A stretch of DNA of 64,000 nucleotides from Nitrosopumilus zosterae (lineage in GTDB: Archaea; Thermoproteota; Nitrososphaeria; Nitrososphaerales; Nitrosopumilaceae): NCBI RefSeq assembly GCF_025998175.1, contig NZ_AP026695.1, positions 1,556,581 through 1,620,580 of the forward strand, given 5' to 3'. Both the position numbers and the translations under genes were made by a program. The notes beneath the pieces were generated by a model. The model was not told the origin of the DNA, made no database searches, and saw nothing but the letters and a program-made list of their open reading frames with translations. Each line of letters begins with the position of its first letter. Position 1 is the first letter of the stretch. Below are positions 1 through 64,000 of this stretch, piece after piece.

Positions 1-155
1 TCAGGCAAACAGGTTCACATATGCTTTTGAAAAGCAATAGATCGTCCTGTCTGCTTGGTGATATTATTACGTAAAATTTACTAAAAAAGGATCCTCAGAA
101 ATCATCAGTTTCAAGAGTAGAATCATTTATGAATTAGCACAAAAAAAATTGCTCA

Positions 156-1004
156 TTGAAATACCTAGCTGTTTTTTCAATATTGCTTTTATTTGGTTCA
201 GCATTTGCACAGACCCCTTTTCGTGATACAGCAGGATTGACAAAGAATGGAATAGAATGGTGTGAAGAAAACTATCAATTGTACAAGATTATGGGAAAAG
301 ATTTTTTTGAACATCATAAACATTCAATTGAATCAAGATTATGTGGAAATCTTTACAATGATGACTTGTGGGCATATTCCGAACATGATAGGTATCAAAA
401 ATTAATTGAACAAAGTAGAATGTACTACAATTTAGAAATCCAAGAAAGTGTTGAAGAGTCTAAAGAGGGAATTGTAGATACAAATCCTGTAAATGTAAAA
501 GAGATCCCACAAGAGATAGAGCAACAAAAAAAGGAGCAACAGCAAAAAGAACTAAATGAATCAAACATAGAATCAAAATCAGAGGAAGTAATTATTGAAT
601 CGCCACAAATTGAAGAGGTGAATTCCGAAGGCGGCGGTTGCCTTATTGCAACTGCAACATATGGGACTGAATTAGCGCCACAAGTTCAATTACTCAGAGA
701 AATTAGAGACAATCAATTGATGAATACCCACTCAGGCGCATCATTTATGGCAGGATTCAACCAATTCTACTATTCATTCTCACCAATAGTTGCAGACATG
801 GAAAGAGAGAATCCAGTGTTCAAAGAAGCAGTGAAGATTGGAATCACCCCATTGCTGTCATCACTAGTTATTTTATCACATGCTGAGTCTGAATCAGAGG
901 TCTTGGGATATGGGATAGACGTGATTTTGATGAACGTGGGAATGTATTTTGTAGCACCGGCCTTATTGTTTTATGGATTTCAAAAAAGAAAAGATCAGAT
1001 TTAA
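156..1004 (+). CDS. CFI-box-CTERM surface protein, function unknown
   Basis: Secreted or surface protein of 282 residues. It has an N-terminal signal peptide (residues 1-18, hydrophobic, ending AFA-Q), a Glu/Gln/Lys-rich low-complexity middle (about 95-155), a Gly-Gly-Gly-Cys CFI-box starting near residue 160 (GGGCLIATATYGTEL), and a C-terminal hydrophobic region ending in a basic tail (QKRKD). This CFI-box plus C-terminal membrane helix is a known thaumarchaeal surface-sorting arrangement. The start is a TTG; no ATG gives the signal peptide. The ligand or role of the N-terminal part is not recognisable. Confidence 0.75.
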   Translation: MKYLAVFSILLLFGSAFAQTPFRDTAGLTKNGIEWCEENYQLYKIMGKDFFEHHKHSIESRLCGNLYNDDLWAYSEHDRYQKLIEQSRMYYNLEIQESVEESKEGIVDTNPVNVKEIPQEIEQQKKEQQQKELNESNIESKSEEVIIESPQIEEVNSEGGGCLIATATYGTELAPQVQLLREIRDNQLMNTHSGASFMAGFNQFYYSFSPIVADMERENPVFKEAVKIGITPLLSSLVILSHAESESEVLGYGIDVILMNVGMYFVAPALLFYGFQKRKDQI

Positions 1005-1013
1005 AATAATTTT

Positions 1014-2540
1014 CTAAAGAACAGAGTCTTTAGTTTTGAATACTCGCTTAAAGTATTCAGATGGTTCATGTGGTTCTTCAACGTCATTTTTAATTCCTGC
1101 CAAATTCTTTGCAAGATTCTTTTTGTATCCTATTTGCATCTGTCTCTGAATTTGGATTCTTTGGGCTTGAGGAGAACCCGCACCATGCATGGATTCTGTA
1201 AGATATCCAACTGCATTTCTACCAAGAGTCATATTCTCAATTAATCTAAGTATTCTCATTCTATTTTCAACATCAACACCTTTTCTTCCTGCTAGGTATT
1301 TTTTGAGTAATGGTCCTGCTTCTGGATGTCTAAAGTCTTTTTCAGATGGAAGAGTAACTACTAAGCCACCTGCAATATCTTGTGCAAGTCTACTAATTTC
1401 GTATGGGAATCTAGTAACATTATGTTTACAAACTTGTGCAAGCATATCGTCATTAAGGTAAACGCCAGATTTCATCTTATATCCTTGATGAGAAGATGCA
1501 ATTCCGGCAGCAAAGATTGTCTCATTTAGATGAGTCATCTCAATAATTTTGTCTTTGATATGAGATACTTTTGGAACTCCATTATAATCTGCAATTGTGG
1601 CTGCAGCACCAATTAGTACATCGCCAAGTCCTGTTTTACACACATAACTACGTCTATGATAACAAGTAAAACGCTCTATAAGCATGGATGCAAATTCAAA
1701 TTCTCCATTCATGAAAACTTTATCCCATGGAATAAAGACTCTATCTAAAATGATTAATGCTTCTTGTCCACCAAATTTTGAGTTACCATCATCAATATCA
1801 CCTTCTTCCATACTTCTAGTGTCACAAGATTGTCTACCATAGATGTAAGTAACTCCTTTTGCGTCTGCCGGAATTGCGCCTACAATTGCCCAATCTTTAT
1901 CATTTTCTGTCAATCTAATTGTCGGCATCAAAATAATCCAGTGTGAGTTAATACAACCAGTTTGGTGTGCTTTTGCACCAGACACATAAACTCCTTTTTC
2001 ATCACTATCTACAATTCTTGTGAATAGATCAGGATCATCTTGTTCTGCAGGTCCTTTGCTTCTATCACCTTTAGGATCAGTCATAGCACCACCGATTACA
2101 AGATTTTCTTTTTGAACCATCTTTACAAATTCTAAAAATCTTTCATGATAATTTGTTCCGTGTTTTTCATCAATTTCAAATGTAGTAGAGTGTAAAGAAT
2201 TCAATGCATCCATTCCAACGCATCTCTGGAAACATGTTCCAGTGTTTTGTCCAAGTTTTCTTTGCATTTTATTTTGTAAAACTAAATCTTGTGCACTTTC
2301 TGCAATGTGTAAAAATCGGTTAACTCTCAATCCAGTAAGAGATGAATCAGCAGATGCCAATTCTTCTTCACGTACTGCAAGGTCATAAGTTTCTGCAACC
2401 GCATTAATTGATGGCCTAATCATGGGATGGTCTACTGGTTCTTTTACCAGTTCTCCAAAAAGGTAAATTTTGAGATCACGGCCTCTAAGACTTTCGATGT
2501 AATCATCGCCCGTTCTAATAGTCTTCAAGACGTTTGCCAT
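1014..2540 (-). CDS. abfD: 4-hydroxybutyryl-CoA dehydratase
   Basis: Converts 4-hydroxybutyryl-CoA to crotonyl-CoA, the key radical/FAD/[4Fe-4S] step of the 3-hydroxypropionate/4-hydroxybutyrate CO2-fixation cycle of ammonia-oxidising archaea. The length of 508 residues is normal for the family. Cluster and active-site residues are visible: Cys103 and Cys107 in GTCFQRC, and His295 and Cys301 in the CYHRRSYVCK segment. The acyl-CoA dehydrogenase-like fold is seen in the GGAMTDPKGDR region. The next gene downstream on the same strand is the ADP-forming CoA ligase that probably makes its substrate, a neighbour pair known from Nitrosopumilus maritimus (Nmar_0207/0206). Confidence 0.95.
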   Translation of the reverse strand: MANVLKTIRTGDDYIESLRGRDLKIYLFGELVKEPVDHPMIRPSINAVAETYDLAVREEELASADSSLTGLRVNRFLHIAESAQDLVLQNKMQRKLGQNTGTCFQRCVGMDALNSLHSTTFEIDEKHGTNYHERFLEFVKMVQKENLVIGGAMTDPKGDRSKGPAEQDDPDLFTRIVDSDEKGVYVSGAKAHQTGCINSHWIILMPTIRLTENDKDWAIVGAIPADAKGVTYIYGRQSCDTRSMEEGDIDDGNSKFGGQEALIILDRVFIPWDKVFMNGEFEFASMLIERFTCYHRRSYVCKTGLGDVLIGAAATIADYNGVPKVSHIKDKIIEMTHLNETIFAAGIASSHQGYKMKSGVYLNDDMLAQVCKHNVTRFPYEISRLAQDIAGGLVVTLPSEKDFRHPEAGPLLKKYLAGRKGVDVENRMRILRLIENMTLGRNAVGYLTESMHGAGSPQAQRIQIQRQMQIGYKKNLAKNLAGIKNDVEEPHEPSEYFKRVFKTKDSVL

Positions 2541-2610
2541 CTAAGATTATTCAGTCCTATGTTGTATAAATATTCTAAAATGTAAGAATAATTTTTAGGA
2601 ATGACTGCGA

Positions 2611-4707
2611 TCAGAGTCCTATTCGGACATCAAGAATACGGCAACCCTTTCCTTTTTCCATGACTAAAACAGGATTCATGTCTAATTCTTTGATCTCTTT
2701 AAAGTCGGAAACGAGTTGGGATAATCTCTGAATGCATTCAGAGAGTTTTGCGATATCAGATGGTTTTTCACCTCTAACACCTTGCAGAAGTTTTTGAGTC
2801 TTAATTGACGCTATCATATCATCTGCTTCTAAATCAGTAACTGGTGCAAGTTTGAATGTAACATCTTTCAGAACTTCAACATAGATTCCTCCCATTCCAA
2901 GCATAATTACTGGACCAAAGCCAGGTTCTAGTTTTGAGCCTATGATTAGTTCTTTGCCGCCTTTTACCATCTCTACTATCAAAACACCTTTGATCTCGGC
3001 ATTCTTGTTGTATTTTTTAGCATTTTTGATAATTGTTTTGAATGCATCTTTAATTTCTTCATCATTTGTGAGATTTATCTGAACACCACCAGCATCAGAC
3101 TTGTGAATGATCTGTGGTGATGCAATTTTCATAACAACAGGATAGCCAATCTTCTTTGCAATTCTTACTGCTTCTGTTTCATTTTTAGCTAATGCACTTT
3201 GAGGTAAAGGTAAGCCATATGCTTTGAGAACTTCCTGTCCTTCTTCTTCTAGAAGATTAGGCCTCTTTTCTTTTTTTACCTTGTCAAAGATCTTTTTTGC
3301 TTTATCTTTGTTTACTTTGAATTTAGTAATTTTTCCATTTGGAGACTTGATCCAATTAGAAAACCTAATCATTGCAGAAAGTGTTCTTATTGCACCTTCT
3401 GCATACGTGTAATATGGAACATTGCCCTCAGCTAGAATTTCTCTATTAGTAATTCCTTCATCCAGTCCCATTAAACTTGCAAGCATTGTTTTTTTGTATT
3501 TCTTTGACATTTCAACAATGACTTCGGCAAGCTTGTCATAGTTGAGAGTGCCAGAAGGAGTACACATTGAGATAACAGAACCAACTTTTGGGTGTTTTAG
3601 TACACGATCCAAAACATTACGGAATCGATTAAAATCTGCATCTCCAACAATGTCAACAGGATTTCTTGAGCTTCCCCAAGGCGGAATTACCTCATCAATT
3701 TTTTTTCTAACACTAGTAATATCTGCCATCTTAATTTTCATTTTAGAGCATGCATCAGTTGAAATTATTGCAGGGCCACCTGCATTTGATACTATGACAA
3801 GATCACCTCTTGCTGGCAGGGGTTGTTTAGAAAACGCAGTGGCATAATCAAAGAGTTCTTCCATGGTGTCAACTCTGAGAGCACCAGATTGTTTTAGTAA
3901 AGCATCATAGATCTCATCTGAACCCATCAAGGCTCCAGTATGAGACATTGCAGCCTTTGCACCTTCTGGACTACGTCCAGATTTGAGCACAAGCACTGGT
4001 TTTTTGAGTTTTTTAGTGATATTTTTACAAACTTTAAGGAATTCCTGACCATCCCCCATATCTTCAAGATACATAACTATGACTTCGGTTTGTTTGTGGT
4101 TTGCGAGAATTTTTAGAACATCAACTTCGCTCATTGCAGCTTTATTTCCAAGGCTTACAACGGCCGAAAAACCAATTCCCTGAGCACTAGCATCTTCAAC
4201 TAGTGCTGCACATATTGCTCCACTTTGAGATACAAGTGCAATTTTTCCAGACTTTGGTGTAACTTTAAGAAATGTAGAATTCATCATTGTCTTTGGATCA
4301 AGATTCATCACACCAAGACAGTTAGGTCCAATGACATGAATGTCATATTTTTTAGCAATATCTTTTAGTTCCTGTTCTCGTTTTGCCCCTTCTTCATCGA
4401 CTTCTTTGAAACCTGCCGTGATGATAATTACTCCTTTGATTTTCTTTTTACCACATTCTTCTAACACCGGTGCTACCAATGTATTTTTAATTACAATTAC
4501 TGCAAGATCAATTGGTTTAGGAACATCTAAGACACTTTTGTATGCTTTTTTGTAAAATACTGTTTCTCTTGTTGGACTAATTGGATAAACTGAACCTTTG
4601 AAACCATTCATAATATTAGATGTGATTGTAGCACCTACACTTCCTCTTTTGTCAGATGCCCCTATGACGGCAATTGATTTTGGTGATAAAATTACAGATT
4701 CTACCAT
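2611..4707 (-). CDS. ADP-forming acyl-CoA synthetase, probably 4-hydroxybutyrate-CoA ligase
   Basis: Single-chain ADP-forming acyl-CoA synthetase of 698 residues. The N-terminal CoA-binding Rossmann domain (about 1-130, VIGASDKRGSVG) is followed by a succinyl-CoA-ligase-like domain with the phospho-His motif SHTGALMGSDE (around residue 260), then an ATP-grasp domain (from about 480; GYPVVMKIASPQIIHKSDAGG). Adjacency to the dehydratase and identity of gene order with Nmar_0206 point to 4-hydroxybutyryl-CoA formation in the thaumarchaeal 3HP/4HB cycle. Family membership is seen directly; the exact substrate is inferred from context, and acetate or 3-hydroxypropionate would be the alternatives. 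Confidence 0.9.
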   Translation of the reverse strand: MVESVILSPKSIAVIGASDKRGSVGATITSNIMNGFKGSVYPISPTRETVFYKKAYKSVLDVPKPIDLAVIVIKNTLVAPVLEECGKKKIKGVIIITAGFKEVDEEGAKREQELKDIAKKYDIHVIGPNCLGVMNLDPKTMMNSTFLKVTPKSGKIALVSQSGAICAALVEDASAQGIGFSAVVSLGNKAAMSEVDVLKILANHKQTEVIVMYLEDMGDGQEFLKVCKNITKKLKKPVLVLKSGRSPEGAKAAMSHTGALMGSDEIYDALLKQSGALRVDTMEELFDYATAFSKQPLPARGDLVIVSNAGGPAIISTDACSKMKIKMADITSVRKKIDEVIPPWGSSRNPVDIVGDADFNRFRNVLDRVLKHPKVGSVISMCTPSGTLNYDKLAEVIVEMSKKYKKTMLASLMGLDEGITNREILAEGNVPYYTYAEGAIRTLSAMIRFSNWIKSPNGKITKFKVNKDKAKKIFDKVKKEKRPNLLEEEGQEVLKAYGLPLPQSALAKNETEAVRIAKKIGYPVVMKIASPQIIHKSDAGGVQINLTNDEEIKDAFKTIIKNAKKYNKNAEIKGVLIVEMVKGGKELIIGSKLEPGFGPVIMLGMGGIYVEVLKDVTFKLAPVTDLEADDMIASIKTQKLLQGVRGEKPSDIAKLSECIQRLSQLVSDFKEIKELDMNPVLVMEKGKGCRILDVRIGL

Positions 4708-4772
4708 GATTAATTGAGTCTAAGGATTTTCCATAATAAAGTTATTCATGGATATTGCTGATCTCTATGTTT

Positions 4773-5129
4773 TTAGCTTCCCAACATCTTTCCAGCTAGA
4801 TTCTCTTTTCGTGGAACCCATTGAATTGAAAGATTAGAGAATTTTCCCATGACACTCCAAGCTTCACGTGCAAGATCCCGTAGTTGTTCGTTATTTATTG
4901 CAAATTCATGGTTTAATTGATTAACGGTATTTTTAGAATCACTAAAAATTTTAATTTCTTCATCAGAATCTACAAATTTGTTTAATGCAGATATTATTGC
5001 CATATATTCAGCCTGATTATTTGTAATTTCTGGTTTTTTTTCATAAAATGATTCTCCAGTTTCTTTAACAAAAAATCCAAAGCCACCATTTGGACCTCCA
5101 GATCCATCTACATAAACACTAATTCCCAT
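4773..5129 (-). CDS. RNase H-like protein
   Basis: Small RNase HI-fold protein (118 residues), expected to cleave RNA in RNA-DNA hybrids. Three of the four acidic catalytic positions are clear: Asp8 in YVDGSGG, Glu41 in NNQAEYMA and Asp64 in IFSDSKN. The fourth, normally Asp or Asn in the C-terminal helix, falls on Gly113 in ENLAGKM. The protein ends soon after, shorter than typical RNase HI. The start has a plausible AGGTTG ribosome-binding site, and the gene overlaps the upstream membrane-protein gene by 11 bases, so the two are probably cotranscribed. Whether it is catalytic is uncertain. Confidence 0.8.
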   Translation of the reverse strand: MGISVYVDGSGGPNGGFGFFVKETGESFYEKKPEITNNQAEYMAIISALNKFVDSDEEIKIFSDSKNTVNQLNHEFAINNEQLRDLAREAWSVMGKFSNLSIQWVPRKENLAGKMLGS

Positions 5130-5562
5130 CTTTGTACAACCTCGTTATCTTCACACTTAGATTAACTACTAACATGTAAATTATTGTTGATATTCCTTGG
5201 GATGTAAATGAGGCCAAGTAAGGATCATAGTTAATCGTCAGAAAATAATATTGCAGAACCCACCTAACAACAGTATAAACAACTTCTGCAATTCCAAGTG
5301 ATGTCACTAGTTTTTTGAGATCATGTTTTAATTTTGCAGTGTCAGTCCTGCCAGACGCTAAACGATATTTTTTTCGATTATCAAAATAAAATAACATGCT
5401 AAAAACTGAAAAATAAATAACATAATCTGTAATTGTGGTAAAGGTTGTGTTAAGGTAAGCAGTTTGTTCAGACAAAATTTGTGCAATTATTGCAGAAATT
5501 ATGATTGACGCTGCAAACGCAATTAGAATATTTTTATTAAGTTTGAGATATTCGTGTAACAC
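5119..5562 (-). CDS. Four-helix membrane protein, unknown function
   Basis: Integral membrane protein of 147 residues with four predicted hydrophobic helices (about 13-31, 45-60, 88-108, 118-136) and basic loops. The start is GTG. No catalytic motif is recognised. It lies between a 94-residue membrane protein upstream and the RNase H-like gene downstream (11-base overlap) on the same strand, forming a short operon that begins with a winged-helix regulator at 5903-6205. The function cannot be assigned; the context suggests a small regulated membrane module. Confidence 0.65.
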   Translation of the reverse strand: MLHEYLKLNKNILIAFAASIIISAIIAQILSEQTAYLNTTFTTITDYVIYFSVFSMLFYFDNRKKYRLASGRTDTAKLKHDLKKLVTSLGIAEVVYTVVRWVLQYYFLTINYDPYLASFTSQGISTIIYMLVVNLSVKITRLYKDGN

Positions 5563-5592
5563 ATTTTTGTATTTTGGTTGTTACAATTAAAC

Positions 5593-5877
5593 TCAATCTA
5601 AAGTAATCTTGAGAAATATCAATAATCCTGCAAGTTCTGCAATTCCCACTCCTAACATGTATGGAAATATATCATGAGAGAAAATTTCTTCCATTGAAAA
5701 ATATGCCAAAGAACCAATTACATTATGTAAAAATAACATCCCTGCAACTACAATCATTCCTAAAGGAAGTTGTGCCCGTGTCTTACTGTACATATTTCCA
5801 AATATTGCAATTAAAATTCCCAATATCCCCATATTTGCAATTGAAACAATAGATAAGATTAGAGAAGTTGTTTCCAT
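5593..5877 (-). CDS. Three-helix small membrane protein
   Basis: A 94-residue protein made almost entirely of three hydrophobic segments (about 5-27, 38-60, 68-91) with a short basic loop KTRAQ. It sits 25 bases downstream of the winged-helix regulator gene and 30 bases upstream of another membrane-protein gene, all on the minus strand. Pairs of a small three-helix membrane protein and an ArsR-like regulator recur in thaumarchaea, as far as I know of the group, but no biochemical role is known to me. Confidence 0.65.
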   Translation of the reverse strand: METTSLILSIVSIANMGILGILIAIFGNMYSKTRAQLPLGMIVVAGMLFLHNVIGSLAYFSMEEIFSHDIFPYMLGVGIAELAGLLIFLKITLD

Positions 5878-5902
5878 TTAGACAAAAACACCTCTTGAGC
5901 TT

Positions 5903-6205
5903 TTATTTACTTTTGTCCAATTTTGCTTCAATTTCTTCAAATGTTTCCATGTTTACTTCAAGAAAATTAGAGATAAAGTAGGCAACTCCATATTTTTCTC
6001 CAACTTTACTAATCATATTATTTTTTTCAAGAACCTTAATGTGATGCTGAATTGCTTTATAATCCAAATTCATCTCTTTTGCCAGCTGATTTGTATTGAA
6101 TGGTTTTTCTTTTAATTTTGAAATAATTTTTAATCTATTTAATCCTCCACGTGAACCTGCAAAAACAAACCAAAGCAGTCTTTTTGCATCAGGATCATTT
6201 GCCAT
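5903..6205 (-). CDS. Winged-helix (ArsR-like) transcriptional regulator
   Basis: DNA-binding regulator of 100 residues. A winged helix-turn-helix spans about residues 22-80: NRLKIISKLKEKPFNTNQLA, followed by the recognition helix LDYKAIQHHIKVLEKNNMI and a wing at VGEKYGVAYFIS. There is no Cys metal site of the classical ArsR type. It is the first gene of a minus-strand run with two small membrane proteins and an RNase H-like gene, so it may regulate that run or itself. The start ATG is followed by NDPDAKRLLWF, a typical N-terminus of such thaumarchaeal regulators. Confidence 0.8.
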   Translation of the reverse strand: MANDPDAKRLLWFVFAGSRGGLNRLKIISKLKEKPFNTNQLAKEMNLDYKAIQHHIKVLEKNNMISKVGEKYGVAYFISNFLEVNMETFEEIEAKLDKSK

Positions 6206-6296
6206 AACTTGTGAATTTCTTCTTGTTTACTACTAAAAGGTATTTTGAGATTAAATCAAAATAGAAACTATAAAAAACATAATCAAGCAAATTTCA

Positions 6297-7187
6297 GTGA
6301 GATACATGATGTTAAATTATGATGCACCGTTATACAGGCCCCCATCAGAAGCTAGATCATTAATTTTTCAAGTAACGTTAGGCTGTTCATTTAACGAATG
6401 TTCTTTTTGTGATATGTATAGATCAAAAGAGTATTCTGAAAGACCATGGGATGATGTCAAAGCTGAAATTGACATGATGGCAAAATACCTTCCAGACACT
6501 AGACGGGTATTTCTTGCAGATGGTGATGCATTAAATCTTGATTCTGGATATATGGTAAAAATTGTAAGATACATTAGAGAGAAATTTGCAAACATTGAAA
6601 GAATTTCTTGTTATGCAATGCCAATGAATATTCTAAAGAAAACATCAGAAGAACTAAAGAAAATGAATGAAGCTGGATTAGATATGTTCTACTTGGGAAT
6701 TGAAAGCGGATCAGATATTGTTTTAAAAAAAGTAACAAAGGGAGCTGTTGCAAAAACAATCATCAAGTCTGTTAATAAAGCAAAAGAAGCAGGATATGTA
6801 ATGTCATGCATGGTAATTTTGGGGTTAGGAGGAAAAAAATACTCAAAAGAACACATCAAAGGAACTGCAGAAGTAATTAGTGCATGCTCACCCAATTATG
6901 TAGGCGCACTTACACTTTATTTAGAAAATGGAATAAAACAAGAATTTCTTGACAAGTATAATGGAGAATTTATAAGAATTAATGATGATGAATCGTTAGA
7001 TGAGCTTCATGACTTGATCAGTCAGATAGAAACAAAAGATGAAATTATTTTCAGAGCAAATCATGGTTCAAACGCATATACAATCAAAGGCACTTTTCCC
7101 CAAGACAAACAAGAAATGATGGATAAAGTAGAATGGATGAAGCAACATCCAGAAATTATGCGTCCACAAGGTTTACGTGGATTCTAA
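6297..7187 (+). CDS. Radical SAM protein
   Basis: Radical S-adenosylmethionine enzyme of 296 residues. The [4Fe-4S] motif is GCSFNECSFC (about residues 29-38), with the CX4CX2C spacing of a known COG1032-like subgroup rather than the common CX3CX2C. A SAM-binding FLADGDALNLD strand and a YLGIESGSD strand follow, as expected for a half TIM barrel. There is no B12-binding domain and no obvious second cluster. The start is GTG; ATG codons three and four residues later are alternatives. It is transcribed divergently from the winged-helix operon. The substrate cannot be told from sequence. Confidence 0.8.
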   Translation: MRYMMLNYDAPLYRPPSEARSLIFQVTLGCSFNECSFCDMYRSKEYSERPWDDVKAEIDMMAKYLPDTRRVFLADGDALNLDSGYMVKIVRYIREKFANIERISCYAMPMNILKKTSEELKKMNEAGLDMFYLGIESGSDIVLKKVTKGAVAKTIIKSVNKAKEAGYVMSCMVILGLGGKKYSKEHIKGTAEVISACSPNYVGALTLYLENGIKQEFLDKYNGEFIRINDDESLDELHDLISQIETKDEIIFRANHGSNAYTIKGTFPQDKQEMMDKVEWMKQHPEIMRPQGLRGF

Positions 7188-7636
7188 ATTAAATTCTCTT
7201 GATTAAGATAAACAACTTTGAATATCTTTACGGAATAATCTCCTTCAAATATTTTAGTTGTATGGCCTTTATCAGAATTTAGAACTCTGAATTTGTATTC
7301 ATAAATACCATCATCTCCAATATCAGTCTGTGCAAAATGAACTGCATGATTATTCTTGAAGATTTGAATTATTACAGGATAGCCTTCAACATGATTTGCA
7401 ACTTTTCCTTCAACAAATCCCCAAGGCAGTTTATTTGCTTGAGGAGCATGAAAGAATATGGTTGATTTTTCAAGTCCTATCATTGAATTAATTGGAATTA
7501 TTTCAGTTTGTGGTTCATGTGTATGATTATTTATCATGATTTGACCAGAATGGGGATGAGCAAAAGCTGAATCTGCTGAAAATGACAAAAGAATGCTCAA
7601 AGTCAAAATGCTTAAAAAAATAACAAACTTGTTCAT
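7184..7636 (-). CDS. Secreted protein of unknown function
   Basis: Exported protein of 150 residues with a clear signal peptide (residues 1-26, ending SAFA-HPHSG). The mature N-terminus is His-rich (HPHSGQIMINNHTH), which could bind metal. The remainder looks like a beta-sandwich (IIQIFKNNHAVHFAQTDIGDDGIYEYKF, split across two strands), as in archaeal Ig-like or YtkA-like extracellular domains. It overlaps the convergent radical SAM gene by four bases. No named family is recognised. Confidence 0.65.
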   Translation of the reverse strand: MNKFVIFLSILTLSILLSFSADSAFAHPHSGQIMINNHTHEPQTEIIPINSMIGLEKSTIFFHAPQANKLPWGFVEGKVANHVEGYPVIIQIFKNNHAVHFAQTDIGDDGIYEYKFRVLNSDKGHTTKIFEGDYSVKIFKVVYLNQENLI

Positions 7637-7674
7637 AGCAAATCTACCATTAAAGTGATTTAAGAATTTTTAGA

Positions 7675-7926
7675 TTAAAGATCTTCAATGATAGATTTTA
7701 GATGTTCTGGAAGTTCTGGAAGTTCTGTGTGACTCTCATTGTTTTGGAGATTTTCAGGACCTATTCTTCTAACTCGTTGGGTTCCAATAAGAGTGTCAAT
7801 ATTTCTTTGAATATCTTTTTCAGGTAGGATATTCTTTAGTTTTTCAAGTACGATTTCCTCATTTTCAAATTTTTTAATTACATATTGTACAAGAATGGTT
7901 TTTTCTTCTGAGGAGAATTCAGTCAT
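7675..7926 (-). CDS. Small hypothetical protein
   Basis: An 83-residue acidic, helical, soluble protein. Residues 1-60 could form a small helix-rich domain (EEKTILVQYVIKKFENEEIV), followed by a tail with a short ELPELPEHL repeat. No family is recognised. It follows the same strand as the secreted-protein gene 38 bases downstream, with its own AT-rich upstream region. The Leu/Glu/Lys composition and steady codon use support a real gene, but its role is unknown. Confidence 0.5.
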   Translation of the reverse strand: MTEFSSEEKTILVQYVIKKFENEEIVLEKLKNILPEKDIQRNIDTLIGTQRVRRIGPENLQNNESHTELPELPEHLKSIIEDL

Positions 7927-8007
7927 GTTTTTGCCATGTGTATTATGGCTAAGAATCTTTGGTTGGTAAAAGATAGTTAAAATACGATGGGCTGTAAATT
8001 AACCTGA

Positions 8008-8499
8008 TTGGTAAGTAAGTTACAACTAATTTCAAATGTGCTCACTTTGAAACGATATGCCGCAATTGCAATAATTAGTGGCACAGGATTAGGAATAATC
8101 TATTATTTTTTGACAATGTCAATGTTACCATCTCATCTAGACATTACAATGGAGATAATGCCATCTTATATCATAACATCAGTTGGATTAACCATTACAA
8201 TTTCTGCTTTGGCTGGAATTAATTTTGCAATGATGGCATTTAAGATGAAAAGAATGAAGATGATGAATTCGGTAAAAGGCAATTCTTCATCGATTGTAGG
8301 CGGAGTATTTGCAGCATTTACACCTGGTTGTCCTGCATGTACTGCGCCACTGGCAGTTGTTTTAGGTGCAATAGGAGGATTATCACTATTTCCAATGCAA
8401 GGATTAGAATTGAAATTTGTTTCAGTAGGGGTTTTAATTTTCTCGATCTTTTGGATTGCAAGAGGACTTCAAAGTAAAAGTTGTTGCAAGATAGGATGA
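8008..8499 (+). CDS. Membrane protein with CPAC motif
   Basis: Integral membrane protein of 163 residues with four hydrophobic segments (about 17-35, 50-70, 95-127, 135-152). A FTPGCPACTAPL segment (around residue 106) carries a Cys-x-x-Cys pair inside or beside a membrane helix, and the C-terminus ends in SCCKIG; these Cys residues could bind metal or be redox active. The start is TTG; a GTG ten codons later is an alternative. The stop codon overlaps the ATG of a 49-residue ORF (ATGA), implying coupled translation. The family is not identified. Confidence 0.65.
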   Translation: MVSKLQLISNVLTLKRYAAIAIISGTGLGIIYYFLTMSMLPSHLDITMEIMPSYIITSVGLTITISALAGINFAMMAFKMKRMKMMNSVKGNSSSIVGGVFAAFTPGCPACTAPLAVVLGAIGGLSLFPMQGLELKFVSVGVLIFSIFWIARGLQSKSCCKIG

Positions 8500-8645
8500 A
8501 TGAACATAGTTATTTTGCATCATTGAAGAACAAAGAATTTTTGATTCTAGAAAAATTGTGTGATGAATCAATATCTCCGACTGAAAAGGAGAGAATGGAA
8601 AAAGAGATTAGACACATTCGCTTAGAGATTAAGAAATTAGAATGA
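8496..8645 (+). CDS. Small coiled-coil protein coupled to the CPAC membrane protein
   Basis: A 49-codon ORF beginning MNEHSYFASLKNKEFLILEK and ending in a charged helix (EKERMEKEIRHIRLEIKKLE). It overlaps the preceding membrane-protein gene by four bases (ATGA), a typical translational-coupling arrangement. The Glu/Lys pattern with hydrophobics every three to four residues predicts one long amphipathic helix. There is a single Cys at residue 22. No homologue is recalled, so it could be a partner or regulator of the membrane protein. The call rests on the overlap and codon pattern only. Confidence 0.5.
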   Translation: MNEHSYFASLKNKEFLILEKLCDESISPTEKERMEKEIRHIRLEIKKLE

Positions 8646-8720
8646 ATGTTTTTGAAAAATACTTATCATAACAATTATTCTAAAGAATTTAGTTAAATAT
8701 GGACAAACTCTAAAACGTGC

Positions 8721-9149
8721 ATGAAAAAATCACTCTACATGAATATTTTAGTTCCTCTTGATGGCTCAAAGTATTCGGAAAAAGCCCTTATCCATGCATG
8801 TGAAATGGCAAAGAATTACCAATCTCGTTTGATACTTGTGTATGTTGTTGAGAAATCAATTCCAATTAATCTTTTAGATAGAAAAGAATATCTTGAAATT
8901 CTAAGAAAGTTTGGAAATAAAGTTTTGACTAAAGGAAAAGAAACAGCCACTAAACGTGGTGTTGATTCAAAAATTGTTATGAAAGAAGGGAATGTTTCAT
9001 CCGAGATCATAAAACTTGCAAAAAAAGAACAGTGCAATATGATAATTGTTGGAAGTAAAGGGCTTGGTTCAGCAGCAAGATTATTTCTTGGGAGTGTTTC
9101 AAACAAACTTGCAAATAATTCTACTTGTTCTATCCTAATTGTGAAATAG
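8721..9149 (+). CDS. Universal stress protein UspA family
   Basis: UspA-domain protein of 142 residues: an initial VPLDGSKYSEKAL strand-loop and the C-terminal nucleotide-binding motif GSKGLGSAARLFLGSVS (G-x2-G-x9-G-S type), which marks ATP-binding members. It is probably a cytoplasmic stress or signalling protein. The Met at residue 7 (MNILVPLDGS) is an alternative start. It is convergent with a second UspA gene 15 bases away; the intergenic region holds a short T/A run that may end both transcripts. Confidence 0.88.
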   Translation: MKKSLYMNILVPLDGSKYSEKALIHACEMAKNYQSRLILVYVVEKSIPINLLDRKEYLEILRKFGNKVLTKGKETATKRGVDSKIVMKEGNVSSEIIKLAKKEQCNMIIVGSKGLGSAARLFLGSVSNKLANNSTCSILIVK

Positions 9150-9164
9150 GTAGTTTTTAAAAAA

Positions 9165-9590
9165 TTATTTTACTATCATTACAGGCACAGATGATTTGTG
9201 AACAACGTAATTTGATACACTGCCGAAAAATTTTTCCTTGATACCACTCATCCCCCTTGTTCCAAGGATTATAATGTCAAAATTCAAGGATTCGGCAAAT
9301 TTGACGATTTTAGATCCAGGATCGCCAAAATCTATCTTTCTCTCAAATAAAATTCCATTTTTCGCACAAAGTATCTTAGCAGATTCCATCATATTGTCTG
9401 CAGCTAGCAAAACAGGTTTTTCTGGATAACTCAAATGATGATATTTTTTTGGAATATTTGATATTACATTCATTCCTACTAGTTTAGTATCACAATTTCT
9501 TGCCAAGGAAATTGCCATTGAAAGTGCTCGTTGGGAATTTTGGGATCCATCCAAGGCAACTAAAATTTTCTTAATTTGTTTCTTTATCAT
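9165..9590 (-). CDS. Universal stress protein UspA family
   Basis: UspA-domain protein of 141 residues with N-terminal LVALDGSQNSQRAL and the ATP-binding motif GTRGMSGIKEKFFGSVS near the C-terminus. Its ATG overlaps the stop codon of an upstream 40-residue Cys-rich peptide (ATGA), so the two are probably translated together. The convergent neighbour is another UspA protein of different sequence, indicating an old rather than recent duplication. The exact stress role is unknown. Confidence 0.88.
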   Translation of the reverse strand: MIKKQIKKILVALDGSQNSQRALSMAISLARNCDTKLVGMNVISNIPKKYHHLSYPEKPVLLAADNMMESAKILCAKNGILFERKIDFGDPGSKIVKFAESLNFDIIILGTRGMSGIKEKFFGSVSNYVVHKSSVPVMIVK

Positions 9591-9709
9591 TTATTTTTAC
9601 CAAATGCACCCTGATGATCACTTAGGCAACACGTACATTGTTTTGTATAGCACTCATCAGTTTTTTCATGTCCACAAGAACCACAGTGACAGAACATATC
9701 ATCTCGCAT
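9587..9709 (-). CDS. Cys-rich 40-residue peptide upstream of uspA
   Basis: ORF of 40 codons on the minus strand: MRDDMFCHCGSCGHEKTDEC, then YTKQCTCC and a short tail. It has seven Cys plus three His in 40 residues, spaced CxCxxC, CxxxxCxCC, consistent with binding zinc or an Fe-S cluster. The stop codon overlaps the start of the downstream uspA gene by four bases. The strong Cys bias and the coupling make a chance ORF unlikely. The function is unknown; a metal-responsive or redox partner of the stress protein is an inference. Confidence 0.6.
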   Translation of the reverse strand: MRDDMFCHCGSCGHEKTDECYTKQCTCCLSDHQGAFGKNK

Positions 9710-9794
9710 AATTTCATATTATTTTCTTGATAGTTAAACTAATTCCAAGTTATCATTATTGAAAATTAACGTATTTATGATAATTTTACTGAAA

Positions 9795-10865
9795 TCATGT
9801 AACAAACTGAAATCGATCTTCTTTGTAGCCTTTTTGTAGTTTTCCTTCGATAGGAATTTTATTTCCACAAAACTGACAACAGTTGTTTTTATCAAGATGC
9901 CAACCTCTTATGCTAAACCCATAACGATTTACGACTATTTTATTACATTCAGAACAATACGTATGTTCCCACTTGTGTCCGGGAACATTTCCAAGATAGA
10001 CATATTTCAATCCTTGATCTTTTGCAATTTGATAATGTTTTTCCAAAGTTTCTACAGGTGTGCTAGGATATTCCATCATTTTGTAGTCAGGATGAAATCG
10101 TAAAAAGTGAATTGGCATCTCTGGTCCAAACTCATCATAGATGAATTTTGAGAGTTTTTTTGCATGCGTTAAATCATCGCCAACTTTGGGAACAATTAGA
10201 TCAGTTATTTCAATGTGGATTTTTGTCTTATCGCGAATTTCTAACAATGTATCAAAAATGGGCTGAGGATCAGGAATGCCAATGAATTTTCGTGTGAATT
10301 CTTTCTCTGCACTTCCTTTAAAATCAACAGTGATTCCATCAAGAAATTCATTCATCATGGATACTGATTCAGGAGTATCATATCCATTTGAGACAAAAAC
10401 GTTGAAGAGTCCCTTTTTTCTTGCAGCAATACCACAATCACGTGCAAATTCAATGAATATTGACGGTTCATTATACGTATATGCAATTCCATGAGCACCA
10501 TATTTTACAGCAGTATTTGCAACATCTTGAGGGGTCATATCAATTCCCTCAACTTTGCGTCGTTGACTGATATCAGAATTTTGGCAATATCTGCAGAGCC
10601 AATTGCATCCGGTTGTTGCAATAGAGTATACTTTGCTACCAGGGAAATAATGTATCAATGGTTTCTTTTCAATAGGATCAACATGACCTGAAATTACTTT
10701 TCCATATGCATATAGATGTAGTTTTCCATTTTCATTTCCTCGTATTCCACATAAACCGATTTGTCCCTTTCCAATTTCACAGTATCTAGCACAAGCAGTG
10801 CACTTTACCTTATCATTTGGAAGTTTTTCATATAGTTCAGCTTCTTTTCCGAGTATTGTCGTCAT
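9795..10865 (-). CDS. amrS: AmmeMemoRadiSam system radical SAM enzyme
   Basis: Radical SAM protein of 356 residues, the enzyme member of the AmmeMemoRadiSam trio. The [4Fe-4S] motif is GCNWLCRYC (CX3CX2C, near residue 90). An N-terminal Cys cluster (VKCTACARYC) precedes it, and a C-terminal zinc-ribbon-like segment (YCSECNK ... NNCCQFCGNK) follows. It resembles pyruvate formate-lyase activating enzymes but has no glycyl-radical partner nearby. It is divergent from the AMMECR1 and Memo genes with a 33-base gap that must carry both promoters. The substrate of the system is not established as far as I know. Confidence 0.93.
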   Translation of the reverse strand: MTTILGKEAELYEKLPNDKVKCTACARYCEIGKGQIGLCGIRGNENGKLHLYAYGKVISGHVDPIEKKPLIHYFPGSKVYSIATTGCNWLCRYCQNSDISQRRKVEGIDMTPQDVANTAVKYGAHGIAYTYNEPSIFIEFARDCGIAARKKGLFNVFVSNGYDTPESVSMMNEFLDGITVDFKGSAEKEFTRKFIGIPDPQPIFDTLLEIRDKTKIHIEITDLIVPKVGDDLTHAKKLSKFIYDEFGPEMPIHFLRFHPDYKMMEYPSTPVETLEKHYQIAKDQGLKYVYLGNVPGHKWEHTYCSECNKIVVNRYGFSIRGWHLDKNNCCQFCGNKIPIEGKLQKGYKEDRFQFVT

Positions 10866-10898
10866 GTTTTTTATTGTGTTTTTACGTATTTAACAAGT

Positions 10899-11519
10899 AT
10901 GAAGAATATCAGAAATTTTACAGATGAGGATGGAAAAGAGTTAGTCAAAACTGCCAGAAAAGCAGTTGCTGAATATTTGAAAAATAAATCAAAGATTGCT
11001 GATTCGGATTTTCATTCAAGGTTTAATTTTGAATCAGGAGTTTTTGTGACAATTAACAAAAAAGATTCTTTACGGGGCTGTATTGGTTATCCTATTCCAA
11101 TCAAAAAATTATCTTATGGATTAATTGATGCTGCAATTTCTGCCGCAACGCAAGATCCTCGTTTTACACCAGTAAGCACTGATGAATTAGACAAAATTGT
11201 TTTTGAGGTAACAGTGCTTACTCCCCCAGTTGAAATCAAGGTAGATGATCCTTTGGAGTACCTATCCATCATCAAAGTAGGAAGAGACGGACTGATAGTA
11301 GAAAATTCATACTCTTCGGGTTTACTTTTACCTCAGGTTCCAACAGAATATGGTTGGGATGTAGAAGAATTTCTACAACATACATGTGAAAAAGCTGGCA
11401 TAAACAAAGACTCATGGAAAGAAGGCTCAACTAAGATATCCATATTTGAAGGCGTGATATTCAAAGAAGAGTCGCCTAATGGAAAAATAGTTCGAGAATC
11501 AACTAACAATTTTTTATAA
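10899..11519 (+). CDS. amrA: AMMECR1-domain protein (AmmeMemoRadiSam protein A)
   Basis: AMMECR1-family protein of 206 residues. The diagnostic LRGCIGYPIPIKKLSYGLIDAA motif region lies at about residues 58-79 (signature LRGCIG), followed by DPRFTPVS and the VGRDGLIVE segment. It is transcribed with the Memo-like gene 20 bases downstream and divergently from the radical SAM gene, giving the complete three-gene system. The family's biochemical role is unresolved; the context suggests that all three act on one substrate. Confidence 0.93.
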   Translation: MKNIRNFTDEDGKELVKTARKAVAEYLKNKSKIADSDFHSRFNFESGVFVTINKKDSLRGCIGYPIPIKKLSYGLIDAAISAATQDPRFTPVSTDELDKIVFEVTVLTPPVEIKVDDPLEYLSIIKVGRDGLIVENSYSSGLLLPQVPTEYGWDVEEFLQHTCEKAGINKDSWKEGSTKISIFEGVIFKEESPNGKIVRESTNNFL

Positions 11520-11539
11520 AATAAGGCATAAGTCCTAAC

Positions 11540-12370
11540 ATGATAAGAGAACCAGTTGTTGCTGGACAGTTTTACCCAGATACAAAAAAGGAGTTAGAAA
11601 AGATGATAGAATATTGTATTGAACACAAGTTTGGCCCTGGAAAACAAATCAAAGAATCAGCTGAGAAAATATTTGGGATTGTTTGTCCCCATGCAGGATA
11701 TGTGTATTCTGGTCCCACAGCATGTCATTCCTACAAAGCAATATCATCACAAAAACCAGAGCTTGCAATAATTATCGGACCAAATCATTTTGGGATAGGA
11801 AAAAATGCTGCCACAATGATAGATGCAAAATGGGAGACTCCATTAGGTTTGATAGAAGTAGATTCACAGGCATCTCAAGAAGCTGTAAAAAACTCCAATG
11901 TCATCGAGATAGACAATTACTCTCATTCACAAGATCACAGCTTAGAAGTACAGGTTCCAATGTTACAATCAATTCTTACTAATGAGTTTAAGATTCTCCC
12001 AATAATTTTACTTGAACAAAATCTGCAAACAGCTACAGATGTAGGAAACGTAGTATCAGAAATTGCAAAAAAAAGAAATACAATAATTGTTGCATCATCA
12101 GATTTTACTCATTATGAGGAAAATTCTTTTGCACATCGTCAAGATAAAGCCCTAATTGAGCCAATTTTAGATTTGGATGTCGATAGGTTTTATCAAGTGT
12201 TAATGGAGAAAAGAGTGTCTGCGTGTGGATATGGGGCTATCGCGTCTGCAATGATTGCATGTAAAAATTTAGGTGCAACCAGAGGAGAACTTCTTAGTTA
12301 TGCAACAAGTGGAGATGTTTCTGGAGATACAGACTCTGTTGTTGGGTATGGTGCCATAAAATTTGTTTAA
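11540..12370 (+). CDS. amrB: MEMO1-family protein (AmmeMemoRadiSam protein B)
   Basis: Memo-like protein of 276 residues, related in fold to class III extradiol dioxygenases. It begins REPVVAGQFYPDTKKEL, the usual N-terminus. Putative metal or substrate His residues are seen in CPHAGYVYSGPT, GPNHFG, SHSQDHSLEVQVP and SSDFTHYE, all conserved family blocks. It follows amrA by 20 bases on the same strand. Its function in archaea is not known to me; in eukaryotes a copper-dependent redox activity has been reported for Memo1. Confidence 0.92.
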   Translation: MIREPVVAGQFYPDTKKELEKMIEYCIEHKFGPGKQIKESAEKIFGIVCPHAGYVYSGPTACHSYKAISSQKPELAIIIGPNHFGIGKNAATMIDAKWETPLGLIEVDSQASQEAVKNSNVIEIDNYSHSQDHSLEVQVPMLQSILTNEFKILPIILLEQNLQTATDVGNVVSEIAKKRNTIIVASSDFTHYEENSFAHRQDKALIEPILDLDVDRFYQVLMEKRVSACGYGAIASAMIACKNLGATRGELLSYATSGDVSGDTDSVVGYGAIKFV

Positions 12371-12413
12371 CAAAAATAACTAGAATCCAATGAGATAAAA
12401 TCAGAAAATGTTT

Positions 12414-12866
12414 TTAATTCAAATTTTTTGTAAATGATAAACCAGATTGTTCGAATCCTAATTTCTTGTAGAATTTATGGGATTCCTTACGTTTATTGCC
12501 AGATTCGAGCCTAATTCTATGACATTTTTTCTCTTTTGCAATAGATATACAAGAATTGATTAGTTTTTTTCCAATTCCTTGATTTTGAAATTTCTCTCGA
12601 ACGATTAATTCTGGAATGTATAATTCTCTGCTAGTTTGGTTAAGTCTTGATAGTAATACAATACTCACCATACCAATAATTTCAACACCATCAAATTCTG
12701 CTACGAGTATTTTTTTATCAGTGTCATCTATGTATTGCTTTACTAATTTTCTAAATGACTCTATTTCAGAATCTTTTTGTGGTCTTGGACGTCCAAGCTC
12801 ATATAACAATCCAAGAATAACAGGTATGTCTTTAGCCATAGATTCTCGGATAACTACATTTTCCAC
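12414..12866 (-). CDS. GNAT-family N-acetyltransferase
   Basis: GNAT acetyltransferase of 150 residues. The acetyl-CoA-binding motif A is clear: LIVREKFQNQGIGKKLINSC (Q-x-x-G-I-G at about residues 96-101), followed by the helix-strand KKCHRIRLESGNKR and the C-terminal FYKKLGFEQ motif. The substrate cannot be predicted. It is convergent with the Memo-like gene. Confidence 0.85.
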   Translation of the reverse strand: MENVVIRESMAKDIPVILGLLYELGRPRPQKDSEIESFRKLVKQYIDDTDKKILVAEFDGVEIIGMVSIVLLSRLNQTSRELYIPELIVREKFQNQGIGKKLINSCISIAKEKKCHRIRLESGNKRKESHKFYKKLGFEQSGLSFTKNLN

Positions 12867-12927
12867 GAATAGTTTTTCTCACCATACTTTAAGAATAGTT
12901 TGATTCTAAAGATAAAGTTGGAGAACA

Positions 12928-13026
12928 ATGGATGAAATTACATCACATACAATTTTAGCAATATTAATTATTGCCGCAGTTGGAATCTTTGTCGGCTCTA
13001 GAATTTGGATGCTTTTTAGGAAATAA
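12928..13026 (+). CDS. Single-helix membrane peptide, 32 residues
   Basis: ORF of 32 codons encoding one transmembrane helix flanked by an acidic N-terminus (MDEITSH) and a basic C-terminus (RIWMLFRK), the charge pattern of a single-pass membrane peptide. A GGAG stretch lies seven bases before the ATG. It stands alone between divergent and minus-strand genes. The role is unknown; it could be a small subunit of a membrane complex. The support is the amphipathic layout and ribosome-binding site only. Confidence 0.45.
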   Translation: MDEITSHTILAILIIAAVGIFVGSRIWMLFRK

Positions 13027-13145
13027 AATACATAGTTAGAATTAGGACAACATACCAATCATTAAGTCGATAGATTTAACGACATATTTTAGTTTGAAAA
13101 TTAATAATTTCAGTATTAAACTAATTTAGTTTTTAATTTAAATAA

Positions 13146-13523
13146 CTATGTACTAATTTTAGCTTCAGTATATTGTTCAGCTAGAGAAAGTAACTCATCT
13201 ACCCCAAGTGGTTTTGAAATTACTTTGATCAGTCCTTCTTTTACTGCCTGTTGATTCTTTGGTTCAAGTTGAGAGTATCCTGTAACAATTACTACTTTGG
13301 CGTTTTTATCAATCTCTTTGATTTGTTTGAAGGCTTCATATCCATCAAGTATAGGCATATCCCCATCCATTATTACTAGAGAGGGATTTGTATCTTTGAA
13401 TTTTTCAACTGCTTCTTGCCCATTATTTGCTGTTTGAAGATCATATCCATGTAATTCTAAAATTTCTTTATAGATTGAAATCAAATCTGTATCATCTTCT
13501 ACCAACAAAATAATACTATTCAT
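13146..13523 (-). CDS. Response regulator receiver-domain protein
   Basis: Stand-alone receiver domain of 125 residues. Acidic pocket residues are in VEDDTD, the phospho-acceptor Asp in LVIMDGDMPILDG, Thr in VIVTGYS and Lys in VISKPLG. It has no output domain, so it must signal by protein contact. A membrane histidine kinase gene lies divergently 168 bases away and is the likely partner. Note that the phospho-acceptor Asp is followed by Gly-Asp rather than the more usual hydrophobic residue. Confidence 0.9.
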   Translation of the reverse strand: MNSIILLVEDDTDLISIYKEILELHGYDLQTANNGQEAVEKFKDTNPSLVIMDGDMPILDGYEAFKQIKEIDKNAKVVIVTGYSQLEPKNQQAVKEGLIKVISKPLGVDELLSLAEQYTEAKIST

Positions 13524-13691
13524 GCTAAAATAATATGCTCATACTTTGCTATTAAAGACTACGTTTGTTATAATAATCACAAACAATTTTCGGTTATTTT
13601 AAATAAAAAATTGAGCCTAAATGAGATTAGCATTTTATGCAAAATACAACTTTATACATTCACATAGTAGGTAATTTCCAGAGGATTGGAC

Positions 13692-15500
13692 TTGAGCAAT
13701 AGTAATTTTTTATCAAAATCAACAATAAACTATAGAAGAACTTTATTTGTTTTAATTACAATTTTAGTTGCAATTACTATCATATATCAATCAAGATCAT
13801 TTCTTAATGATTCTCAATTCAGTTGGATTTCAATTCCAACATATGTTATTCTTCCAGGAATACTTACTGTATATTCTACAGTTCTTGCAATAAAATTATT
13901 CAAGCAAAGACATTTTCAGGCAAAAGCATTTTTTTTCTTTGCATTAGGTGCAGCATCATGGTTTATAGCTGAGCAAATTTGGCAAGCTTATGATCATATT
14001 TGGGAAGGCGAGCCATTTCCATCTGAAGCAGATATTTTTTATGTTGCATCATATCCGTTTATCACTGCATTTTTGTTTCTTTCAATTAAGCCGATAATCA
14101 GTTCAATAAGCAGAAACGTTTGGTTGTTTGCAATTGCTTTGTCTTTCTCTTTTTTGATTCCATCTCTCTTAGTATCATATAATGATATTTCAGGAGAAGA
14201 TTCTTTTGCAGTATCAATTGCTCTTACATATCCAATATTAGCATCAATTAAATTAGTTCCAGCAATTATTGGCATACTATTTCTTACCAAAAAAGGTGCA
14301 AATTTTTCTTGGATGCTTCTTTTATTTGGACTAATAACTTATAGTGTATCAGACACATTTTTTCTTTTTGCAGAGCTTGATGGGTCCTATTTTGATGGGC
14401 ATACAGTGGATTTGATGTATGTCTATAGTTTTCTCTTGTTAATTTTTGCTCTTCATGTACGTTTAAGGATTGCAAAATTACCTGAAAATGAAAAACAGGC
14501 AATGTTTTTTTCAGAAAACATACAATTTGAAACTATCAAACAATTTGTAATTCCCTTAACGTTGGCTATTGTTTGTTTGGTTACCATCATATCACTAATC
14601 AATGTAGTGTTCATTCAAGAAAATAAGGAGATATCAACCCAAAATCTAATGCTTGGTATTGTTGCAATGTTGGGTGTTTTTGTTATAATTGTTTTAACTA
14701 TCAACAAAAATCTTTCACAATTAGTTAAAATGAGAACCGATGAACTTGTAAAGCAAAAAAATAATCTTGAGAATATAGTAGAAGAAAAAACCCACAAGTT
14801 GTTAAAATCTGAGCGTCTTTCTGCAATTGGGGAGCTATCAGGGCGCCTGGCACATGATTTGAGGAACCCATTATCGGTCATGAAAATGTCTGTAGATTTG
14901 ATAAATCAAAGTCCGCATGATACAAAAATTTCAGATTCCAAGGTAATAGAGCGATTAGATTTGATTAAGAAGAGTATTGACAGGATATCTCATCAGGTTG
15001 ATGAAGTTCTAGGTTTTGTTAGAAATTCTCCAATAAAATTAAGTTCCATTTCTCTATCAGAACTTGTTGAAAATTCAACAACAAAAATTAATGTTCCAAA
15101 AGATATAGAAATTAAATTTAATAAGAATAATTTAAAAATTAAATGTGATCCAATCAAACTAGAAGCTGTTGTCATCAATCTTATTGTAAATGCGATTCAA
15201 GAGATGCCTAAAGGAGGAAGCGTTGAGATAAAAACATATGAAGAAAAAGACAATGTGATTTTAGAATTTATTGATTCAGGTAAAGGAATACCAGATAAAT
15301 ATCTGGATAAAGTCTTTGAACCGTTATTTACAACAAAACAAAAAGGAACCGGTTTGGGATTGGCAAGCTGTAAAAATATTGTAGAGCAACATCTGGGTAA
15401 AATTTCTGTAAAAAATGATCCTACAACATTTACCGTAATAATACCAAAGGGATTAGTTGAAGAAACTTCTAAAATTAAAAATAAATTACAATTTTCTTAA
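13692..15500 (+). CDS. Membrane sensor histidine kinase
   Basis: Histidine kinase of about 602 residues. The N-terminal half contains about eight hydrophobic segments plus one more pair before residue 340, with no recognisable PAS or GAF domain. A coiled-coil linker leads to the DHp motif LAHDLRNPLSVMKMSV (phospho-His about residue 388), then the N box (INLIVNAIQEM), G1 (DSGKGIPD), F box (FEPLFTT) and G2 (KGTGLGLA). A GAGG ribosome-binding site ends seven bases before the TTG at 13692, so I prefer this start to the TTG two codons upstream. It probably phosphorylates the divergent receiver protein. Confidence 0.9.
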   Translation: MSNSNFLSKSTINYRRTLFVLITILVAITIIYQSRSFLNDSQFSWISIPTYVILPGILTVYSTVLAIKLFKQRHFQAKAFFFFALGAASWFIAEQIWQAYDHIWEGEPFPSEADIFYVASYPFITAFLFLSIKPIISSISRNVWLFAIALSFSFLIPSLLVSYNDISGEDSFAVSIALTYPILASIKLVPAIIGILFLTKKGANFSWMLLLFGLITYSVSDTFFLFAELDGSYFDGHTVDLMYVYSFLLLIFALHVRLRIAKLPENEKQAMFFSENIQFETIKQFVIPLTLAIVCLVTIISLINVVFIQENKEISTQNLMLGIVAMLGVFVIIVLTINKNLSQLVKMRTDELVKQKNNLENIVEEKTHKLLKSERLSAIGELSGRLAHDLRNPLSVMKMSVDLINQSPHDTKISDSKVIERLDLIKKSIDRISHQVDEVLGFVRNSPIKLSSISLSELVENSTTKINVPKDIEIKFNKNNLKIKCDPIKLEAVVINLIVNAIQEMPKGGSVEIKTYEEKDNVILEFIDSGKGIPDKYLDKVFEPLFTTKQKGTGLGLASCKNIVEQHLGKISVKNDPTTFTVIIPKGLVEETSKIKNKLQFS

Positions 15501-16040
15501 AAGAGTAAATCGAGATTTATCAGGTTCTATGTCTTCATGCATATCAACATTGCTTACAACTCGGACATTATAGTTCAGCCATCTTTTATACACATTTCTA
15601 AATTTCTGATTTTCATCTATCTGTTTTTCTGTTTCTTCAAATTTCTCACAATTCATAATGTATTTTCTTGCGACTCTGTACATTTCTGCAATTCCCTTAT
15701 CCAAGGTATCATCATCTAAATAATTCAATAATTGATGCGTAAAAACAAAATCGATTGAGGAGTCCTCAAAGGGCAAATCAGTAATGCTTGCTTTCTTAAA
15801 ACTTGCAAATGAGATTTTTGATTTTGCCATTTTCAATGCATTGTCATTTAGATCAACTCCGTGAATTTGAAAACTTTTAGGAAACAATCTCAAATCAATT
15901 CCAGTACCGCATCCAATCTCAAGGACACTTGTACAATTCAAGGAAGTGACCAAATCTCTAGTGTATTTTGCAAATTCTTCATTGAATTTTGCTTCATTTT
16001 CATCGGCGTACTTGTCCCAAAATTCCTTATTGTAACTCAT
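15486..16040 (-). CDS. SAM-dependent methyltransferase (class I)
   Basis: Class I methyltransferase of about 184 residues. Motif I is VLEIGCGTGIDLRLF, the acidic residue after strand 2 is in IHGVDLND, and motif IV is SIDFVFTHQLLNYLDD. The C-terminal region is short. The ATG at 16040 is preferred; a TTG four codons upstream is possible. It lies 39 bases downstream of a Cys-rich 53-residue ORF on the same strand and overlaps the 3' end of the convergent histidine kinase gene by 15 bases. The substrate is unknown. Confidence 0.85.
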   Translation of the reverse strand: MSYNKEFWDKYADENEAKFNEEFAKYTRDLVTSLNCTSVLEIGCGTGIDLRLFPKSFQIHGVDLNDNALKMAKSKISFASFKKASITDLPFEDSSIDFVFTHQLLNYLDDDTLDKGIAEMYRVARKYIMNCEKFEETEKQIDENQKFRNVYKRWLNYNVRVVSNVDMHEDIEPDKSRFTLLRKL

Positions 16041-16079
16041 AAATTCATTCAAACAAAAGCCGTATTTGTTACTAATTGT

Positions 16080-16241
16080 TCAGTGCTGACATTTGCACGG
16101 GACAAGTTGTGTGTCAAAAGTACAATCATGCGGACCATCTGATCTTCCTTGTGTGGGGATTTCTTTCATACAATCATCATGACGACCCTTTCTGCAAAAC
16201 CAACAGATTTCAGGAGTGTCACCATTATCGCACGAATCCAT
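16080..16241 (-). CDS. Small zinc-type Cys/His-rich protein
   Basis: ORF of 53 codons beginning MDSCDNGDTPEICWFCRKGR and ending LVPCKCQH. It has seven Cys and three His; the CxxC pair and the later HDDC, HDC and CKCQH groups suggest one or two zinc sites. It lies directly upstream of the methyltransferase gene on the same strand (39-base gap) and downstream of ilvE. The strong Cys bias argues against a chance ORF. The function is unknown; a zinc-ribbon RNA- or protein-binding partner is possible. Confidence 0.55.
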   Translation of the reverse strand: MDSCDNGDTPEICWFCRKGRHDDCMKEIPTQGRSDGPHDCTFDTQLVPCKCQH

Positions 16242-16282
16242 GGTTTCTACTCATTTTTGCTGGTAAAAAACTTCATGGAAAA

Positions 16283-17197
16283 TTAAATAAATGTTAACCA
16301 AGGCAAGAATCTCTCATCTTTTCCCATTACCACATCAGAGAAGGATTTTTGAAGTGCTTTTGTGATGTTACCCATCTTCCCGTTTCCTATCTTTACTTGA
16401 TCTATTTGAGTTACTGATTTTACTTCAGCTGCAGTGCCTGTCATGAAAATTTCATCAGCTGTATAAAGATCATCTCTTTCAAGATCTCTCTCAATTACAA
16501 ATCCACTATTTTCTTCAATAATTTGAATAACACTGTCTCTTGTAATTCCTTCTAATCCTCCTGCTGAAAGTGGAGGTGTTTGAATGATATCATCTTTTAC
16601 AACAAATATGTTTTCAGCACTTCCTTCAGCAACTTTCCCATGTGAGTTTAACATTATTGCTTCATCATAACCATTATCCAATGCTTCCATTCTTGCAAGT
16701 GCAGCATTTGCATAATTTGATGCAGCTTTTGCTTGCATTGGTTGAGATCTAGAATCAATTTTCACCCAGCTTGACATTTTACATTTTGCTCCAGAGAATT
16801 TACCTGCTTTTGATTCACCCATTTTCCATTCCCAACAAGCAATAGAGACATCTACTTTGTTCTCAGTAGGAGTTAACCCCATTGTTCCATATCCATAGTA
16901 TGCTAATGGTCGAATGTATGATTCTTTGAGTCCACTAGCTTTCACAGTTTTAATTATTGCATCAGAAATTTCTTTTTTTGTAAATTGCATTTTCATTGAA
17001 TATAGTTTTGCAGATTTGAATAGTCTGTCAACATGTTCAGGTAATCGAAATATTGCAGAACCACTAGGTGTATCATAACATCGGATTCCCTCAAATATCG
17101 AGGTGGAATAGTGCAATGCATGAGTCAATACATGGACTTTGGCATCTTTGAAGGGCACTAATTTTCCATTCATCCATATTTTGCCAACCTCTTTCAT
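16283..17197 (-). CDS. ilvE: Branched-chain amino acid aminotransferase
   Basis: Fold-type IV PLP aminotransferase of about 304 residues, the last step in Val, Leu and Ile synthesis. Family markers are the N-terminal KIWMNGKLVPFKDAKVHVLTHAL, GTSIFEG-like STSIFEGIRCY, the PLP Lys in SNYANAALARMEA-preceding QAKAAS, the YDEAIMLN segment and the MTGTAAEV motif. The ATG at 17197 is chosen; a GTG six codons upstream is the alternative. It is monocistronic or leads into the small Cys-rich ORF 41 bases further on. Confidence 0.93.
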   Translation of the reverse strand: MKEVGKIWMNGKLVPFKDAKVHVLTHALHYSTSIFEGIRCYDTPSGSAIFRLPEHVDRLFKSAKLYSMKMQFTKKEISDAIIKTVKASGLKESYIRPLAYYGYGTMGLTPTENKVDVSIACWEWKMGESKAGKFSGAKCKMSSWVKIDSRSQPMQAKAASNYANAALARMEALDNGYDEAIMLNSHGKVAEGSAENIFVVKDDIIQTPPLSAGGLEGITRDSVIQIIEENSGFVIERDLERDDLYTADEIFMTGTAAEVKSVTQIDQVKIGNGKMGNITKALQKSFSDVVMGKDERFLPWLTFI

Positions 17198-17296
17198 AGG
17201 AGTCGAAAAAAACACTGCTAATTTAAAGAATTAACTTTCGACAAAGATTTTGGTCAAATCTGCAAACTAAATATCTAGCAAAAGACAAATTATACC

Positions 17297-17503
17297 ATGG
17301 AATGGATGTTAGGTTTTGTCGCTATCGCTCTTTTAGTGATAGGATTGGTGGGTCAGGCTTTTGAGATGAGAAAAATCAGATTAACAACATACAAAGATGA
17401 AGATTTAGGCTCGACAAATATTTTCATGAATAAAAAAAATCTAAAATGGTATATCGTTTTGGGCATAGGAATTGTTTTGTGGTACGTAGCTGAGCGTATG
17501 TAA
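17297..17503 (+). CDS. Two-helix small membrane protein
   Basis: A 68-residue protein with two hydrophobic helices (about 3-22 and 50-66) separated by a polar loop containing RKIRLTTYKDEDLGSTNIFM. No family is recognised. It is divergent from ilvE (99-base gap) and is followed by a candidate structured RNA at 17551-17650. A TATA-like AAATTATA precedes the ATG closely, consistent with a leaderless or short-leader transcript. Confidence 0.55.
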   Translation: MEWMLGFVAIALLVIGLVGQAFEMRKIRLTTYKDEDLGSTNIFMNKKNLKWYIVLGIGIVLWYVAERM

Positions 17504-17522
17504 ATTATCTATATAGATCAGC

Positions 17523-17530
17523 TCTATATA
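17523..17530 (+). promoter_or_regulatory. TATA box for the candidate structured RNA
   Basis: The sequence tctatata lies 21-28 bases before the predicted start of the structured segment (about 17551), the spacing expected for an archaeal TATA box. A second TATA-like tctatatag lies at 17506-17514. No ORF with good coding character starts downstream on the plus strand, so the promoter probably serves an RNA. This is a motif reading only. Confidence 0.35.
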
Positions 17531-17550
17531 CTAGAAATTGTAACATATAG

Positions 17551-17650
17551 TATCGCGTGTTTAGGGTAACGCCCGGACTGAATCTAGATAATGGTCCAAG
17601 AACAAACCCTCGATGGCGCTTACAGGTGTAAAAACCCGTACGCCACACTT
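17551..17650 (+). ncRNA. Candidate structured non-coding RNA, unknown family
   Basis: About 100 bases of higher GC between two genes can fold into several consistent helices. They are closing stem GTGT 17557-17560 with ACAC 17645-17648; stem AGGGT 17563-17567 with ACCCT 17606-17610; hairpin GGACT 17575-17579 with GGTCC 17593-17597; and stem GGCG 17615-17618 with CGCC 17641-17644, continued by TAC/GTA (17621-17623, 17638-17640) and GGT/ACC (17625-17627, 17634-17636). This makes a three-way-junction-like fold. A TATA box precedes and a T-rich run follows (17664-17672). It does not match tRNA, 5S rRNA, or a C/D-box layout. Strand is chosen from the promoter. Confidence 0.45.
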
Positions 17651-17653
17651 TCA

Positions 17654-19069
17654 CTAAATAAAATTAATTTTTGAAATCTCTTGATGAATTGCTTTTATTG
17701 CTTTTCTTATGTTGTCATCAGCATCTTCTACAACAATTATAATTCGTGAAGTTTCTTCTTGTGCATCCATATTCAAAATATTTAATCCTGCATCACCAAT
17801 CTTTGCACTAGTTCTTGATGCAACTTGTTGAACTCGCCACATTTCATCACCAATCAATGTAATCACTCCTCGATTGTATGTAATGGTTGCAAGAGAATCA
17901 AATCCTAACAAGTATTTTTCATTTCTTTTTACATAATCACCATCCAAGAATAAAATTCTAGAGAACTCTATTCCGTCTTTGGTAAATGGGGACAGCATTA
18001 CAAATTCACTGTAACGCTTATCTTTTTCCAGAGATGTCAATAACTTTTGGATTAAATTAGTTTCAATTCGAAAGATTGCGCAATTTTCTTTTCCTGTAAC
18101 TATTTTGATCGGATGTCCTTTTTGTTCATCTAATATCCTCTTTATTGTAGTGGTTTTTTCGGGATCATTCATGTTTGTAATAATTATTGGAATGTCCACC
18201 CCATTTTCTACAATCTCTTTAATTGCTATAGGATCTAAAATTTTCATTCCAAACATACCTGCTAGTCTTGCTTCATTGTATGACAATTGTAGAACTTGGG
18301 ACAGATTAGACTCTACAATTTTTGGATCTGCAGAAACCACTGCGCTATCTTTCTCAAAATCTATACTAGTTTCGTATATTTTATGAAATAATATTCCAAG
18401 ATCTGCTGCAGTCCTATCTGAACCGCCACGCTCGTATGTAGTTGTAACGTTTTTAATTGTTTTTCCAATAAATCCTCCCATAGTAACTACTTCGTTTTGT
18501 TCTACTAATAGCGCAATTTTATCCATATTTTCTCTGGATTTTGAGGCAAGAAAATTGGTAGATTCTATGTTGTTATCTGTAATTATTGGCCAGTCATCAA
18601 AATCTACAGAATCAGATTTGATGCCATTGCTTTTTAGAACATAGTTCATTACATGAGACATCAATATTTCACCTGAAAATGCCAGAGCCCTAGAACGAAC
18701 TTCATCTACAAATTCTTTAGCATTTAGTGCATCATCAAGTGCTTTGCTGGCCTTTTTTAGATTCAAATCAATAGTATTTTTGCAAGCATCCATATTTTCA
18801 GGATTTACCAATTGAAGGATTTTGTCATAAGTAGATTTCACAATATCTAAAGAAGGACTTTGTCCATTTTCTGCATTTTTTCCCTGCTCCAAAATTACAT
18901 CGGTAAGCGAGCGTGTTTTTCCATTATGTGTTGTTAGCGGTGCTGAAAAAACTGCAATTACCTTTGAATCTTTTTTCAAATTGTTGATGCGGTTGATTAT
19001 TTCTGGAATCAGCATACCATCAGGACCAATTGCACTCCCACCAAATTTGGCAACGACTAGTTTAGTCAT
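17654..19069 (-). CDS. lysC: Aspartate kinase
   Basis: Aspartate kinase of 471 residues, the first step in the aspartate-family amino acid route (Lys/Thr/Met). The amino acid kinase domain begins VVAKFGGSAIG (N-terminal KFGGS motif) and carries the nucleotide/substrate block TTYERGGSDRTAADLGI near residue 215. The C-terminal region from about residue 320 has two ACT regulatory domains (GVITLIGDEM and LNILNMDAQEETSRIIIVV), implying feedback control. Normal length. It is possibly cotranscribed with the upstream glycosyltransferase-like gene, 30 bases away. Confidence 0.93.
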   Translation of the reverse strand: MTKLVVAKFGGSAIGPDGMLIPEIINRINNLKKDSKVIAVFSAPLTTHNGKTRSLTDVILEQGKNAENGQSPSLDIVKSTYDKILQLVNPENMDACKNTIDLNLKKASKALDDALNAKEFVDEVRSRALAFSGEILMSHVMNYVLKSNGIKSDSVDFDDWPIITDNNIESTNFLASKSRENMDKIALLVEQNEVVTMGGFIGKTIKNVTTTYERGGSDRTAADLGILFHKIYETSIDFEKDSAVVSADPKIVESNLSQVLQLSYNEARLAGMFGMKILDPIAIKEIVENGVDIPIIITNMNDPEKTTTIKRILDEQKGHPIKIVTGKENCAIFRIETNLIQKLLTSLEKDKRYSEFVMLSPFTKDGIEFSRILFLDGDYVKRNEKYLLGFDSLATITYNRGVITLIGDEMWRVQQVASRTSAKIGDAGLNILNMDAQEETSRIIIVVEDADDNIRKAIKAIHQEISKINFI

Positions 19070-19099
19070 GGTACTTTATCAAAAATCAGGGGCCTTCTA

Positions 19100-20128
19100 T
19101 TAAGCATTTGATTGTTTGATTAATTTTTCAATGATATTTGATGCAGTTTTTGCACCATTTGTGTTTGTTTGTTTTCTCTTTGCTTCTAGTTTTTCTAAAA
19201 TTAATGTGTCTAATCTTTGGAGATCATCAAAAACATATCCTTGTTCTAGAGCATTATCTTCTTGTTCAAAATGACCTTTAATTGGAATAAATATTGCAGG
19301 TGTGCCGTAAGCATTTGCCTCATCTATTGTGGATTTACCAGCTAGTGAGATTAAAAGATCTGCTGCAAAAATTATTTCATGCAAGTTATCTACAAATCCT
19401 AAATTTCGGACATTTTCAAATTTTTTAGTAACTGCAGGACCAGAGACTAGAACAATTTTGATGTCTTGATTTATTTTTGAAATAGACTCTAATGCTTTTT
19501 CAATTAGAAATATCCCAGCATCTGTTCCTCCAATGGAAACAACAATTGTTTTTTTCTCAAATAGGAATTTTTCTCGTAATTTCTCTCTTGAAAAAGCGGT
19601 GGTTCTAACTATGGGTCCTACTCTTTTGATATTATCAGAATCATCTCCATTTTCAGGAAGAATCACTAAATCGCATTTTTTACTTATTTCTTGCATTGAT
19701 TTGTTCATTTTTTTCTCAATTAGTGATGCTAATCCTTTTGTAAAATGAGTCTCCAAGATATCGGTGACCAGTATGGTAGGGATTTTCATTGTTTGAGCAA
19801 CGGTCAATGATGCAAAATCCTCATCACTGATGACCAAAGTTGGATTGTCATCTTGCAGAATCTTCTGTGAAATATTTTTACATTCTTTGTAATAATTGTA
19901 ATAACTCCACAACCATTTTGCTGGATTCTTTAGAGTTCCATTTTCAACAATAAATGAAGGTGGATTGTATACATCTTGAACTTTAAAATTCAAATTTTTT
20001 AGAATTTCAGCTGCTACACCGCCTGTAACAAAATTTGTGGAAATGTTTTCAAAATTATTTACAATTGCAATATCTCTAGTCACATGACCTAATCCAATAG
20101 GGCTAGAAAAAAAATTGCAGACATTCAT
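19100..20128 (-). CDS. MurG-like (GT28) glycosyltransferase-family protein
   Basis: GT-B fold protein of 342 residues. The N-terminus has SSPIGLGHVTRDIAI (glycine-rich loop of GT28 proteins), and the C-terminal half has VVSIGGTDAG, VLVSGPAV and a UDP-sugar-type SLAGKSTIDEANAYGTPAIF motif. It is similar in layout to MurG and to archaeal UDP-N-acetylglucosamine:lipid transferases or the hydrolase PseG. No partner genes reveal the acceptor, so a cytoplasmic or membrane-associated sugar transferase is inferred. It lies upstream of lysC on the same strand and divergent from tRNA-Val. Confidence 0.8.
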   Translation of the reverse strand: MNVCNFFSSPIGLGHVTRDIAIVNNFENISTNFVTGGVAAEILKNLNFKVQDVYNPPSFIVENGTLKNPAKWLWSYYNYYKECKNISQKILQDDNPTLVISDEDFASLTVAQTMKIPTILVTDILETHFTKGLASLIEKKMNKSMQEISKKCDLVILPENGDDSDNIKRVGPIVRTTAFSREKLREKFLFEKKTIVVSIGGTDAGIFLIEKALESISKINQDIKIVLVSGPAVTKKFENVRNLGFVDNLHEIIFAADLLISLAGKSTIDEANAYGTPAIFIPIKGHFEQEDNALEQGYVFDDLQRLDTLILEKLEAKRKQTNTNGAKTASNIIEKLIKQSNA

Positions 20129-20207
20129 GAGATTCTTATTTTTTCATCAAATTTGTAGATTCTCACATGTCTCAAAGTTTAAATGGTTTTTAACAAGGTA
20201 GGTTTCT

Positions 20208-20282
20208 GGGCTCATAGTCCAGGTCGGTTATGACGTCGCCCTTACACGGCGAAGATCCGGGGTTCAAATCCCCGTGGGCCCA
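20208..20282 (+). tRNA. tRNA-Val (anticodon UAC)
   Basis: Cloverleaf of 75 bases. Acceptor GGGCTCA pairs with TGGGCCC (one G-U), the anticodon stem TCGCC/GGCGA encloses loop CTTACAC with anticodon TAC, and the T arm CGGGG/CCCCG encloses TTCAAAT. The discriminator is A. CCA is not encoded in full. No intron. A T run follows (TTTTT from 20284), a likely terminator. Confidence 0.95.
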
Positions 20283-20412
20283 TTTTTGTCCCCAAAATGA
20301 TGGTTGTCCCATATGGATCTATTTAATTCACAGAACATCAGGCTTAAAATCATTATAATTATTCTCAATCATAGCTAAATCTAATATAGTATAATGATAT
20401 GAATGTCATACT

Positions 20413-20790
20413 ATGGATATGATAAATTACAAGGTACTGATAGCAGATGATTCAGCGTTTATGAGAACATTACTGTCAAAAATTTTTCAACATACAACAG
20501 GAGTGGGAGAAATCGTTCAGGTAAACAATGGTGAAGAGGCTCTAAAAGCATACAAGGTACAAAAACCAGATCTGGTGACAATGGATATAGACATGCCAGA
20601 GATGGATGGAATTGAGGCTGCAAAACTGATTAAACAGTATGATTCAAAAGCAAAGATAGTGATAGTTTCATCATCAGATAAGAAGAATACAAGAGATGAA
20701 GCAGAAAAAATCGGAGTTTTTGGATACATAAGAAAACCGTTTGATCGCTTAGAGATAAAGAGAATAATTGATGATTTATCAAAAGAATAG
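20413..20790 (+). CDS. CheY-like response regulator
   Basis: Stand-alone receiver of 125 residues: acidic pocket in VLIADDSAFMRT, phospho-Asp in LVTMDIDMPEMDG, Ser in VIVSSSDKK and Lys in YIRKPFD. The ADDSAFMR start is typical of chemotaxis-type CheY. No other chemotaxis gene is in the window. A TATA-like AATATAGTAT lies 19-28 bases before the ATG, so the mRNA is probably leaderless. Short inverted arms AGTAT 20388-20392 and ATACT 20408-20412 flank the predicted start. Confidence 0.92.
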   Translation: MDMINYKVLIADDSAFMRTLLSKIFQHTTGVGEIVQVNNGEEALKAYKVQKPDLVTMDIDMPEMDGIEAAKLIKQYDSKAKIVIVSSSDKKNTRDEAEKIGVFGYIRKPFDRLEIKRIIDDLSKE

Positions 20791-20936
20791 AACTCATCGA
20801 ATTTTAGTATATTAGAAATGATTACACATGATAATCTAATCTTTGAATATATTTTCAATATATTGTAAAATGAAAATTATGATTAGTGATTCACGAGAAA
20901 TGAATTCATCAGATAGTGGGGCAGTATTACAAAAAA

Positions 20937-21302
20937 TTATGCTATACTAAGAGATCTTAAAACTTGATCCAGTTTGATCAGCGAACAAGGTTTTTCCATT
21001 ATTTTAGATACATTAAATGGTTTAATTTTTTGTCTATTTTTTTCAGTATAATGTCCAGTCAATATGATGACTTTGGCATCAGGATTAATTTTTTTGATGT
21101 TTTCGAGACCATAAATTCCATCATAGTTAGGCATCGATAGATCCAATAAAACTACGTCTGGGCGGTATTCTTCATACAATTGAACTGCTTCTAATCCATT
21201 ATGACCGCATCCTAAAATATTGAATCCCTTCATTTGAAGAAAGTCAGTTAGTGAATCAAGTAAATCATCATTGTCATCCACTACTACAACCGAATTATTC
21301 AT
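20937..21302 (-). CDS. Response regulator receiver-domain protein
   Basis: Stand-alone receiver of 121 residues: VVDDNDDLL acidic pocket, phospho-Asp in VVLLDLSMPNYDG, Thr in VIILTGHYT and Lys in IMEKPCS. There is no output domain. It is divergent from a 65-residue gene whose sequence resembles a histidine-kinase dimerisation domain without the His, so the two may work together. Sequence is distinct from the other two receivers in the window. Confidence 0.9.
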   Translation of the reverse strand: MNNSVVVVDDNDDLLDSLTDFLQMKGFNILGCGHNGLEAVQLYEEYRPDVVLLDLSMPNYDGIYGLENIKKINPDAKVIILTGHYTEKNRQKIKPFNVSKIMEKPCSLIKLDQVLRSLSIA

Positions 21303-21411
21303 TATAATTGAAAGAAATCAAAATTTCATATAGGTATGAGTATGTATTTTTTAAGACACATTTTTGGCAAATGAGATAATATAAGTATCAGATTAACAAT
21401 TACTATAAGAA

Positions 21412-21609
21412 ATGGAAGACGAGGTAGATTTTGAGAAATGTGCGGATCCATTGATGATCATACTAAATTCATTAGAATTGATTAAACTCCAATATGATGG
21501 AGTGATGGATGATGGAATCAAGGCTTATCTTAATCGCATAGATAAATCTGCACAAAAAATTGAACGTTTACTGCAAGAATTGAAAACAAAACACAAAATT
21601 TACAATTAA
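21412..21609 (+). CDS. DHp-like mini-protein lacking the phospho-His
   Basis: A 65-residue all-helical protein. Residues 8-58 align by eye with a HisKA dimerisation domain: ADPLMIILNSLELIK corresponds to the first helix around N-P-L, and YLNRIDKSAQKIERLLQEL to the second. The position of the phospho-His is Glu8, and there is no ATPase domain. It may bind receivers without phosphotransfer. It is divergent from a receiver gene (109-base gap), which is its likely partner. Real gene judged from the strong helix pattern and a TATA-like ATATAAG about 25 bases upstream. Confidence 0.6.
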   Translation: MEDEVDFEKCADPLMIILNSLELIKLQYDGVMDDGIKAYLNRIDKSAQKIERLLQELKTKHKIYN

Positions 21610-21741
21610 AAAAGTACAAAAATTTTCTAAAATTAATCTAAAATATTGAGAATTCAAGATGGGATGTATTGCAATCATAATCCAGGTAACAACTCCCTCA
21701 AAACTATGATGACTTTTATTTGGTAATGAGGTAATCCTTTC

Positions 21742-22212
21742 ATGGAAACTAATATTGGGATTTCCTCTGATAATGCAAAAAACATCGTTGATATTTTGAA
21801 CAGACTTTTAGCCGATGAGTACGTGTTGTATACCAAAACAAGAAACTATCATTGGAATGTCGTAGGAATGCAATTCAATGATCTTCACAAGTTCTTTGAA
21901 TCGCAATACGGTGAACTAGATGGAATTATTGACGAGGTTGCTGAGAGAGGCAGGTCTTTGGGTGGAAAGACAAAAGCAACTCTTTCTGAGTTTATTGGAA
22001 ATAGCAGAATCAAGGAACAACCAGACACATTCCCAGAAGCACAAACAATGCTGAGAAATCTTCTAGTTGATCACGAATCAGTCATTCAAACATTAAGAAA
22101 AGATCTTGAGACATGTACAAAATTGGGTGACGCAGGAACTTCTGATTTTCTCACAGGGCTTATGGAACAACATGAAAAGATGGCTTGGATGTTAAGATCA
22201 TTCCTTGAATAA
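21742..22212 (+). CDS. dps: Dps/ferritin-like DNA-protection protein
   Basis: Dps-family protein of 156 residues, which oxidises and stores iron and protects DNA. The ferroxidase-type block TRNYHWNVVGMQFNDLHKFFESQYGELDGIIDEVAER (around residues 32-67) contains the conserved His, Asp and Glu of the dodecamer interface site; only short motifs such as NYHWNV are needed for recognition. The gene has both a TATA-like element (21714-21719) and a GAGGT ribosome-binding site nine bases before the ATG. It stands near the FTR1-type iron locus. Confidence 0.93.
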   Translation: METNIGISSDNAKNIVDILNRLLADEYVLYTKTRNYHWNVVGMQFNDLHKFFESQYGELDGIIDEVAERGRSLGGKTKATLSEFIGNSRIKEQPDTFPEAQTMLRNLLVDHESVIQTLRKDLETCTKLGDAGTSDFLTGLMEQHEKMAWMLRSFLE

Positions 22213-22230
22213 TCTTTTTTTATTTTTTAA
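22213..22230 (+). terminator. T-rich terminator after dps
   Basis: Two T runs (22215-22221 and 22223-22228) follow the dps stop codon directly. Archaeal polymerase terminates in such oligo-T tracts without a hairpin. The rest of the gap to 22426 holds no convincing gene. Confidence 0.5.
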
Positions 22231-22426
22231 CCATCAGCAAAACGGCATCCAATTACACATAACATTTCTGGCAATGTATGTTACATCAATGTTTTATGAT
22301 TTGAACACAAGCATCCCACCTGGATTAGATTTAATTTTTATTTCAGAATAATGAAACGCAGAGCAAAATAGTTTTAAAAACAGCTTCTGAATGCACTTAT
22401 TTCAATAAAAAAATAGAAAAAAAGAG

Positions 22427-24181
22427 TTAGACTCTTAGATTGATTCTAGATTTTGCAGTAATTGCAATAATGCTTGTGATTGCAACAACTAGTACCATCA
22501 TAGCTATTGTTCCAAATTCTGGTACAACAGTTCCAATGGTTTTCATTTTAGCTTGAATTGCATCAATCTGGGCATTAACTTCTGATATTGGTTCACCATT
22601 TCGAATCATACCTCGGAGTTCTTCACGCAACATTACTTCAACTTCTTCCATCAACTCTCGCTGACCAAGTTCAATCAAAGGTGCCTCAAGAAACTCATAG
22701 TTATCAAGATATGCCTTTGTGGCAAGACTTAATGCCAAATCAGTATCTCCTTTTGCATATTCTTGTTTTGTTTGATCAAGCAATTCTTCAATGGTTTCTA
22801 CATATTCTAACAAATCATTGCCTTCATCCTCAACTCCCAAGACTTCATCAATTTCATGGATAACGCCTCCAGCTAAAGTTTCAACTTGTAAAGGATTGGC
22901 TCTTGCATCATATGCATTCCACAAGTCTTCATAGGATTCATCAATCTCTTCTGCAATATGAGCATCAATGTCAGATTCTATTTCAGCAAAGATTTGCTGT
23001 GACCTCCATACAAATGCAGAACCGTCTTGGAATTCAGCCATTTCTCCAATTACGCCATCAGAGACTGCTTCACCATATTCTGCTATTGATGTATCAAGTA
23101 AAACCTTCATCAAAATCAATTTTGTATCAACTGAGTTGCTTAGATAATCACCTACAATAGTAGAGCGTGCAATTGCAACAACACCTTTTGCATCGTCAAT
23201 TGCCTGCTGAGCTTGTGCTCGTGATATAGTGGTATTTGCCTTGTCTTTCAAATCCATCAATGTCTTCTGAACTTGTGCATCAAGTGCAGGATCTGCTGCC
23301 TTTAGCTGTGGTTTCATGGAGTCATACAATTCTGAAATTGGATGTGTAGCATGAATCAATGCCAGTTCAGCATTTTTATCATCTAGGTTTTGCTCAAGTG
23401 CCCAAAAGTGACCTAATGTTTCCTCAAGAGAGGAAGCAAACTCTATTTTTGCTTCTTGTGATTCATCTAGTTCATGAATAATTCTATTTGCAATAGTTTG
23501 AATTTCTAATGGATCAGCTTTAGCATCATATGCATTCCACAAGTCTTCATAGGATTCATCAATCTCTTCTGCAATATGAGCATCAATGTCAGATTCTATT
23601 TCAGCAAAGATTTGCTGTGACCTCCATACAAATGCAGAACCGTCTTGGAATTCAGCCATTTCTCCAATTACGCCATCAGAGACTGCTTCACCATATTCTG
23701 CTATTGATGTATCAAGTAGAACCTTCATCAATTGTACCTTAAAGGCAGAATCATTACTCAATTCATCACCTACAATAGTAGAGCGTGCAATTGCAACAAC
23801 ACCTTTTGCATTGTCAATTGCCTGCTGAGCTTGTGCTCGTGATATAGTGGTATTTGCCTTGTCTTTCAAATCCATCAATGTCTTCTGAACTTGTGCATCA
23901 AGTGCAGGATCTGCTGCCTTTAGCTGTGGTTTCATGGAGTCATACAATTCTGAAATTGGATGTGTAGCATGAATCAATGCCAGTTCAGCATTTTTATCAT
24001 CTAGGTTTTGCTCAAGTGCCCAAAAGTGACCTAATGTTTCCTCAAGAGAGGAAGCAAACTCAGATTTTTCTTGAACTGATTCAGCAAAAGCAAAAGACGG
24101 ACTTGACAAAATTATCGAAGTCATCAAAAGCGCCAATGTAGTTATTTTTCTCATTAAGAAAGTGGTCTTGAAAATTATCAT
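22427..24181 (-). CDS. PEFG-CTERM surface protein with large tandem repeat
   Basis: Exported protein of 584 residues. It has a signal peptide (hydrophobic core LALLMTSIILSS, cleavage near AFA), two copies of a helical unit of about 180 residues repeating every 206 residues, then a domain (about 455-540) similar to the soluble repeats of the neighbouring FTR1-type permease (YLDNYEFLEAPL). It ends in the sorting signal VVPEFG plus a membrane helix and Arg tail. The Met at residue 10 is an alternative start. The Glu-rich helical bundles and the shared domain suggest iron binding or delivery at the cell surface; this is inference. Confidence 0.75.
   Translation of the reverse strand: MIIFKTTFLMRKITTLALLMTSIILSSPSFAFAESVQEKSEFASSLEETLGHFWALEQNLDDKNAELALIHATHPISELYDSMKPQLKAADPALDAQVQKTLMDLKDKANTTISRAQAQQAIDNAKGVVAIARSTIVGDELSNDSAFKVQLMKVLLDTSIAEYGEAVSDGVIGEMAEFQDGSAFVWRSQQIFAEIESDIDAHIAEEIDESYEDLWNAYDAKADPLEIQTIANRIIHELDESQEAKIEFASSLEETLGHFWALEQNLDDKNAELALIHATHPISELYDSMKPQLKAADPALDAQVQKTLMDLKDKANTTISRAQAQQAIDDAKGVVAIARSTIVGDYLSNSVDTKLILMKVLLDTSIAEYGEAVSDGVIGEMAEFQDGSAFVWRSQQIFAEIESDIDAHIAEEIDESYEDLWNAYDARANPLQVETLAGGVIHEIDEVLGVEDEGNDLLEYVETIEELLDQTKQEYAKGDTDLALSLATKAYLDNYEFLEAPLIELGQRELMEEVEVMLREELRGMIRNGEPISEVNAQIDAIQAKMKTIGTVVPEFGTIAMMVLVVAITSIIAITAKSRINLRV
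22905..23443 (-). repeat. Direct repeat copy A inside the PEFG-CTERM gene
   Basis: About 539 bases nearly identical to 23523-24061 (copy B), offset 618 bases, which is exactly 206 codons. A block around 23114-23147 differs strongly between the copies while the flanks are almost identical. Confidence 0.9.
23523..24061 (-). repeat. Direct repeat copy B inside the PEFG-CTERM gene
   Basis: Second copy of the 539-base unit at 22905-23443, in the same reading frame and the same orientation. The divergent patch here is about 23732-23765. Near identity at silent positions indicates a recent duplication or ongoing gene conversion. Confidence 0.9.
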
Positions 24182-24242
24182 TTAAATGCATTACACATTA
24201 TTTGGAAATATTCCAAGTTTGTAGAACAATATTTTGAATGAA

Positions 24243-26363
24243 TCAAATTTCAATTATCACTGCGGCTTTATCATTTTCACTGATTTCCTGTCGTACGGCA
24301 TCAATAATATGAGAATTAGACGTGAGACTGGAATAATCAATGAGTTTGAGATCTGTTAAAAGATATACTTGTGGTGCAATATCACTGCTTCGAGATTCTA
24401 AGAAATCATCAATATCTTCTAACATGCTAAGCTTGCCTCCTTGAAAGATCTTTCCATTTTTGATTGAAAGTTTTAGTCTTCCAAATCTATCCAGAATTAT
24501 TATATGATGTCTGTTGTGTTTGCTAAACATTCTCTTTTTTTCAATATGACCTGTAAACACAAAGTAATGCTCAGTTTCAAAACTTAACTCAATAAGAGAT
24601 TCAGGAAGTTTAATTATTTCAGAACATCGTGTTAGGGCTTCATCTAATGTAAAAATAGTCTTTGAAGTAGTGGAACTATCAAGTTCCACATTTCCAGTTG
24701 CAATAACACGAAGAATTGATTTTTCAGGGATATACTCGCTACTTATCGTTATCGATTCAGATAATGCCCCTCTATCAATCATAATGTTGTGAATTTTTTT
24801 ATGGGCCACAGATATTTTATCAGGTGTTGGCTCTGCCATAGTAATTTCCAATTCTTCTTGAAGCATGGATGAGGCCACTCCGATAGAAGATATTATTTCA
24901 GAATGTTTGCACTTTGAGTATTTTATTCCTAGTTGCTTTGCAACAAAAGGCACCAATACTGATGCCCCTCCCCCACCTCCAACAATCTGAGTTGTGGAAG
25001 GAGATATTTGAAATTCTTTTAGAATCTTACTGATTTCTTTCGTGATGGTAAATGACGCAGTTTGAATTATCGACATTGCCACCTCAGAATACGACATTCC
25101 AAGATGTTTAGACAGTATCTTTAAAGCAATCTTGGCAGAGTCGGGAGCAGCATACGCATAGTCATCACTATCAACCATACCCAAAGCGTTTGCAGCACAT
25201 GTATTGGTAATTGCAAAGATTTTACCTTTTGATGAAATTGCAACATATTCATCATTATCGTTTTCAGTTGGCTTTATTGAGATGATTTTGCCCCCTTCAA
25301 GTTCAGAGGGATCCGCAAAACAAGAATATTTCAAACCAGCAATATGAGCACTCCTAGGACCCACACCAAGTATCCTGTTATCCTTAATTTGACACATACT
25401 GCCTCCTGCAACCCCCAGTATCCTAACATCAATGGATCTAACACATGTGGGATGATCTTTGATTGTAACATAACGAATTTCCGGCTTTCCATTTTTGATA
25501 ACACAAATGTTTGTACTAGTTCCACCAACTTCAACAAAAATACCGTTAGTAATTCTCTGATAAAGCAAAGCTCCGGCTACACTGGCAGCTGGTCCTGAGA
25601 GTATGGTAAGTATTGGTTTTGTTCTAAAGGTGTTCATATTTGTAACACCTCCATCGCCTTTCATTATCATCAGGGGGGAGTTTATGCCAAAATCTCTTAT
25701 TGCATCCTCGACATAGTTTGCAACTTGAAATGTTTTTGGCAAAACACTGGCATTAACTGCAGAAGTTAAGGTTCTAATTTCTAGCCCATAAATTCCAGAG
25801 ATTTCATGTGAGGCAGTAGACGGAAGCCCCAGTTTAGAACATACATTCATTACAAATTTTTCATTTGACGGATCATCAACTCCAAATGCCTCAGTAGCGA
25901 TTATAACTTTCGCACCATCATTTTTTAATTTTTTAATTGCTGTTGTAACCTCTTCTTCCGAAATCAAATGTGAGGTATCAAGAAAACAATGACATGTGTT
26001 TATATCATGTTCAGAATTGATCTTGTTATCTGAGAGTTTTGTGCGTTTAATTATATTTTTTTTCTCCGGACCAACGCCCATTGCAACAATACCAACTTTG
26101 AAAGTATCTTTTTCTAATAAGGCATTGATTGCTTGTGTTGTACTGTGAGATATTAATTCAATATCATCGATAGAAATTCTCGATGTTTCTAGAATATTAG
26201 ATAGTGCATTTACAATTCCTGCAGAGACACCTCTTTCATTAGTATGAGTGGTCATCACAGTTGATTTACCCAAGATAGTTCCAGTTTTGATGTCAATAGC
26301 TACAGCTTTGGTAAAGGTACCTCCCACATCAATTCCAACTCTAATTCGATTTTTTTCAGTCAT
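24243..26363 (-). CDS. Hydantoinase/oxoprolinase-family protein
   Basis: ATPase-type protein of about 706 residues. The N-terminal Hydant_A_N domain has the phosphate loop VGIDVGGTFTKAVAIDIKTG, and HSTTQAINALLEKD is the matching second motif. The central hydantoinase A domain contains GDGGVTN and LSGPAASVAGALL, then GGTSTNI. The family hydrolyses cyclic amides such as 5-oxoproline or acts in acetone carboxylases; no B-subunit gene is nearby, so the substrate is open. It overlaps the 3' end of the FTR1 gene by eight bases and is thus cotranscribed; the ATG at 26363 is preferred to the TTG one codon upstream. Confidence 0.82.
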   Translation of the reverse strand: MTEKNRIRVGIDVGGTFTKAVAIDIKTGTILGKSTVMTTHTNERGVSAGIVNALSNILETSRISIDDIELISHSTTQAINALLEKDTFKVGIVAMGVGPEKKNIIKRTKLSDNKINSEHDINTCHCFLDTSHLISEEEVTTAIKKLKNDGAKVIIATEAFGVDDPSNEKFVMNVCSKLGLPSTASHEISGIYGLEIRTLTSAVNASVLPKTFQVANYVEDAIRDFGINSPLMIMKGDGGVTNMNTFRTKPILTILSGPAASVAGALLYQRITNGIFVEVGGTSTNICVIKNGKPEIRYVTIKDHPTCVRSIDVRILGVAGGSMCQIKDNRILGVGPRSAHIAGLKYSCFADPSELEGGKIISIKPTENDNDEYVAISSKGKIFAITNTCAANALGMVDSDDYAYAAPDSAKIALKILSKHLGMSYSEVAMSIIQTASFTITKEISKILKEFQISPSTTQIVGGGGGASVLVPFVAKQLGIKYSKCKHSEIISSIGVASSMLQEELEITMAEPTPDKISVAHKKIHNIMIDRGALSESITISSEYIPEKSILRVIATGNVELDSSTTSKTIFTLDEALTRCSEIIKLPESLIELSFETEHYFVFTGHIEKKRMFSKHNRHHIIILDRFGRLKLSIKNGKIFQGGKLSMLEDIDDFLESRSSDIAPQVYLLTDLKLIDYSSLTSNSHIIDAVRQEISENDKAAVIIEI

Positions 26364-28566
26364 CAACAGTACTTCTTGACTTACGCATCATAGCTATTTG
26401 TTTTTCACGTTTTGGTCTAACTACCAAGACATATGATGAGGCAGCAAGATAGACGCCCAATAGGATGATTTGTGATACAACAGTTTCAAGAGTTGGATAG
26501 ATTCCTGTCATCGTGGCCAAATTGATGTCAAGACGGGGTATGACTCCGATCATTCCAGTATAAGGAACAATATCTAAAACTTGTAATTCCCTTACTGCAT
26601 TTCCCAAAAATGCTATTGAAAGATATGCACCAACACCCATCGTCAACCCAAACAATGCACGCAAGGGTAATTTTCTTCCTAATCTACGCATTCCGTAATA
26701 GATTGCTATCAACGATACAATTCCAAGTACAAACCCAAGACCAACTTGTAATTCCATATACTTTGCAAATCCAGACATTGCCTGATAAAATAAGACAGTT
26801 TCAAATCCTTCTCTATATACGGTAAAGAAAGCCAACATAACAAATACCATCACACTACCAGTTGCAGAAGCTTGCCAAACTTTTGCCTTTACAAACTCCA
26901 TCCATTTTTTATGTTCAATTTTATTTAAAACCCAAAAACTAACATAAAACAAAACAGCAGTTGCAGACAATGCAGCAATCGCTTCTATAAGTTCCCGATT
27001 TGCACCAGAGATTTCAATAACATATGATGCAATCACCCAAGTGATTGCAGTTGCACCAAATGCAGCAAGCACACCATAGTACACATATTTTTTGAATTGG
27101 TTATTTCGTGATGCTTCAAGATAAGACAGTACTGCACCTAAAATCAACACAGATTCCAAACCTTCTCTAAAAATAATTGCAAATGACGATGTAAAGGCAA
27201 TCATAGGTGCAAGTGTGCCAACACCACTAACGAGTCTTTCTGACTCGTCAAGATTTCGTTTTATTGCAATTACAACTTCTTGTATGTCTTCAGAAGGAGC
27301 TTGATTTTGTATCATGTTTCGTAGCTCTGCAAATTGAAATTCCACCTCAAGGGTGAAATCAGGATCAATTGCACGTAGCGGGATTTCAACAAATTCATAG
27401 CTGTCAAGATATGCAGTTCTTGCAGATGTGTAAGCTGACTGAAAATCACCCTCATCATACTGAACTAACAAAGCCTGAAGAGTGTCTCTAATGAAATCAA
27501 TTTCGTTCCTGACACTTTCTTTTGCACCTTCAGATGCATCACCCATATCTTTTAGTTCTTTTTCTAAAACAATATCAGACAATCCAGTATTCCCAAGAAC
27601 TTTCACCTGTTCTTCTGCGTTTGCAAGATCAGGCAAAATAGAATCACTGATGAATGTTTTAATTCCCTCTACGTCTTGTTTGTTTTGAATCATTTCTCGA
27701 AGTTTTTCACGCATGTCTATCTCCAACTCATAAAGTAACTTTGGGTCTACTTTTTCAATGTCAGCTTCCAGATACTCAAAATTTTCCAAATATGCCTCAA
27801 TTCCTAACTCTTCTGCTTTAGCGTAATCTCCTTGGTCTAACGCTGCAAATAATTTTTCATATAGAGACCTGATGTTTTCATAGAATTTCTGTTTGTCATA
27901 CACTACAGTTTCAGTTCCAACAAAATCTCGATTTATGACCGAGATTAGTGTTCCAACGGAATGAAAATCATCTTTATTTTCAATTTTTATTTTTAACTCA
28001 TCAAGAAAAGAACTAATCTCAAGAGTTAATCGTTCATCATAATTTGTATTTCCAAACAATTCAATTGACAGATCCACAAGTTTCACAGATAGTTGATATG
28101 ATGACGGAACATCATTTTGAATAGAAAATTGGTATTGTTCATCAACTAGGGTCAATATTTGCGCAATAGTTTTTCCAAAGTCTGGAGAATCATGTTTGTA
28201 TCTCTCCAGCAACGTTTGAACAGTGTTAATTTCAGAAAGTATCTTTTGGTTATCTGATTTTCCTATATTGCTGTGTATGTCTAACAGCAACAGATGGATT
28301 TCATCAGAAGTTTCAGGATCGTGTTGTCTCAAAGTCTGCAAATGTAAGGGAAAATATGTTGTAATAGTCATTGAGATATTTTTTGCACTTTCCACATCTC
28401 CTTGTTCAACATAATTTGCAAGCATGTCAAGGGAGAGTGAAGTCACACTTTTGATAAAAAGTAGAGCAGTATCAGGATTATTTGACTGTCCATGAACAGA
28501 AAAATTAGGTACAAGCAATGTAGAGAAAAGAAAAACCACCATGAAAAAAACCCATTTAGAAACCAA
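26356..28566 (-). CDS. FTR1-family iron permease with extracellular repeat domains
   Basis: Membrane iron transporter of 736 residues. It has an N-terminal signal peptide (to about VHG-QSN), then about 390 extracytoplasmic residues including two related units (YLENFEYLEADI and YLDSYEFVEIPL), then a seven-helix FTR1 domain. The iron-path motifs are IIFREGLESVL (about residue 475) and VYREGFETVLF, the REGLE/REGFE pair of FTR1/EfeU. It uses a TTG start, with ATG eight codons later as an alternative. It heads an operon with the hydantoinase-family gene. The same soluble unit occurs in the PEFG-CTERM protein downstream. Confidence 0.88.
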   Translation of the reverse strand: MVSKWVFFMVVFLFSTLLVPNFSVHGQSNNPDTALLFIKSVTSLSLDMLANYVEQGDVESAKNISMTITTYFPLHLQTLRQHDPETSDEIHLLLLDIHSNIGKSDNQKILSEINTVQTLLERYKHDSPDFGKTIAQILTLVDEQYQFSIQNDVPSSYQLSVKLVDLSIELFGNTNYDERLTLEISSFLDELKIKIENKDDFHSVGTLISVINRDFVGTETVVYDKQKFYENIRSLYEKLFAALDQGDYAKAEELGIEAYLENFEYLEADIEKVDPKLLYELEIDMREKLREMIQNKQDVEGIKTFISDSILPDLANAEEQVKVLGNTGLSDIVLEKELKDMGDASEGAKESVRNEIDFIRDTLQALLVQYDEGDFQSAYTSARTAYLDSYEFVEIPLRAIDPDFTLEVEFQFAELRNMIQNQAPSEDIQEVVIAIKRNLDESERLVSGVGTLAPMIAFTSSFAIIFREGLESVLILGAVLSYLEASRNNQFKKYVYYGVLAAFGATAITWVIASYVIEISGANRELIEAIAALSATAVLFYVSFWVLNKIEHKKWMEFVKAKVWQASATGSVMVFVMLAFFTVYREGFETVLFYQAMSGFAKYMELQVGLGFVLGIVSLIAIYYGMRRLGRKLPLRALFGLTMGVGAYLSIAFLGNAVRELQVLDIVPYTGMIGVIPRLDINLATMTGIYPTLETVVSQIILLGVYLAASSYVLVVRPKREKQIAMMRKSRSTVDD

Positions 28567-28660
28567 GATATTTTGAAAATCAATGTGTTCAGTATTTAAA
28601 AGAGAGACTCATTTCAAGAGTTTAGAATAGAATACTTTGAACAAATTTTTCAGACTTGGT

Positions 28661-28860
28661 CTAGATTTTAAGGATTAGTAATACAACAGATAGAAGTGGT
28701 TTGCCTTCAAAAGTTCCTTCAAAATATTCTATTGAATAAAGGAACTCTTTGTGTAAGCGGTTTTTGTTTCCTGTGATTTTATTCCACTAAATTTCAAAGG
28801 ATCGTCTTGTGCAGATAATTCTAGTTTAGCAAGTGAGAAGAGTTGTTTTGGGCTAGACAT
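28661..28860 (-). pseudogene. Probable integrase N-terminal remnant, frameshifted
   Basis: A 43-codon ORF (28729-28860) begins MSSPKQLFSLAKLELSAQDD and continues PLKFSGIKSQETKTAYTK, a layout like the N-terminal core-binding segment of archaeal tyrosine recombinases. After TAYTK the coding sense continues in a shifted frame as EFLYSIEYFEGTFEGK and soon ends at 28661. No catalytic domain follows. It starts 104 bases after the 3' end of tRNA-Lys, the usual place for an integrase. The family assignment is from pattern memory only and could be wrong. Confidence 0.45.
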
Positions 28861-28963
28861 TGTTACACCTATAAAAAATAAAATAGTAAATTCTGGTAGT
28901 TAGATTCCCGAGCTTTTGTTCGTAAAAAAATCATTTTGTAAAATATTCTAAGATTCAAGATAG

Positions 28964-29037
28964 CGGGTCTAAAGGGATTCGGACCCTTGACAACCGGATT
29001 AAGAGTCCGGTGCGCTACCTGGCTGCGCCATAGACCC
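28964..29037 (-). tRNA. tRNA-Lys (anticodon CUU)
   Basis: Cloverleaf of 74 bases on the minus strand. Acceptor GGGTCTA pairs with TAGACCC, the anticodon stem CCGGA/TCCGG encloses CTCTTAA (anticodon CTT), and the T arm AGGGT..CCCTT type encloses TCCGAAT. The discriminator is G. No intron. An integrase-like remnant lies just downstream. Confidence 0.94.
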
Positions 29038-29097
29038 ACCAAAATGGATAAAGCCCAGAGTTGTTATTAATCTTAAGATTTTAAAATAAATGAAAAT

Positions 29098-29757
29098 TTA
29101 GTTTTGGGTTTTTGCTTCAATTTCATTGTACTTTTCAATAATTGCAGTAAGTGCAGTTGAAACTGGAACATCGTTCATCTTTTTCTTTTCGGCAAGAAGT
29201 TTTTGGTATGCATCTAATGTGATGTAAACCGGAATTGAACCATTTCCTTCTAGTAAACCTCTAACGTTGTAAAGAGCAGTTTCCATTCCTTTCTCAGCAG
29301 ATTTTGCAAATTTTGCTTTATCCAAAATTGCTCCTAACGGACCAAATGGCATTTCGTAATCTACGGACATGGTTACTCTAGTGAGATTATTTCCCAAGGC
29401 TTTGAATTCATTCGTGATTTGCCATCTCTTAAATGGGCCTTCAATTTGTTTTGCTGCAATCTTTTCATTTCTGATAAATTCAGTTGTTTCACAATCCCAT
29501 TCTAGACGTTTACCGCTAAAGTCACCGATAATTCTAAAGGTTGTACCTACACCCATTCCTTCTTTGATATCCATAGGAACCACTGTCATGCCTACCGTGT
29601 CATTTTTGATTTGGTCAGAAACGTGTTCTGGTCTTGCAAAGTAGGTAAAAACATTCTCTACAGGTGTTTTAATATCGATTGATTTTGTAACGAGGGTCAA
29701 CGATTGGGTTTCTTGCCAATAAGGATTTAAAGGTTTTGAAGATTTTCTCACGTTCAT
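29098..29757 (-). CDS. SRPBCC/polyketide-cyclase-like lipid-binding protein
   Basis: START/SRPBCC-fold protein of 219 residues: SIDIKTPVENVFTYFARPEH at the N-terminus (about 25-44), WDCETTEFIRNEKIAAKQIEG strands, and VTMSVDYEMPFGPLG before the long C-terminal helix. An extra C-terminal region (from about 170, PVYITLDAYQKLLAEKKK) resembles an antitoxin-like or VapB-type ribbon-helix segment and may be a short DNA- or protein-binding tail. The ligand is unknown. It is divergent from the secreted protein at 29797. Confidence 0.7.
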   Translation of the reverse strand: MNVRKSSKPLNPYWQETQSLTLVTKSIDIKTPVENVFTYFARPEHVSDQIKNDTVGMTVVPMDIKEGMGVGTTFRIIGDFSGKRLEWDCETTEFIRNEKIAAKQIEGPFKRWQITNEFKALGNNLTRVTMSVDYEMPFGPLGAILDKAKFAKSAEKGMETALYNVRGLLEGNGSIPVYITLDAYQKLLAEKKKMNDVPVSTALTAIIEKYNEIEAKTQN

Positions 29758-29796
29758 TGATTTACAATATATTCATGTAAAGTTAGATTTCATTTA

Positions 29797-30318
29797 ATGA
29801 GTAAAAAGCGATCAGTTTTTCTGATCTTTGTTTTGATGTTTTCATCAAGTATGTTATTTCAAGAAGCATATGGCCATTCCATGTTTAATTCAGCAGAGCA
29901 GTTTGAGGCAGGTTATAGGGTTCAAGTAGCCACATTGCCTGAATTTCCGCAAATTGGAGAACCATCTCAATTTTTAGTCAAAGTGACTAAGGGGTTTGAA
30001 TATGAAGATGTTGATAGATTTACAATGGGAATTCGAGTTTTTTTTAATGGCCAACAAGTAGATGCAATCCCTCCCACATCCATTGAAGGGAATCATTGGG
30101 ATTTTGATTATGTCTGGAGACAACAAGGGAATCATATTGTAAAAATTGACTTGTATGATATGTCAGAAAACGGAGTAATAACGTATACGTTTAACATGGG
30201 AACTCAAAGCCCATTCGGGATGATTTTCTTTGGTGCGATAATTGTTGGTGCCCTAGTTTTCACAGGGGTAATGATTTACATCTATATGCCAAAAATTTTC
30301 AAAAAATCTAAGCTGTAG
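29797..30318 (+). CDS. Membrane-anchored extracellular protein near the oxidase locus
   Basis: Protein of 173 residues with a signal peptide (cleavage near AYG-HSMF), a beta-rich extracellular domain (about 30-135; DYVWRQQGNHIVKIDLYD) and a C-terminal transmembrane helix (about 140-163) with basic tail KIFKKSKL. The fold resembles YtkA-like or Ig-like domains seen in respiratory and copper loci. It overlaps the convergent haem A synthase gene by 11 bases. A role in oxidase assembly is suggested by position only. Confidence 0.65.
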   Translation: MSKKRSVFLIFVLMFSSSMLFQEAYGHSMFNSAEQFEAGYRVQVATLPEFPQIGEPSQFLVKVTKGFEYEDVDRFTMGIRVFFNGQQVDAIPPTSIEGNHWDFDYVWRQQGNHIVKIDLYDMSENGVITYTFNMGTQSPFGMIFFGAIIVGALVFTGVMIYIYMPKIFKKSKL

Positions 30319-30751
30319 GTTTCACAGTTATTCTAGAAATTCTAAATGCAAACAATGTTGTCAATAACACCATAGCAAAAAGCCAGATTCCAATGCCCAA
30401 GTGAATTGCAACTAGGACTGCATGAAGTTTTGTATCAATTACCAGTGCACCTAAGGTAATTTGAGTAATTACCAATCCGGTTGCAAGTGAACTTGTGATT
30501 TTTATTTTCAAGTTAGAATTCTTGTTAATCAGACTTGCAATCATGGTTGAAATTACTAGTAATCCGGTGGTTGCAGCAGTTGTTCTATGAATCCATTCAA
30601 TTAGATATTCCTCAGAAGGCATCACTCCGTTAGGGCACAGAGGCCATTCAGGACAAGTCAGGCCAAGTCCTGCAGCTGAAATATAGCCACCAATAAACAT
30701 CAAAGAATACAAAACAACCAATGTCGTTAATGCAAGATATTGTATAGCCAA
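30308..30751 (-). CDS. ctaA: Half-size haem A synthase (CtaA/Cox15)
   Basis: Four-helix membrane protein of 147 residues, equal to one half of the eight-helix CtaA, as in known archaeal half-size enzymes that act as dimers. Family residues: GGYISAAGLGLTCPEWPLCP with Cys33 and Cys39 as the disulfide pair, Glu52 and His55 in EWIHRTT, and His110 and His117 in the fourth helix. It converts haem O to haem A for the terminal oxidase encoded next door on the same strand (12-base gap). Confidence 0.87.
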   Translation of the reverse strand: MAIQYLALTTLVVLYSLMFIGGYISAAGLGLTCPEWPLCPNGVMPSEEYLIEWIHRTTAATTGLLVISTMIASLINKNSNLKIKITSSLATGLVITQITLGALVIDTKLHAVLVAIHLGIGIWLFAMVLLTTLFAFRISRITVKPTA

Positions 30752-30763
30752 AATTTCTCGTTT

Positions 30764-31732
30764 CTAGTTTACTGTAACTATACCGACCATCCAAGGATGA
30801 ACCATACAAAAGTATGGATATTCACCTGCTTCATCTAGTGTTACTGAGAATGTATTTCCTGCCATAAACAAACTACTATCAAAGTTTCCGTCAGGGCCAC
30901 CTGAAGGCGTTCCACTTGTAACAGTGTGAGCTGCTGAGTCATCATTTGACCAAGTGATTTCATCACCTGCTGAAACTGTAACATGATATGGAATATAGCA
31001 TTCATTTGTTTCATCACATCCTGGAATGGATGAACCATCTGGGATGGATATTACTCCATCATATGCTACAGGTTCTGGTTCTGCAACTTCTTCCATTACC
31101 TCTGGTTCTGCAACTTCTTCCATTACCTCTGGTTCGGGTGCTGTTTCCATAACTTCTTCAACTGGAACATCACCTACAATGATTTTACCAACCATTCCTT
31201 GTTCTCTATGACCTGGAACAGTACAAATGTAATAGTAAGTTCCTTCTTCACCTGCGATAAATGTGGATTCTCCACCTTCTCCTGGTTTTAATGGATTAGA
31301 TGCTGCTGCAACTTCACTTCCTGGAATAATTCCTCCAAATCCTTCATCTGCTGCTGTAACACCAAAAGAATGAAATGACTTGCCATGATTAACTACAGAG
31401 AAATTAATTTCATCTCCAACATTCATTGTAATTGTTGGATTATGATTTGGATCACCAGGTAATGCATTAAACGCTAAAGTTCTAAAGTCAGGAGATTCTA
31501 TAAATGAAAGTTCAACTGGAATATGAACTCCGGTAAAAGCAGCTTGCACATCATGTTCAATAGTTTCACTCATCATACCCACAACAGGAGCTGGTTGTGA
31601 AATCCAATAGTCCCACATTGAAAAGAAGATTGCTCCGCCGACAATACAGATACCTAACATGATTATCATCATTTTTCCAGTTCTAGCTGGGGTTGTTCTG
31701 TAAACTTGGGAATTATCGTGACTCAACTTCAT
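30764..31732 (-). CDS. Membrane-anchored double cupredoxin protein
   Basis: Protein of 322 residues: an N-terminal membrane anchor (about 20-40) and two type-1 copper domains. Domain 1 (about 60-188) has ligands His121, Cys170, His175, Met180 (C-x4-H-x4-M); domain 2 (about 222-322) has His269, Cys309, His312, Met315 (C-x2-H-x2-M). They are joined by a Glu/Pro linker with a tandem EVMEEVAEP repeat. It probably carries electrons at the outer membrane face to the oxidase, replacing cytochrome c. It lies seven bases from the subunit I gene, on the same strand. Confidence 0.9.
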   Translation of the reverse strand: MKLSHDNSQVYRTTPARTGKMMIIMLGICIVGGAIFFSMWDYWISQPAPVVGMMSETIEHDVQAAFTGVHIPVELSFIESPDFRTLAFNALPGDPNHNPTITMNVGDEINFSVVNHGKSFHSFGVTAADEGFGGIIPGSEVAAASNPLKPGEGGESTFIAGEEGTYYYICTVPGHREQGMVGKIIVGDVPVEEVMETAPEPEVMEEVAEPEVMEEVAEPEPVAYDGVISIPDGSSIPGCDETNECYIPYHVTVSAGDEITWSNDDSAAHTVTSGTPSGGPDGNFDSSLFMAGNTFSVTLDEAGEYPYFCMVHPWMVGIVTVN

Positions 31733-31739
31733 TTATCTC

Positions 31740-33266
31740 CTAGTGTGATGGGTTCTTTGCCTCAAATGGATAGTAATACTTGCCACCTACTCCGAATGGG
31801 TCTTCGGTATTTGCAAGTTTTCCTTTTCCTGAACTGTAAATCATGTTTGCCAAAAAGATTGCCATGCTGACACCAATAATCATTGCACCTACTGTAGCAA
31901 TCTGGTTCATTGCAATCCATTCTGGGATTGGCGGATAATCGAAAATTCTTCTTGGCATTCCGTACAAGCCAAGTACGTGTTGTGTAAAGAATACCAAAAC
32001 AGTTCCAATAAATGACATGACAAAATGAACCTTACCCATTGTTTCATTGTACATTCTTCCTGTTACATATGGGAACATGTAGTAGAGAAAACCAATTGAA
32101 CCAAATGCAATGGTACCCATCACAAAGAGATGGAAGTGACCGACTACCCAGTATGTGTCGTGTGTTGTAAAGTCTAATGGCATTGCAGCGTTTGCAACAC
32201 CGCCTGCACCTGCTGAAAAGAATAATGCAATGCCTCCAACTGCCCACATCATTGGGGTTGCAAATTTAATTCTGCCATTCCACATTGTTGCAATAAAGTT
32301 GAACACATGCATGGCAGATGCTGGAACTGCTGCAAGTGTTCCCACCATAAAGACTGTTTTTTCGGTAAATGACATTCCAGTTGCATACATGTGGTGTGCC
32401 CATGATGAAAAGCCGACAATAGATAACAAAACAAATGCAAAGACGCCAGAGTTGTAGCTGTAGATTGGTTTTCTTGAGAATCTTGGAATAATTTCATACA
32501 TCATACCGATTGCTGGAATTACCAACACATACACCTCAGGATGGAACGTAAACCAGAACAAGTGTGCATATGCTATTGGATCCCCTCCCATTGCAGGATT
32601 GAAGAACCCACTTACACCAAGTCTGTCAGTTAGCAACATCAAAAGTGCTGCTGCAAATGTTGGAATTGCAACTAGAATAATCAAAGATGATGACAAAAAT
32701 GACCATGCTAAAAGTGGGACTTGTCCAATTGACATGTCGGGGTGTTTACATTTGAGAATTGTAACAATAAAGTTGATTGCCCCTAATACGGATGAGATGC
32801 CAAGAATCTTTAATCCAAAAATCCACATGTCAGCAGCTGGGCCTGGTGCACTGATAATAGAGTATGGCGGAGTTGCATACCAAGTAAAGTCTGCAAATCC
32901 CAACCAGATGAGTGCGCCAGCTGGCGGAATCATCCAGAATGCAATTGCGTTGAGTTTTGGATATGCCATGTCTTTGTATCTAACCATGATTGGAACGTAG
33001 TAGTTGCCAACTGCAGATGCAAATGGAATGATGAACAAGAAGATTAGCGTTGTACCATGAACTGTAAAGATTCTGTTAAAGGTCATTGAATCACCAATAA
33101 TTTGTGCACCTGGCAAGAACAACTCTGCTCTAATTGCAAGAGCCAAGGTTCCGCCTAAGAATAAGAATGCCAGTGATGAAATAAGATAAAGTAAACCTAC
33201 ATCAGTATGATGTGTTGAAAACATAATTTGCCAAATTGGACGTGGTTTTTGCAGTTCTAGAACCAT
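31740..33266 (-). CDS. coxA: Haem-copper oxidase subunit I (A1 type)
   Basis: Twelve-helix catalytic subunit of the aerobic terminal oxidase, 508 residues. Metal ligands: His70 and His379 for the low-spin haem, His377 for the active-site haem, and His242, His291 and His292 for CuB. Tyr246 in the FHPEVYVLV motif is the cross-linked Tyr, and Glu244 marks an A1-type proton path. It sits in an operon after the split subunit II genes and before the cupredoxin and haem A synthase genes, matching the known complex IV cluster of ammonia-oxidising archaea. Confidence 0.97.
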   Translation of the reverse strand: MVLELQKPRPIWQIMFSTHHTDVGLLYLISSLAFLFLGGTLALAIRAELFLPGAQIIGDSMTFNRIFTVHGTTLIFLFIIPFASAVGNYYVPIMVRYKDMAYPKLNAIAFWMIPPAGALIWLGFADFTWYATPPYSIISAPGPAADMWIFGLKILGISSVLGAINFIVTILKCKHPDMSIGQVPLLAWSFLSSSLIILVAIPTFAAALLMLLTDRLGVSGFFNPAMGGDPIAYAHLFWFTFHPEVYVLVIPAIGMMYEIIPRFSRKPIYSYNSGVFAFVLLSIVGFSSWAHHMYATGMSFTEKTVFMVGTLAAVPASAMHVFNFIATMWNGRIKFATPMMWAVGGIALFFSAGAGGVANAAMPLDFTTHDTYWVVGHFHLFVMGTIAFGSIGFLYYMFPYVTGRMYNETMGKVHFVMSFIGTVLVFFTQHVLGLYGMPRRIFDYPPIPEWIAMNQIATVGAMIIGVSMAIFLANMIYSSGKGKLANTEDPFGVGGKYYYPFEAKNPSH

Positions 33267-33303
33267 TAGCTAAGTCCTCCAAGTGGTTGTGATAAAAGCG
33301 TTA

Positions 33304-33735
33304 TCAAGATGAAGGCTCCTCCACAATTAACTTGCCTCTCATATTATAGTGAATCAATCCACAATACTCCCTGCATTGAATATCATGTTCTCCCACATCA
33401 GTTGGTGCAAACCATACAGTGTTAACTCTACCAGGGATCGCATCCATCAAAACAACGTAATCATGAATATTAAAAGAGTGATTGACATCTTTGGATTCTA
33501 TTTCAAATTTGTAGGCTTTGCCTTTTTCAACATGTAACTCGCCAATTTCTTTTGTACCGTCTTCATGTTCAAAAGACCAGAACCATTGCTGTCCAGTAAC
33601 TTTGATAATTTCTGCATCAGCAGGAACATGCTCTACTAGTCTTTCAGCCTCCCAAGCTTCTGCTCCTACCCAAACCATCAGTGCAGTTACGACTCCAATG
33701 TAAACCCATTCAGGCCAGTTAGAGTGTCCGCCCAA
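33304..33735 (-). CDS. coxB: Cytochrome oxidase subunit II, CuA part
   Basis: Protein of 143 residues: one transmembrane helix (about 9-26) and a CuA cupredoxin domain. CuA ligands are His86 in VNHSFNIHD and the CREYCGLIHYNM motif (Cys121, Glu123, Cys125, His129, Met132). The QQWFW aromatic patch (49-53) for electron entry is present. Ordinary subunit II has two helices; the first is encoded by the separate 86-residue gene two bases upstream, so the subunit is split. Confidence 0.95.
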   Translation of the reverse strand: MGGHSNWPEWVYIGVVTALMVWVGAEAWEAERLVEHVPADAEIIKVTGQQWFWSFEHEDGTKEIGELHVEKGKAYKFEIESKDVNHSFNIHDYVVLMDAIPGRVNTVWFAPTDVGEHDIQCREYCGLIHYNMRGKLIVEEPSS

Positions 33736-33737
33736 TT

Positions 33738-33998
33738 CTACCAGTCCGTCCCCTCATATGGAGTTGGTTTTGCTTTGGGATGAGATTCTCTGAATCTCCA
33801 AACTTGCCAAATTATAGTACCGGATACAACAGCGCCAACAACAAATGCGATAGTCATCATTCTAAAAAATAAATTCCAAATAATTGCTCTACGATCAAGA
33901 TATTCTCCAGGCTCATCACCTGCAGCAAACGCTGACTCTATAGCTGGAATAACCACTATAACTGCCAATACCAAGAATAATCCGACCAATTTCTTCAT
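33738..33998 (-). CDS. Oxidase subunit II, N-terminal helix part
   Basis: Protein of 86 residues with a signal peptide (cleavage near AFA-AGDE) and one transmembrane helix (about 43-65), followed by RFRESHPKAKPTPYEG, which resembles the loop after helix 1 of cytochrome oxidase subunit II. Its stop codon is two bases before the ATG of the CuA part. Together they reconstitute an ordinary subunit II. First gene of the oxidase operon. Confidence 0.85.
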   Translation of the reverse strand: MKKLVGLFLVLAVIVVIPAIESAFAAGDEPGEYLDRRAIIWNLFFRMMTIAFVVGAVVSGTIIWQVWRFRESHPKAKPTPYEGTDW

Positions 33999-34054
33999 TA
34001 GCGATTGAATGACGTGGCCAATAATTTCTATTTAAGGGTTTTCAAGATTACTAG

Positions 34055-34678
34055 TTATATTCTAAGATCGAATCTTGATGGATGCATTACGTTAAGTCCT
34101 GAAAGTGAAAACTTTCGATCTTTTTCTCTAAAGAGATTAAGAGATGCATTCTCTATAATTAGCTCAAATAAATTAGTAGGAGACAAATCAACTATAGTAG
34201 ACAGCATTGCTTTGATTGGATCCATATGAGTTACAAGAACTACATTTTCATCCGGATGTTTTTCAATGACGTGATCAACTATTCCCAAAACTCTTTTTTT
34301 GACTTCGGCAAAAGTTTCCACACCGTTATGAGCTATTTCTAGTTCACCATTATAAAATTTCATAAAGACATTACCATGACTGGTAAAAATTTCATCATAT
34401 GGAACACCAGTGAATTTTCCCATATCAAGCTCAATCAATCTATCATCAATTGTAACATCAAGAGAGTTGTGTCCTCCGACAATTTCTGCAGTATGTTTTG
34501 CTCTCTCAATTGGACTAGAGTAAATTGCTGAAACATTCATGTGTTTTAGTAGTTCAGCGGTGTGTTCTGCTTGTTTAATTCCAACATCAGTTAATGGGAC
34601 ACCTTCTGTTCTTCCTGCTAGAATTCTCTCAACATTATTTTTTGCCTGACCGTGTCTTAGGAAAATGATATGTCCCAA
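34055..34678 (-). CDS. Histidine phosphatase family protein
   Basis: Phosphoglycerate-mutase-like phosphatase of 207 residues. The catalytic RHG motif is in FLRHGQAKNN (His9), the second Arg block is SSPIERAKHTAEI, the Glu is in LIELDMGKFTG, and the second His is in VLVTHMDP. The start is TTG, giving the usual GHIIFLRHG beginning. It overlaps the upstream end of the F420 reductase ORF only if the longer start of that gene is used. The phosphorylated substrate is unknown. Confidence 0.88.
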   Translation of the reverse strand: MGHIIFLRHGQAKNNVERILAGRTEGVPLTDVGIKQAEHTAELLKHMNVSAIYSSPIERAKHTAEIVGGHNSLDVTIDDRLIELDMGKFTGVPYDEIFTSHGNVFMKFYNGELEIAHNGVETFAEVKKRVLGIVDHVIEKHPDENVVLVTHMDPIKAMLSTIVDLSPTNLFELIIENASLNLFREKDRKFSLSGLNVMHPSRFDLRI

Positions 34679-34729
34679 TCTGAACGGAATTCAAATAAAG
34701 ATAATAATAAGATTGTCAGACGAATAATA

Positions 34730-35398
34730 ATGAAGGTGGGAATTATTGGTGGTACTGGTGGCATGGGCAAAGGTTTTGCTCTGAGATGGTCACAAAATCA
34801 TGATGTCATAGTTGGCTCTAGAGATGCTGCACGAGCGGCAGAGTCAGCAGTTGAATATACAAATCTTGCAAAAGAAGCATTTGGCGAAATTAAGGGATCA
34901 ATTTCTGGAGGCGACAATGTTACTGTTGCAAAAGAAAGTGATGTTTTGATTTTATCAATTCCCTATGAGAATATTGATTCAGTGTGTTCTGGGATTTTAC
35001 CTGAAATAAGAGACAGTTGTGTTGTAGTATCCCCAATTGTTCCAATGACAAAGACGGATGTTGGATTTGAGTGTGTTTCAATTAAGGAGAACAAGCCATT
35101 TTCATACAAACTTGTGTTAAATCATATGAAAGACAAATCAAAACTAGTTTCTGCATTTCATGTCATATCAGAGAAGAAACTAATCAATCCCACACTGGAA
35201 TTAGATTACGACATATTTGTCTGCGGAGATGATGAATCAGTCAAAGTTGTCAATACTTTGATTGATGAAATAAAAGGATTGAGATCAATTTACTTGGGAC
35301 CAATTGAGCTATCATATCTTGCTGAAATGTCAACACCGTTACTACTTAATGCAATGATTAGAAACAAGATAAAGAATCCTGGAATCAAAATCATCTAA
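34730..35398 (+). CDS. npdG: F420-dependent NADP reductase-like protein
   Basis: Rossmann-fold reductase of 222 residues transferring hydride between coenzyme F420 and NADP. The N-terminal dinucleotide loop is VGIIGGTGGMGKGFALRWS, followed by VIVGSRDAARA (NADP-type Ser-Arg). ILSIPYENID and SPIVPMTK follow as in F420:NADP oxidoreductases. I place the start at the ATG at 34730, since the 20 upstream residues in frame have no similarity to the fold. A PPOX-type flavin/F420 protein lies two genes downstream. Confidence 0.85.
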   Translation: MKVGIIGGTGGMGKGFALRWSQNHDVIVGSRDAARAAESAVEYTNLAKEAFGEIKGSISGGDNVTVAKESDVLILSIPYENIDSVCSGILPEIRDSCVVVSPIVPMTKTDVGFECVSIKENKPFSYKLVLNHMKDKSKLVSAFHVISEKKLINPTLELDYDIFVCGDDESVKVVNTLIDEIKGLRSIYLGPIELSYLAEMSTPLLLNAMIRNKIKNPGIKII

Positions 35399-35416
35399 AT
35401 TTGATTTTCATTAATC

Positions 35417-35650
35417 ATGAGTTACGAATACTACAGACGCGGTAGAAATTGGTTTACCGCAATCGGGGTATTATTTTGTGTGATGGGCGGAATTGTCCTG
35501 ATTCAGCAGTTATTGATTTGGGGTCCGGAATTTGTTGAAGAGTTTCTGATAAATTCTGATTTTACCAACGAAAAAGTATCTGCTGCAATGATTGCCTTTG
35601 GGATTTTTATGATAGTATTGGGATTTAGAAAGCATGGGCAAAAGAGATGA
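35417..35650 (+). CDS. Two-helix small membrane protein
   Basis: A 77-residue protein with two hydrophobic helices (about 15-36 and 54-70) and a YYRRGRNWFTA basic N-terminus. It lies 18 bases after npdG and overlaps the next gene by 17 bases, forming a three-gene operon. No function can be assigned; it may anchor or partner the F420/flavin proteins around it. Confidence 0.6.
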   Translation: MSYEYYRRGRNWFTAIGVLFCVMGGIVLIQQLLIWGPEFVEEFLINSDFTNEKVSAAMIAFGIFMIVLGFRKHGQKR

Positions 35651-36032
35651 ATTCTTACAATCTCAGAAAATATTACGATTATCAACTATTGACAAAAAAA
35701 CTCCGCACATAGTTCCTGTCTGGTACAGGTATAGTGGAAAAAAATTCTACATTGGAACAAACACTAAAACTGAAAAAGCAAAGAATGTAAAAAGAAACAA
35801 ACATGTTGCATTTTGTGTGGATGTGGGAATAAAGTCACCTGATATTTATGGAGTAATGGGACAGGGAGAAGCCAGTCTGATTTTGGAAAATACCAAAGTA
35901 AAATTAATTGCAAAGAAAATTCTCTTACGATACTTTGATGATATCGAGAACAAATCTGCAAAAGAATTGCTAGATGATACTGATTGCATCATAGAGATAA
36001 TTCCAAAAAAGTTTTCAGTTTGGAGTTACTGA
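35634..36032 (+). CDS. PPOX-class (F420/FMN-binding) protein
   Basis: Split-barrel protein of 132 residues of the pyridoxamine 5'-phosphate oxidase-like class: ILRLSTIDKKTPHIVPVWYR (strands 1-2), FYIGTNTKTEKAKNVKRNKH and VAFCVDVG, the standard cofactor-binding order. Proximity to the F420:NADP reductase favours F420 as cofactor, but FMN cannot be excluded. It overlaps the upstream membrane-protein gene by 17 bases and the convergent aminotransferase gene by seven. Confidence 0.78.
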   Translation: MGKRDEFLQSQKILRLSTIDKKTPHIVPVWYRYSGKKFYIGTNTKTEKAKNVKRNKHVAFCVDVGIKSPDIYGVMGQGEASLILENTKVKLIAKKILLRYFDDIENKSAKELLDDTDCIIEIIPKKFSVWSY

Positions 36033-37201
36033 CTAACAAAGTCTTGGATTTTGTTCATTGCAGAATCCAGTATCTCAAGACTTGGAAGATACACCAGTCT
36101 GAAATGTCCACTGCCATATTGTTCTCCAAATCCTGAACCGTGGACTGTTAGCACACCTTTAGTTTCAAGTAACTTTGTTACAAATTCTTTGTCAGTTCCA
36201 AATCTATTGTCTTCAATTTTTGGAAATGCATAAAATGCACCTTTTGGATTGGGGCAAGAAAGTCCTGGCATTTCATTTAGCCGCTTTACAACCAAGTCTC
36301 TTCTTTTTTTGATTTCAGATACAAACTCGCTAATGTAATTTTGAGGACCGCGAAGCGATTCCAAAGCTGCATGTTGCACTGGAAGACTGGTTGCAATTCT
36401 TACTCTTGCTAATTTTGGCAAGTGTTCTCGTAGATTATCTAATTTGGATGATTGGTTAAATGCAATGTATCCAATTCTCCATCCAGACATCAGATGTACC
36501 TTGGAGAAACCATTAAGAACAATTACAGGCGAGTCTCCTGCGACTTTGCCAATCCCAACAAATTCATCATCAAAAATTATTTGATCATAAATTTCATCGC
36601 AGATAATGTATAGATTGTTTTGGTTTGCAATGTTTACTAGTTCTTTGAGGGATTTTTCGTTGAATACCACACCGGTTGGATTGTTTGGACTGATTAAACA
36701 AATAGCTACTGTCTTTGAGGTAATTTTGGATTTGATATCTTCAATGTCAGGTGTAGAGTTTTCCAAGTCTACTGCAAACTCTATTGGAACTCCGCCATGC
36801 AATCTAACATAGGAGGCATATGGAGGATAATACGGTCCAGGTAACAGCACTTCGTCACCTTCTTCGACAATTGATGATATCACCATGTCCAGTCCTTCAG
36901 AGACGCCGTTAGTGATTAGAATTTCATCAGATGATATGGATAGTCCTTTGGTATTTTCTTTTTTTGCTATCTCCTCTCTTAGTTCCAAGAGACCTTCAGA
37001 TGTGGAATAGTAATTTTCACCTCTGTTAATTGCATCAATTAGAGCTTGTTTTACATTGTCAGGTGGCTGAAAGCCAAACTGCACAGGATCACCAATGTTC
37101 AGATAATCAACATTCATTCCTTTTTGTTGTACTTTGCGTGCAGCAACTACAATGTCTCTAATTGCATATTCCACTCCTACAACTTTTTTTGATACCTTCA
37201 A
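36026..37201 (-). CDS. Class I/II aminotransferase (alanine/aspartate type)
   Basis: PLP aminotransferase of about 391 residues. Visible blocks are LNIGDPVQFGFQPP, ITNGVSEGLDMV, GPYYPPYASYVRLHGG, SPNNPTGVVF, CDEIYDQIIFDD, the PLP Lys in LNGFSKVHLMSGWRIGY and FRLVYLPSLE with the carboxylate-binding Arg. The open frame extends to a GTG at 37258, but that would lie inside tRNA-Arg; the TTG at 37201 gives the N-terminus KVSKKVVGVEYAIRD and is preferred. It is probably an alanine or aspartate aminotransferase. Confidence 0.9.
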   Translation of the reverse strand: MKVSKKVVGVEYAIRDIVVAARKVQQKGMNVDYLNIGDPVQFGFQPPDNVKQALIDAINRGENYYSTSEGLLELREEIAKKENTKGLSISSDEILITNGVSEGLDMVISSIVEEGDEVLLPGPYYPPYASYVRLHGGVPIEFAVDLENSTPDIEDIKSKITSKTVAICLISPNNPTGVVFNEKSLKELVNIANQNNLYIICDEIYDQIIFDDEFVGIGKVAGDSPVIVLNGFSKVHLMSGWRIGYIAFNQSSKLDNLREHLPKLARVRIATSLPVQHAALESLRGPQNYISEFVSEIKKRRDLVVKRLNEMPGLSCPNPKGAFYAFPKIEDNRFGTDKEFVTKLLETKGVLTVHGSGFGEQYGSGHFRLVYLPSLEILDSAMNKIQDFVSQ

Positions 37202-37245
37202 AGTATCTAGACAGATATTTAGGCCCGTTAAAATCTTACTTGTTT

Positions 37246-37320
37246 GGACTCGTTGCACAGTCTGGATAGTGCGAGCGGCTTCGAACCGCTAGGTCGAGGG
37301 ATCGAAGCCCTCCGAGCCCT
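37246..37320 (+). tRNA. tRNA-Arg (anticodon UCG), atypical
   Basis: Cloverleaf: D stem GCAC/GTGC, anticodon stem AGCGG/CCGCT with loop CTTCGAA (anticodon TCG), and T stem GAGGG/CCCTC. Oddities are an A3-C70 mismatch in the acceptor (GGACTCG with CGAGCCC), A instead of T at position 54 of the T loop (ATCGAAG) and a T discriminator. The body is sound but the 3' part deviates from consensus, so function is likely but not certain. Confidence 0.8.
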
Positions 37321-37362
37321 TTAGATTATCTTATAAAGTAAATTAATTGTAATTATGATGAA

Positions 37363-37851
37363 ATGAAATTATCGTTATTCAAACTGGGATTGAGTTTAGT
37401 GATAATAGGAATGGTTTGGTGCTCATTTATTTTTGCAGAATCTGAAAAAACTAGTGATTCAATAATTCTAAAGCAGTCAAACTCTTTTGAATTAAAATCA
37501 GAGTTTATGGGAGAAGACATTGGATTTTACAAATTATTCATGCCAGAGTTTTCAGGCGAAGAGATTTTTGTGCAGATATTGGATTCTCAAGACAACGTAA
37601 TTCAAGAGGAAAGAATTCAGACAAAAATGTCAGTTGGGTATTTTGACTTTGAAGACGGCACATTTACAATCAAAGTGACAAACATTTCAAAAACTCCAGT
37701 CGATTTGCAAATAGAATTTGGGGATACAAATTCTCATGAGATGGTTCCTGCAGGCATTTTGGTTCTTGCAGGAGCTGTTGCAATGATAATAATATCATAT
37801 TTTAAAATTCAAAACTACAAGATAGAGCATCCAGAGGAGAATATCTCATAA
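37363..37851 (+). CDS. Membrane-anchored extracellular protein, unknown
   Basis: Protein of 162 residues with an N-terminal signal or anchor helix (about 5-25), a beta-rich extracellular domain (about 30-128; SFELKSEFMGEDIGFYKLFM) and a C-terminal transmembrane helix (about 129-147). Similar two-anchored beta domains are common in thaumarchaea. It overlaps the convergent membrane-protein gene by 37 bases. No function recognised. Confidence 0.6.
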   Translation: MKLSLFKLGLSLVIIGMVWCSFIFAESEKTSDSIILKQSNSFELKSEFMGEDIGFYKLFMPEFSGEEIFVQILDSQDNVIQEERIQTKMSVGYFDFEDGTFTIKVTNISKTPVDLQIEFGDTNSHEMVPAGILVLAGAVAMIIISYFKIQNYKIEHPEENIS

Positions 37852-38408
37852 ACTTGAATGCATTGAATGGTATGGCCAAAAATCAGCACCAGATTAAAGA
37901 TCAGCCAGGTTGTAAAAAACAAAAATGTAATTATTGAGAATGGAAGTAATAGTTTGAGTTTAGTGTGTTCTCTGTTTTTTAGGATTAGCACTCCGCCTAA
38001 TGATGCAAGAACTAGACCCAGTTCCAGAGGCTGGTGAGACCAAGAGATCAAACCGTCAATACCAAAGAGATCATGAGATATTGAATCTCCAAATCCTGCA
38101 ATTATTTGAACTATGGATCCTGCAATAACTAATTTAATTCCGGTTTTAAGAGAACCATGAACTGATCTTCTTAAAATCAACATGCTGCCCATGATTGCAG
38201 CACACGCAGTCATTGAGACTCCAGTGTACACTACCATGTGAGAAGGGCTCCAGAAAAATTCTGGTTCTTTTTGCAGATGAGATATTGCATCCCAGAATCC
38301 TGCTGAAACTACCACGACAGGGCCTAGTACTGCAAGAATTGAAACAAGAAAAACCAGAGTGCTAGATTTTGTAAGAGTGGAATTTGATAATCTTTGAATT
38401 AGTTTCAT
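37815..38408 (-). CDS. Polytopic membrane protein, unknown
   Basis: Membrane protein of 197 residues with about five to six hydrophobic helices. Conserved-looking polar residues include His45 in SHLQKEPEFFWSPSHMVVYTG and others in GFGDSISHDLFG and LISWSHQPLELG; the repeated SH and histidines near helix ends could bind haem or metal. No family is identified. It overlaps the convergent gene by 37 bases. Confidence 0.6.
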   Translation of the reverse strand: MKLIQRLSNSTLTKSSTLVFLVSILAVLGPVVVVSAGFWDAISHLQKEPEFFWSPSHMVVYTGVSMTACAAIMGSMLILRRSVHGSLKTGIKLVIAGSIVQIIAGFGDSISHDLFGIDGLISWSHQPLELGLVLASLGGVLILKNREHTKLKLLLPFSIITFLFFTTWLIFNLVLIFGHTIQCIQVYEIFSSGCSIL

Positions 38409-38502
38409 TTGTATTATTTAATGAAAGTGGGTTATTTGTAATATTGTAAGAATATTAGAAAAATTCGACATTATGGGTAATTTTGTGAATTAACTATATT
38501 AG

Positions 38503-38763
38503 ATGATAAAATCAAGTTACTTTATGAGTCCTGGAATAGGATTAATGAAAAGGAGATTGGAAAAGGAAAAGGAGGCCATAGCTTTGGCAGTATCAGGTGT
38601 TGCAAAAAAATATGATGTAAAGCCTGACGATATCCAAACTTTGGAGACAAAATATCATGATGACGCAGGTGATTGGTATGTTGCATTAGGTTGGGGTGAG
38701 AAAAAGGCTGTTATTCAGATGGATTCTGTATTAGGTACAATTACAGAAATTAAGGAAATCTAA
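38503..38763 (+). CDS. Small PepSY-like hypothetical protein
   Basis: An 86-residue soluble protein. Residues 25-86 have the helix-strand order of a PepSY-like unit: an N-terminal helix (KEAIALAVSGVAKKYDV), then DWYVALGWGEKKAVIQMD and VLGTITEIKEI strands. The Met at residue 8 (MSPGIGLMKRR) is another possible start. No enzyme motif. Isolated between a divergent membrane-protein gene and an SDR gene. Confidence 0.55.
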   Translation: MIKSSYFMSPGIGLMKRRLEKEKEAIALAVSGVAKKYDVKPDDIQTLETKYHDDAGDWYVALGWGEKKAVIQMDSVLGTITEIKEI

Positions 38764-38930
38764 AAAATTCTCATTAATCTGGTTTTTAATTTTCATCTAA
38801 CTCAGGTCATGATCCGTGCTAGTTATTTTATATTCATATGTGTCGCCAGTGAAACTGAAACAAAATTCAGAAGATTGAAAAACTCTAGAGTTACAAGAGA
38901 TTTAATTATCTTGAATCGTTTTGAAAATAT

Positions 38931-39578
38931 ATGACCAGCGCAATTATTCTTGGCGGCTCCAGGGGAATAGGAAAGGCAATTGTCGAATCACTAAAATCCA
39001 TAGATATTGACGTCTTTGCAGCCTCTAAAAACGACATAGATACATCAGATTTGGATAGTGTCAGGAAATTTTTGGGCAGTCATGGTAAAACGGACATACT
39101 GGTATTGAACACTGGCGGTCCCACACCAAAACCGTTCCATACCATTACTGAAGATGATTGGAAATTATATCACAATCAGTTGTTTTTGGGATTTTGTATG
39201 ATATTACAAAACATCAAGATTAATGATAATGGGTATATCTTTTTGATCAGTTCAAGTGTAATCAAGGAACCGAACATGAAATTGATAATCTCTTCGGCTT
39301 ATCGTGCTGCATTCAGCGAGGTTTTCAAAGTATTAAGCAAAGAATACGCTCAAAGAAACATCAGTTGTGTAAATATTGCTCCCGGACCAATCAATACGGA
39401 TAGAACTCGAGAGTTAATTGAAAATATAGAGGAATACAAAAAATCATTACCCATGAGAAGACTAGGAGAGCCTGAAGAGATTGGAAATTTTGTCAAATCA
39501 ATTATTGAAAACAAGATAAAGTATCTGTCAGGTGTAACAATTAATTTTGATGGTGCAAATTCAAACTATATTTACTAG
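38931..39578 (+). CDS. Short-chain dehydrogenase/reductase with altered active site
   Basis: SDR protein of 215 residues. Cofactor loop IILGGSRGIGKAIVESL, LVLNTGG (the NNAG position), Ser in FLISSSVIKEP and Tyr in SSAYRAAFSEV. The catalytic Lys four residues after Tyr is replaced by Phe (YRAAF), so the classical triad is incomplete; related SDR groups with this change exist. The C-terminal NIAPGPINTDRT and GVTINFDGA blocks are normal. The substrate is unknown. Confidence 0.82.
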   Translation: MTSAIILGGSRGIGKAIVESLKSIDIDVFAASKNDIDTSDLDSVRKFLGSHGKTDILVLNTGGPTPKPFHTITEDDWKLYHNQLFLGFCMILQNIKINDNGYIFLISSSVIKEPNMKLIISSAYRAAFSEVFKVLSKEYAQRNISCVNIAPGPINTDRTRELIENIEEYKKSLPMRRLGEPEEIGNFVKSIIENKIKYLSGVTINFDGANSNYIY

Positions 39579-39580
39579 AA

Positions 39581-40219
39581 TTATTTTTTAAATTCAACAT
39601 TTGGTGTGTCTGGTTGTCCTGCAATTGCAATCAATCCGCCTTCTCGTAGCTGTTGCAATAACTGCATGACTTCTTTTTCTACTTGGTTTCTCTGTAGGCC
39701 GGTTTGTTGAGCAAACACCTCAACTAGTTCTGTGACTTTGCGTTGTCCGTTACATGATTTCCAAAAATCAACTATTGCCTGATTCACCATGAATCCTTGA
39801 TCATGCTCGTTGGCCAATACCATGGAGCCGTCTTCTTGTTGTACTAGTTTTCCAACTCCTTGAGGTAGGGCAGTTTCATAGTTTATTGGCGCAGGAGTAT
39901 TCATTGCAGCGCCCATGTTTTTTAGTTTCATTTTTCCCTCATCAGTCATTTTATCCATTGACCATGCAGGTTCCCATACGATGTCAATTTTTACATTGTT
40001 CACTCCAGGAACTTTTTTTGCGTATCTTGTTGCATCCTGGACCAAAGTCTCATGTAAGGGGCATCCTTGAGTAGTCATTGTCATTTTTATGTTGACATCA
40101 TTATTTTCTGCAACATCAATTCCATAGATTAATCCCATCTCCACTATGTTTAGAGGAACTTCGGGATCCATGCATTGTTTTAGAGATTCTTCAATGGCTT
40201 GTGGAGAAACGGTACTCAT
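39581..40219 (-). CDS. MIP18/DUF59 Fe-S assembly protein fused to a PqqD-like domain
   Basis: Protein of 212 residues. Residues 5-85 form a MIP18 (DUF59/SufT-like) domain with DPEVPLNIVEMGLIYG and the conserved Cys53 in TQGCPLHETL, which act in iron-sulfur cluster delivery. After a linker, residues 125-200 resemble a PqqD/RRE winged-helix domain (GFMVNQAIVDFWKSCNGQRK and VMQLLQQLREGGLI), which elsewhere binds peptides for radical SAM enzymes. This two-domain form is the notable point. Confidence 0.8.
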   Translation of the reverse strand: MSTVSPQAIEESLKQCMDPEVPLNIVEMGLIYGIDVAENNDVNIKMTMTTQGCPLHETLVQDATRYAKKVPGVNNVKIDIVWEPAWSMDKMTDEGKMKLKNMGAAMNTPAPINYETALPQGVGKLVQQEDGSMVLANEHDQGFMVNQAIVDFWKSCNGQRKVTELVEVFAQQTGLQRNQVEKEVMQLLQQLREGGLIAIAGQPDTPNVEFKK

Positions 40220-40258
40220 ATTGTATATGGGACTTTGAAAAACAATAAAAACTTTCTA

Positions 40259-41314
40259 TTAATTAGCTTGAAATAATTTTGGGATTGATTCTTCATATGG
40301 TGCTCTTGCAACGCCTTTTTCTGTGATAATTCCCGAAATTAGTTCAGGCGGAGTCATGTCAAATGCCGGATTTATGACATTAATATCATCAGGTGCCGTC
40401 TTTTTATCACCAATTCCAGTGACTTCGTTTCCTTTGCGCATCTCAATGATTACATCTTCTGCTTTGGTTTCCAAATCAATTGTGGATAACGGTGCTGCAA
40501 CATAGAACGGGATTCCGTGCTGTTTGGCCATTGTTGCCACCTGATATGTTCCAATCTTGTTAAAGACATGGCCAGTCTTTACAATTCTGTCAGCCCCTAC
40601 GACTACTTTGTTTACAAGTCCGTTTGCCATAGAGTAACCAACTGCAGTGTCTGGAATTAGACTTACATCAAATCCATCATGCTTTAGTTCAAAGGCTGTT
40701 AATCTTGAGCCCTGCTGGATTGGTCTAGTTTCCGTTGCTATGACTTTGATATTCTTTCCACTCTCTCTGGTTGCTCTAATTACACCTAGTGCAGTACCAT
40801 ATGCTACGGTAGCTAAAGCTCCTGCATTGCAATGAGTCATTATAGTATCATTATCATCAAAAAGAATAGAACCATTCTTTCCCATTGCCTTGTTGATTTC
40901 AATATCATCTTCGGCCATTTTTTTAGCAGTTTCAATTACTAGTTTTTTAATTTGCTCAACTGTTTCTCCTGTTTTTGCAATCTTCATGATTTTGTCCAAT
41001 CCCCAACCCAAGTTTACTGCGGTAGGTCTTGTAGAATAGAGAATTTTTCTTGCTATTTCTAAATCTGAAATTAGTTCATCTTTTGTAGTTGCTTTGCTTT
41101 GCAAAACTGCTAGTGCCAATCCAAATGCACCGGACACTCCTATAGCTGGAGCACCTCTGACTATCAGAGTTTTGATGGCATCTGCAACTTGGTTAAAATC
41201 ATCATATTCCACAAAGACAAGTTGGTTTGGAAGTTTGGTTTGATCTATCATTATTACTTTGTTGTTTTTCCACTCTACCGTTCGTAAGGAGGAATCAACT
41301 GCAGTATTGTCCAT
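40259..41314 (-). CDS. mtnA: Methylthioribose-1-phosphate isomerase
   Basis: MtnA/eIF2B-alpha-like isomerase of 351 residues, of the methionine salvage pathway. Family blocks are TLIVRGAPAIGVSGAFGLAL, STRPTAVNLGW, THCNAGALATVAYGTALGV (active-site Cys in HCNAG), ETRPIQQGSRLTAFEL and GADRIVKTGHVFNKIGTYQ (catalytic Asp in VGADRI). Normal length. Archaeal relatives can act in ribose-1,5-bisphosphate isomerisation, but the HCNAG/ETRP set fits MtnA. Last core gene before the AT-rich island. Confidence 0.88.
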   Translation of the reverse strand: MDNTAVDSSLRTVEWKNNKVIMIDQTKLPNQLVFVEYDDFNQVADAIKTLIVRGAPAIGVSGAFGLALAVLQSKATTKDELISDLEIARKILYSTRPTAVNLGWGLDKIMKIAKTGETVEQIKKLVIETAKKMAEDDIEINKAMGKNGSILFDDNDTIMTHCNAGALATVAYGTALGVIRATRESGKNIKVIATETRPIQQGSRLTAFELKHDGFDVSLIPDTAVGYSMANGLVNKVVVGADRIVKTGHVFNKIGTYQVATMAKQHGIPFYVAAPLSTIDLETKAEDVIIEMRKGNEVTGIGDKKTAPDDINVINPAFDMTPPELISGIITEKGVARAPYEESIPKLFQAN

Positions 41315-41513
41315 TATTCATATCAAAATTAGGCTTTTTAAAAATCAATTGGAAAAATGCTTTGTTAAATAATTCTCATTAATCTGAAAAATAATCACAT
41401 CTGGAAACTAAAATAGAAATTGAATATACAATTAAAATTAGTCATTAAATTTCTTTCAAGAATTACTCAAGATAACACGCCAAAGTACAGGTGCGTATCA
41501 GATTTGATGGAAC

Positions 41514-41753
41514 TTGAAAACACTAGAATTAGTATCACGCGCTTACTCTCGCGGCAGGAGAGAATACGATAAAGAGTACAAGTTTAAAGTAGATTCTAGT
41601 ATTGTTGGTCCTTCGATGAGTGGGGAGTTTTATGATTCGTAGGTTCAGAGAAGGGCAGAAATAGATAGTCTCAAAAAATATCAGAAATCTATGAAATCAT
41701 TAGGCAGAAGCAACCTTGCAAACATGTACTCTAATCTTCTCAAGGATTCTTAG
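41514..41753 (+). pseudogene. Degenerate small basic-protein gene with in-frame TAG
   Basis: A frame of 79 codons reads LKTLELVSRAYSRGRREYDK, continues with EYKFKVDSSIVG, meets a TAG at 41640-41642 and continues VQRRAEIDSLKKYQKSMKSL to a final TAG at 41751. The composition is protein-like (Arg/Lys/Tyr-rich, helical) and unlike the surrounding AT-rich non-coding DNA. No start other than TTG is available. It is interpreted as a decayed gene in the 640-base gene-free gap 41315-41955; the family is unknown. Confidence 0.35.
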
Positions 41754-41955
41754 ATTTACAAATATCAAAACTATAAAAAGTGAATATTATTCATTGGTAA
41801 AAAATAACAGGTTGATGTATAGATAAATTTGCTGAAGAAGAAATGTAATTTGATCTTATATAAGCACCCATCTAATCACATCAGTACGCTAATGAAACAC
41901 AAAAATATTTTAGCCATGATAAAGAAATAGACTTGTCAATTTGTATGAAAAATAT

Positions 41956-42732
41956 TTATAAATCAATTAGTTTGATTGATTTTTTGGGTTTTGAGAGATA
42001 ATTTTCTATCAAGCCATTTTCCAAATTATTTTTATATTTCAATAAAATTTCTTCGTTAAAATCAATTGTTTTATAGTATTTTTCATCAATACTCCATTGT
42101 TTAATACGATTCAATTTTTTACCTTCTTTGATCATTTCCATTATTTGTATCAAAGAATCAACACTTGATTGAATCACCTTGCATCCTACTGTGTGAACGT
42201 TATCTCCTAATTTGATTTTGGGTCTTGTATGACATATTATGTCGCCAGTATCAATACCAGAATCAAGATGTAAAATAGTTGAGCCGACATATTCCAATTC
42301 ATTATTTACAAAAGGCCAAAAATTTGTTCCACTTCCTCTATAATATGGAGACAATCCCAAGTGAAGATTGATTGTACGATCAGGGGGCATTAAGGATAAC
42401 AGTGGTTCTCGTATAATATATGAACCAAAAATAAACATCACATCAGGCTGAAATTTTTTGATTGTTTGATAAACATATTCAAGATTAACTTCTTTGTAAA
42501 GTATGGGTAAAGTTTTTGCAGTAAAGAAGTCATTGTTTGGAAAGAAAATTTTTTCAGTTTCATTTCGTAGTCTGAAATGTTCGCTTATTGTGGATTGATC
42601 TTCTAATCCAGTGCTTACGGAATCATTTTGTTTACATTCTGAGATAATTAATGTATCATCAGCTTTTGAGGCCAAAGAATTTGCCAAGAATTTGTGTCGA
42701 AGTCCGTTGCTAGTCAAAATGACAATTTTCAT
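41956..42732 (-). CDS. Formyltransferase-fold protein, glycan-type
   Basis: Protein of 258 residues with the formyl-transferase fold of Met-tRNA formyltransferase and of sugar N-formyltransferases. Catalytic residues are in INLHLGLSPYYRGSGTNFW (Asn-x-His) and LHLDSGIDTGDII (Asp). It lacks the tRNA-binding C-terminal domain, and its genomic context is glycan synthesis, so a sugar-amine formylation is inferred. It is two bases from the deacetylase gene, on the same strand. Confidence 0.75.
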   Translation of the reverse strand: MKIVILTSNGLRHKFLANSLASKADDTLIISECKQNDSVSTGLEDQSTISEHFRLRNETEKIFFPNNDFFTAKTLPILYKEVNLEYVYQTIKKFQPDVMFIFGSYIIREPLLSLMPPDRTINLHLGLSPYYRGSGTNFWPFVNNELEYVGSTILHLDSGIDTGDIICHTRPKIKLGDNVHTVGCKVIQSSVDSLIQIMEMIKEGKKLNRIKQWSIDEKYYKTIDFNEEILLKYKNNLENGLIENYLSKPKKSIKLIDL

Positions 42733-42734
42733 TC

Positions 42735-43736
42735 TTATTTTCCTATGATAATCTCTTTTATGATATTATTTAGTTTAAACGAAGTGTCACTGCTAGTAGG
42801 CTGATATCGACCTAATTCATACGGCGATGTATTTTTTGTATTAAGAATTTCTTTAACTGTAAAAGCAAGCTTGTATTCATTAGTTTTTTTGATTAATTCA
42901 GATGAAGATAAGCAATCATCTTTTCCGCCAAACGGATAACTGAATGAATTAACTTGTGTGTTAAATTTTTGTTCCAAATAATTTTTTGGAAATATGATTT
43001 CTTTTGCAAAATCGGCAAGATTTAATTCAGTTGCAGCAACAGAAATGTGTGAATGTGTGTGAGTTCCTATATAGTGACCCATTTCAAGTATTTTTCTAAT
43101 TTGGCTTTCTGTTAGATGAATAATATCAAGTGGGTTTTTGTATTGAGTACAGAATAAATTTTTGTAAATATCTAAAAGAATTTTTCTAGAGTTATAGAAT
43201 CCTAGTTTATACTTGAAAGTTGATTTTATTTTAGATATTGTATCCCAAACATTATCTGTATCTTTTGAATACTGTATATCAAATAATTTTTTATCAAGTT
43301 TATTATTTTCCAAAATTGTTCTAAATTCTTTTAAGAATTTTTCTACACCAAAAACTGCGATAGTGTAGTGAATTATTATTGGATTCGCAGGTAATTTTTC
43401 TTGCAATATACATGTAGGTATAAAGAAAATTGCAGATATGTTTAGTTCATATAGAATTTTTGCAGCAGTAAAGTGATCAGATAATCCGTCATCAAATGTT
43501 ATAAGAACTCCCGAGCTTTTTTCATGAAAACCAGTGCCACCATAAGAAATATTCATGGCATCTTCAAGAGAAATTATTTGATAATTTTTTTGCAACATTG
43601 ATAGATGATTTTGAAATTCATCAATATTTGTTCCAAGAATTCGTGGAAATGGGTCGGTTTGTTTACTTTGACGTATATAATGATAACATAGTCCAACATA
43701 ACTCGAATTGATTTTTTCTAGATTATTTGATTGCAA
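42735..43736 (-). CDS. Polysaccharide deacetylase-family protein
   Basis: NodB-like carbohydrate esterase of 333 residues. Motif 1 is LITFDDGLSDHF (catalytic Asp-Asp), motif 2 is GTHTHSHISV (metal His pair), and a later NSFSYPFGGKDD segment completes the site. It probably removes N-acetyl groups from sugar or lipid-linked glycans. It is coupled to the formyltransferase gene (two-base gap): deacetylation followed by formylation of the same amine would be a sensible pair. Confidence 0.82.
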   Translation of the reverse strand: MQSNNLEKINSSYVGLCYHYIRQSKQTDPFPRILGTNIDEFQNHLSMLQKNYQIISLEDAMNISYGGTGFHEKSSGVLITFDDGLSDHFTAAKILYELNISAIFFIPTCILQEKLPANPIIIHYTIAVFGVEKFLKEFRTILENNKLDKKLFDIQYSKDTDNVWDTISKIKSTFKYKLGFYNSRKILLDIYKNLFCTQYKNPLDIIHLTESQIRKILEMGHYIGTHTHSHISVAATELNLADFAKEIIFPKNYLEQKFNTQVNSFSYPFGGKDDCLSSSELIKKTNEYKLAFTVKEILNTKNTSPYELGRYQPTSSDTSFKLNNIIKEIIIGK

Positions 43737-44042
43737 ATTATCCCTATTATTTTATTCAAATGCTGTGTTGCTTAATATTTGTTGAAAATTGTTTTAGATG
43801 ATTTGGAGTAGGATAATTTCATCTCAATATAGAAAGAATCAGAAATTTTCTTCCAAAAAATATTTTGGGGTAATTTTATAGTCATAGAAAAATACGTCAT
43901 ATATTATAAAAGACAGATAGTCATAGTTGAACAACAGGGATTTATTTTGTGCAGCTAGATAAATACAAATTAGTAAAACAATTGTAAGTTTGTTGTGTTT
44001 TTTGGATGTATTTAAATAATCTTTAGAAAATATTAACACAAA
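43737..44042. other. Gene-poor AT-rich gap
   Basis: About 300 bases between divergent transcripts. A minus-strand frame of 66 codons (43839-44039) is low-complexity and without recognisable features, so I do not accept it as a gene. A TATA-like TTTAAATAAT at 44009-44018 could serve the small gene starting at 44043 with almost no leader. Confidence 0.4.
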
Positions 44043-44231
44043 TTGAAAACAAATTTCCGAAAAAATGAAAGCACACCATCACAATCTGAAGATAGCAATG
44101 AGGATTCAGGAAAAAAAGATCTCACTCAGAAAGAATTTGAAGAATATATTGCTAAATCAGGTGCCAAAGGCTCATTCATGGTTTATAGATCGACTAAAAA
44201 AGATGAAGAATTAGGGTTAGATGAATTATAA
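44043..44231 (+). CDS. Small acidic hypothetical protein
   Basis: A 62-residue charged protein with a Ser/Glu/Asp-rich disordered N-terminal third and a short C-terminal folded-looking stretch (EFEEYIAKSGAKGSFMVYRS). TTG start directly 25 bases after a TATA-like box, suggesting a leaderless message. It lies 17 bases before the DUF115 gene on the same strand. No family recognised. Confidence 0.5.
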   Translation: MKTNFRKNESTPSQSEDSNEDSGKKDLTQKEFEEYIAKSGAKGSFMVYRSTKKDEELGLDEL

Positions 44232-44248
44232 TATCATTATAGGTAAAA

Positions 44249-45238
44249 ATGTCTAGAAATTTGTCTTCATCAAAGGAATTACAAAAAAGTATAGAAGATA
44301 TAATGAAGAAAAAACAATATGAAAATTTTAATGAGTGGGTTACAAATTTTGCATCAAATTTACCTGATATTTGGAATGAAAAATCCGCCAAAGAATTAAA
44401 TTCATTAGCAAATCAAAGTGAAAAACATTCTGCAATAGTTATTGGACGAGGACCGTCAATCAACAAACATGAACATCTAAAATTGCTTGCTGCAAGTGAC
44501 TATCAAGGTACAATAGTATGCTGTGACGGAAAATTAGCTGATGCACTAAATGCAGGAGTCACTCCAGATAAATTTCCAAAATATTTTGTTGCAACAATTG
44601 ATCCCTATCCCACCATCAAAAAACATTATGAACATGAAATTATCGATTCATATGGTTCTAAAATTAAAGGAATTTTTACGATCATTACAAATCCTAATGT
44701 AGTTGAACGTGCACGACAATCTGGGATACAAATACATTGGATTCATTCTCTTTTTGATTATAACGAAGGCATAAAATCATTCAATAATTTGTCTGCCCTA
44801 ATGATTAGAGCAAAAAATAATTTGCATGGTTTACCAGGAATTCAAACTGGAGGTAATGTTGGTACGGCATCTTGGTTTATCGCTTGGCAAATTCTAAAGT
44901 GTACTACAGTGGCATTAATTGGAATTAATCATGGTTGGGAGGAGGAAGATTCTTGGGAGACTATTATTTATCATAACAACAAAGATGAAATTTCTAAAGG
45001 GGTAGATAGAAACAGTCCTTCATTTAATAGATTATTTAAAAAAATCTACAATCCGGATTTTAATTGTAATTGTATTTTAGATCCTCTCTTCCAATTTTAT
45101 AGTGAGGCTTTAAAAGAATTTATTGCACGTTCTCCAGAATGGGTGACAACCATTAATGCAACTGAAGGAGGCTCTATTTTTGGTGAACGGATATTATCTA
45201 TGAAATTCAGTAATTTTCTAGAAAAGTATAATTCTTAA
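44249..45238 (+). CDS. DUF115 / MptE-like protein
   Basis: Protein of 329 residues with the DUF115 (6-hydroxymethylpterin diphosphokinase MptE-like) domain: SAIVIGRGPSINKHEHLKLL, TIVCCDGKLADALNAG, YFVATIDPYPT and GGNVGTASWFIAWQILKC are the family blocks. In Methanocaldococcus MptE makes a pterin diphosphate, but homologues in glycan clusters are linked to sugar transfer in flagellin and surface glycosylation. In this island the second role is more likely. ATG start with the small acidic gene just upstream. Confidence 0.78.
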   Translation: MSRNLSSSKELQKSIEDIMKKKQYENFNEWVTNFASNLPDIWNEKSAKELNSLANQSEKHSAIVIGRGPSINKHEHLKLLAASDYQGTIVCCDGKLADALNAGVTPDKFPKYFVATIDPYPTIKKHYEHEIIDSYGSKIKGIFTIITNPNVVERARQSGIQIHWIHSLFDYNEGIKSFNNLSALMIRAKNNLHGLPGIQTGGNVGTASWFIAWQILKCTTVALIGINHGWEEEDSWETIIYHNNKDEISKGVDRNSPSFNRLFKKIYNPDFNCNCILDPLFQFYSEALKEFIARSPEWVTTINATEGGSIFGERILSMKFSNFLEKYNS

Positions 45239-45296
45239 TGAAATATCTAATTGCAAACTACACTGATTTAAATATTGAATTGTCGTCTTTTTAATA

Positions 45297-46946
45297 TTGA
45301 AAGTCTTATTTGTGGTACCTGAAATTAGGCTAGATAGTTCACCTAATCATTTTCCATTCTGGGCAGGAATTTTAGCAGCAATTGTTGAACAAAAAGGTGG
45401 AGAAGTAGGAATTTTAGATCTTAATGCTCTGAGAGTTAAATATGGCGGTAATCAGGTTCCATCAAAAATTATTGCTGATGAGATTTCATCAGAAAAGTGG
45501 GATATTATAGGGATTGGAGGTTTAACCACAACCTATGCCAGAATTAAACAGCTTGCACCACTAATTAGAAAATTTGCCCCTGATTCGTTATTTGTTGGAG
45601 GCGGAGGTTGGAGTTCATACAATCCTACAGAGATTCTTGAACTGATTCATGAACTAGATGTAATTGTTATTGGAGAAGGAGAAGAGACATTTGGAGAACT
45701 TTATGATCAAGTCAAAAATGGTTCAAGAGATTTTGAAAATGTTAATGGATTGTGTATAAGAAATTCAATTTCAAAATATGAATTTACATCTCCTAGAGCT
45801 CTCATTTCAGATTTAAATACAATTCCTTTTCCGGCTTATGATTTGATGGAAACTGAGATTTATTTCAGATTTTCATCAATTCCGTTATCTGCAGATAGTT
45901 TTAATTCAAAAAGACGTGTCTCAACAGTTTGGGAAAGGGGTTGCCCTAGAGGATGTACATTCTGTTCGCATAATGGAATGTCTAGAATAGATTTACAAAA
46001 TATTTATGGTGAAGGAGATAGAAAACAAGGAGAAAAACTAGTAAGAATTTCTGATAAAGAGAACGATACCTTTCAATTACCAGCAAGATGGCCTTCACCA
46101 GAATATGCCGTAAATAATGTAAAATTGTTAAAAGAAAAATTTGATATTGATTTTGTTTCAATTTTGGATGAAAATATGACTAGTAATCTTAAATGGACAA
46201 AAGAATTTTGTGATTTGTATGTAAAAGAAGGATTGAATGAGACTGTAAAGTGGGGCACTTTAGGGGATGCTCCCAGTGTAGCTGTAAAACCTGAAATAAT
46301 TACAATTATGAGGGATTCAGGTTGTTCATACATTTCATTTGGATTTGAATCTGCATCAGACAAAGTATTAAATCAAGACATACAGAAAGGACAATTACGT
46401 ACACATTTACAAAAAACAGTGGAGACATTAAAAGCTGCAAAAATGACACCGATTACAACTTTTATGATTGGTAATATGCATGAAAATATCAATGATTTGA
46501 TGGAAACGGTAGATTTTTGGATTGAAAATGGAGCTGAAATTGATCCATTTATTTGTACACCATATGTAGGAAGTCCAATATTTTATGATAACAAAGACTA
46601 TTTGTTACAACAATACGATACCAAACTAAAACTTGTAGCAGAAGGACATGCTAAAGTTGATGATAAAACTTTACAAAAATGGAAATTATCAGCGTTAGAT
46701 AAATTTATGACCGAATGTGGAGATGCGACAAAATATACAGCTACAGTAAGCCAATACTTTACAATTCCAGAATTATTTGCATTAAAAGAATTTATGTATA
46801 AACACGATACAACAAGAATGTTACAAATGGCACATCAAAAATTTGATGAAACAGGATTAGAACAATGGAAACATGACGACAAATGGAATAAATATTGTGA
46901 AGTGTGCAAGGCCAAAGAGGAATTATCTCTAAAAATTTCTTCATAA
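45297..46946 (+). CDS. B12-binding-domain radical SAM protein
   Basis: Protein of 549 residues. The N-terminal cobalamin-binding-like domain (about 1-150; IIGIGGLTTTYARIKQLAPL, FVGGGGWSS) precedes the radical SAM core with RGCPRGCTFC (CX3CX2C, about residue 217), and the SFGFESASDKVL block follows. The C-terminal region has a WNKYCEVCKAKEE Cys pair. TTG start. Such enzymes perform methylations, ring contractions or C-C bond formation; here the target is probably a glycan, lipid or phosphonate precursor of the island, which is not proven. Confidence 0.8.
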   Translation: MKVLFVVPEIRLDSSPNHFPFWAGILAAIVEQKGGEVGILDLNALRVKYGGNQVPSKIIADEISSEKWDIIGIGGLTTTYARIKQLAPLIRKFAPDSLFVGGGGWSSYNPTEILELIHELDVIVIGEGEETFGELYDQVKNGSRDFENVNGLCIRNSISKYEFTSPRALISDLNTIPFPAYDLMETEIYFRFSSIPLSADSFNSKRRVSTVWERGCPRGCTFCSHNGMSRIDLQNIYGEGDRKQGEKLVRISDKENDTFQLPARWPSPEYAVNNVKLLKEKFDIDFVSILDENMTSNLKWTKEFCDLYVKEGLNETVKWGTLGDAPSVAVKPEIITIMRDSGCSYISFGFESASDKVLNQDIQKGQLRTHLQKTVETLKAAKMTPITTFMIGNMHENINDLMETVDFWIENGAEIDPFICTPYVGSPIFYDNKDYLLQQYDTKLKLVAEGHAKVDDKTLQKWKLSALDKFMTECGDATKYTATVSQYFTIPELFALKEFMYKHDTTRMLQMAHQKFDETGLEQWKHDDKWNKYCEVCKAKEELSLKISS

Positions 46947-46947
46947 A

Positions 46948-47892
46948 TTAAGGAAATATTTTTTGAGAGTTAATTGTTTGTAACATTTTTACTATATCAT
47001 AATTTGAAACAATTTTGGGATTGTAATCAAGATGTTTTCTATCAAACTGTATAAGGTTTGCAGCTTCACTCAAATTTTGAGTTAATTGAATTGGTTCAAA
47101 ATCCAATTTAAAAACCAAATCTTTAAACCGTTTATAAAATTGAGAGTTATTGAATTGGTGAGCAATAGTAGTGGTAAATGCTAATGCATGACCATGTGAA
47201 TAACCTTCATTTGAAAAAACGTATGATAGTGCATGACCCAATGTTGTTGATGAATTTCCAAATCCTAAACCTGAAAGCATGGAACCATATGCTAAATTTG
47301 ATAAGTTATTGCTAAGTATTGCATTTTCTAAAATATTAAATGCTTTTAAACACAAAAATTTTGTGAATGTATTTGCAAGTTTACTGTCATATGCTTCTGA
47401 ACATTGTGCACATGCATCTATTGCAGAATTTTTGATTACTTTGTCTGATGCAGAATTTAAAAAGAAAGGATCTACAATTGCAACATCAGCTAATAATTCA
47501 TCAGCATGAAAACTTATTTTTTTACCATCTATTTTTAAAACTGAAATTCTTGTTACTTCACTTCCACTTCCAAAAGTAGTAGGAATTAAAATTTTAGGTT
47601 TTTTTAATTTAAATGCAACATATTTTGCCACATCTAAAGAGCTGCCTCCCCCAATTCCTATTATTGAAGAATAATTATGAGTAAATTTTGAGAGAATTTT
47701 AGTTACTGTGTTCATTGAAGGGTTTGATTCAACCGAATCAAAAACTTCATAATTTTTGATTTTTAAATAATCAATCCATCCACGTGATATTGCTCCTGAT
47801 GAGGTTATAACTAACGTGTTTTCTGGATAAGAAAATTGACAGCAGGAATTTTTTCCAAAAATAATTTTTTTAGGTTGACGTATAGTATACAA
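46948..47892 (-). CDS. Iron-type alcohol dehydrogenase, probable phosphonoacetaldehyde reductase
   Basis: Fe-ADH family protein of 314 residues, somewhat shorter than the usual 380. NAD-binding block SSIIGIGGGSSLDVAKYVAF, IPTTFGSGSEVTRI, and metal-site candidates Asp in NSAIDACAQCSEAYDS, His in LGHALSYVF and EGYSHGHALAF. It lies divergently beside PEP mutase and phosphonopyruvate decarboxylase, so it probably reduces phosphonoacetaldehyde to 2-hydroxyethylphosphonate, the substrate of MpnS. Function inferred from context and the N. maritimus precedent. Confidence 0.85.
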   Translation of the reverse strand: MYTIRQPKKIIFGKNSCCQFSYPENTLVITSSGAISRGWIDYLKIKNYEVFDSVESNPSMNTVTKILSKFTHNYSSIIGIGGGSSLDVAKYVAFKLKKPKILIPTTFGSGSEVTRISVLKIDGKKISFHADELLADVAIVDPFFLNSASDKVIKNSAIDACAQCSEAYDSKLANTFTKFLCLKAFNILENAILSNNLSNLAYGSMLSGLGFGNSSTTLGHALSYVFSNEGYSHGHALAFTTTIAHQFNNSQFYKRFKDLVFKLDFEPIQLTQNLSEAANLIQFDRKHLDYNPKIVSNYDIVKMLQTINSQKIFP

Positions 47893-47917
47893 TTAACGAT
47901 ACATATTTTCGAATATG

Positions 47918-47927
47918 CTTTATAAGT
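47918..47927 (+). promoter_or_regulatory. TATA box for the PEP mutase operon
   Basis: The sequence ctttataagt lies 27-36 bases before the ATG at 47954, the spacing for an archaeal TATA box and a leaderless message. This supports the ATG over the in-frame TTG at 47942 as the start of the PEP mutase gene. Confidence 0.4.
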
Positions 47928-47953
47928 AAAACAATCGAGACTTGATAATATCT

Positions 47954-48850
47954 ATGACAAATTGTAAAATTTTGAAAAGAATGGTTCAATCAAAACCGAT
48001 TGTTAAGATTGGGGGGGCATTTGATGCATTATCTGCAAAATTAGTTGAAACCTCGGGATTCGATGCAATTTGGGCAGGAAGTTTTGCAATTTCAGCAACT
48101 CATGCTCTTCCAGATGCAAGTATTCTAACAATGACAGATTTTTTGAGATCTGCTGAAAATATGGTTGATGCATGTAATATTCCCGTTATTGCTGATTGTG
48201 ATACAGGTTTTGGGGGTCCACCAAATGTAAGTCATGCAGTAAAAAAATATGAAAAAGCCGGTATTGCGGGAATTAGCATAGAAGATAAAATTTTTCCAAA
48301 ACAAAACAGTCTTTTAAAAAATTCAAGACATGAATTGTTACCAGAAAAAGATTTTGTTGCAAAAATTATTGCAGCAAGAGAATCAAAAAAAGAGGATGAT
48401 TTTATGATAATTGCCAGAACTGAAGCATTAATAGCTGAAAAAGGGATGGATGAAGCTCTGAAAAGGGCAAATGCATATGAAAACGCTGGAGCAGATGCAA
48501 TATTAATTCATTCAAAAGAAAATACACCAGAAGAGATTTTTGAATTTTCTAAAAAATGGAATAGTGAAATTCCATTAGTTGTAGTTCCTACGTCATATCC
48601 ATCTGTAAAACTAGAGGAATTGATTACTCATAAAATAAAAATGGTAATATATGCAAACCAATCATTACGTGCAGCACATAACGTAATGTCAAAAGTATTA
48701 AAAGATATTATTCAGAAAGAAAGTATAGATAAAATAAACATCGAATTATCAAGTATGGAAGAGATTTTTAAACTTCAAGAAATGTATAAGATAAATGATC
48801 AAGAAAAAATTATTGAAAGTAATTTAAAAAAAATGGGTTATATTAATTGA
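47954..48850 (+). CDS. ppm: Phosphoenolpyruvate phosphomutase
   Basis: PEP mutase of about 298 residues, which isomerises PEP to phosphonopyruvate and commits carbon to phosphonates. The diagnostic block EDKIFPKQNSLL (about residues 110-121) separates true mutases from isocitrate-lyase relatives. Metal and substrate residues are in PVIADCDTGFGG and FMIIARTEAL. It overlaps the next gene by four bases, giving a three-gene phosphonate operon plus nucleotidyltransferase. ATG chosen on promoter spacing. Confidence 0.95.
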   Translation: MTNCKILKRMVQSKPIVKIGGAFDALSAKLVETSGFDAIWAGSFAISATHALPDASILTMTDFLRSAENMVDACNIPVIADCDTGFGGPPNVSHAVKKYEKAGIAGISIEDKIFPKQNSLLKNSRHELLPEKDFVAKIIAARESKKEDDFMIIARTEALIAEKGMDEALKRANAYENAGADAILIHSKENTPEEIFEFSKKWNSEIPLVVVPTSYPSVKLEELITHKIKMVIYANQSLRAAHNVMSKVLKDIIQKESIDKINIELSSMEEIFKLQEMYKINDQEKIIESNLKKMGYIN

Positions 48851-49335
48851 AAGAAAAAACACAGAGAGATATTTTTAAAATATTAATGAAGAAAGGTATT
48901 GAAAATTTTATTGGTGTTCCAGATTCAACAATAAAATATTTTATTGATGAAGGGTTAAAGGAAAAAAAGATTTTGATTACAACGAGAGAAGAAGAGGCAA
49001 TAGGTATTGCATCAGGAATGAGTCTAGCTGAAAGTGCATCGTTAGTATTTATGCAAAATGCAGGTTTTGCAAATTCACTTAGTACAATTACTTCACTTAT
49101 TCAACTTTATGAAATTCCAATGATATTATTAATTGGCTGGAGAGGATTTTTGAAAAATGATGCTCCAGAACATGAAAAAATTGGAAGAATACAACAAAAG
49201 TTGATCAAAACGATGGAAATAGAATCAAAGATAATTGATGATAAAAATTATAGAGATGTTTGTGATTGGGCCATAATAAAACTGAAAAAAGGAGAATTGG
49301 TGGGTTTAATAATTAAGAGGGATTTTCTTGATTAG
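48847..49335 (+). CDS. Phosphonopyruvate decarboxylase, N-terminal (PYR) subunit
   Basis: Protein of 162 residues matching the N-terminal half of thiamine-diphosphate decarboxylases: NFIGVPDSTIKYFIDEGLKE, ITTREEEAIGIASGMSLAES (catalytic Glu of the ThDP site) and the FMQNAGFANSLSTITSLIQL block. Alone it cannot bind the ThDP diphosphate; the C-terminal half is the next gene, which starts eight bases before this one ends. Together they decarboxylate phosphonopyruvate to phosphonoacetaldehyde. TTG start, four-base overlap with ppm. Confidence 0.9.
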   Translation: MKEKTQRDIFKILMKKGIENFIGVPDSTIKYFIDEGLKEKKILITTREEEAIGIASGMSLAESASLVFMQNAGFANSLSTITSLIQLYEIPMILLIGWRGFLKNDAPEHEKIGRIQQKLIKTMEIESKIIDDKNYRDVCDWAIIKLKKGELVGLIIKRDFLD

Positions 49336-49879
49336 AAAAGAAGCTGTACGACTTATTGCTAAAGAAATTGGTGATCAACCAATAATTTCATCAAATGGTT
49401 TTATGAGTAGGGATGTATTTGAGACAAATGAAAAAGAGAATAATTTTTACATGATTGGTTCAATGGGTTTAGCTTCGTCAATAGGATTGGGAATTGCATT
49501 AAAAAAACCCAAGCAAAAAATTCATGTTTTCGATGGAGATGGAAATATTTTAATGAATTTAGGTTCTTTAGTGACAATAGGATCATTAAAACCAAAAAAT
49601 TTAGTTCATTTTATTTTTGATAATAAATCACATGAATCTACTGGAGGTCAGCCAACTAGTTCTGATAAAATAGAATTAAAAAAAATTGCCCAGGCTGCAA
49701 AATTTAAAACATTTGAAATTATTAATAAAAAACAAATAAAAAAAATAATGTCTAAAGTTAAGAAAGAATCAGGACCAATATTTGTCATTGTTAGAATTGA
49801 CAAAGGAGGAGAAAAAAGTATCAGAGTAGGTATTGCACCTCCAAACATTAAAAATAGATTTATGAAGTCATTAAAATAA
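49328..49879 (+). CDS. Phosphonopyruvate decarboxylase, C-terminal (PP) subunit
   Basis: Protein of 183 residues matching the ThDP-diphosphate-binding half of the decarboxylase: GSMGLASSIGLGIALKKPKQ, the HVFDGDGNILMNLGSLVTIG block with the GDG metal motif, and FDNKSHESTGGQPTSS. It overlaps the PYR-half gene by eight bases. Most bacterial enzymes of this type are one chain of about 380 residues, so this is a split form. TTG start. Confidence 0.92.
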   Translation: MIRKEAVRLIAKEIGDQPIISSNGFMSRDVFETNEKENNFYMIGSMGLASSIGLGIALKKPKQKIHVFDGDGNILMNLGSLVTIGSLKPKNLVHFIFDNKSHESTGGQPTSSDKIELKKIAQAAKFKTFEIINKKQIKKIMSKVKKESGPIFVIVRIDKGGEKSIRVGIAPPNIKNRFMKSLK

Positions 49880-49881
49880 AA

Positions 49882-50631
49882 ATGAATGCAATTATAATAG
49901 CTGCAGGTTCGGGTAAGAGAATAAGTAATGAGGTAAAAGATATTCCAAAATCAATGGTAAAAGTTAATGAAAAATCAATTATAGAACATCAAATATCAGT
50001 GCTGAAACAAGCAGAAATTGATGAAATTTATGTGATTACTGGTCCTCATAGTGAAAAATTTGATTTAAATCATGTAAAGTACATTAAAGATCAGAACTAT
50101 ACCGAACATGATATTTTAGGAAGTTTAATGGAAGCAAAGAATTTCTTAAAAAATGATATACTGGTGTTATATTCAGATATAATTTTTGATTTACCAATTA
50201 TTCAACAAATGTTAGATTCAAAAGATGATATTTCAATTGCAATTGATATGAATTGGGAAAAAATGTATGAAGGAAGAACATTACATCCTAAATCAGAAGC
50301 AGAAAATGTAGAACTTAATTATGCAAAAAAAATTATCAAAATTCAAAAAAACATACAAAATAATAATAATTGCATAGGTGAATTTTTAGGAATTGTTAAA
50401 TTTTCGCCAACTGGATCAAAACTTTTTGTAAAAAAATATGAAGAATTAGCCAAAACACATATTGGAAACTTTCAGCAAGCAGATTCCATTTCAAAGGCAT
50501 ATCTAACAGATATGATTCAAGAATTAATTGACTCAAATATTCACGTGGAACCAATATTCATTTCTGGAAAATGGTGTGAAATAGATACCATACAAGATCT
50601 AAGAAATGCTGAAAAAATTTTTAAAAATTAA
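49882..50631 (+). CDS. Nucleotidyltransferase (CTP:phosphocholine type)
   Basis: NTP-transferase of 249 residues: IIIAAGSGKRISNEVKDIPKSMVKV at the N-terminus (nucleotide-binding G-x-G-x-R and Lys), VLYSDIIFD (metal Asp) and WCEIDTIQDLRNAEKIF. It resembles LicC-type phosphocholine cytidylyltransferases, and cytidylyltransferases of this type are known to activate 2-aminoethylphosphonate for transfer to glycans. Two bases after the decarboxylase gene, it probably activates the phosphonate as a CMP derivative; whether the substrate is HEP or MPn is not visible. It overlaps the convergent sulfatase-family gene by four bases. Confidence 0.85.
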   Translation: MNAIIIAAGSGKRISNEVKDIPKSMVKVNEKSIIEHQISVLKQAEIDEIYVITGPHSEKFDLNHVKYIKDQNYTEHDILGSLMEAKNFLKNDILVLYSDIIFDLPIIQQMLDSKDDISIAIDMNWEKMYEGRTLHPKSEAENVELNYAKKIIKIQKNIQNNNNCIGEFLGIVKFSPTGSKLFVKKYEELAKTHIGNFQQADSISKAYLTDMIQELIDSNIHVEPIFISGKWCEIDTIQDLRNAEKIFKN

Positions 50632-51752
50632 TCTTTTGTTTTAATTATTTTTTCTAATTCATTCCAAAGAATTTCTTCAATATCATTTTCCTCTCCAATC
50701 AAATTATTGTTTTCGTCAGGATCATGTTCAAGATCATAGAGTTCCTTTGTTCCATCAAATTCATTAAAAATTAACTTCCACTTTGAATTTCGGATAGATT
50801 TTACGTTTGGCTCTTTAGGAGGAGCTTTTTCATGCAATGGATTGCCTGTTTCTGAAAAAGCATAAAGTTCAGGATATGAGGCTCCATTAATCAATGGAAG
50901 AAGAGAAACTCCATCTAATTTACTATACTGATCATCCAAAGGAATTTCTAAATAATCTAAAATTGTGGGCATAAAATCAATTGTTCGTATTTGTTGATTG
51001 ATTTCTTTAGAATTATAATTAGGAATTAAAAAATAAGTAAATGTTTTCAACGTATAATCATAACAAAATGCACCATATGCTCTCTCACCGACTTTTTCAC
51101 CAATACTAATTCCATGATCTGACATTACCAAAATAATGGAATTGTGATCAAGATCTAGTAGAAAAATTTTTTCTAGAATTTCATTTAGGTATATTTGAGC
51201 ATCATTAAATAAAGAATCATATCGAAAATTATTTTTTTCTTTATTCAAAAAAAAGTCCTCACTGAAATTATCATATATTTTTAAAACTTCATTCATTATC
51301 CCAGTATGGATTTTACTATAATGTAAATAAAGAAAAAAATTCTCACAATTAGAATTAGAGGTTATCTCATCTAGCAAATTCTTATGTCGTTCAATTAAAT
51401 TGTCATTTAACTCATCGTGTATCACATAGTTATCAAAACCTTGTTTTGGAACAACTAATTGGTTAATTACGTCTGCATGAGTATAGTATTTTTCATCTTT
51501 CAGATATTCTGTCAATGTTTTAAATTTATTTTTTTTAAATTTGTAAGTTGACCAATAGCTGTTAGTACCAGTTCTTGAACCATAACTTCCACTAAAAACT
51601 GCATGCATTGCAGCTATTGTATGAGGTCCATAAGTGATTGAATTTTTGAAAAAAATTGATTTTGATTGTAAGTTTTGAAAAACAGTAGAATTTTGTGCTT
51701 TATCCAGTCTTCCACCATCAATCATTATTATGATAACATTTTTTCGATTCAT
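50628..51752 (-). CDS. Alkaline-phosphatase-superfamily 'sulfatase' with Thr nucleophile
   Basis: Sulfatase-fold protein of 374 residues. The metal-site Asp is in IIIMIDGGRLDK, and the later metal block is VMSDHGISIGEK. At the formylglycine position the motif reads THTIAAMHAVFSG-like (GPHTIAAMHAVFSG), with Thr where sulfatases have Cys or Ser, so it is unlikely to be a classical sulfatase. Thr nucleophiles are usual in phosphoglycerol and phosphoethanolamine transferases. It lies between the nucleotidyltransferase and MpnS genes and could transfer or remove the phosphonate on a glycan. No membrane anchor or signal peptide seen. Confidence 0.82.
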   Translation of the reverse strand: MNRKNVIIIMIDGGRLDKAQNSTVFQNLQSKSIFFKNSITYGPHTIAAMHAVFSGSYGSRTGTNSYWSTYKFKKNKFKTLTEYLKDEKYYTHADVINQLVVPKQGFDNYVIHDELNDNLIERHKNLLDEITSNSNCENFFLYLHYSKIHTGIMNEVLKIYDNFSEDFFLNKEKNNFRYDSLFNDAQIYLNEILEKIFLLDLDHNSIILVMSDHGISIGEKVGERAYGAFCYDYTLKTFTYFLIPNYNSKEINQQIRTIDFMPTILDYLEIPLDDQYSKLDGVSLLPLINGASYPELYAFSETGNPLHEKAPPKEPNVKSIRNSKWKLIFNEFDGTKELYDLEHDPDENNNLIGEENDIEEILWNELEKIIKTKD

Positions 51753-51769
51753 GATTAAAAAAGTGATAA

Positions 51770-53140
51770 TTAGTTTTTGCCTTGTGGATCAAACCATTGC
51801 ATTGTTTCTGAAATTGCTCTTTGTGCATTTTTTTTTCCAACAATAGACAATTCTCTTTGAGAATCTCCTGCTATTTTACCTCCGATCCTTAAAATCAATA
51901 ATTTTCCATTACCCCTAAAATTATGACTAATGAATGGTTTTCCATAGATAGAATCACCTGGATTGATTCTTTCAGAATAATTTTTTTCGCCATATTTCCA
52001 GTTTACAGTGATAGTTGTATCTCCAACATTGTACACATATTGATGTAGACCAGATTGTAAATCATATTCAGAATTTTCAGAATTTCTTATAATAACTTCA
52101 AATGCTTTAGAAAAAGGTAATGCAGATGTACCTGCCAATTCAATAAATTCGTATGCTTTTGAATTTTCAGGGTAGAGCCATTTCCTACATTTATCATGAT
52201 ACTTCACAATTACTTTGTTTTCAGTCTTATCATTAGGAAGTAAATCTCGAATATTGATAGTTAGTGCATTAGCAATTTTTTGAAGATCAGACATCTGAGG
52301 AAATTCTAGTTTATTTTCAAAATTTTTTATCTTATCAACATCTAAGCCAGTTCGTTTAGATAATTCTTCAATGGAAATATTAGAAATTTCCCTATGAAAT
52401 TTGAGTAATGAGCTACTTGCTGATTCTTTTGTAGAGAAATCAAGTGCAAATTTTGAACCTAATTCAACTGATAATCCAGACAACTCTTGTTGAACATCAC
52501 CAGTAAGTTTTCCACCATAAGTTAGAGCAAGAATCAAACCATTTTCTTTACATCCTTTTCGTGAAGTAAATGTATGAGGCGTAAAAGGAGTAATATACAT
52601 AGAATCACCAGTGTTCATTATCGCAACTTTTTTGTTTCCAGATTCATCTTTATAGTAAAAATTCACATCACCAATAAAGTAAGTAAATTGATGCATAAAA
52701 TGGCCATTATTCCATTGAACATCAAGATTAGTAGGTTCATTATCATCAACATAACATAATTCAAGTATCCATTCCGGTCTAAATGGTGCTACAGTACTCA
52801 TAGCAGTATCTCGGTATTCATAGTATGGTCTTCCAGCTCTGTTCATAATTCGACTAGATTTTTGAGATTCATCAGCACGCATGATTTTAATTCCCAATGG
52901 GCAATCATCTTGAACAATGTAAAAATCCCTAGCATTAATTGGCCAAATTTCTATTGCTTTATTGATTAATTCTGGAGTAAGTGGTTTTGTTCCTTCTATT
53001 ATTGCTTGAATTTCTTCTAGCGTAACATTCAATTCATTTGCAGCATCTTCAGGTCTTCTTTTAATATCATTTAAAATTCCAAGGAAATTTTTTCCTGATT
53101 TAATTTGATGTAAATTAATAATACTTTCTTCTTTCTGCAT
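51770..53140 (-). CDS. mpnS: Methylphosphonate synthase
   Basis: MpnS of 456 residues cleaves 2-hydroxyethylphosphonate with O2 to methylphosphonate and CO2. Two cupin lobes flank a central helix-turn-helix (about 240-300). The iron ligands in lobe 1 appear as His147 and Gln151 in NNGHFMHQFTYF and His189 in TPFTPHTF, giving the 2-His-1-Gln set; this matches N. maritimus MpnS (His148, Gln152, His190 as I recall) with an offset of one. Gln rather than Glu separates MpnS from hydroxyethylphosphonate dioxygenase. Substrate is supplied by the divergent ppm operon and Fe-ADH. Confidence 0.95.
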   Translation of the reverse strand: MQKEESIINLHQIKSGKNFLGILNDIKRRPEDAANELNVTLEEIQAIIEGTKPLTPELINKAIEIWPINARDFYIVQDDCPLGIKIMRADESQKSSRIMNRAGRPYYEYRDTAMSTVAPFRPEWILELCYVDDNEPTNLDVQWNNGHFMHQFTYFIGDVNFYYKDESGNKKVAIMNTGDSMYITPFTPHTFTSRKGCKENGLILALTYGGKLTGDVQQELSGLSVELGSKFALDFSTKESASSSLLKFHREISNISIEELSKRTGLDVDKIKNFENKLEFPQMSDLQKIANALTINIRDLLPNDKTENKVIVKYHDKCRKWLYPENSKAYEFIELAGTSALPFSKAFEVIIRNSENSEYDLQSGLHQYVYNVGDTTITVNWKYGEKNYSERINPGDSIYGKPFISHNFRGNGKLLILRIGGKIAGDSQRELSIVGKKNAQRAISETMQWFDPQGKN

Positions 53141-53267
53141 AAAATTTACTACTAATTCTGATAAATAGTCTTTTCGTATTTTTTGAGTTAATTTACAAAT
53201 TTTTACTTAATTATCCAGAATTAAATGATTAATCAAAGTAATAAACAAGATAATAAAAGACGAGTCA

Positions 53268-54398
53268 TTGAAATTAATCAGAAATTTTGGTTCTATGGTG
53301 GCCGGAGATACCATTTCTGGATCTATTGGAAGTGTTTTTTGGTTATTTTTAGCCACATTGTTAACTGTTAGTGATTATGGTCAGATTCAATTTTTGATAA
53401 GTATTGCAGCTTTAGCAGCTGGTTTCTCAATGATAGCCAATAGTAATACAATAACAGTTTTTGAAGTGAAAAAGAAAGATTTGACAGGAATTTTATTTTT
53501 AATATCATTAGGAATTGGTGGAATTGTATCTTTAGTTTTAGTTATAATTTATTCTAGAATAGACATCATTTTCCTTACATTTGGAATCATAGTAGGTGAA
53601 ATGGTAATTGGGTATTTTTTGGGGAAAAAATTATTTTATAAGTATGCAACATTTTTAATTTTACAAAAAATCTTAATGATATCTCTTGCATTAGGATTAT
53701 ATTTTTTCATGGGTTTAGATGGAATAATTTATGGAATCAGTTTATCATATATTCCTTTAGTAATAATTGTTTTAAAAAACATCAAAGAATCTGAATTTGA
53801 TTTCAAATTACTTAAAAAAAATTCAGGTTTCATAATTAATAATTATGGAACAAGACTTGTAGTTTATTCAAAAAGAAATTTGGATAAAATAATTATTGCA
53901 CCAATTTTAGGATTTCAAGTATTAGGGGAATTTGCTTTAGGATTTCAAGTCTATCTTGTAATGATGTTATTTTCAAGCATATCTTTCAAATTTTTGCTTT
54001 TAAAAGATTCAGAAGGATATAATTCAAAAAAATTCAAGATGTTTGTTTTTACAATTTCAGTATTAATTTCTATTCTAGGTGTTTTTATAGCACCAATTGT
54101 GATACCAACTTTATTCCCAAATTTTATTGATTCAGTTGAAATCATTCAGATTCTTAGTTTAGCTGTAATTCCAAATACAATAGTATTATTTTATTCTTCA
54201 AGTTTCCTAGGAAATGAAAATAGTAGAGTTGTATTAACAGGTGTTATTATGAGCACAGTAGTGTATTTGTCATTAATAGTGTTTTTAAGTCAAACTTTAG
54301 GATTGCAAGGAATAGGGATAAGTTTTGTATTGAGTTCCATCATTTACGCAATATTTCTATCAATCATTCATAAAAAAACCAAAAATCTAAAAATATAA
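53268..54398 (+). CDS. Polysaccharide flippase-type membrane protein
   Basis: Polytopic membrane protein of 376 residues with about ten to eleven helices, of the Wzx/MATE-like polysaccharide transporter class (MVAGDTISGSIGSVFWLFLATLL at the N-terminus, one DYGQIQFL loop typical of the family). It would move a lipid-linked glycan across the membrane. It is shorter than the usual 400-480 residues. Divergent from mpnS, convergent with the second sulfatase-family gene. TTG start. Confidence 0.8.
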   Translation: MKLIRNFGSMVAGDTISGSIGSVFWLFLATLLTVSDYGQIQFLISIAALAAGFSMIANSNTITVFEVKKKDLTGILFLISLGIGGIVSLVLVIIYSRIDIIFLTFGIIVGEMVIGYFLGKKLFYKYATFLILQKILMISLALGLYFFMGLDGIIYGISLSYIPLVIIVLKNIKESEFDFKLLKKNSGFIINNYGTRLVVYSKRNLDKIIIAPILGFQVLGEFALGFQVYLVMMLFSSISFKFLLLKDSEGYNSKKFKMFVFTISVLISILGVFIAPIVIPTLFPNFIDSVEIIQILSLAVIPNTIVLFYSSSFLGNENSRVVLTGVIMSTVVYLSLIVFLSQTLGLQGIGISFVLSSIIYAIFLSIIHKKTKNLKI

Positions 54399-54406
54399 AA
54401 AATATT

Positions 54407-55765
54407 TTACATATAACCCATTTTTTTTAATTCTTCTTCTATTGCACCTTCGTCGTCTTTAGAAATCTCATATTTAATAGGAATTGAATTTTTTTTCATG
54501 TTCACAATAATTTCTTCCATGGAAATTACTACTGATTGATTTTTCTCAGCAATGTTATTTTCTTCATTTGGATCATTTTCTAGATCATAAAGAGTAACAT
54601 TTTTTGTAGAATCATTTCTAGACCGCCAGTATTTGTATTTTGGAGTTCGTAATCCTATAATGTTTCCATGTAAAGTAGGATTTTTCGCATTTTTGAAATT
54701 TCTAGCACCTGTTTCAATATACGTATAAGAATCCTTTTGAGACGGATTAGAAATTAAAGGGACTAGGCTTTGACCATCAATATTTTTTATATTGGAAGAA
54801 ATTTCCACCAAATCAACAATTGTTGGAAAAATATCAACTTGTTTAACTTGGTTTGTAATTATTTTTGGATAATTTATTCCAAAACCGGTAAAAATCAAAG
54901 GTATTCTAATTAACTCATCAAAAAGATGGTTTTGGCCTCTTCCTTCTAATGCAATAAGTTCCCTATCAGAAAGTTCTTTTGAAAGTTTGGCAGACTTATA
55001 TTTTCTTTTTAGAGATTGATATGCTACAAACAATCTTAAACCTAGAGGCTCCAATATAGGTAATTTTTGTTTGCCTTTTTTCAATAAAATATTTACTTTA
55101 GGAATTTTTCCCCAATCATCTACAACTGGAATATGATCACCATGATCTGCACTAATAATCAATAAAGTTTTTTTTAAATCAATTTTTTCGAAAAACTTTC
55201 CTATCCAAGAATCAATTGCCGAAATCATTCTATCATAAGGAGTTTTTCCAAATTTTTCAGAATCAAATTCTTTTGGAACGTAAAAAGGTGCATGTAAATC
55301 CATTAAATGAATATAATAAAACCAGGGTTCAGTAAGATTTTTTTCTAATCGTTTAACAATTTGTTCACCTATTCCACCTACAAGTTGAAGCCATGATTCT
55401 CGTTTATCATAAACATATGCATCAGTTTCTGTCATATTTGCTGTCATTTTAAGAAAAAATGAAGAGTCAGGTATTGTTGCATATATTTTATATCCATTGT
55501 CTTTTAAAATTTGAAAATATGTTTGTGTGTTATTATCATAACTAAAGTGTGTAATTCCTGTTTTGAAAGGATATTTAGCTGTGACTAAACTACCGATGCT
55601 TAATCCCGTAGTATCAGATGTACTAATAGCTTGAGTGAAACAAAGTCCATTTTTGATCAGATTATCAATATTTGGTGTTAAAGAGCTCTTATTTTTTCCA
55701 TAAATTTTATCTGCTCGTAAAGAATCAATTGTCAATAGTAAGATATTTGGTTTCATAATTCTCAC
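54407..55765 (-). CDS. Second alkaline-phosphatase-superfamily 'sulfatase' with Thr nucleophile
   Basis: Sulfatase-fold protein of 452 residues. Metal residues are in LLLTIDSLRADKIYG and IISADHGDHIPVVD; the C-terminal TPKYKYWRSRNDS block with ENDPNEENNIA is typical of the family. At the formylglycine position the sequence is DTTGLSIGSLVTAKYP, again Thr rather than Cys or Ser. It is a different sequence from the 374-residue protein at 50628 but shares the same change. The role is probably transfer or hydrolysis of a phospho- or phosphonodiester on surface glycans. Confidence 0.82.
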   Translation of the reverse strand: MRIMKPNILLLTIDSLRADKIYGKNKSSLTPNIDNLIKNGLCFTQAISTSDTTGLSIGSLVTAKYPFKTGITHFSYDNNTQTYFQILKDNGYKIYATIPDSSFFLKMTANMTETDAYVYDKRESWLQLVGGIGEQIVKRLEKNLTEPWFYYIHLMDLHAPFYVPKEFDSEKFGKTPYDRMISAIDSWIGKFFEKIDLKKTLLIISADHGDHIPVVDDWGKIPKVNILLKKGKQKLPILEPLGLRLFVAYQSLKRKYKSAKLSKELSDRELIALEGRGQNHLFDELIRIPLIFTGFGINYPKIITNQVKQVDIFPTIVDLVEISSNIKNIDGQSLVPLISNPSQKDSYTYIETGARNFKNAKNPTLHGNIIGLRTPKYKYWRSRNDSTKNVTLYDLENDPNEENNIAEKNQSVVISMEEIIVNMKKNSIPIKYEISKDDEGAIEEELKKMGYM

Positions 55766-55913
55766 TTTTTATCTAGTATATTGAAGAGAAATCATGTAGG
55801 TATATTAAAGAATTTAAAAAAACAATAATGCATAGATAAAATTATCCGTTAAGATATTAAAATCAATGGTGTAAAATTAAGGGTTATATTTATTAAAAAT
55901 ATCAATAATCTGA

Positions 55914-56927
55914 TTGATTAAATTAGAAGATTTGAGAAAAATCGATGTAAAAGGCATGTATAAAATTTATGATGAATGGCCTAAAATTGCAAGAGAAAGT
56001 TATTTTTCAAATTTATCAGAAATAAATTTTGAAAGATGTTCACATATTGTTTTTGCAGGAATGGGAGGCTCTGGGGCAATAGGAGACATATTTTCTGCGA
56101 TTTTATCTAAAACAAATACTCATGTAACAGTTGTTAAAGGATACCATCTACCTAGAACTGTAGATTCAAAATCAGTTGTAGTTATCACAAGTATTTCAGG
56201 AAATACTGTTGAAACTTTAGCAATGTTAGATGATGCCAGAAGAATTGGCTCAAAGATTATTGCATTTTCAGACGGTGGAAGAATCTATGAAATTTGTTTG
56301 AAAAATAATATTGAACATAGAAACGTTTCAAAATATCATTCTCCAAGAGCATCTTTTACATCTTTTCTATATTCAATGTTGAGAGTTTTAAAACCTATCA
56401 TCCCAATAGAGGAATCAGATATTTTAGAATCAATAGAAAATTTAGAAAAAATTTCAAAAACAATAAATTCTGAAAATATATCTATGAGTAATCCTGCCAT
56501 ACAAATTTCTGAATGGATTAATAATTCTCCAATAATATATTTCCCATTGGGTTTACAACCTGTTGCAATTAGATATAAAAATTCTCTTCAGGAAAATTCT
56601 AAAATGCATGCAATGATAGAAGATATTATTGAATCTTCTCACAATGGAATTGTAGGATGGGGGACTAAAAATAATTTTCAGCCAATATTGCTTAGAGGTC
56701 AAGATGACTATACTACTACCAAAGAAAGATGGGAGATTTTAAAAGAATTTTTTGAATCTCAAAATATTGAATATAAAGAAGTTATAAGTGAGAATGGAAA
56801 TATCTTGACAAAAATCATTTGTCTAATTTATTTGCTTGATTATTCAAGTATATTTCTTGCAGTCAAACTTGGGGTAGATCCCACTCCAGTAGTTCCAATA
56901 AATTTTGTGAAAGAAAGATTACACTAA
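55914..56927 (+). CDS. Phosphoglucose/phosphomannose isomerase, bifunctional type
   Basis: SIS-domain isomerase of 337 residues. Sugar-phosphate loops FAGMGGSGAIGDI and VITSISGNTVETLAM, and catalytic Glu and His residues around EDIIESSHNGIVGW, match the archaeal bifunctional PGI/PMI family. It interconverts glucose-, fructose- and mannose-6-phosphate, supplying nucleotide-sugar precursors. TTG start. First of a plus-strand run with the epimerase, SpsF-like and aminotransferase genes. Confidence 0.88.
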   Translation: MIKLEDLRKIDVKGMYKIYDEWPKIARESYFSNLSEINFERCSHIVFAGMGGSGAIGDIFSAILSKTNTHVTVVKGYHLPRTVDSKSVVVITSISGNTVETLAMLDDARRIGSKIIAFSDGGRIYEICLKNNIEHRNVSKYHSPRASFTSFLYSMLRVLKPIIPIEESDILESIENLEKISKTINSENISMSNPAIQISEWINNSPIIYFPLGLQPVAIRYKNSLQENSKMHAMIEDIIESSHNGIVGWGTKNNFQPILLRGQDDYTTTKERWEILKEFFESQNIEYKEVISENGNILTKIICLIYLLDYSSIFLAVKLGVDPTPVVPINFVKERLH

Positions 56928-56986
56928 ATATAATTAATAATAAAATTATTGATAACATATATGAAATATAATCATAATCAAAAAAT

Positions 56987-57892
56987 ATGAGAATTTTAGT
57001 AACAGGGGGAGCTGGATTTATTGGTAAACATTTAGTGAATTATCTTTTAAAAAAAGGAAACAAAGTAACCATTTTTGATAATTTTTCTAATTCAAATAAA
57101 AAATCAATTGAAATACTTCAAAATGAAGATGTAAAAATTATTGAGGGAGATATTAGAGAAATTGAAGACATTTTAAATGCAGCAAAAGATCAAAATATCA
57201 TAATCCATCTTGCGGCAAAAATTTCTGTTGAAGAATCAATCATGAATCCTTTTGAGACATTTAATGTTAATGTAGATGGAACTAAAAACGTTCTTGAAGC
57301 TTGCAAAAAAAACAAGATAAGTAAATTGATTGTAGCATCATCTGCTGCAGTTTATGGTGATAGTTTATCAGATATTAAATTGACAGAGAATGCAAAAATT
57401 AATCCTGTTTCACCTTATGGAGAAAGTAAAGCTAGAATGGAGAAAGAAATAATAAAATTCTTGACAAAAAATGAAAATATTGATTGTATCATCTTAAGAT
57501 TTTTTAATATTTTTGGGATTGGGCAAACATCAGAATATGCTGGAGTAATTACAAAATTTCTGGAAAGAATAAAACAAAATCAGGCATTACAAGTATTTGG
57601 AGATGGAACACAGACAAGAGATTTTGTTTCAGTTAATGATGTGGTGAGTTCAATTTATGATGCAATTATTTTTGGAAAATCAGGGACATATAATATTGCA
57701 AGTGGGAAAACAATCACTATTAACGAATTAGCAAAATTAATGATTTCATGGTCTAGAAAAAACCTTGAAATTCAGTATTTGCCTCAAAAAAAAGGAGATA
57801 TAAAATTTAGTCAGGCAGGCATAGGTTTAGCAAAAAAAGAAATTAAATATTCTCCAAAATTTGGATTGGAAGAAATTAAGAAATTTTTATGA
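56987..57892 (+). CDS. NAD-dependent sugar epimerase/dehydratase
   Basis: Extended SDR of 301 residues with VTGGAGFIGKHLVNYLL at the N-terminus, VASSAAVYGDS (catalytic Ser) and SPYGESKARMEKE (Tyr-x3-Lys), as in UDP-glucose 4-epimerase and relatives. The LRFFNIFGIGQ and FGDGTQTRDFVSVNDV blocks are normal. It acts on a UDP-sugar; 4-epimerisation is the best guess. Confidence 0.85.
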   Translation: MRILVTGGAGFIGKHLVNYLLKKGNKVTIFDNFSNSNKKSIEILQNEDVKIIEGDIREIEDILNAAKDQNIIIHLAAKISVEESIMNPFETFNVNVDGTKNVLEACKKNKISKLIVASSAAVYGDSLSDIKLTENAKINPVSPYGESKARMEKEIIKFLTKNENIDCIILRFFNIFGIGQTSEYAGVITKFLERIKQNQALQVFGDGTQTRDFVSVNDVVSSIYDAIIFGKSGTYNIASGKTITINELAKLMISWSRKNLEIQYLPQKKGDIKFSQAGIGLAKKEIKYSPKFGLEEIKKFL

Positions 57893-57967
57893 AAAGAAAA
57901 TGAATCTTTTAAACAAATATTTGTTTAAAACAGATATTTAATATCGTAATGAGATAAAAAAACATAA

Positions 57968-58732
57968 TTGATTTGTTGCATAATTCAGGCACGCATGGGA
58001 TCATCAAGATTACCGGGAAAAGTAATGCGAAAAATAGACAATAATTTCACAGTTATTGATTATGTAATTCGACAATTAAAATCATCTAAAAAAATTGATA
58101 AAATTTTAATCGCTACCACTAACTTGAAAGAAGATGATGTAATTTGTGATCATTTATTTTCTCAAAATGTTGAATATTTTAGAGGTTCATCAGATGATGT
58201 ATTAGATAGATATTTTCAATGTGCAAAAAAAAAATCTGCCGATATTATTGTAAGAATTACTGCAGATAATCCTCTAATCGATCCAAATATTGTGGATTCA
58301 GTAATTTCCGATTATGAAAATAATGATTGTGATTATGCATCAAATACATTATTAAGAACATTCCCTTATGGAACAGAAGTAGAAGTTTTTTCATTTAAAA
58401 CCCTTCAAATGGCTTGGAAAAAAGCAAAAAAACCTTCTGAAAGAGAACACGTTACACCGTTTATTTATGAACCTCAAAATAACTTTAATCTTAAAAATAC
58501 AAAACACTTACACAATTTATCACATTTAAGATATACAGTTGATAGAATTGAAGATCTTATATTAGTAAAAAAAATTATTAAAAATGTTCACGACAGACCA
58601 ATTTTGCTAAAAGATATTCTACAATTGTATAAAACTAATCCGAATATATTCAAAATTAATGAAAAGGTTAAACATGATGGTTATATAACATCTTTAAAAA
58701 AAGATGAACAGCATCTTAAAAGACAAAAATAA
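57968..58732 (+). CDS. spsF: SpsF-like cytidylyltransferase
   Basis: Protein of 254 residues of the SpsF/acylneuraminate-cytidylyltransferase-like family: IIQARMGSSRLPGKVMRKID is the nucleotide-binding start, with VRITADNPLIDPNIVD and RYTVDRIEDL blocks. In Bacillus sps operons it stands with DegT, GNAT and NeuB-type genes, as it does here, so it probably activates a nonulosonate-like sugar with CMP. TTG start. Confidence 0.82.
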   Translation: MICCIIQARMGSSRLPGKVMRKIDNNFTVIDYVIRQLKSSKKIDKILIATTNLKEDDVICDHLFSQNVEYFRGSSDDVLDRYFQCAKKKSADIIVRITADNPLIDPNIVDSVISDYENNDCDYASNTLLRTFPYGTEVEVFSFKTLQMAWKKAKKPSEREHVTPFIYEPQNNFNLKNTKHLHNLSHLRYTVDRIEDLILVKKIIKNVHDRPILLKDILQLYKTNPNIFKINEKVKHDGYITSLKKDEQHLKRQK

Positions 58733-58745
58733 AAGAAAAAAAGAT

Positions 58746-59828
58746 ATGCAAAAAATAAAGCTATTTGATCCGCATGTAAGCAACTCAGAAGAAATTGCAG
58801 TGAACAAAGTTTTGAAAAGTCATTTTTGGGCTTCGGGTTCAGGTGTAGGCTTAGTAAAAAAATTTGAAGAGGAATTTTCAAAATATATCGATACAAAAGA
58901 TTGTGTTGCCGTAAATAGTGGAACTGCAGCTTTGAATCTCGCATTATCCATATTTGATGTAAAAAACAAAGAAGTCATTCTTCCGTCATTATCATTTGTA
59001 TCTACTGCAAATGCAGTAATTGAAAATGGAGGCATTCCCAAATTTGCAGATATAGATGAAAAAACATTATGTATAGACACAGAAAAAATCTCCAAATTAA
59101 TCTCTAAAAAAACTAGATTGATTTTACCTGTGCACTTTGCAGGGTTAGCAGTAAATCTAAATGATATTTCTAGTATATGTAAAAAATACGGATTGGACAG
59201 TGTAGAAGATGCGGCTCATGCTTCTGGAACAAAATATAAAAACAAGAAAATTGGAAGTCATGGAGATTTAGTTTGTTTTAGTTTTCATCCAGTAAAAAAT
59301 TTGGCAATGCCAACTGGTGGGTTAATTGCAATCAATAGAAACAATCACAAAAAAATATCAAAAATTCTTAAAGAAAAAAGATGGTGTGGTATTAGTAATA
59401 GAAAAAACACAGATTATGATGTTAAAGAGATTGGTTGGAATTATTATATGAATGAGTTTTCTGCAGCCATCGGGTTAGAGCAATTAAAAAAACTTGACAG
59501 AATGAATGATTTCCGAAGAAAAGTTGCTAAAAAATATTCAGATGAAATAGAATTAGAACACAAAATGCCTTTTGATAATAATTGTTCATATCATTTCTAT
59601 TGGATTAGAGTAAAAAATAGAGAAAAATTTAGAAAAAAATTATTTGAAAAAGGAATTGAAACAGGGATCCATTACAAACCAATTCATACTTTTAGCTTTT
59701 ACAAATCTAAAATTAAACTACCCGTTACTGAAAAAATTAGCAATGAAATTGTTTCTTTGCCCACCCATCCTAATTTAACTGGTAAAGATGTTGAAAAAAT
59801 AATCAATACAGTAAATAAATCATATTAG
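58746..59828 (+). CDS. DegT/DnrJ/EryC1-family sugar aminotransferase
   Basis: PLP aminotransferase of about 360 residues. AVNSGTAALNLALSIFDV, EVILPSLSFVSTANAVI, DSVEDAAHASGTKY and the PLP-Lys block CFSFHPVKNLAMPTGG are typical of sugar aminotransferases such as PseC and SpsC. The ATG at 58746, 14 bases after the previous stop, is chosen; a longer frame to 58704 would overlap the SpsF gene. It probably aminates the keto-sugar made by the PseB-like enzyme. Confidence 0.88.
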   Translation: MQKIKLFDPHVSNSEEIAVNKVLKSHFWASGSGVGLVKKFEEEFSKYIDTKDCVAVNSGTAALNLALSIFDVKNKEVILPSLSFVSTANAVIENGGIPKFADIDEKTLCIDTEKISKLISKKTRLILPVHFAGLAVNLNDISSICKKYGLDSVEDAAHASGTKYKNKKIGSHGDLVCFSFHPVKNLAMPTGGLIAINRNNHKKISKILKEKRWCGISNRKNTDYDVKEIGWNYYMNEFSAAIGLEQLKKLDRMNDFRRKVAKKYSDEIELEHKMPFDNNCSYHFYWIRVKNREKFRKKLFEKGIETGIHYKPIHTFSFYKSKIKLPVTEKISNEIVSLPTHPNLTGKDVEKIINTVNKSY

Positions 59829-60556
59829 AATTTTGCTTTTTCTAGAATTCTAATATGAGAAACTAATTCGGAGAGTTGTTTTGTATCAATTGATGTCGAA
59901 GCATCAGGACCTTTAGAATTTGAAAGTTTTGTATGTTTTTCAATAAGAATTTGTTTTGTATTTTGTTGTTTTTTTAAAATTGTAAATAAGATTGGTGCAG
60001 TTATTCCCTCAGTATGATCAGAAAATCCGTCAAATTTTGTAGCTTGATTCCAATTTATTTTATTAAATTCTAATGGATATTCTGAGATACAATAGCAAAA
60101 AAGAGTCTTGTTTTTAGAAAATATTTTGTCAATTTTTTTTTTATTTCCACCCATACCCATGCTTATGATAATAGGTTTTTTAGTAATGGCTTTAGATTTT
60201 AAGGTCTCTAAAGAATATGGATCTTTAAAGAGGCAAGTTCTTGATGCTACCTTATATCGTTTAACATTTAATGATTCTAAAAATTCTACTCCTTCTGGAT
60301 AAAAAACACTACACATAAACTCGATTCCAATATCATCAGAAATTTTTTTAATTTTATCTGCTTTTTTGAACGTTAATTCTGATTTTTTAATTACATTCCA
60401 ATTTGGATGATCTTCAGAATAAAGATCTTTTGCTCTCCACATTTGAAATTTGACAGCATCTGCACCAGCTTTTTTACATTCTAAAATAATTTTTTTAGCT
60501 ATACTAATGCTCCCTTCCCAATTAGATCCAATTTCTGCAGCAATAGTTGTTTTCAA
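59825..60556 (-). CDS. NeuB-type sialic/nonulosonic acid synthase, catalytic domain only
   Basis: Synthase of 243 residues with the NeuB barrel: IAAEIGSNWEGSISIAKKII, ADAVKFQMWRAKDLYS, FMCSVFYPEGVEFLESL and GFSDHTEGITAPILF. Ordinary NeuB, SpsE and PseI are about 340-350 residues with a C-terminal SAF domain; that domain is absent. It condenses PEP with a hexosamine to give a nine-carbon acid. It overlaps the convergent aminotransferase gene by four bases. Confidence 0.85.
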   Translation of the reverse strand: MKTTIAAEIGSNWEGSISIAKKIILECKKAGADAVKFQMWRAKDLYSEDHPNWNVIKKSELTFKKADKIKKISDDIGIEFMCSVFYPEGVEFLESLNVKRYKVASRTCLFKDPYSLETLKSKAITKKPIIISMGMGGNKKKIDKIFSKNKTLFCYCISEYPLEFNKINWNQATKFDGFSDHTEGITAPILFTILKKQQNTKQILIEKHTKLSNSKGPDASTSIDTKQLSELVSHIRILEKAKF

Positions 60557-60613
60557 TAAACACCATCATTAAGAGAAAGATTTAACTTTTTAAAATTTTA
60601 AGTAAATGATAAT

Positions 60614-61039
60614 TTGGAGAACCATCTTAATAATTCAATTAAATTGCGTACAGTAAAAAAATCAGATTGCCTTTTTCTTTATGAGTTATTGAAAGAAAGA
60701 GATCCTAAGTATAATATTTCACATAAAAAAATGCCTAACTATTCCCAACATGAGAAATTTGTACTTTCAAAACCATATGATAAATGGTACATTATTTTAA
60801 AATCATCTAAAGAAATAGGCTCAATTTACCTAACTAAAGAAAATGAAATTGGAATATTTATTAAAAAAAATATGCAAAAAAAAGGTATTGGATTTAATGT
60901 GTTAAAAACATTGATGGAAAAAAACCCTCGAAAAAGATATTTGGCAAATATTAATCCTATGAATAAAAAGTCAATTAGATTTTTTAAAAATAATGGTTTT
61001 AAATTAATTCAATACACATTTGAATTGGAAATTAAGTAA
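60614..61039 (+). CDS. GNAT acetyltransferase, PseH/SpsD-like context
   Basis: Acetyltransferase of 141 residues: IKLRTVKKSDCLFLYELLKE is the N-terminal GNAT strand-helix, KNMQKKGIGFNVLKTLMEK is motif A (K-x-G-I-G), and NPMNKKSIRFFKNNGFKLIQ is the C-terminal signature. The SpsD/PseH role of acetylating the amino sugar in nonulosonate synthesis is inferred from its neighbours. TTG start. Confidence 0.78.
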   Translation: MENHLNNSIKLRTVKKSDCLFLYELLKERDPKYNISHKKMPNYSQHEKFVLSKPYDKWYIILKSSKEIGSIYLTKENEIGIFIKKNMQKKGIGFNVLKTLMEKNPRKRYLANINPMNKKSIRFFKNNGFKLIQYTFELEIK

Positions 61040-61073
61040 TAATTATTTATTAAATAAATATTAGAAATACACA

Positions 61074-62078
61074 TTATATCAATCCGGATTTGGTTAACAT
61101 TTCTTGTAGTTCAGATTTTGAAATTCTATCAGAAATATCTGATGAATAGTTCTTGAGATTTTCAAGTTTTGTTATACCTTTATGAATTTCATCAGTTGAT
61201 TTTCCATGAAACAGAGAATACAGTGGATTGGATATTAAATACATATTATTATATTCCCAAGTTTGTCGAATTTCATCCTCACTTATTAAAATCTCATGTA
61301 ATTTTTCACCAGGTCTAATTCCAACGATTTCTTGTCCAGTATCACCTAATAGATTTTGAAGTACTTCTACTAAATCCATAATCTCGTATGCCTTCATTTT
61401 AGGTACAAATATTTCTGAACCTTCACCAGAAATTGTAGCATTAAGAATAAAATCCAAAGCTTCATTCATAGTAATGCTAAACCTAGTCATTTTAGGATCA
61501 GTTATTGTAATTTTTTGATTTTTCTTTATTTGTTCAATAAATTTAGGTATTACAGAACCGCTACTGCCAAAAACGTTTCCATACCGAACTGAAATGAATT
61601 TTGTGAAATGTTTTTCTGGGTTAATATAATTATTTGCTGTTACAAATAATTTTTCCATTAATAATTTAGTTGCACCATAAGTGTTTAATGGTGAAACTGC
61701 TTTGTCAGTACCTATTGCAATTGCTTTTTCAACATTTGTATATAGACATGCATTAATCACATTTTGAGAACCTATTACATTAGTTTTGATTGCTTCAAAT
61801 GGATTGTATTCAATCTTGGGAACATGTTTTAGTGCAGCAGTATGAAAAACGATATCTATATCTTCAAATGCTCTTTTCAAACGCTCATAATCAACTATAT
61901 CACCTAAAAAAAATCTCAGTCTATTATCATTAAAACTATTTTCCATCTGTACTTGTTTTTCTTCATTTCTACTCAAAATTCTAATTGTTTTTACATCATC
62001 ATCTAAAAGACGTTTAGTTAATGCTTGACCTAATGAACCTGTTCCTCCAGTTATTAAGATCTTTTTATCTTCAAACAT
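61074..62078 (-). CDS. pseB: UDP-GlcNAc 4,6-dehydratase (PseB-like)
   Basis: SDR-type dehydratase of 334 residues. NADP loop ILITGGTGSLGQALTKRLL, FHTAALKHVPKIEYNPFEAI, and the active-site block AIGTDKAVSPLNTYGATKLL (Thr-Asp-Lys and Tyr-x3-Lys), which is characteristic of PseB/FlaA1 C6-dehydratase/C5-epimerases. It is the first step of the pseudaminic-type route; partner genes for later steps lie at 57968-61039. Confidence 0.92.
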   Translation of the reverse strand: MFEDKKILITGGTGSLGQALTKRLLDDDVKTIRILSRNEEKQVQMENSFNDNRLRFFLGDIVDYERLKRAFEDIDIVFHTAALKHVPKIEYNPFEAIKTNVIGSQNVINACLYTNVEKAIAIGTDKAVSPLNTYGATKLLMEKLFVTANNYINPEKHFTKFISVRYGNVFGSSGSVIPKFIEQIKKNQKITITDPKMTRFSITMNEALDFILNATISGEGSEIFVPKMKAYEIMDLVEVLQNLLGDTGQEIVGIRPGEKLHEILISEDEIRQTWEYNNMYLISNPLYSLFHGKSTDEIHKGITKLENLKNYSSDISDRISKSELQEMLTKSGLI

Positions 62079-62127
62079 ATTTTATTGATAATGACTTTTC
62101 TAAAAAACCTTACTTATTTTAATAATA

Positions 62128-64000
62128 TCAATATGATTTTAAAATTGACGCAAATTTTTCTGAAGCATTTCCACGATTATCAAGGAATTTTCTTACAAAA
62201 TGATTTGCATTAACTTTTAATTCATCTTGGAATTCTTCATCAAATAATATTTTTTTTAGTTTGTTTTCCAAATCATCATTATTTGAAACTGTTAGAACTG
62301 CATTATTTCGTACATGTTCATATTGAGGGATTTCTTCATTAAAATAAACATTCATTGTAGGTTTATCTAAAATCATTGATTCAAGAAGCATTGTTGGAGT
62401 AGCATGAATTTCAGGAGATAGAACCATTACTACATCTGCACTATTAATTGTATCAATTACTGATGTCCACAAATAAACAGGGATGGAACTATCTAATTTT
62501 GTTATTAATGATTTAATTTCTTCATTATGCGTTAATTGTATAGGATGTAGTTTTACAATGATTTTTACATTTTCAAATTTTTTAATTATTGACAATATTT
62601 CTTTGATAGATTCATTGAATTGTATTTTGAGATTTGTATTAGATTGTCCATTAGTTTCATTAATTGGATTAGGAGCTAAAAGCAAAGTTTTTTCATATTT
62701 ATCTTTAGTTTCTAACTTTGAACAAAAGTAGTCATCATGTCTTGGACTTCCAGTGACTATGATTCTTGATGGATCAATATGATATTCATTTATCAACCAC
62801 TTTTTCTTCATTTCGCCCCATACCGCAATTTTATCTTTAAATGAAATATATTCAGATAAAATATCAAATCGCTTTGTTTTATCAATTCTTTCAATAAATC
62901 CATGTTCAAGTAAAATGGAAGGAATTTTTTTATTATTAACTTCAAGGAAGGTTTTTTCTGTTTCGCCCATCTCATTTAGGGAAACAATGCACCTTAAATC
63001 AATTTTCTCAAAAACTTTTTTTGCACTAAGAACAAGTGATATATAAAAAGAAAGTCTTTCCGAATAGGTTTTCATGAAAACTTCTTTAATTATATTCCAA
63101 AAACTACATCCTTCAATTTGAAAGATATCATTAAAAATGTTAGAATTTTTCCATAGTTCATCAATTTTTTTTGAATAGAAATCAACTAAAAAAGGAATTT
63201 TTGCTTTTTCATCTTTATTCAAGACATCGTCTAACTTTAAAATTTTACATTTTGATTTTCTTATTACATCAACAGATTTTTTGCTCCAAATTGCTGATCT
63301 TCTTTGATTAATTAGAATTACATTTCCATCATAATTTTTCATTTCTTGAAAGAGTTTTGAAAATAATTGTGGATTAAATTCTAAAAAAACAATACTCTTT
63401 TTTTTAGAATTTTTAAGATCAAACCAAAAACTGAAGAAAAAAGCACTAAATGTTTCTAACAAATTTTTTATTTTAAGATATTTTTTTCGTGATAAAGTAA
63501 ATGTTAGAGGAATTTTACCTACATTATATTTAGCAGTGATTTTGTCCCAAAGAAGATCTTTTTTGATTTTGTTTTCAAAAAATTCGGTTTCAATATTTTT
63601 TCCCTTGGTGATTGTTTCAATTAATTTTGATAATTGACTTGTCGCAACAATTTTGGTAGGTTTTTCTTTTTCAATTATTTTTTTAATTATAAGAAGATCA
63701 ATTAAATTTGGCATAAGATATGATAGAAATTCATGTGAATCAAAAATTTTTAATAGATTTACTCCTTCTAAACTACAATTATCAATAGAAATTTTTGAAT
63801 GCCATGACAAAAATTCTGCGATTTGATCAAATATTTTTAATCGTTCATTCAAGCTAAGAAAATCATCGGCTATTTGATGATCAATTTTTTGAGATTGGAG
63901 TTTTTGATGAACATCTATATTAAATGAAAAAATTTTTGCATCATTAATTTTTAATAAATCTTGCGGAATAACACGTAAATCTGAAATATTATTAAGAAAG
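62128..64000 (-). CDS. GT-B-like glycosyl/glycerophosphotransferase, 5' end beyond the window
   Basis: The reading frame continues past residue 1 of the TTG at 63852 to the right edge without a stop or ATG, so the gene is cut by the window. The visible part is about 624 residues. The C-terminal half has GT-B-like blocks: IIVTGSPRHDDYF, LLLAPNPINE, VKIIVKLHPIQ and SPEIHATPTMLLESMILDKP, similar to surface-polysaccharide glycosyl- or CDP-glycerol-type transferases. The N-terminal half is not recognised. It probably acts in assembly of the island's glycan. Confidence 0.75.
   Translation of the reverse strand, partial: FLNNISDLRVIPQDLLKINDAKIFSFNIDVHQKLQSQKIDHQIADDFLSLNERLKIFDQIAEFLSWHSKISIDNCSLEGVNLLKIFDSHEFLSYLMPNLIDLLIIKKIIEKEKPTKIVATSQLSKLIETITKGKNIETEFFENKIKKDLLWDKITAKYNVGKIPLTFTLSRKKYLKIKNLLETFSAFFFSFWFDLKNSKKKSIVFLEFNPQLFSKLFQEMKNYDGNVILINQRRSAIWSKKSVDVIRKSKCKILKLDDVLNKDEKAKIPFLVDFYSKKIDELWKNSNIFNDIFQIEGCSFWNIIKEVFMKTYSERLSFYISLVLSAKKVFEKIDLRCIVSLNEMGETEKTFLEVNNKKIPSILLEHGFIERIDKTKRFDILSEYISFKDKIAVWGEMKKKWLINEYHIDPSRIIVTGSPRHDDYFCSKLETKDKYEKTLLLAPNPINETNGQSNTNLKIQFNESIKEILSIIKKFENVKIIVKLHPIQLTHNEEIKSLITKLDSSIPVYLWTSVIDTINSADVVMVLSPEIHATPTMLLESMILDKPTMNVYFNEEIPQYEHVRNNAVLTVSNNDDLENKLKKILFDEEFQDELKVNANHFVRKFLDNRGNASEKFASILKSY

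Follow-up and report, generated by a model that had tools for sequence, protein, structure and literature searches.

The window analysed here, a 64,000-nucleotide stretch of DNA (1556581-1620580), is part of a 1.78 Mb Nitrosopumilus-like genome. It holds a cluster in which an iron-containing alcohol dehydrogenase is followed by phosphoenolpyruvate mutase (PepM), a split phosphonopyruvate decarboxylase (Ppd), a cytidylyltransferase-like protein, a sulfatase-like protein (A), an MpnS-like protein, a membrane protein, a second sulfatase-like protein (B) and then sugar genes (Table 1). In almost every PepM locus of the family the alcohol dehydrogenase lies next to PepM, at 59-66% identity. The A gene follows mpnS on the same strand at a distance of 17 bases, and its 3' end overlaps the cytidylyltransferase gene by 4 bases; MpnS-like copies adjoin A in five related loci (58-69% identity). 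Start sites of A and B are those given in the list of open reading frames.

Table 1. Coordinates of the cluster genes and of the predicted nucleophile codons within the window
Feature	Position	Strand	Match or basis
Iron-containing alcohol dehydrogenase, phosphonoacetaldehyde reductase-like (Pdh/PhpC)	46948..47892	-	PF00465, PF25137
Phosphoenolpyruvate mutase (PepM)	47942..48850	+	PF13714, E 1.6e-60
Phosphonopyruvate decarboxylase, N half	48847..49335	+	PF02776; split pair kept in relatives
Phosphonopyruvate decarboxylase, C half	49328..49879	+	PF02775
Cytidylyltransferase of the LicC/PntC kind, predicted CMP-phosphonate maker	49882..50631	+	PF12804; LicC 1jyk, PntC 6pd1
Protein A, Thr-nucleophile S1-fold enzyme, candidate CMP-phosphonate transferase	50628..51752	-	374 aa
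Codon of A Thr45, predicted nucleophile	51618..51620	-	Alignment to 6pt6; homologue conservation
MpnS-like methylphosphonate synthase	51770..53140	-	Named in the preliminary description; Pfam gives cupin and helix-turn-helix only
Hydrophobic multi-span protein, flippase-like	53268..54398	+	No Pfam match; outside the conserved module
Protein B, Thr/Ser-nucleophile S1-fold enzyme	54407..55765	-	452 aa
Codon of B Thr53, predicted nucleophile	55607..55609	-	Alignment to 6pt6; Thr 18 and Ser 5 of 23

The preliminary description proposed that A and B, beside a cytidylyltransferase and a flippase, might attach phosphonate to a surface glycan. The best solved relatives of the cytidylyltransferase are LicC (1jyk, E 2e-12) and the Treponema denticola PntC (6pd1, E 2e-9), which accords with that proposal, and we predict from its sequence that the enzyme makes CMP-phosphonate. 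The flippase-like gene is not conserved in other mpnS loci.

Fold and active site of A and B

A and B each match PF00884 (Sulfatase) and SGSH_C in Pfam, and no third PF00884 protein is encoded in the genome. Foldseek searches with the models of both returned S1 sulfatases as the best matches. With these enzymes (choline sulfatase 6g5z, S1_16 9fo1, S1_25 6hr5) A and B share the overall fold, including the C-terminal subdomain, and the Asp and Asp-His metal ligands. They differ in that Thr replaces formylglycine and that the C/S-x-P-x-R signature is missing. At the second position of the DD pair, A has Gly, Ser, Gln or Ala in place of Asp, and most B have Ser or Gly. In length, too, A falls short of most S1 sulfatases.

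HMMER alignment to the solved sulfatase 6pt6, itself a catalytic C84S mutant, placed Thr at the nucleophile position in both proteins (GPH-T45-IAAM in A, DT-T53-GLSIG in B), as the preliminary description had it. In the AlphaFold models (mean pLDDT 94 for A and 85 for B), T45 and T53 are each the first residue of a helix (45-54 and 53-62), where enzymes of this superfamily normally have their nucleophile. The claim that the metal-binding Asp residues are kept also holds: D12, D212 and H213 of A are present in 48/48 homologues, where R15, D17, H149, G214, E223 and K326 are invariant as well, and D14, D207 and H208 of B are invariant among its homologues. Position 45 of A is Thr in 16/16, 33/34 and 47/48 members of three homologue sets (the remaining one is Ser), and all mpnS-linked A homologues keep Thr; this residue and the metal ligands are conserved across phyla. 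The corresponding position in B homologues is Thr in 12/14 and 18/23, otherwise Ser and never Cys.

Thr by itself is ordinary in PF00884: of the 59 sequences in the Pfam seed, SulfAtlas lists 30 with Thr (PMC5066984). The sulfatase signature, searched as C/S-x-P/A-x-R, occurs in none of 48 A and 36 B homologues, and the second signature was not found in them, one misplaced chance match aside. The genome's only match to the formylglycine-generating enzyme family is EgtB, and we rejected formylglycine formation by an enzyme of this family, which is what the search covered. These results support the view that A and B are not formylglycine sulfatases.

Neither protein contains a transmembrane segment or hydrophobic span (no hydropathy window above 1.6). 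The first metal ligand lies at residue 12 in A and 14 in B, and a signal peptide therefore does not fit either protein. With no anchor and no room for a signal peptide, A and B should be cytosolic, and an extracytoplasmic lipid donor is unlikely.

Genomic context of A and B

Across 300 genomes of the order, PepM (scored as present above 220 bits) was found in 11. A shares a cluster with the PepM-Ppd-cytidylyltransferase run in 10 of these, and in the eleventh (G298) the contig stops inside the cytidylyltransferase gene, before the expected A gene. Paralogues of A, at 33-40% identity, adjoin another cytidylyltransferase, a class I amidotransferase and a PPDK-like protein; six genomes have a PPDK-like protein above 700 bits, and the same six, no others, have the paralogues. 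The amidotransferase is matched best by gamma-glutamyl-CDP-amidate hydrolase, at 125 bits (next match 68, curated cut-off 250). In Campylobacter, Cj1415-Cj1418 make the CDP-phosphoramidate donor (PMC11800397). The paralogue clusters contain a cytidylyltransferase, a kinase resembling PEP synthase and a protein resembling gamma-glutamyl-CDP-amidate hydrolase, and by sequence the module is thus like the set of the C. jejuni O-methyl phosphoramidate pathway, with a glutamine-kinase-like and an amidate-hydrolase-like enzyme. The transferases of the C. jejuni pathway are Cj1421 and Cj1422.

Taking both modules together, A is present in 15 of the 16 genomes that carry one and in 2 of the other 284 (G108 and G051); the tally is 15 with module and A, 1 with module and no A, 2 with A alone and 282 with neither (Fisher 3e-22, a value that ignores shared ancestry). 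The preliminary description had placed the two proteins beside mpnS. Three PepM clusters in which MpnS was not found (G105, G156, G225) nevertheless carry A with the PepM and cytidylyltransferase module, and the paralogues follow a phosphoramidate-type module; we thus rejected mpnS linkage as the defining association. A is tied to the cytidylyltransferase module, not to mpnS. The A gene of G225 (L105:10363-11486) is split into two overlapping frames, by sequencing error or decay.

A and B also need to be considered separately. A is about 60-71% identical among the mpnS/PepM loci of the family, and B mostly 34-45% between loci (62% in G168); the divergence of A is that of a pathway enzyme, and the divergence of B mostly that of a variable glycan gene. 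B occurs in 16 of the 300 genomes and A in 17, 15 having both. Some loci hold two or three B, whereas several have A with no B beside it (L113, L134, L135), in part on short contigs. B might serve as a partner specific for the acceptor, or as a diesterase.

Outside the order, a profile scan over named genomes detected A in Omnitrophota, Diapherotrites, Woesearchaeota, Pacearchaeota, a gammaproteobacterium, Acidobacteria, Anammoxibacter and Nitrospina, and the association with donor genes is seen again in several of these archaeal and bacterial phyla. A donor gene (cytidylyltransferase, PepM/Ppd or glutamine-kinase/amidotransferase) lies within 12 kb of 39 of 47 distinct A homologues, and in 28 of 37 a cytidylyltransferase is at most 60 bases from A. 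Two loci (L133, L135) run PepM with a fused CTP_transf_like domain, Ppd, Pdh and A. The activating enzyme here is of another family than the LicC/PntC kind and A is still present, which indicates that A follows the chemistry and not one activating enzyme. Both nucleotidyltransferase families are known PepM partners, and about two-thirds of phosphonate clusters hold one (PMC6697681).

In the tree, thaumarchaeal phosphonate-linked A proteins form one clade (support 99) that includes two unlinked members, and phosphoramidate-linked A proteins fall mainly in two others (support 99 and 100). The phosphonate label changes 5 times on this tree, compared with 16.3 in shuffles. In L143 a single cluster carries two A genes, which belong to different phosphoramidate clades.

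Several further observations concern single loci. Two contigs named as Patescibacteria (L118, L120) carry thaumarchaeal phosphonate clusters and are probably misbinned. Gene sets like that of Campylobacter phosphoramidate synthesis were seen in L106, L107, L111, L114, L141, L143, L145, L147 and L150, which come from ammonia-oxidising archaea, Nitrospina and a gammaproteobacterium. Some A homologues have a small methyltransferase nearby (L140:8536-9192, L142:3153-3824, L144:6068-6742), in one case inside a phosphoramidate-type cluster, and these enzymes are candidates for O-methylating phosphoramidate. A supported A branch (L109:5104-7937, L139:2-2795) has an ATP sulfurylase-like neighbour, and in L139 also a cytidylyltransferase fragment; here the donor may be of a third type, for example adenylyl sulfate. 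Donor-less A homologues lie near a protein of the type I phosphodiesterase/nucleotide pyrophosphatase family (L138:11132-12514, L136:8415-10001, L144:7920-9635), and one A copy (L148:6430-9994), not close to a donor module, is flanked on both sides by genes for ABC transporter permeases.

Candidate function of A

A is best explained as a member of the alkaline-phosphatase superfamily with an S1-sulfatase fold. We consider it probable, with some reserve, that A is a cytosolic metal-dependent transferase passing phosphonate from a CMP donor to a glycan by way of Thr45, and we infer the donor and acceptor as well as the covalent intermediate and the act of transfer. PepM, Ppd and Pdh, with MpnS where present, would make 2-hydroxyethyl- or methylphosphonate, which the cytidylyltransferase would couple to CMP. 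Thr45, held with D12, D212 and H213 around a metal, would then attack the phosphonate phosphorus; CMP would leave, and a hydroxyl group on the precursor of a cell-surface glycan would receive the phosphonyl group. The A paralogues would do likewise with phosphoramidate from a cytidine-diphosphoramidate donor.

LicD is the transferase of a comparable bacterial step. LicD-type transfer, from CDP-choline or CMP-AEP, resembles the step predicted for A in moving a nucleotide-activated phosphorus group to a surface glycan near a LicC/PntC-type cytidylyltransferase, but the protein families are unrelated. We rejected LicD itself as an alternative transferase, the gene having not been found in this genome, and likewise the single CDP-alcohol phosphotransferase, which lies away from the locus; the module conserves no transferase candidate besides A. 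The polysaccharide of marine high-molecular-weight organic matter carries esters of methylphosphonate (MPn) and of 2-hydroxyethylphosphonate (2-HEP) (PMC9381506), in keeping with clusters that have MpnS and others that lack it. Against a transferase stand the hydrolases among the Thr enzymes of the superfamily, the 8 of 47 homologues with no donor gene in the flank, and a conservation of A higher than expected for an enzyme recognising fast-changing glycans. The amidotransferase score, below its curated cut-off, also weakens the phosphoramidate side.

Hydrolysis is one alternative. A could free phosphonate from CMP-phosphonate, as FomD does in fosfomycin biosynthesis with another fold; nucleotide pyrophosphatases of the superfamily use Thr to hydrolyse NMP diesters, and FomD is a precedent for transient CMP activation. 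Fom1 makes CMP-HEP (PMC6697681). We regard this as unlikely, given that the A family also occurs in CDP-amidate-type clusters, where hydrolysis would waste the product, that the clusters are rich in glycan genes and that MPn is found polymer-bound. Transfer is the simplest common function. Hydrolysis would suit a transient CMP-phosphonate but not the amidate. We give the same low weight to A as a phosphodiesterase for editing or recycling esters of phosphonate or phosphoramidate that a different enzyme has made, a role suggested by the S1_0 enzymes of the same fold, which are phosphonate monoester hydrolases/phosphodiesterases (PMC5066984). The lack of LicD, of a CDP-alcohol phosphotransferase at the locus and of any further conserved transferase candidate in the module speaks against this, as does the apparent cytosolic location of A, apart from the finished polymer.

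A less probable arrangement still is that B is the glycan transferase and A takes the phosphonyl group off CMP and hands it to an intermediate carrier. The co-occurrence of A and B, the conservation of A like the donor pathway and of B mostly like glycan genes, the Thr/Ser kept in B homologues and the loci with several B would suit it, but no carrier is known and B is missing beside A in several loci, such as those named above.

The preliminary description had likened A and B to LtaS or EptA, as lipid-donor transferases outside the membrane, and part of the likeness stands. Like LtaS, EptA and MCR-1, A has Thr with Asp/Glu, Asp and His around the metal, and the covalent transfer of those enzymes may by analogy be shared. 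The set D12/T45/D212/H213 of A has its counterpart in E246/T285/D465/H466 of MCR-1, and relatives of MCR-1 have been found with this Thr phosphorylated (PMC5175174). Those enzymes, however, are membrane-anchored, work outside the cell and use a lipid donor, whereas A has no anchor and its closest fold differs; no LtaS or EptA entry appears among the 50 best Foldseek matches of either model. We therefore rejected LtaS/EptA-type transfer as very improbable. Equally improbable are ordinary sulfatases, which PF00884, SGSH_C and the S1 fold would suggest and the missing signatures and dedicated formylglycine-generating enzyme contradict.

Returning to nucleotide-donor transfer by A, we put forward more tentatively, as a possibility on the weaker side of even, that a single cytosolic Thr family of sulfatase fold draws on several nucleotide donors to decorate surface glycans, with CMP-phosphonate as the source of phosphonate, cytidine diphosphoramidate as that of phosphoramidate and perhaps, in the L109/L139 branch, adenylyl sulfate as that of sulfate. 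An "arylsulfatase A" has already been recorded as a neighbour of phosphonate and mpnS genes (PMC9381506). A literature search found no description of a sulfatase-like phosphonyl transferase, in agreement with the earlier suggestion that this attachment step had not been described.

Marine microbial methylphosphonate is thought to be the source of methane in oxygenated surface water, and we know of no enzyme that attaches it to polysaccharide in archaea. A is a concrete candidate gene, with a mechanism, for this step. If the proposal is true, a nucleotide-donor transferase would exist in a fold known for hydrolysis and lipid-donor transfer, the decoration of surfaces with phosphonate and with phosphoramidate would be linked, and phosphoramidate-decorated surfaces would be predicted in ammonia-oxidising archaea.
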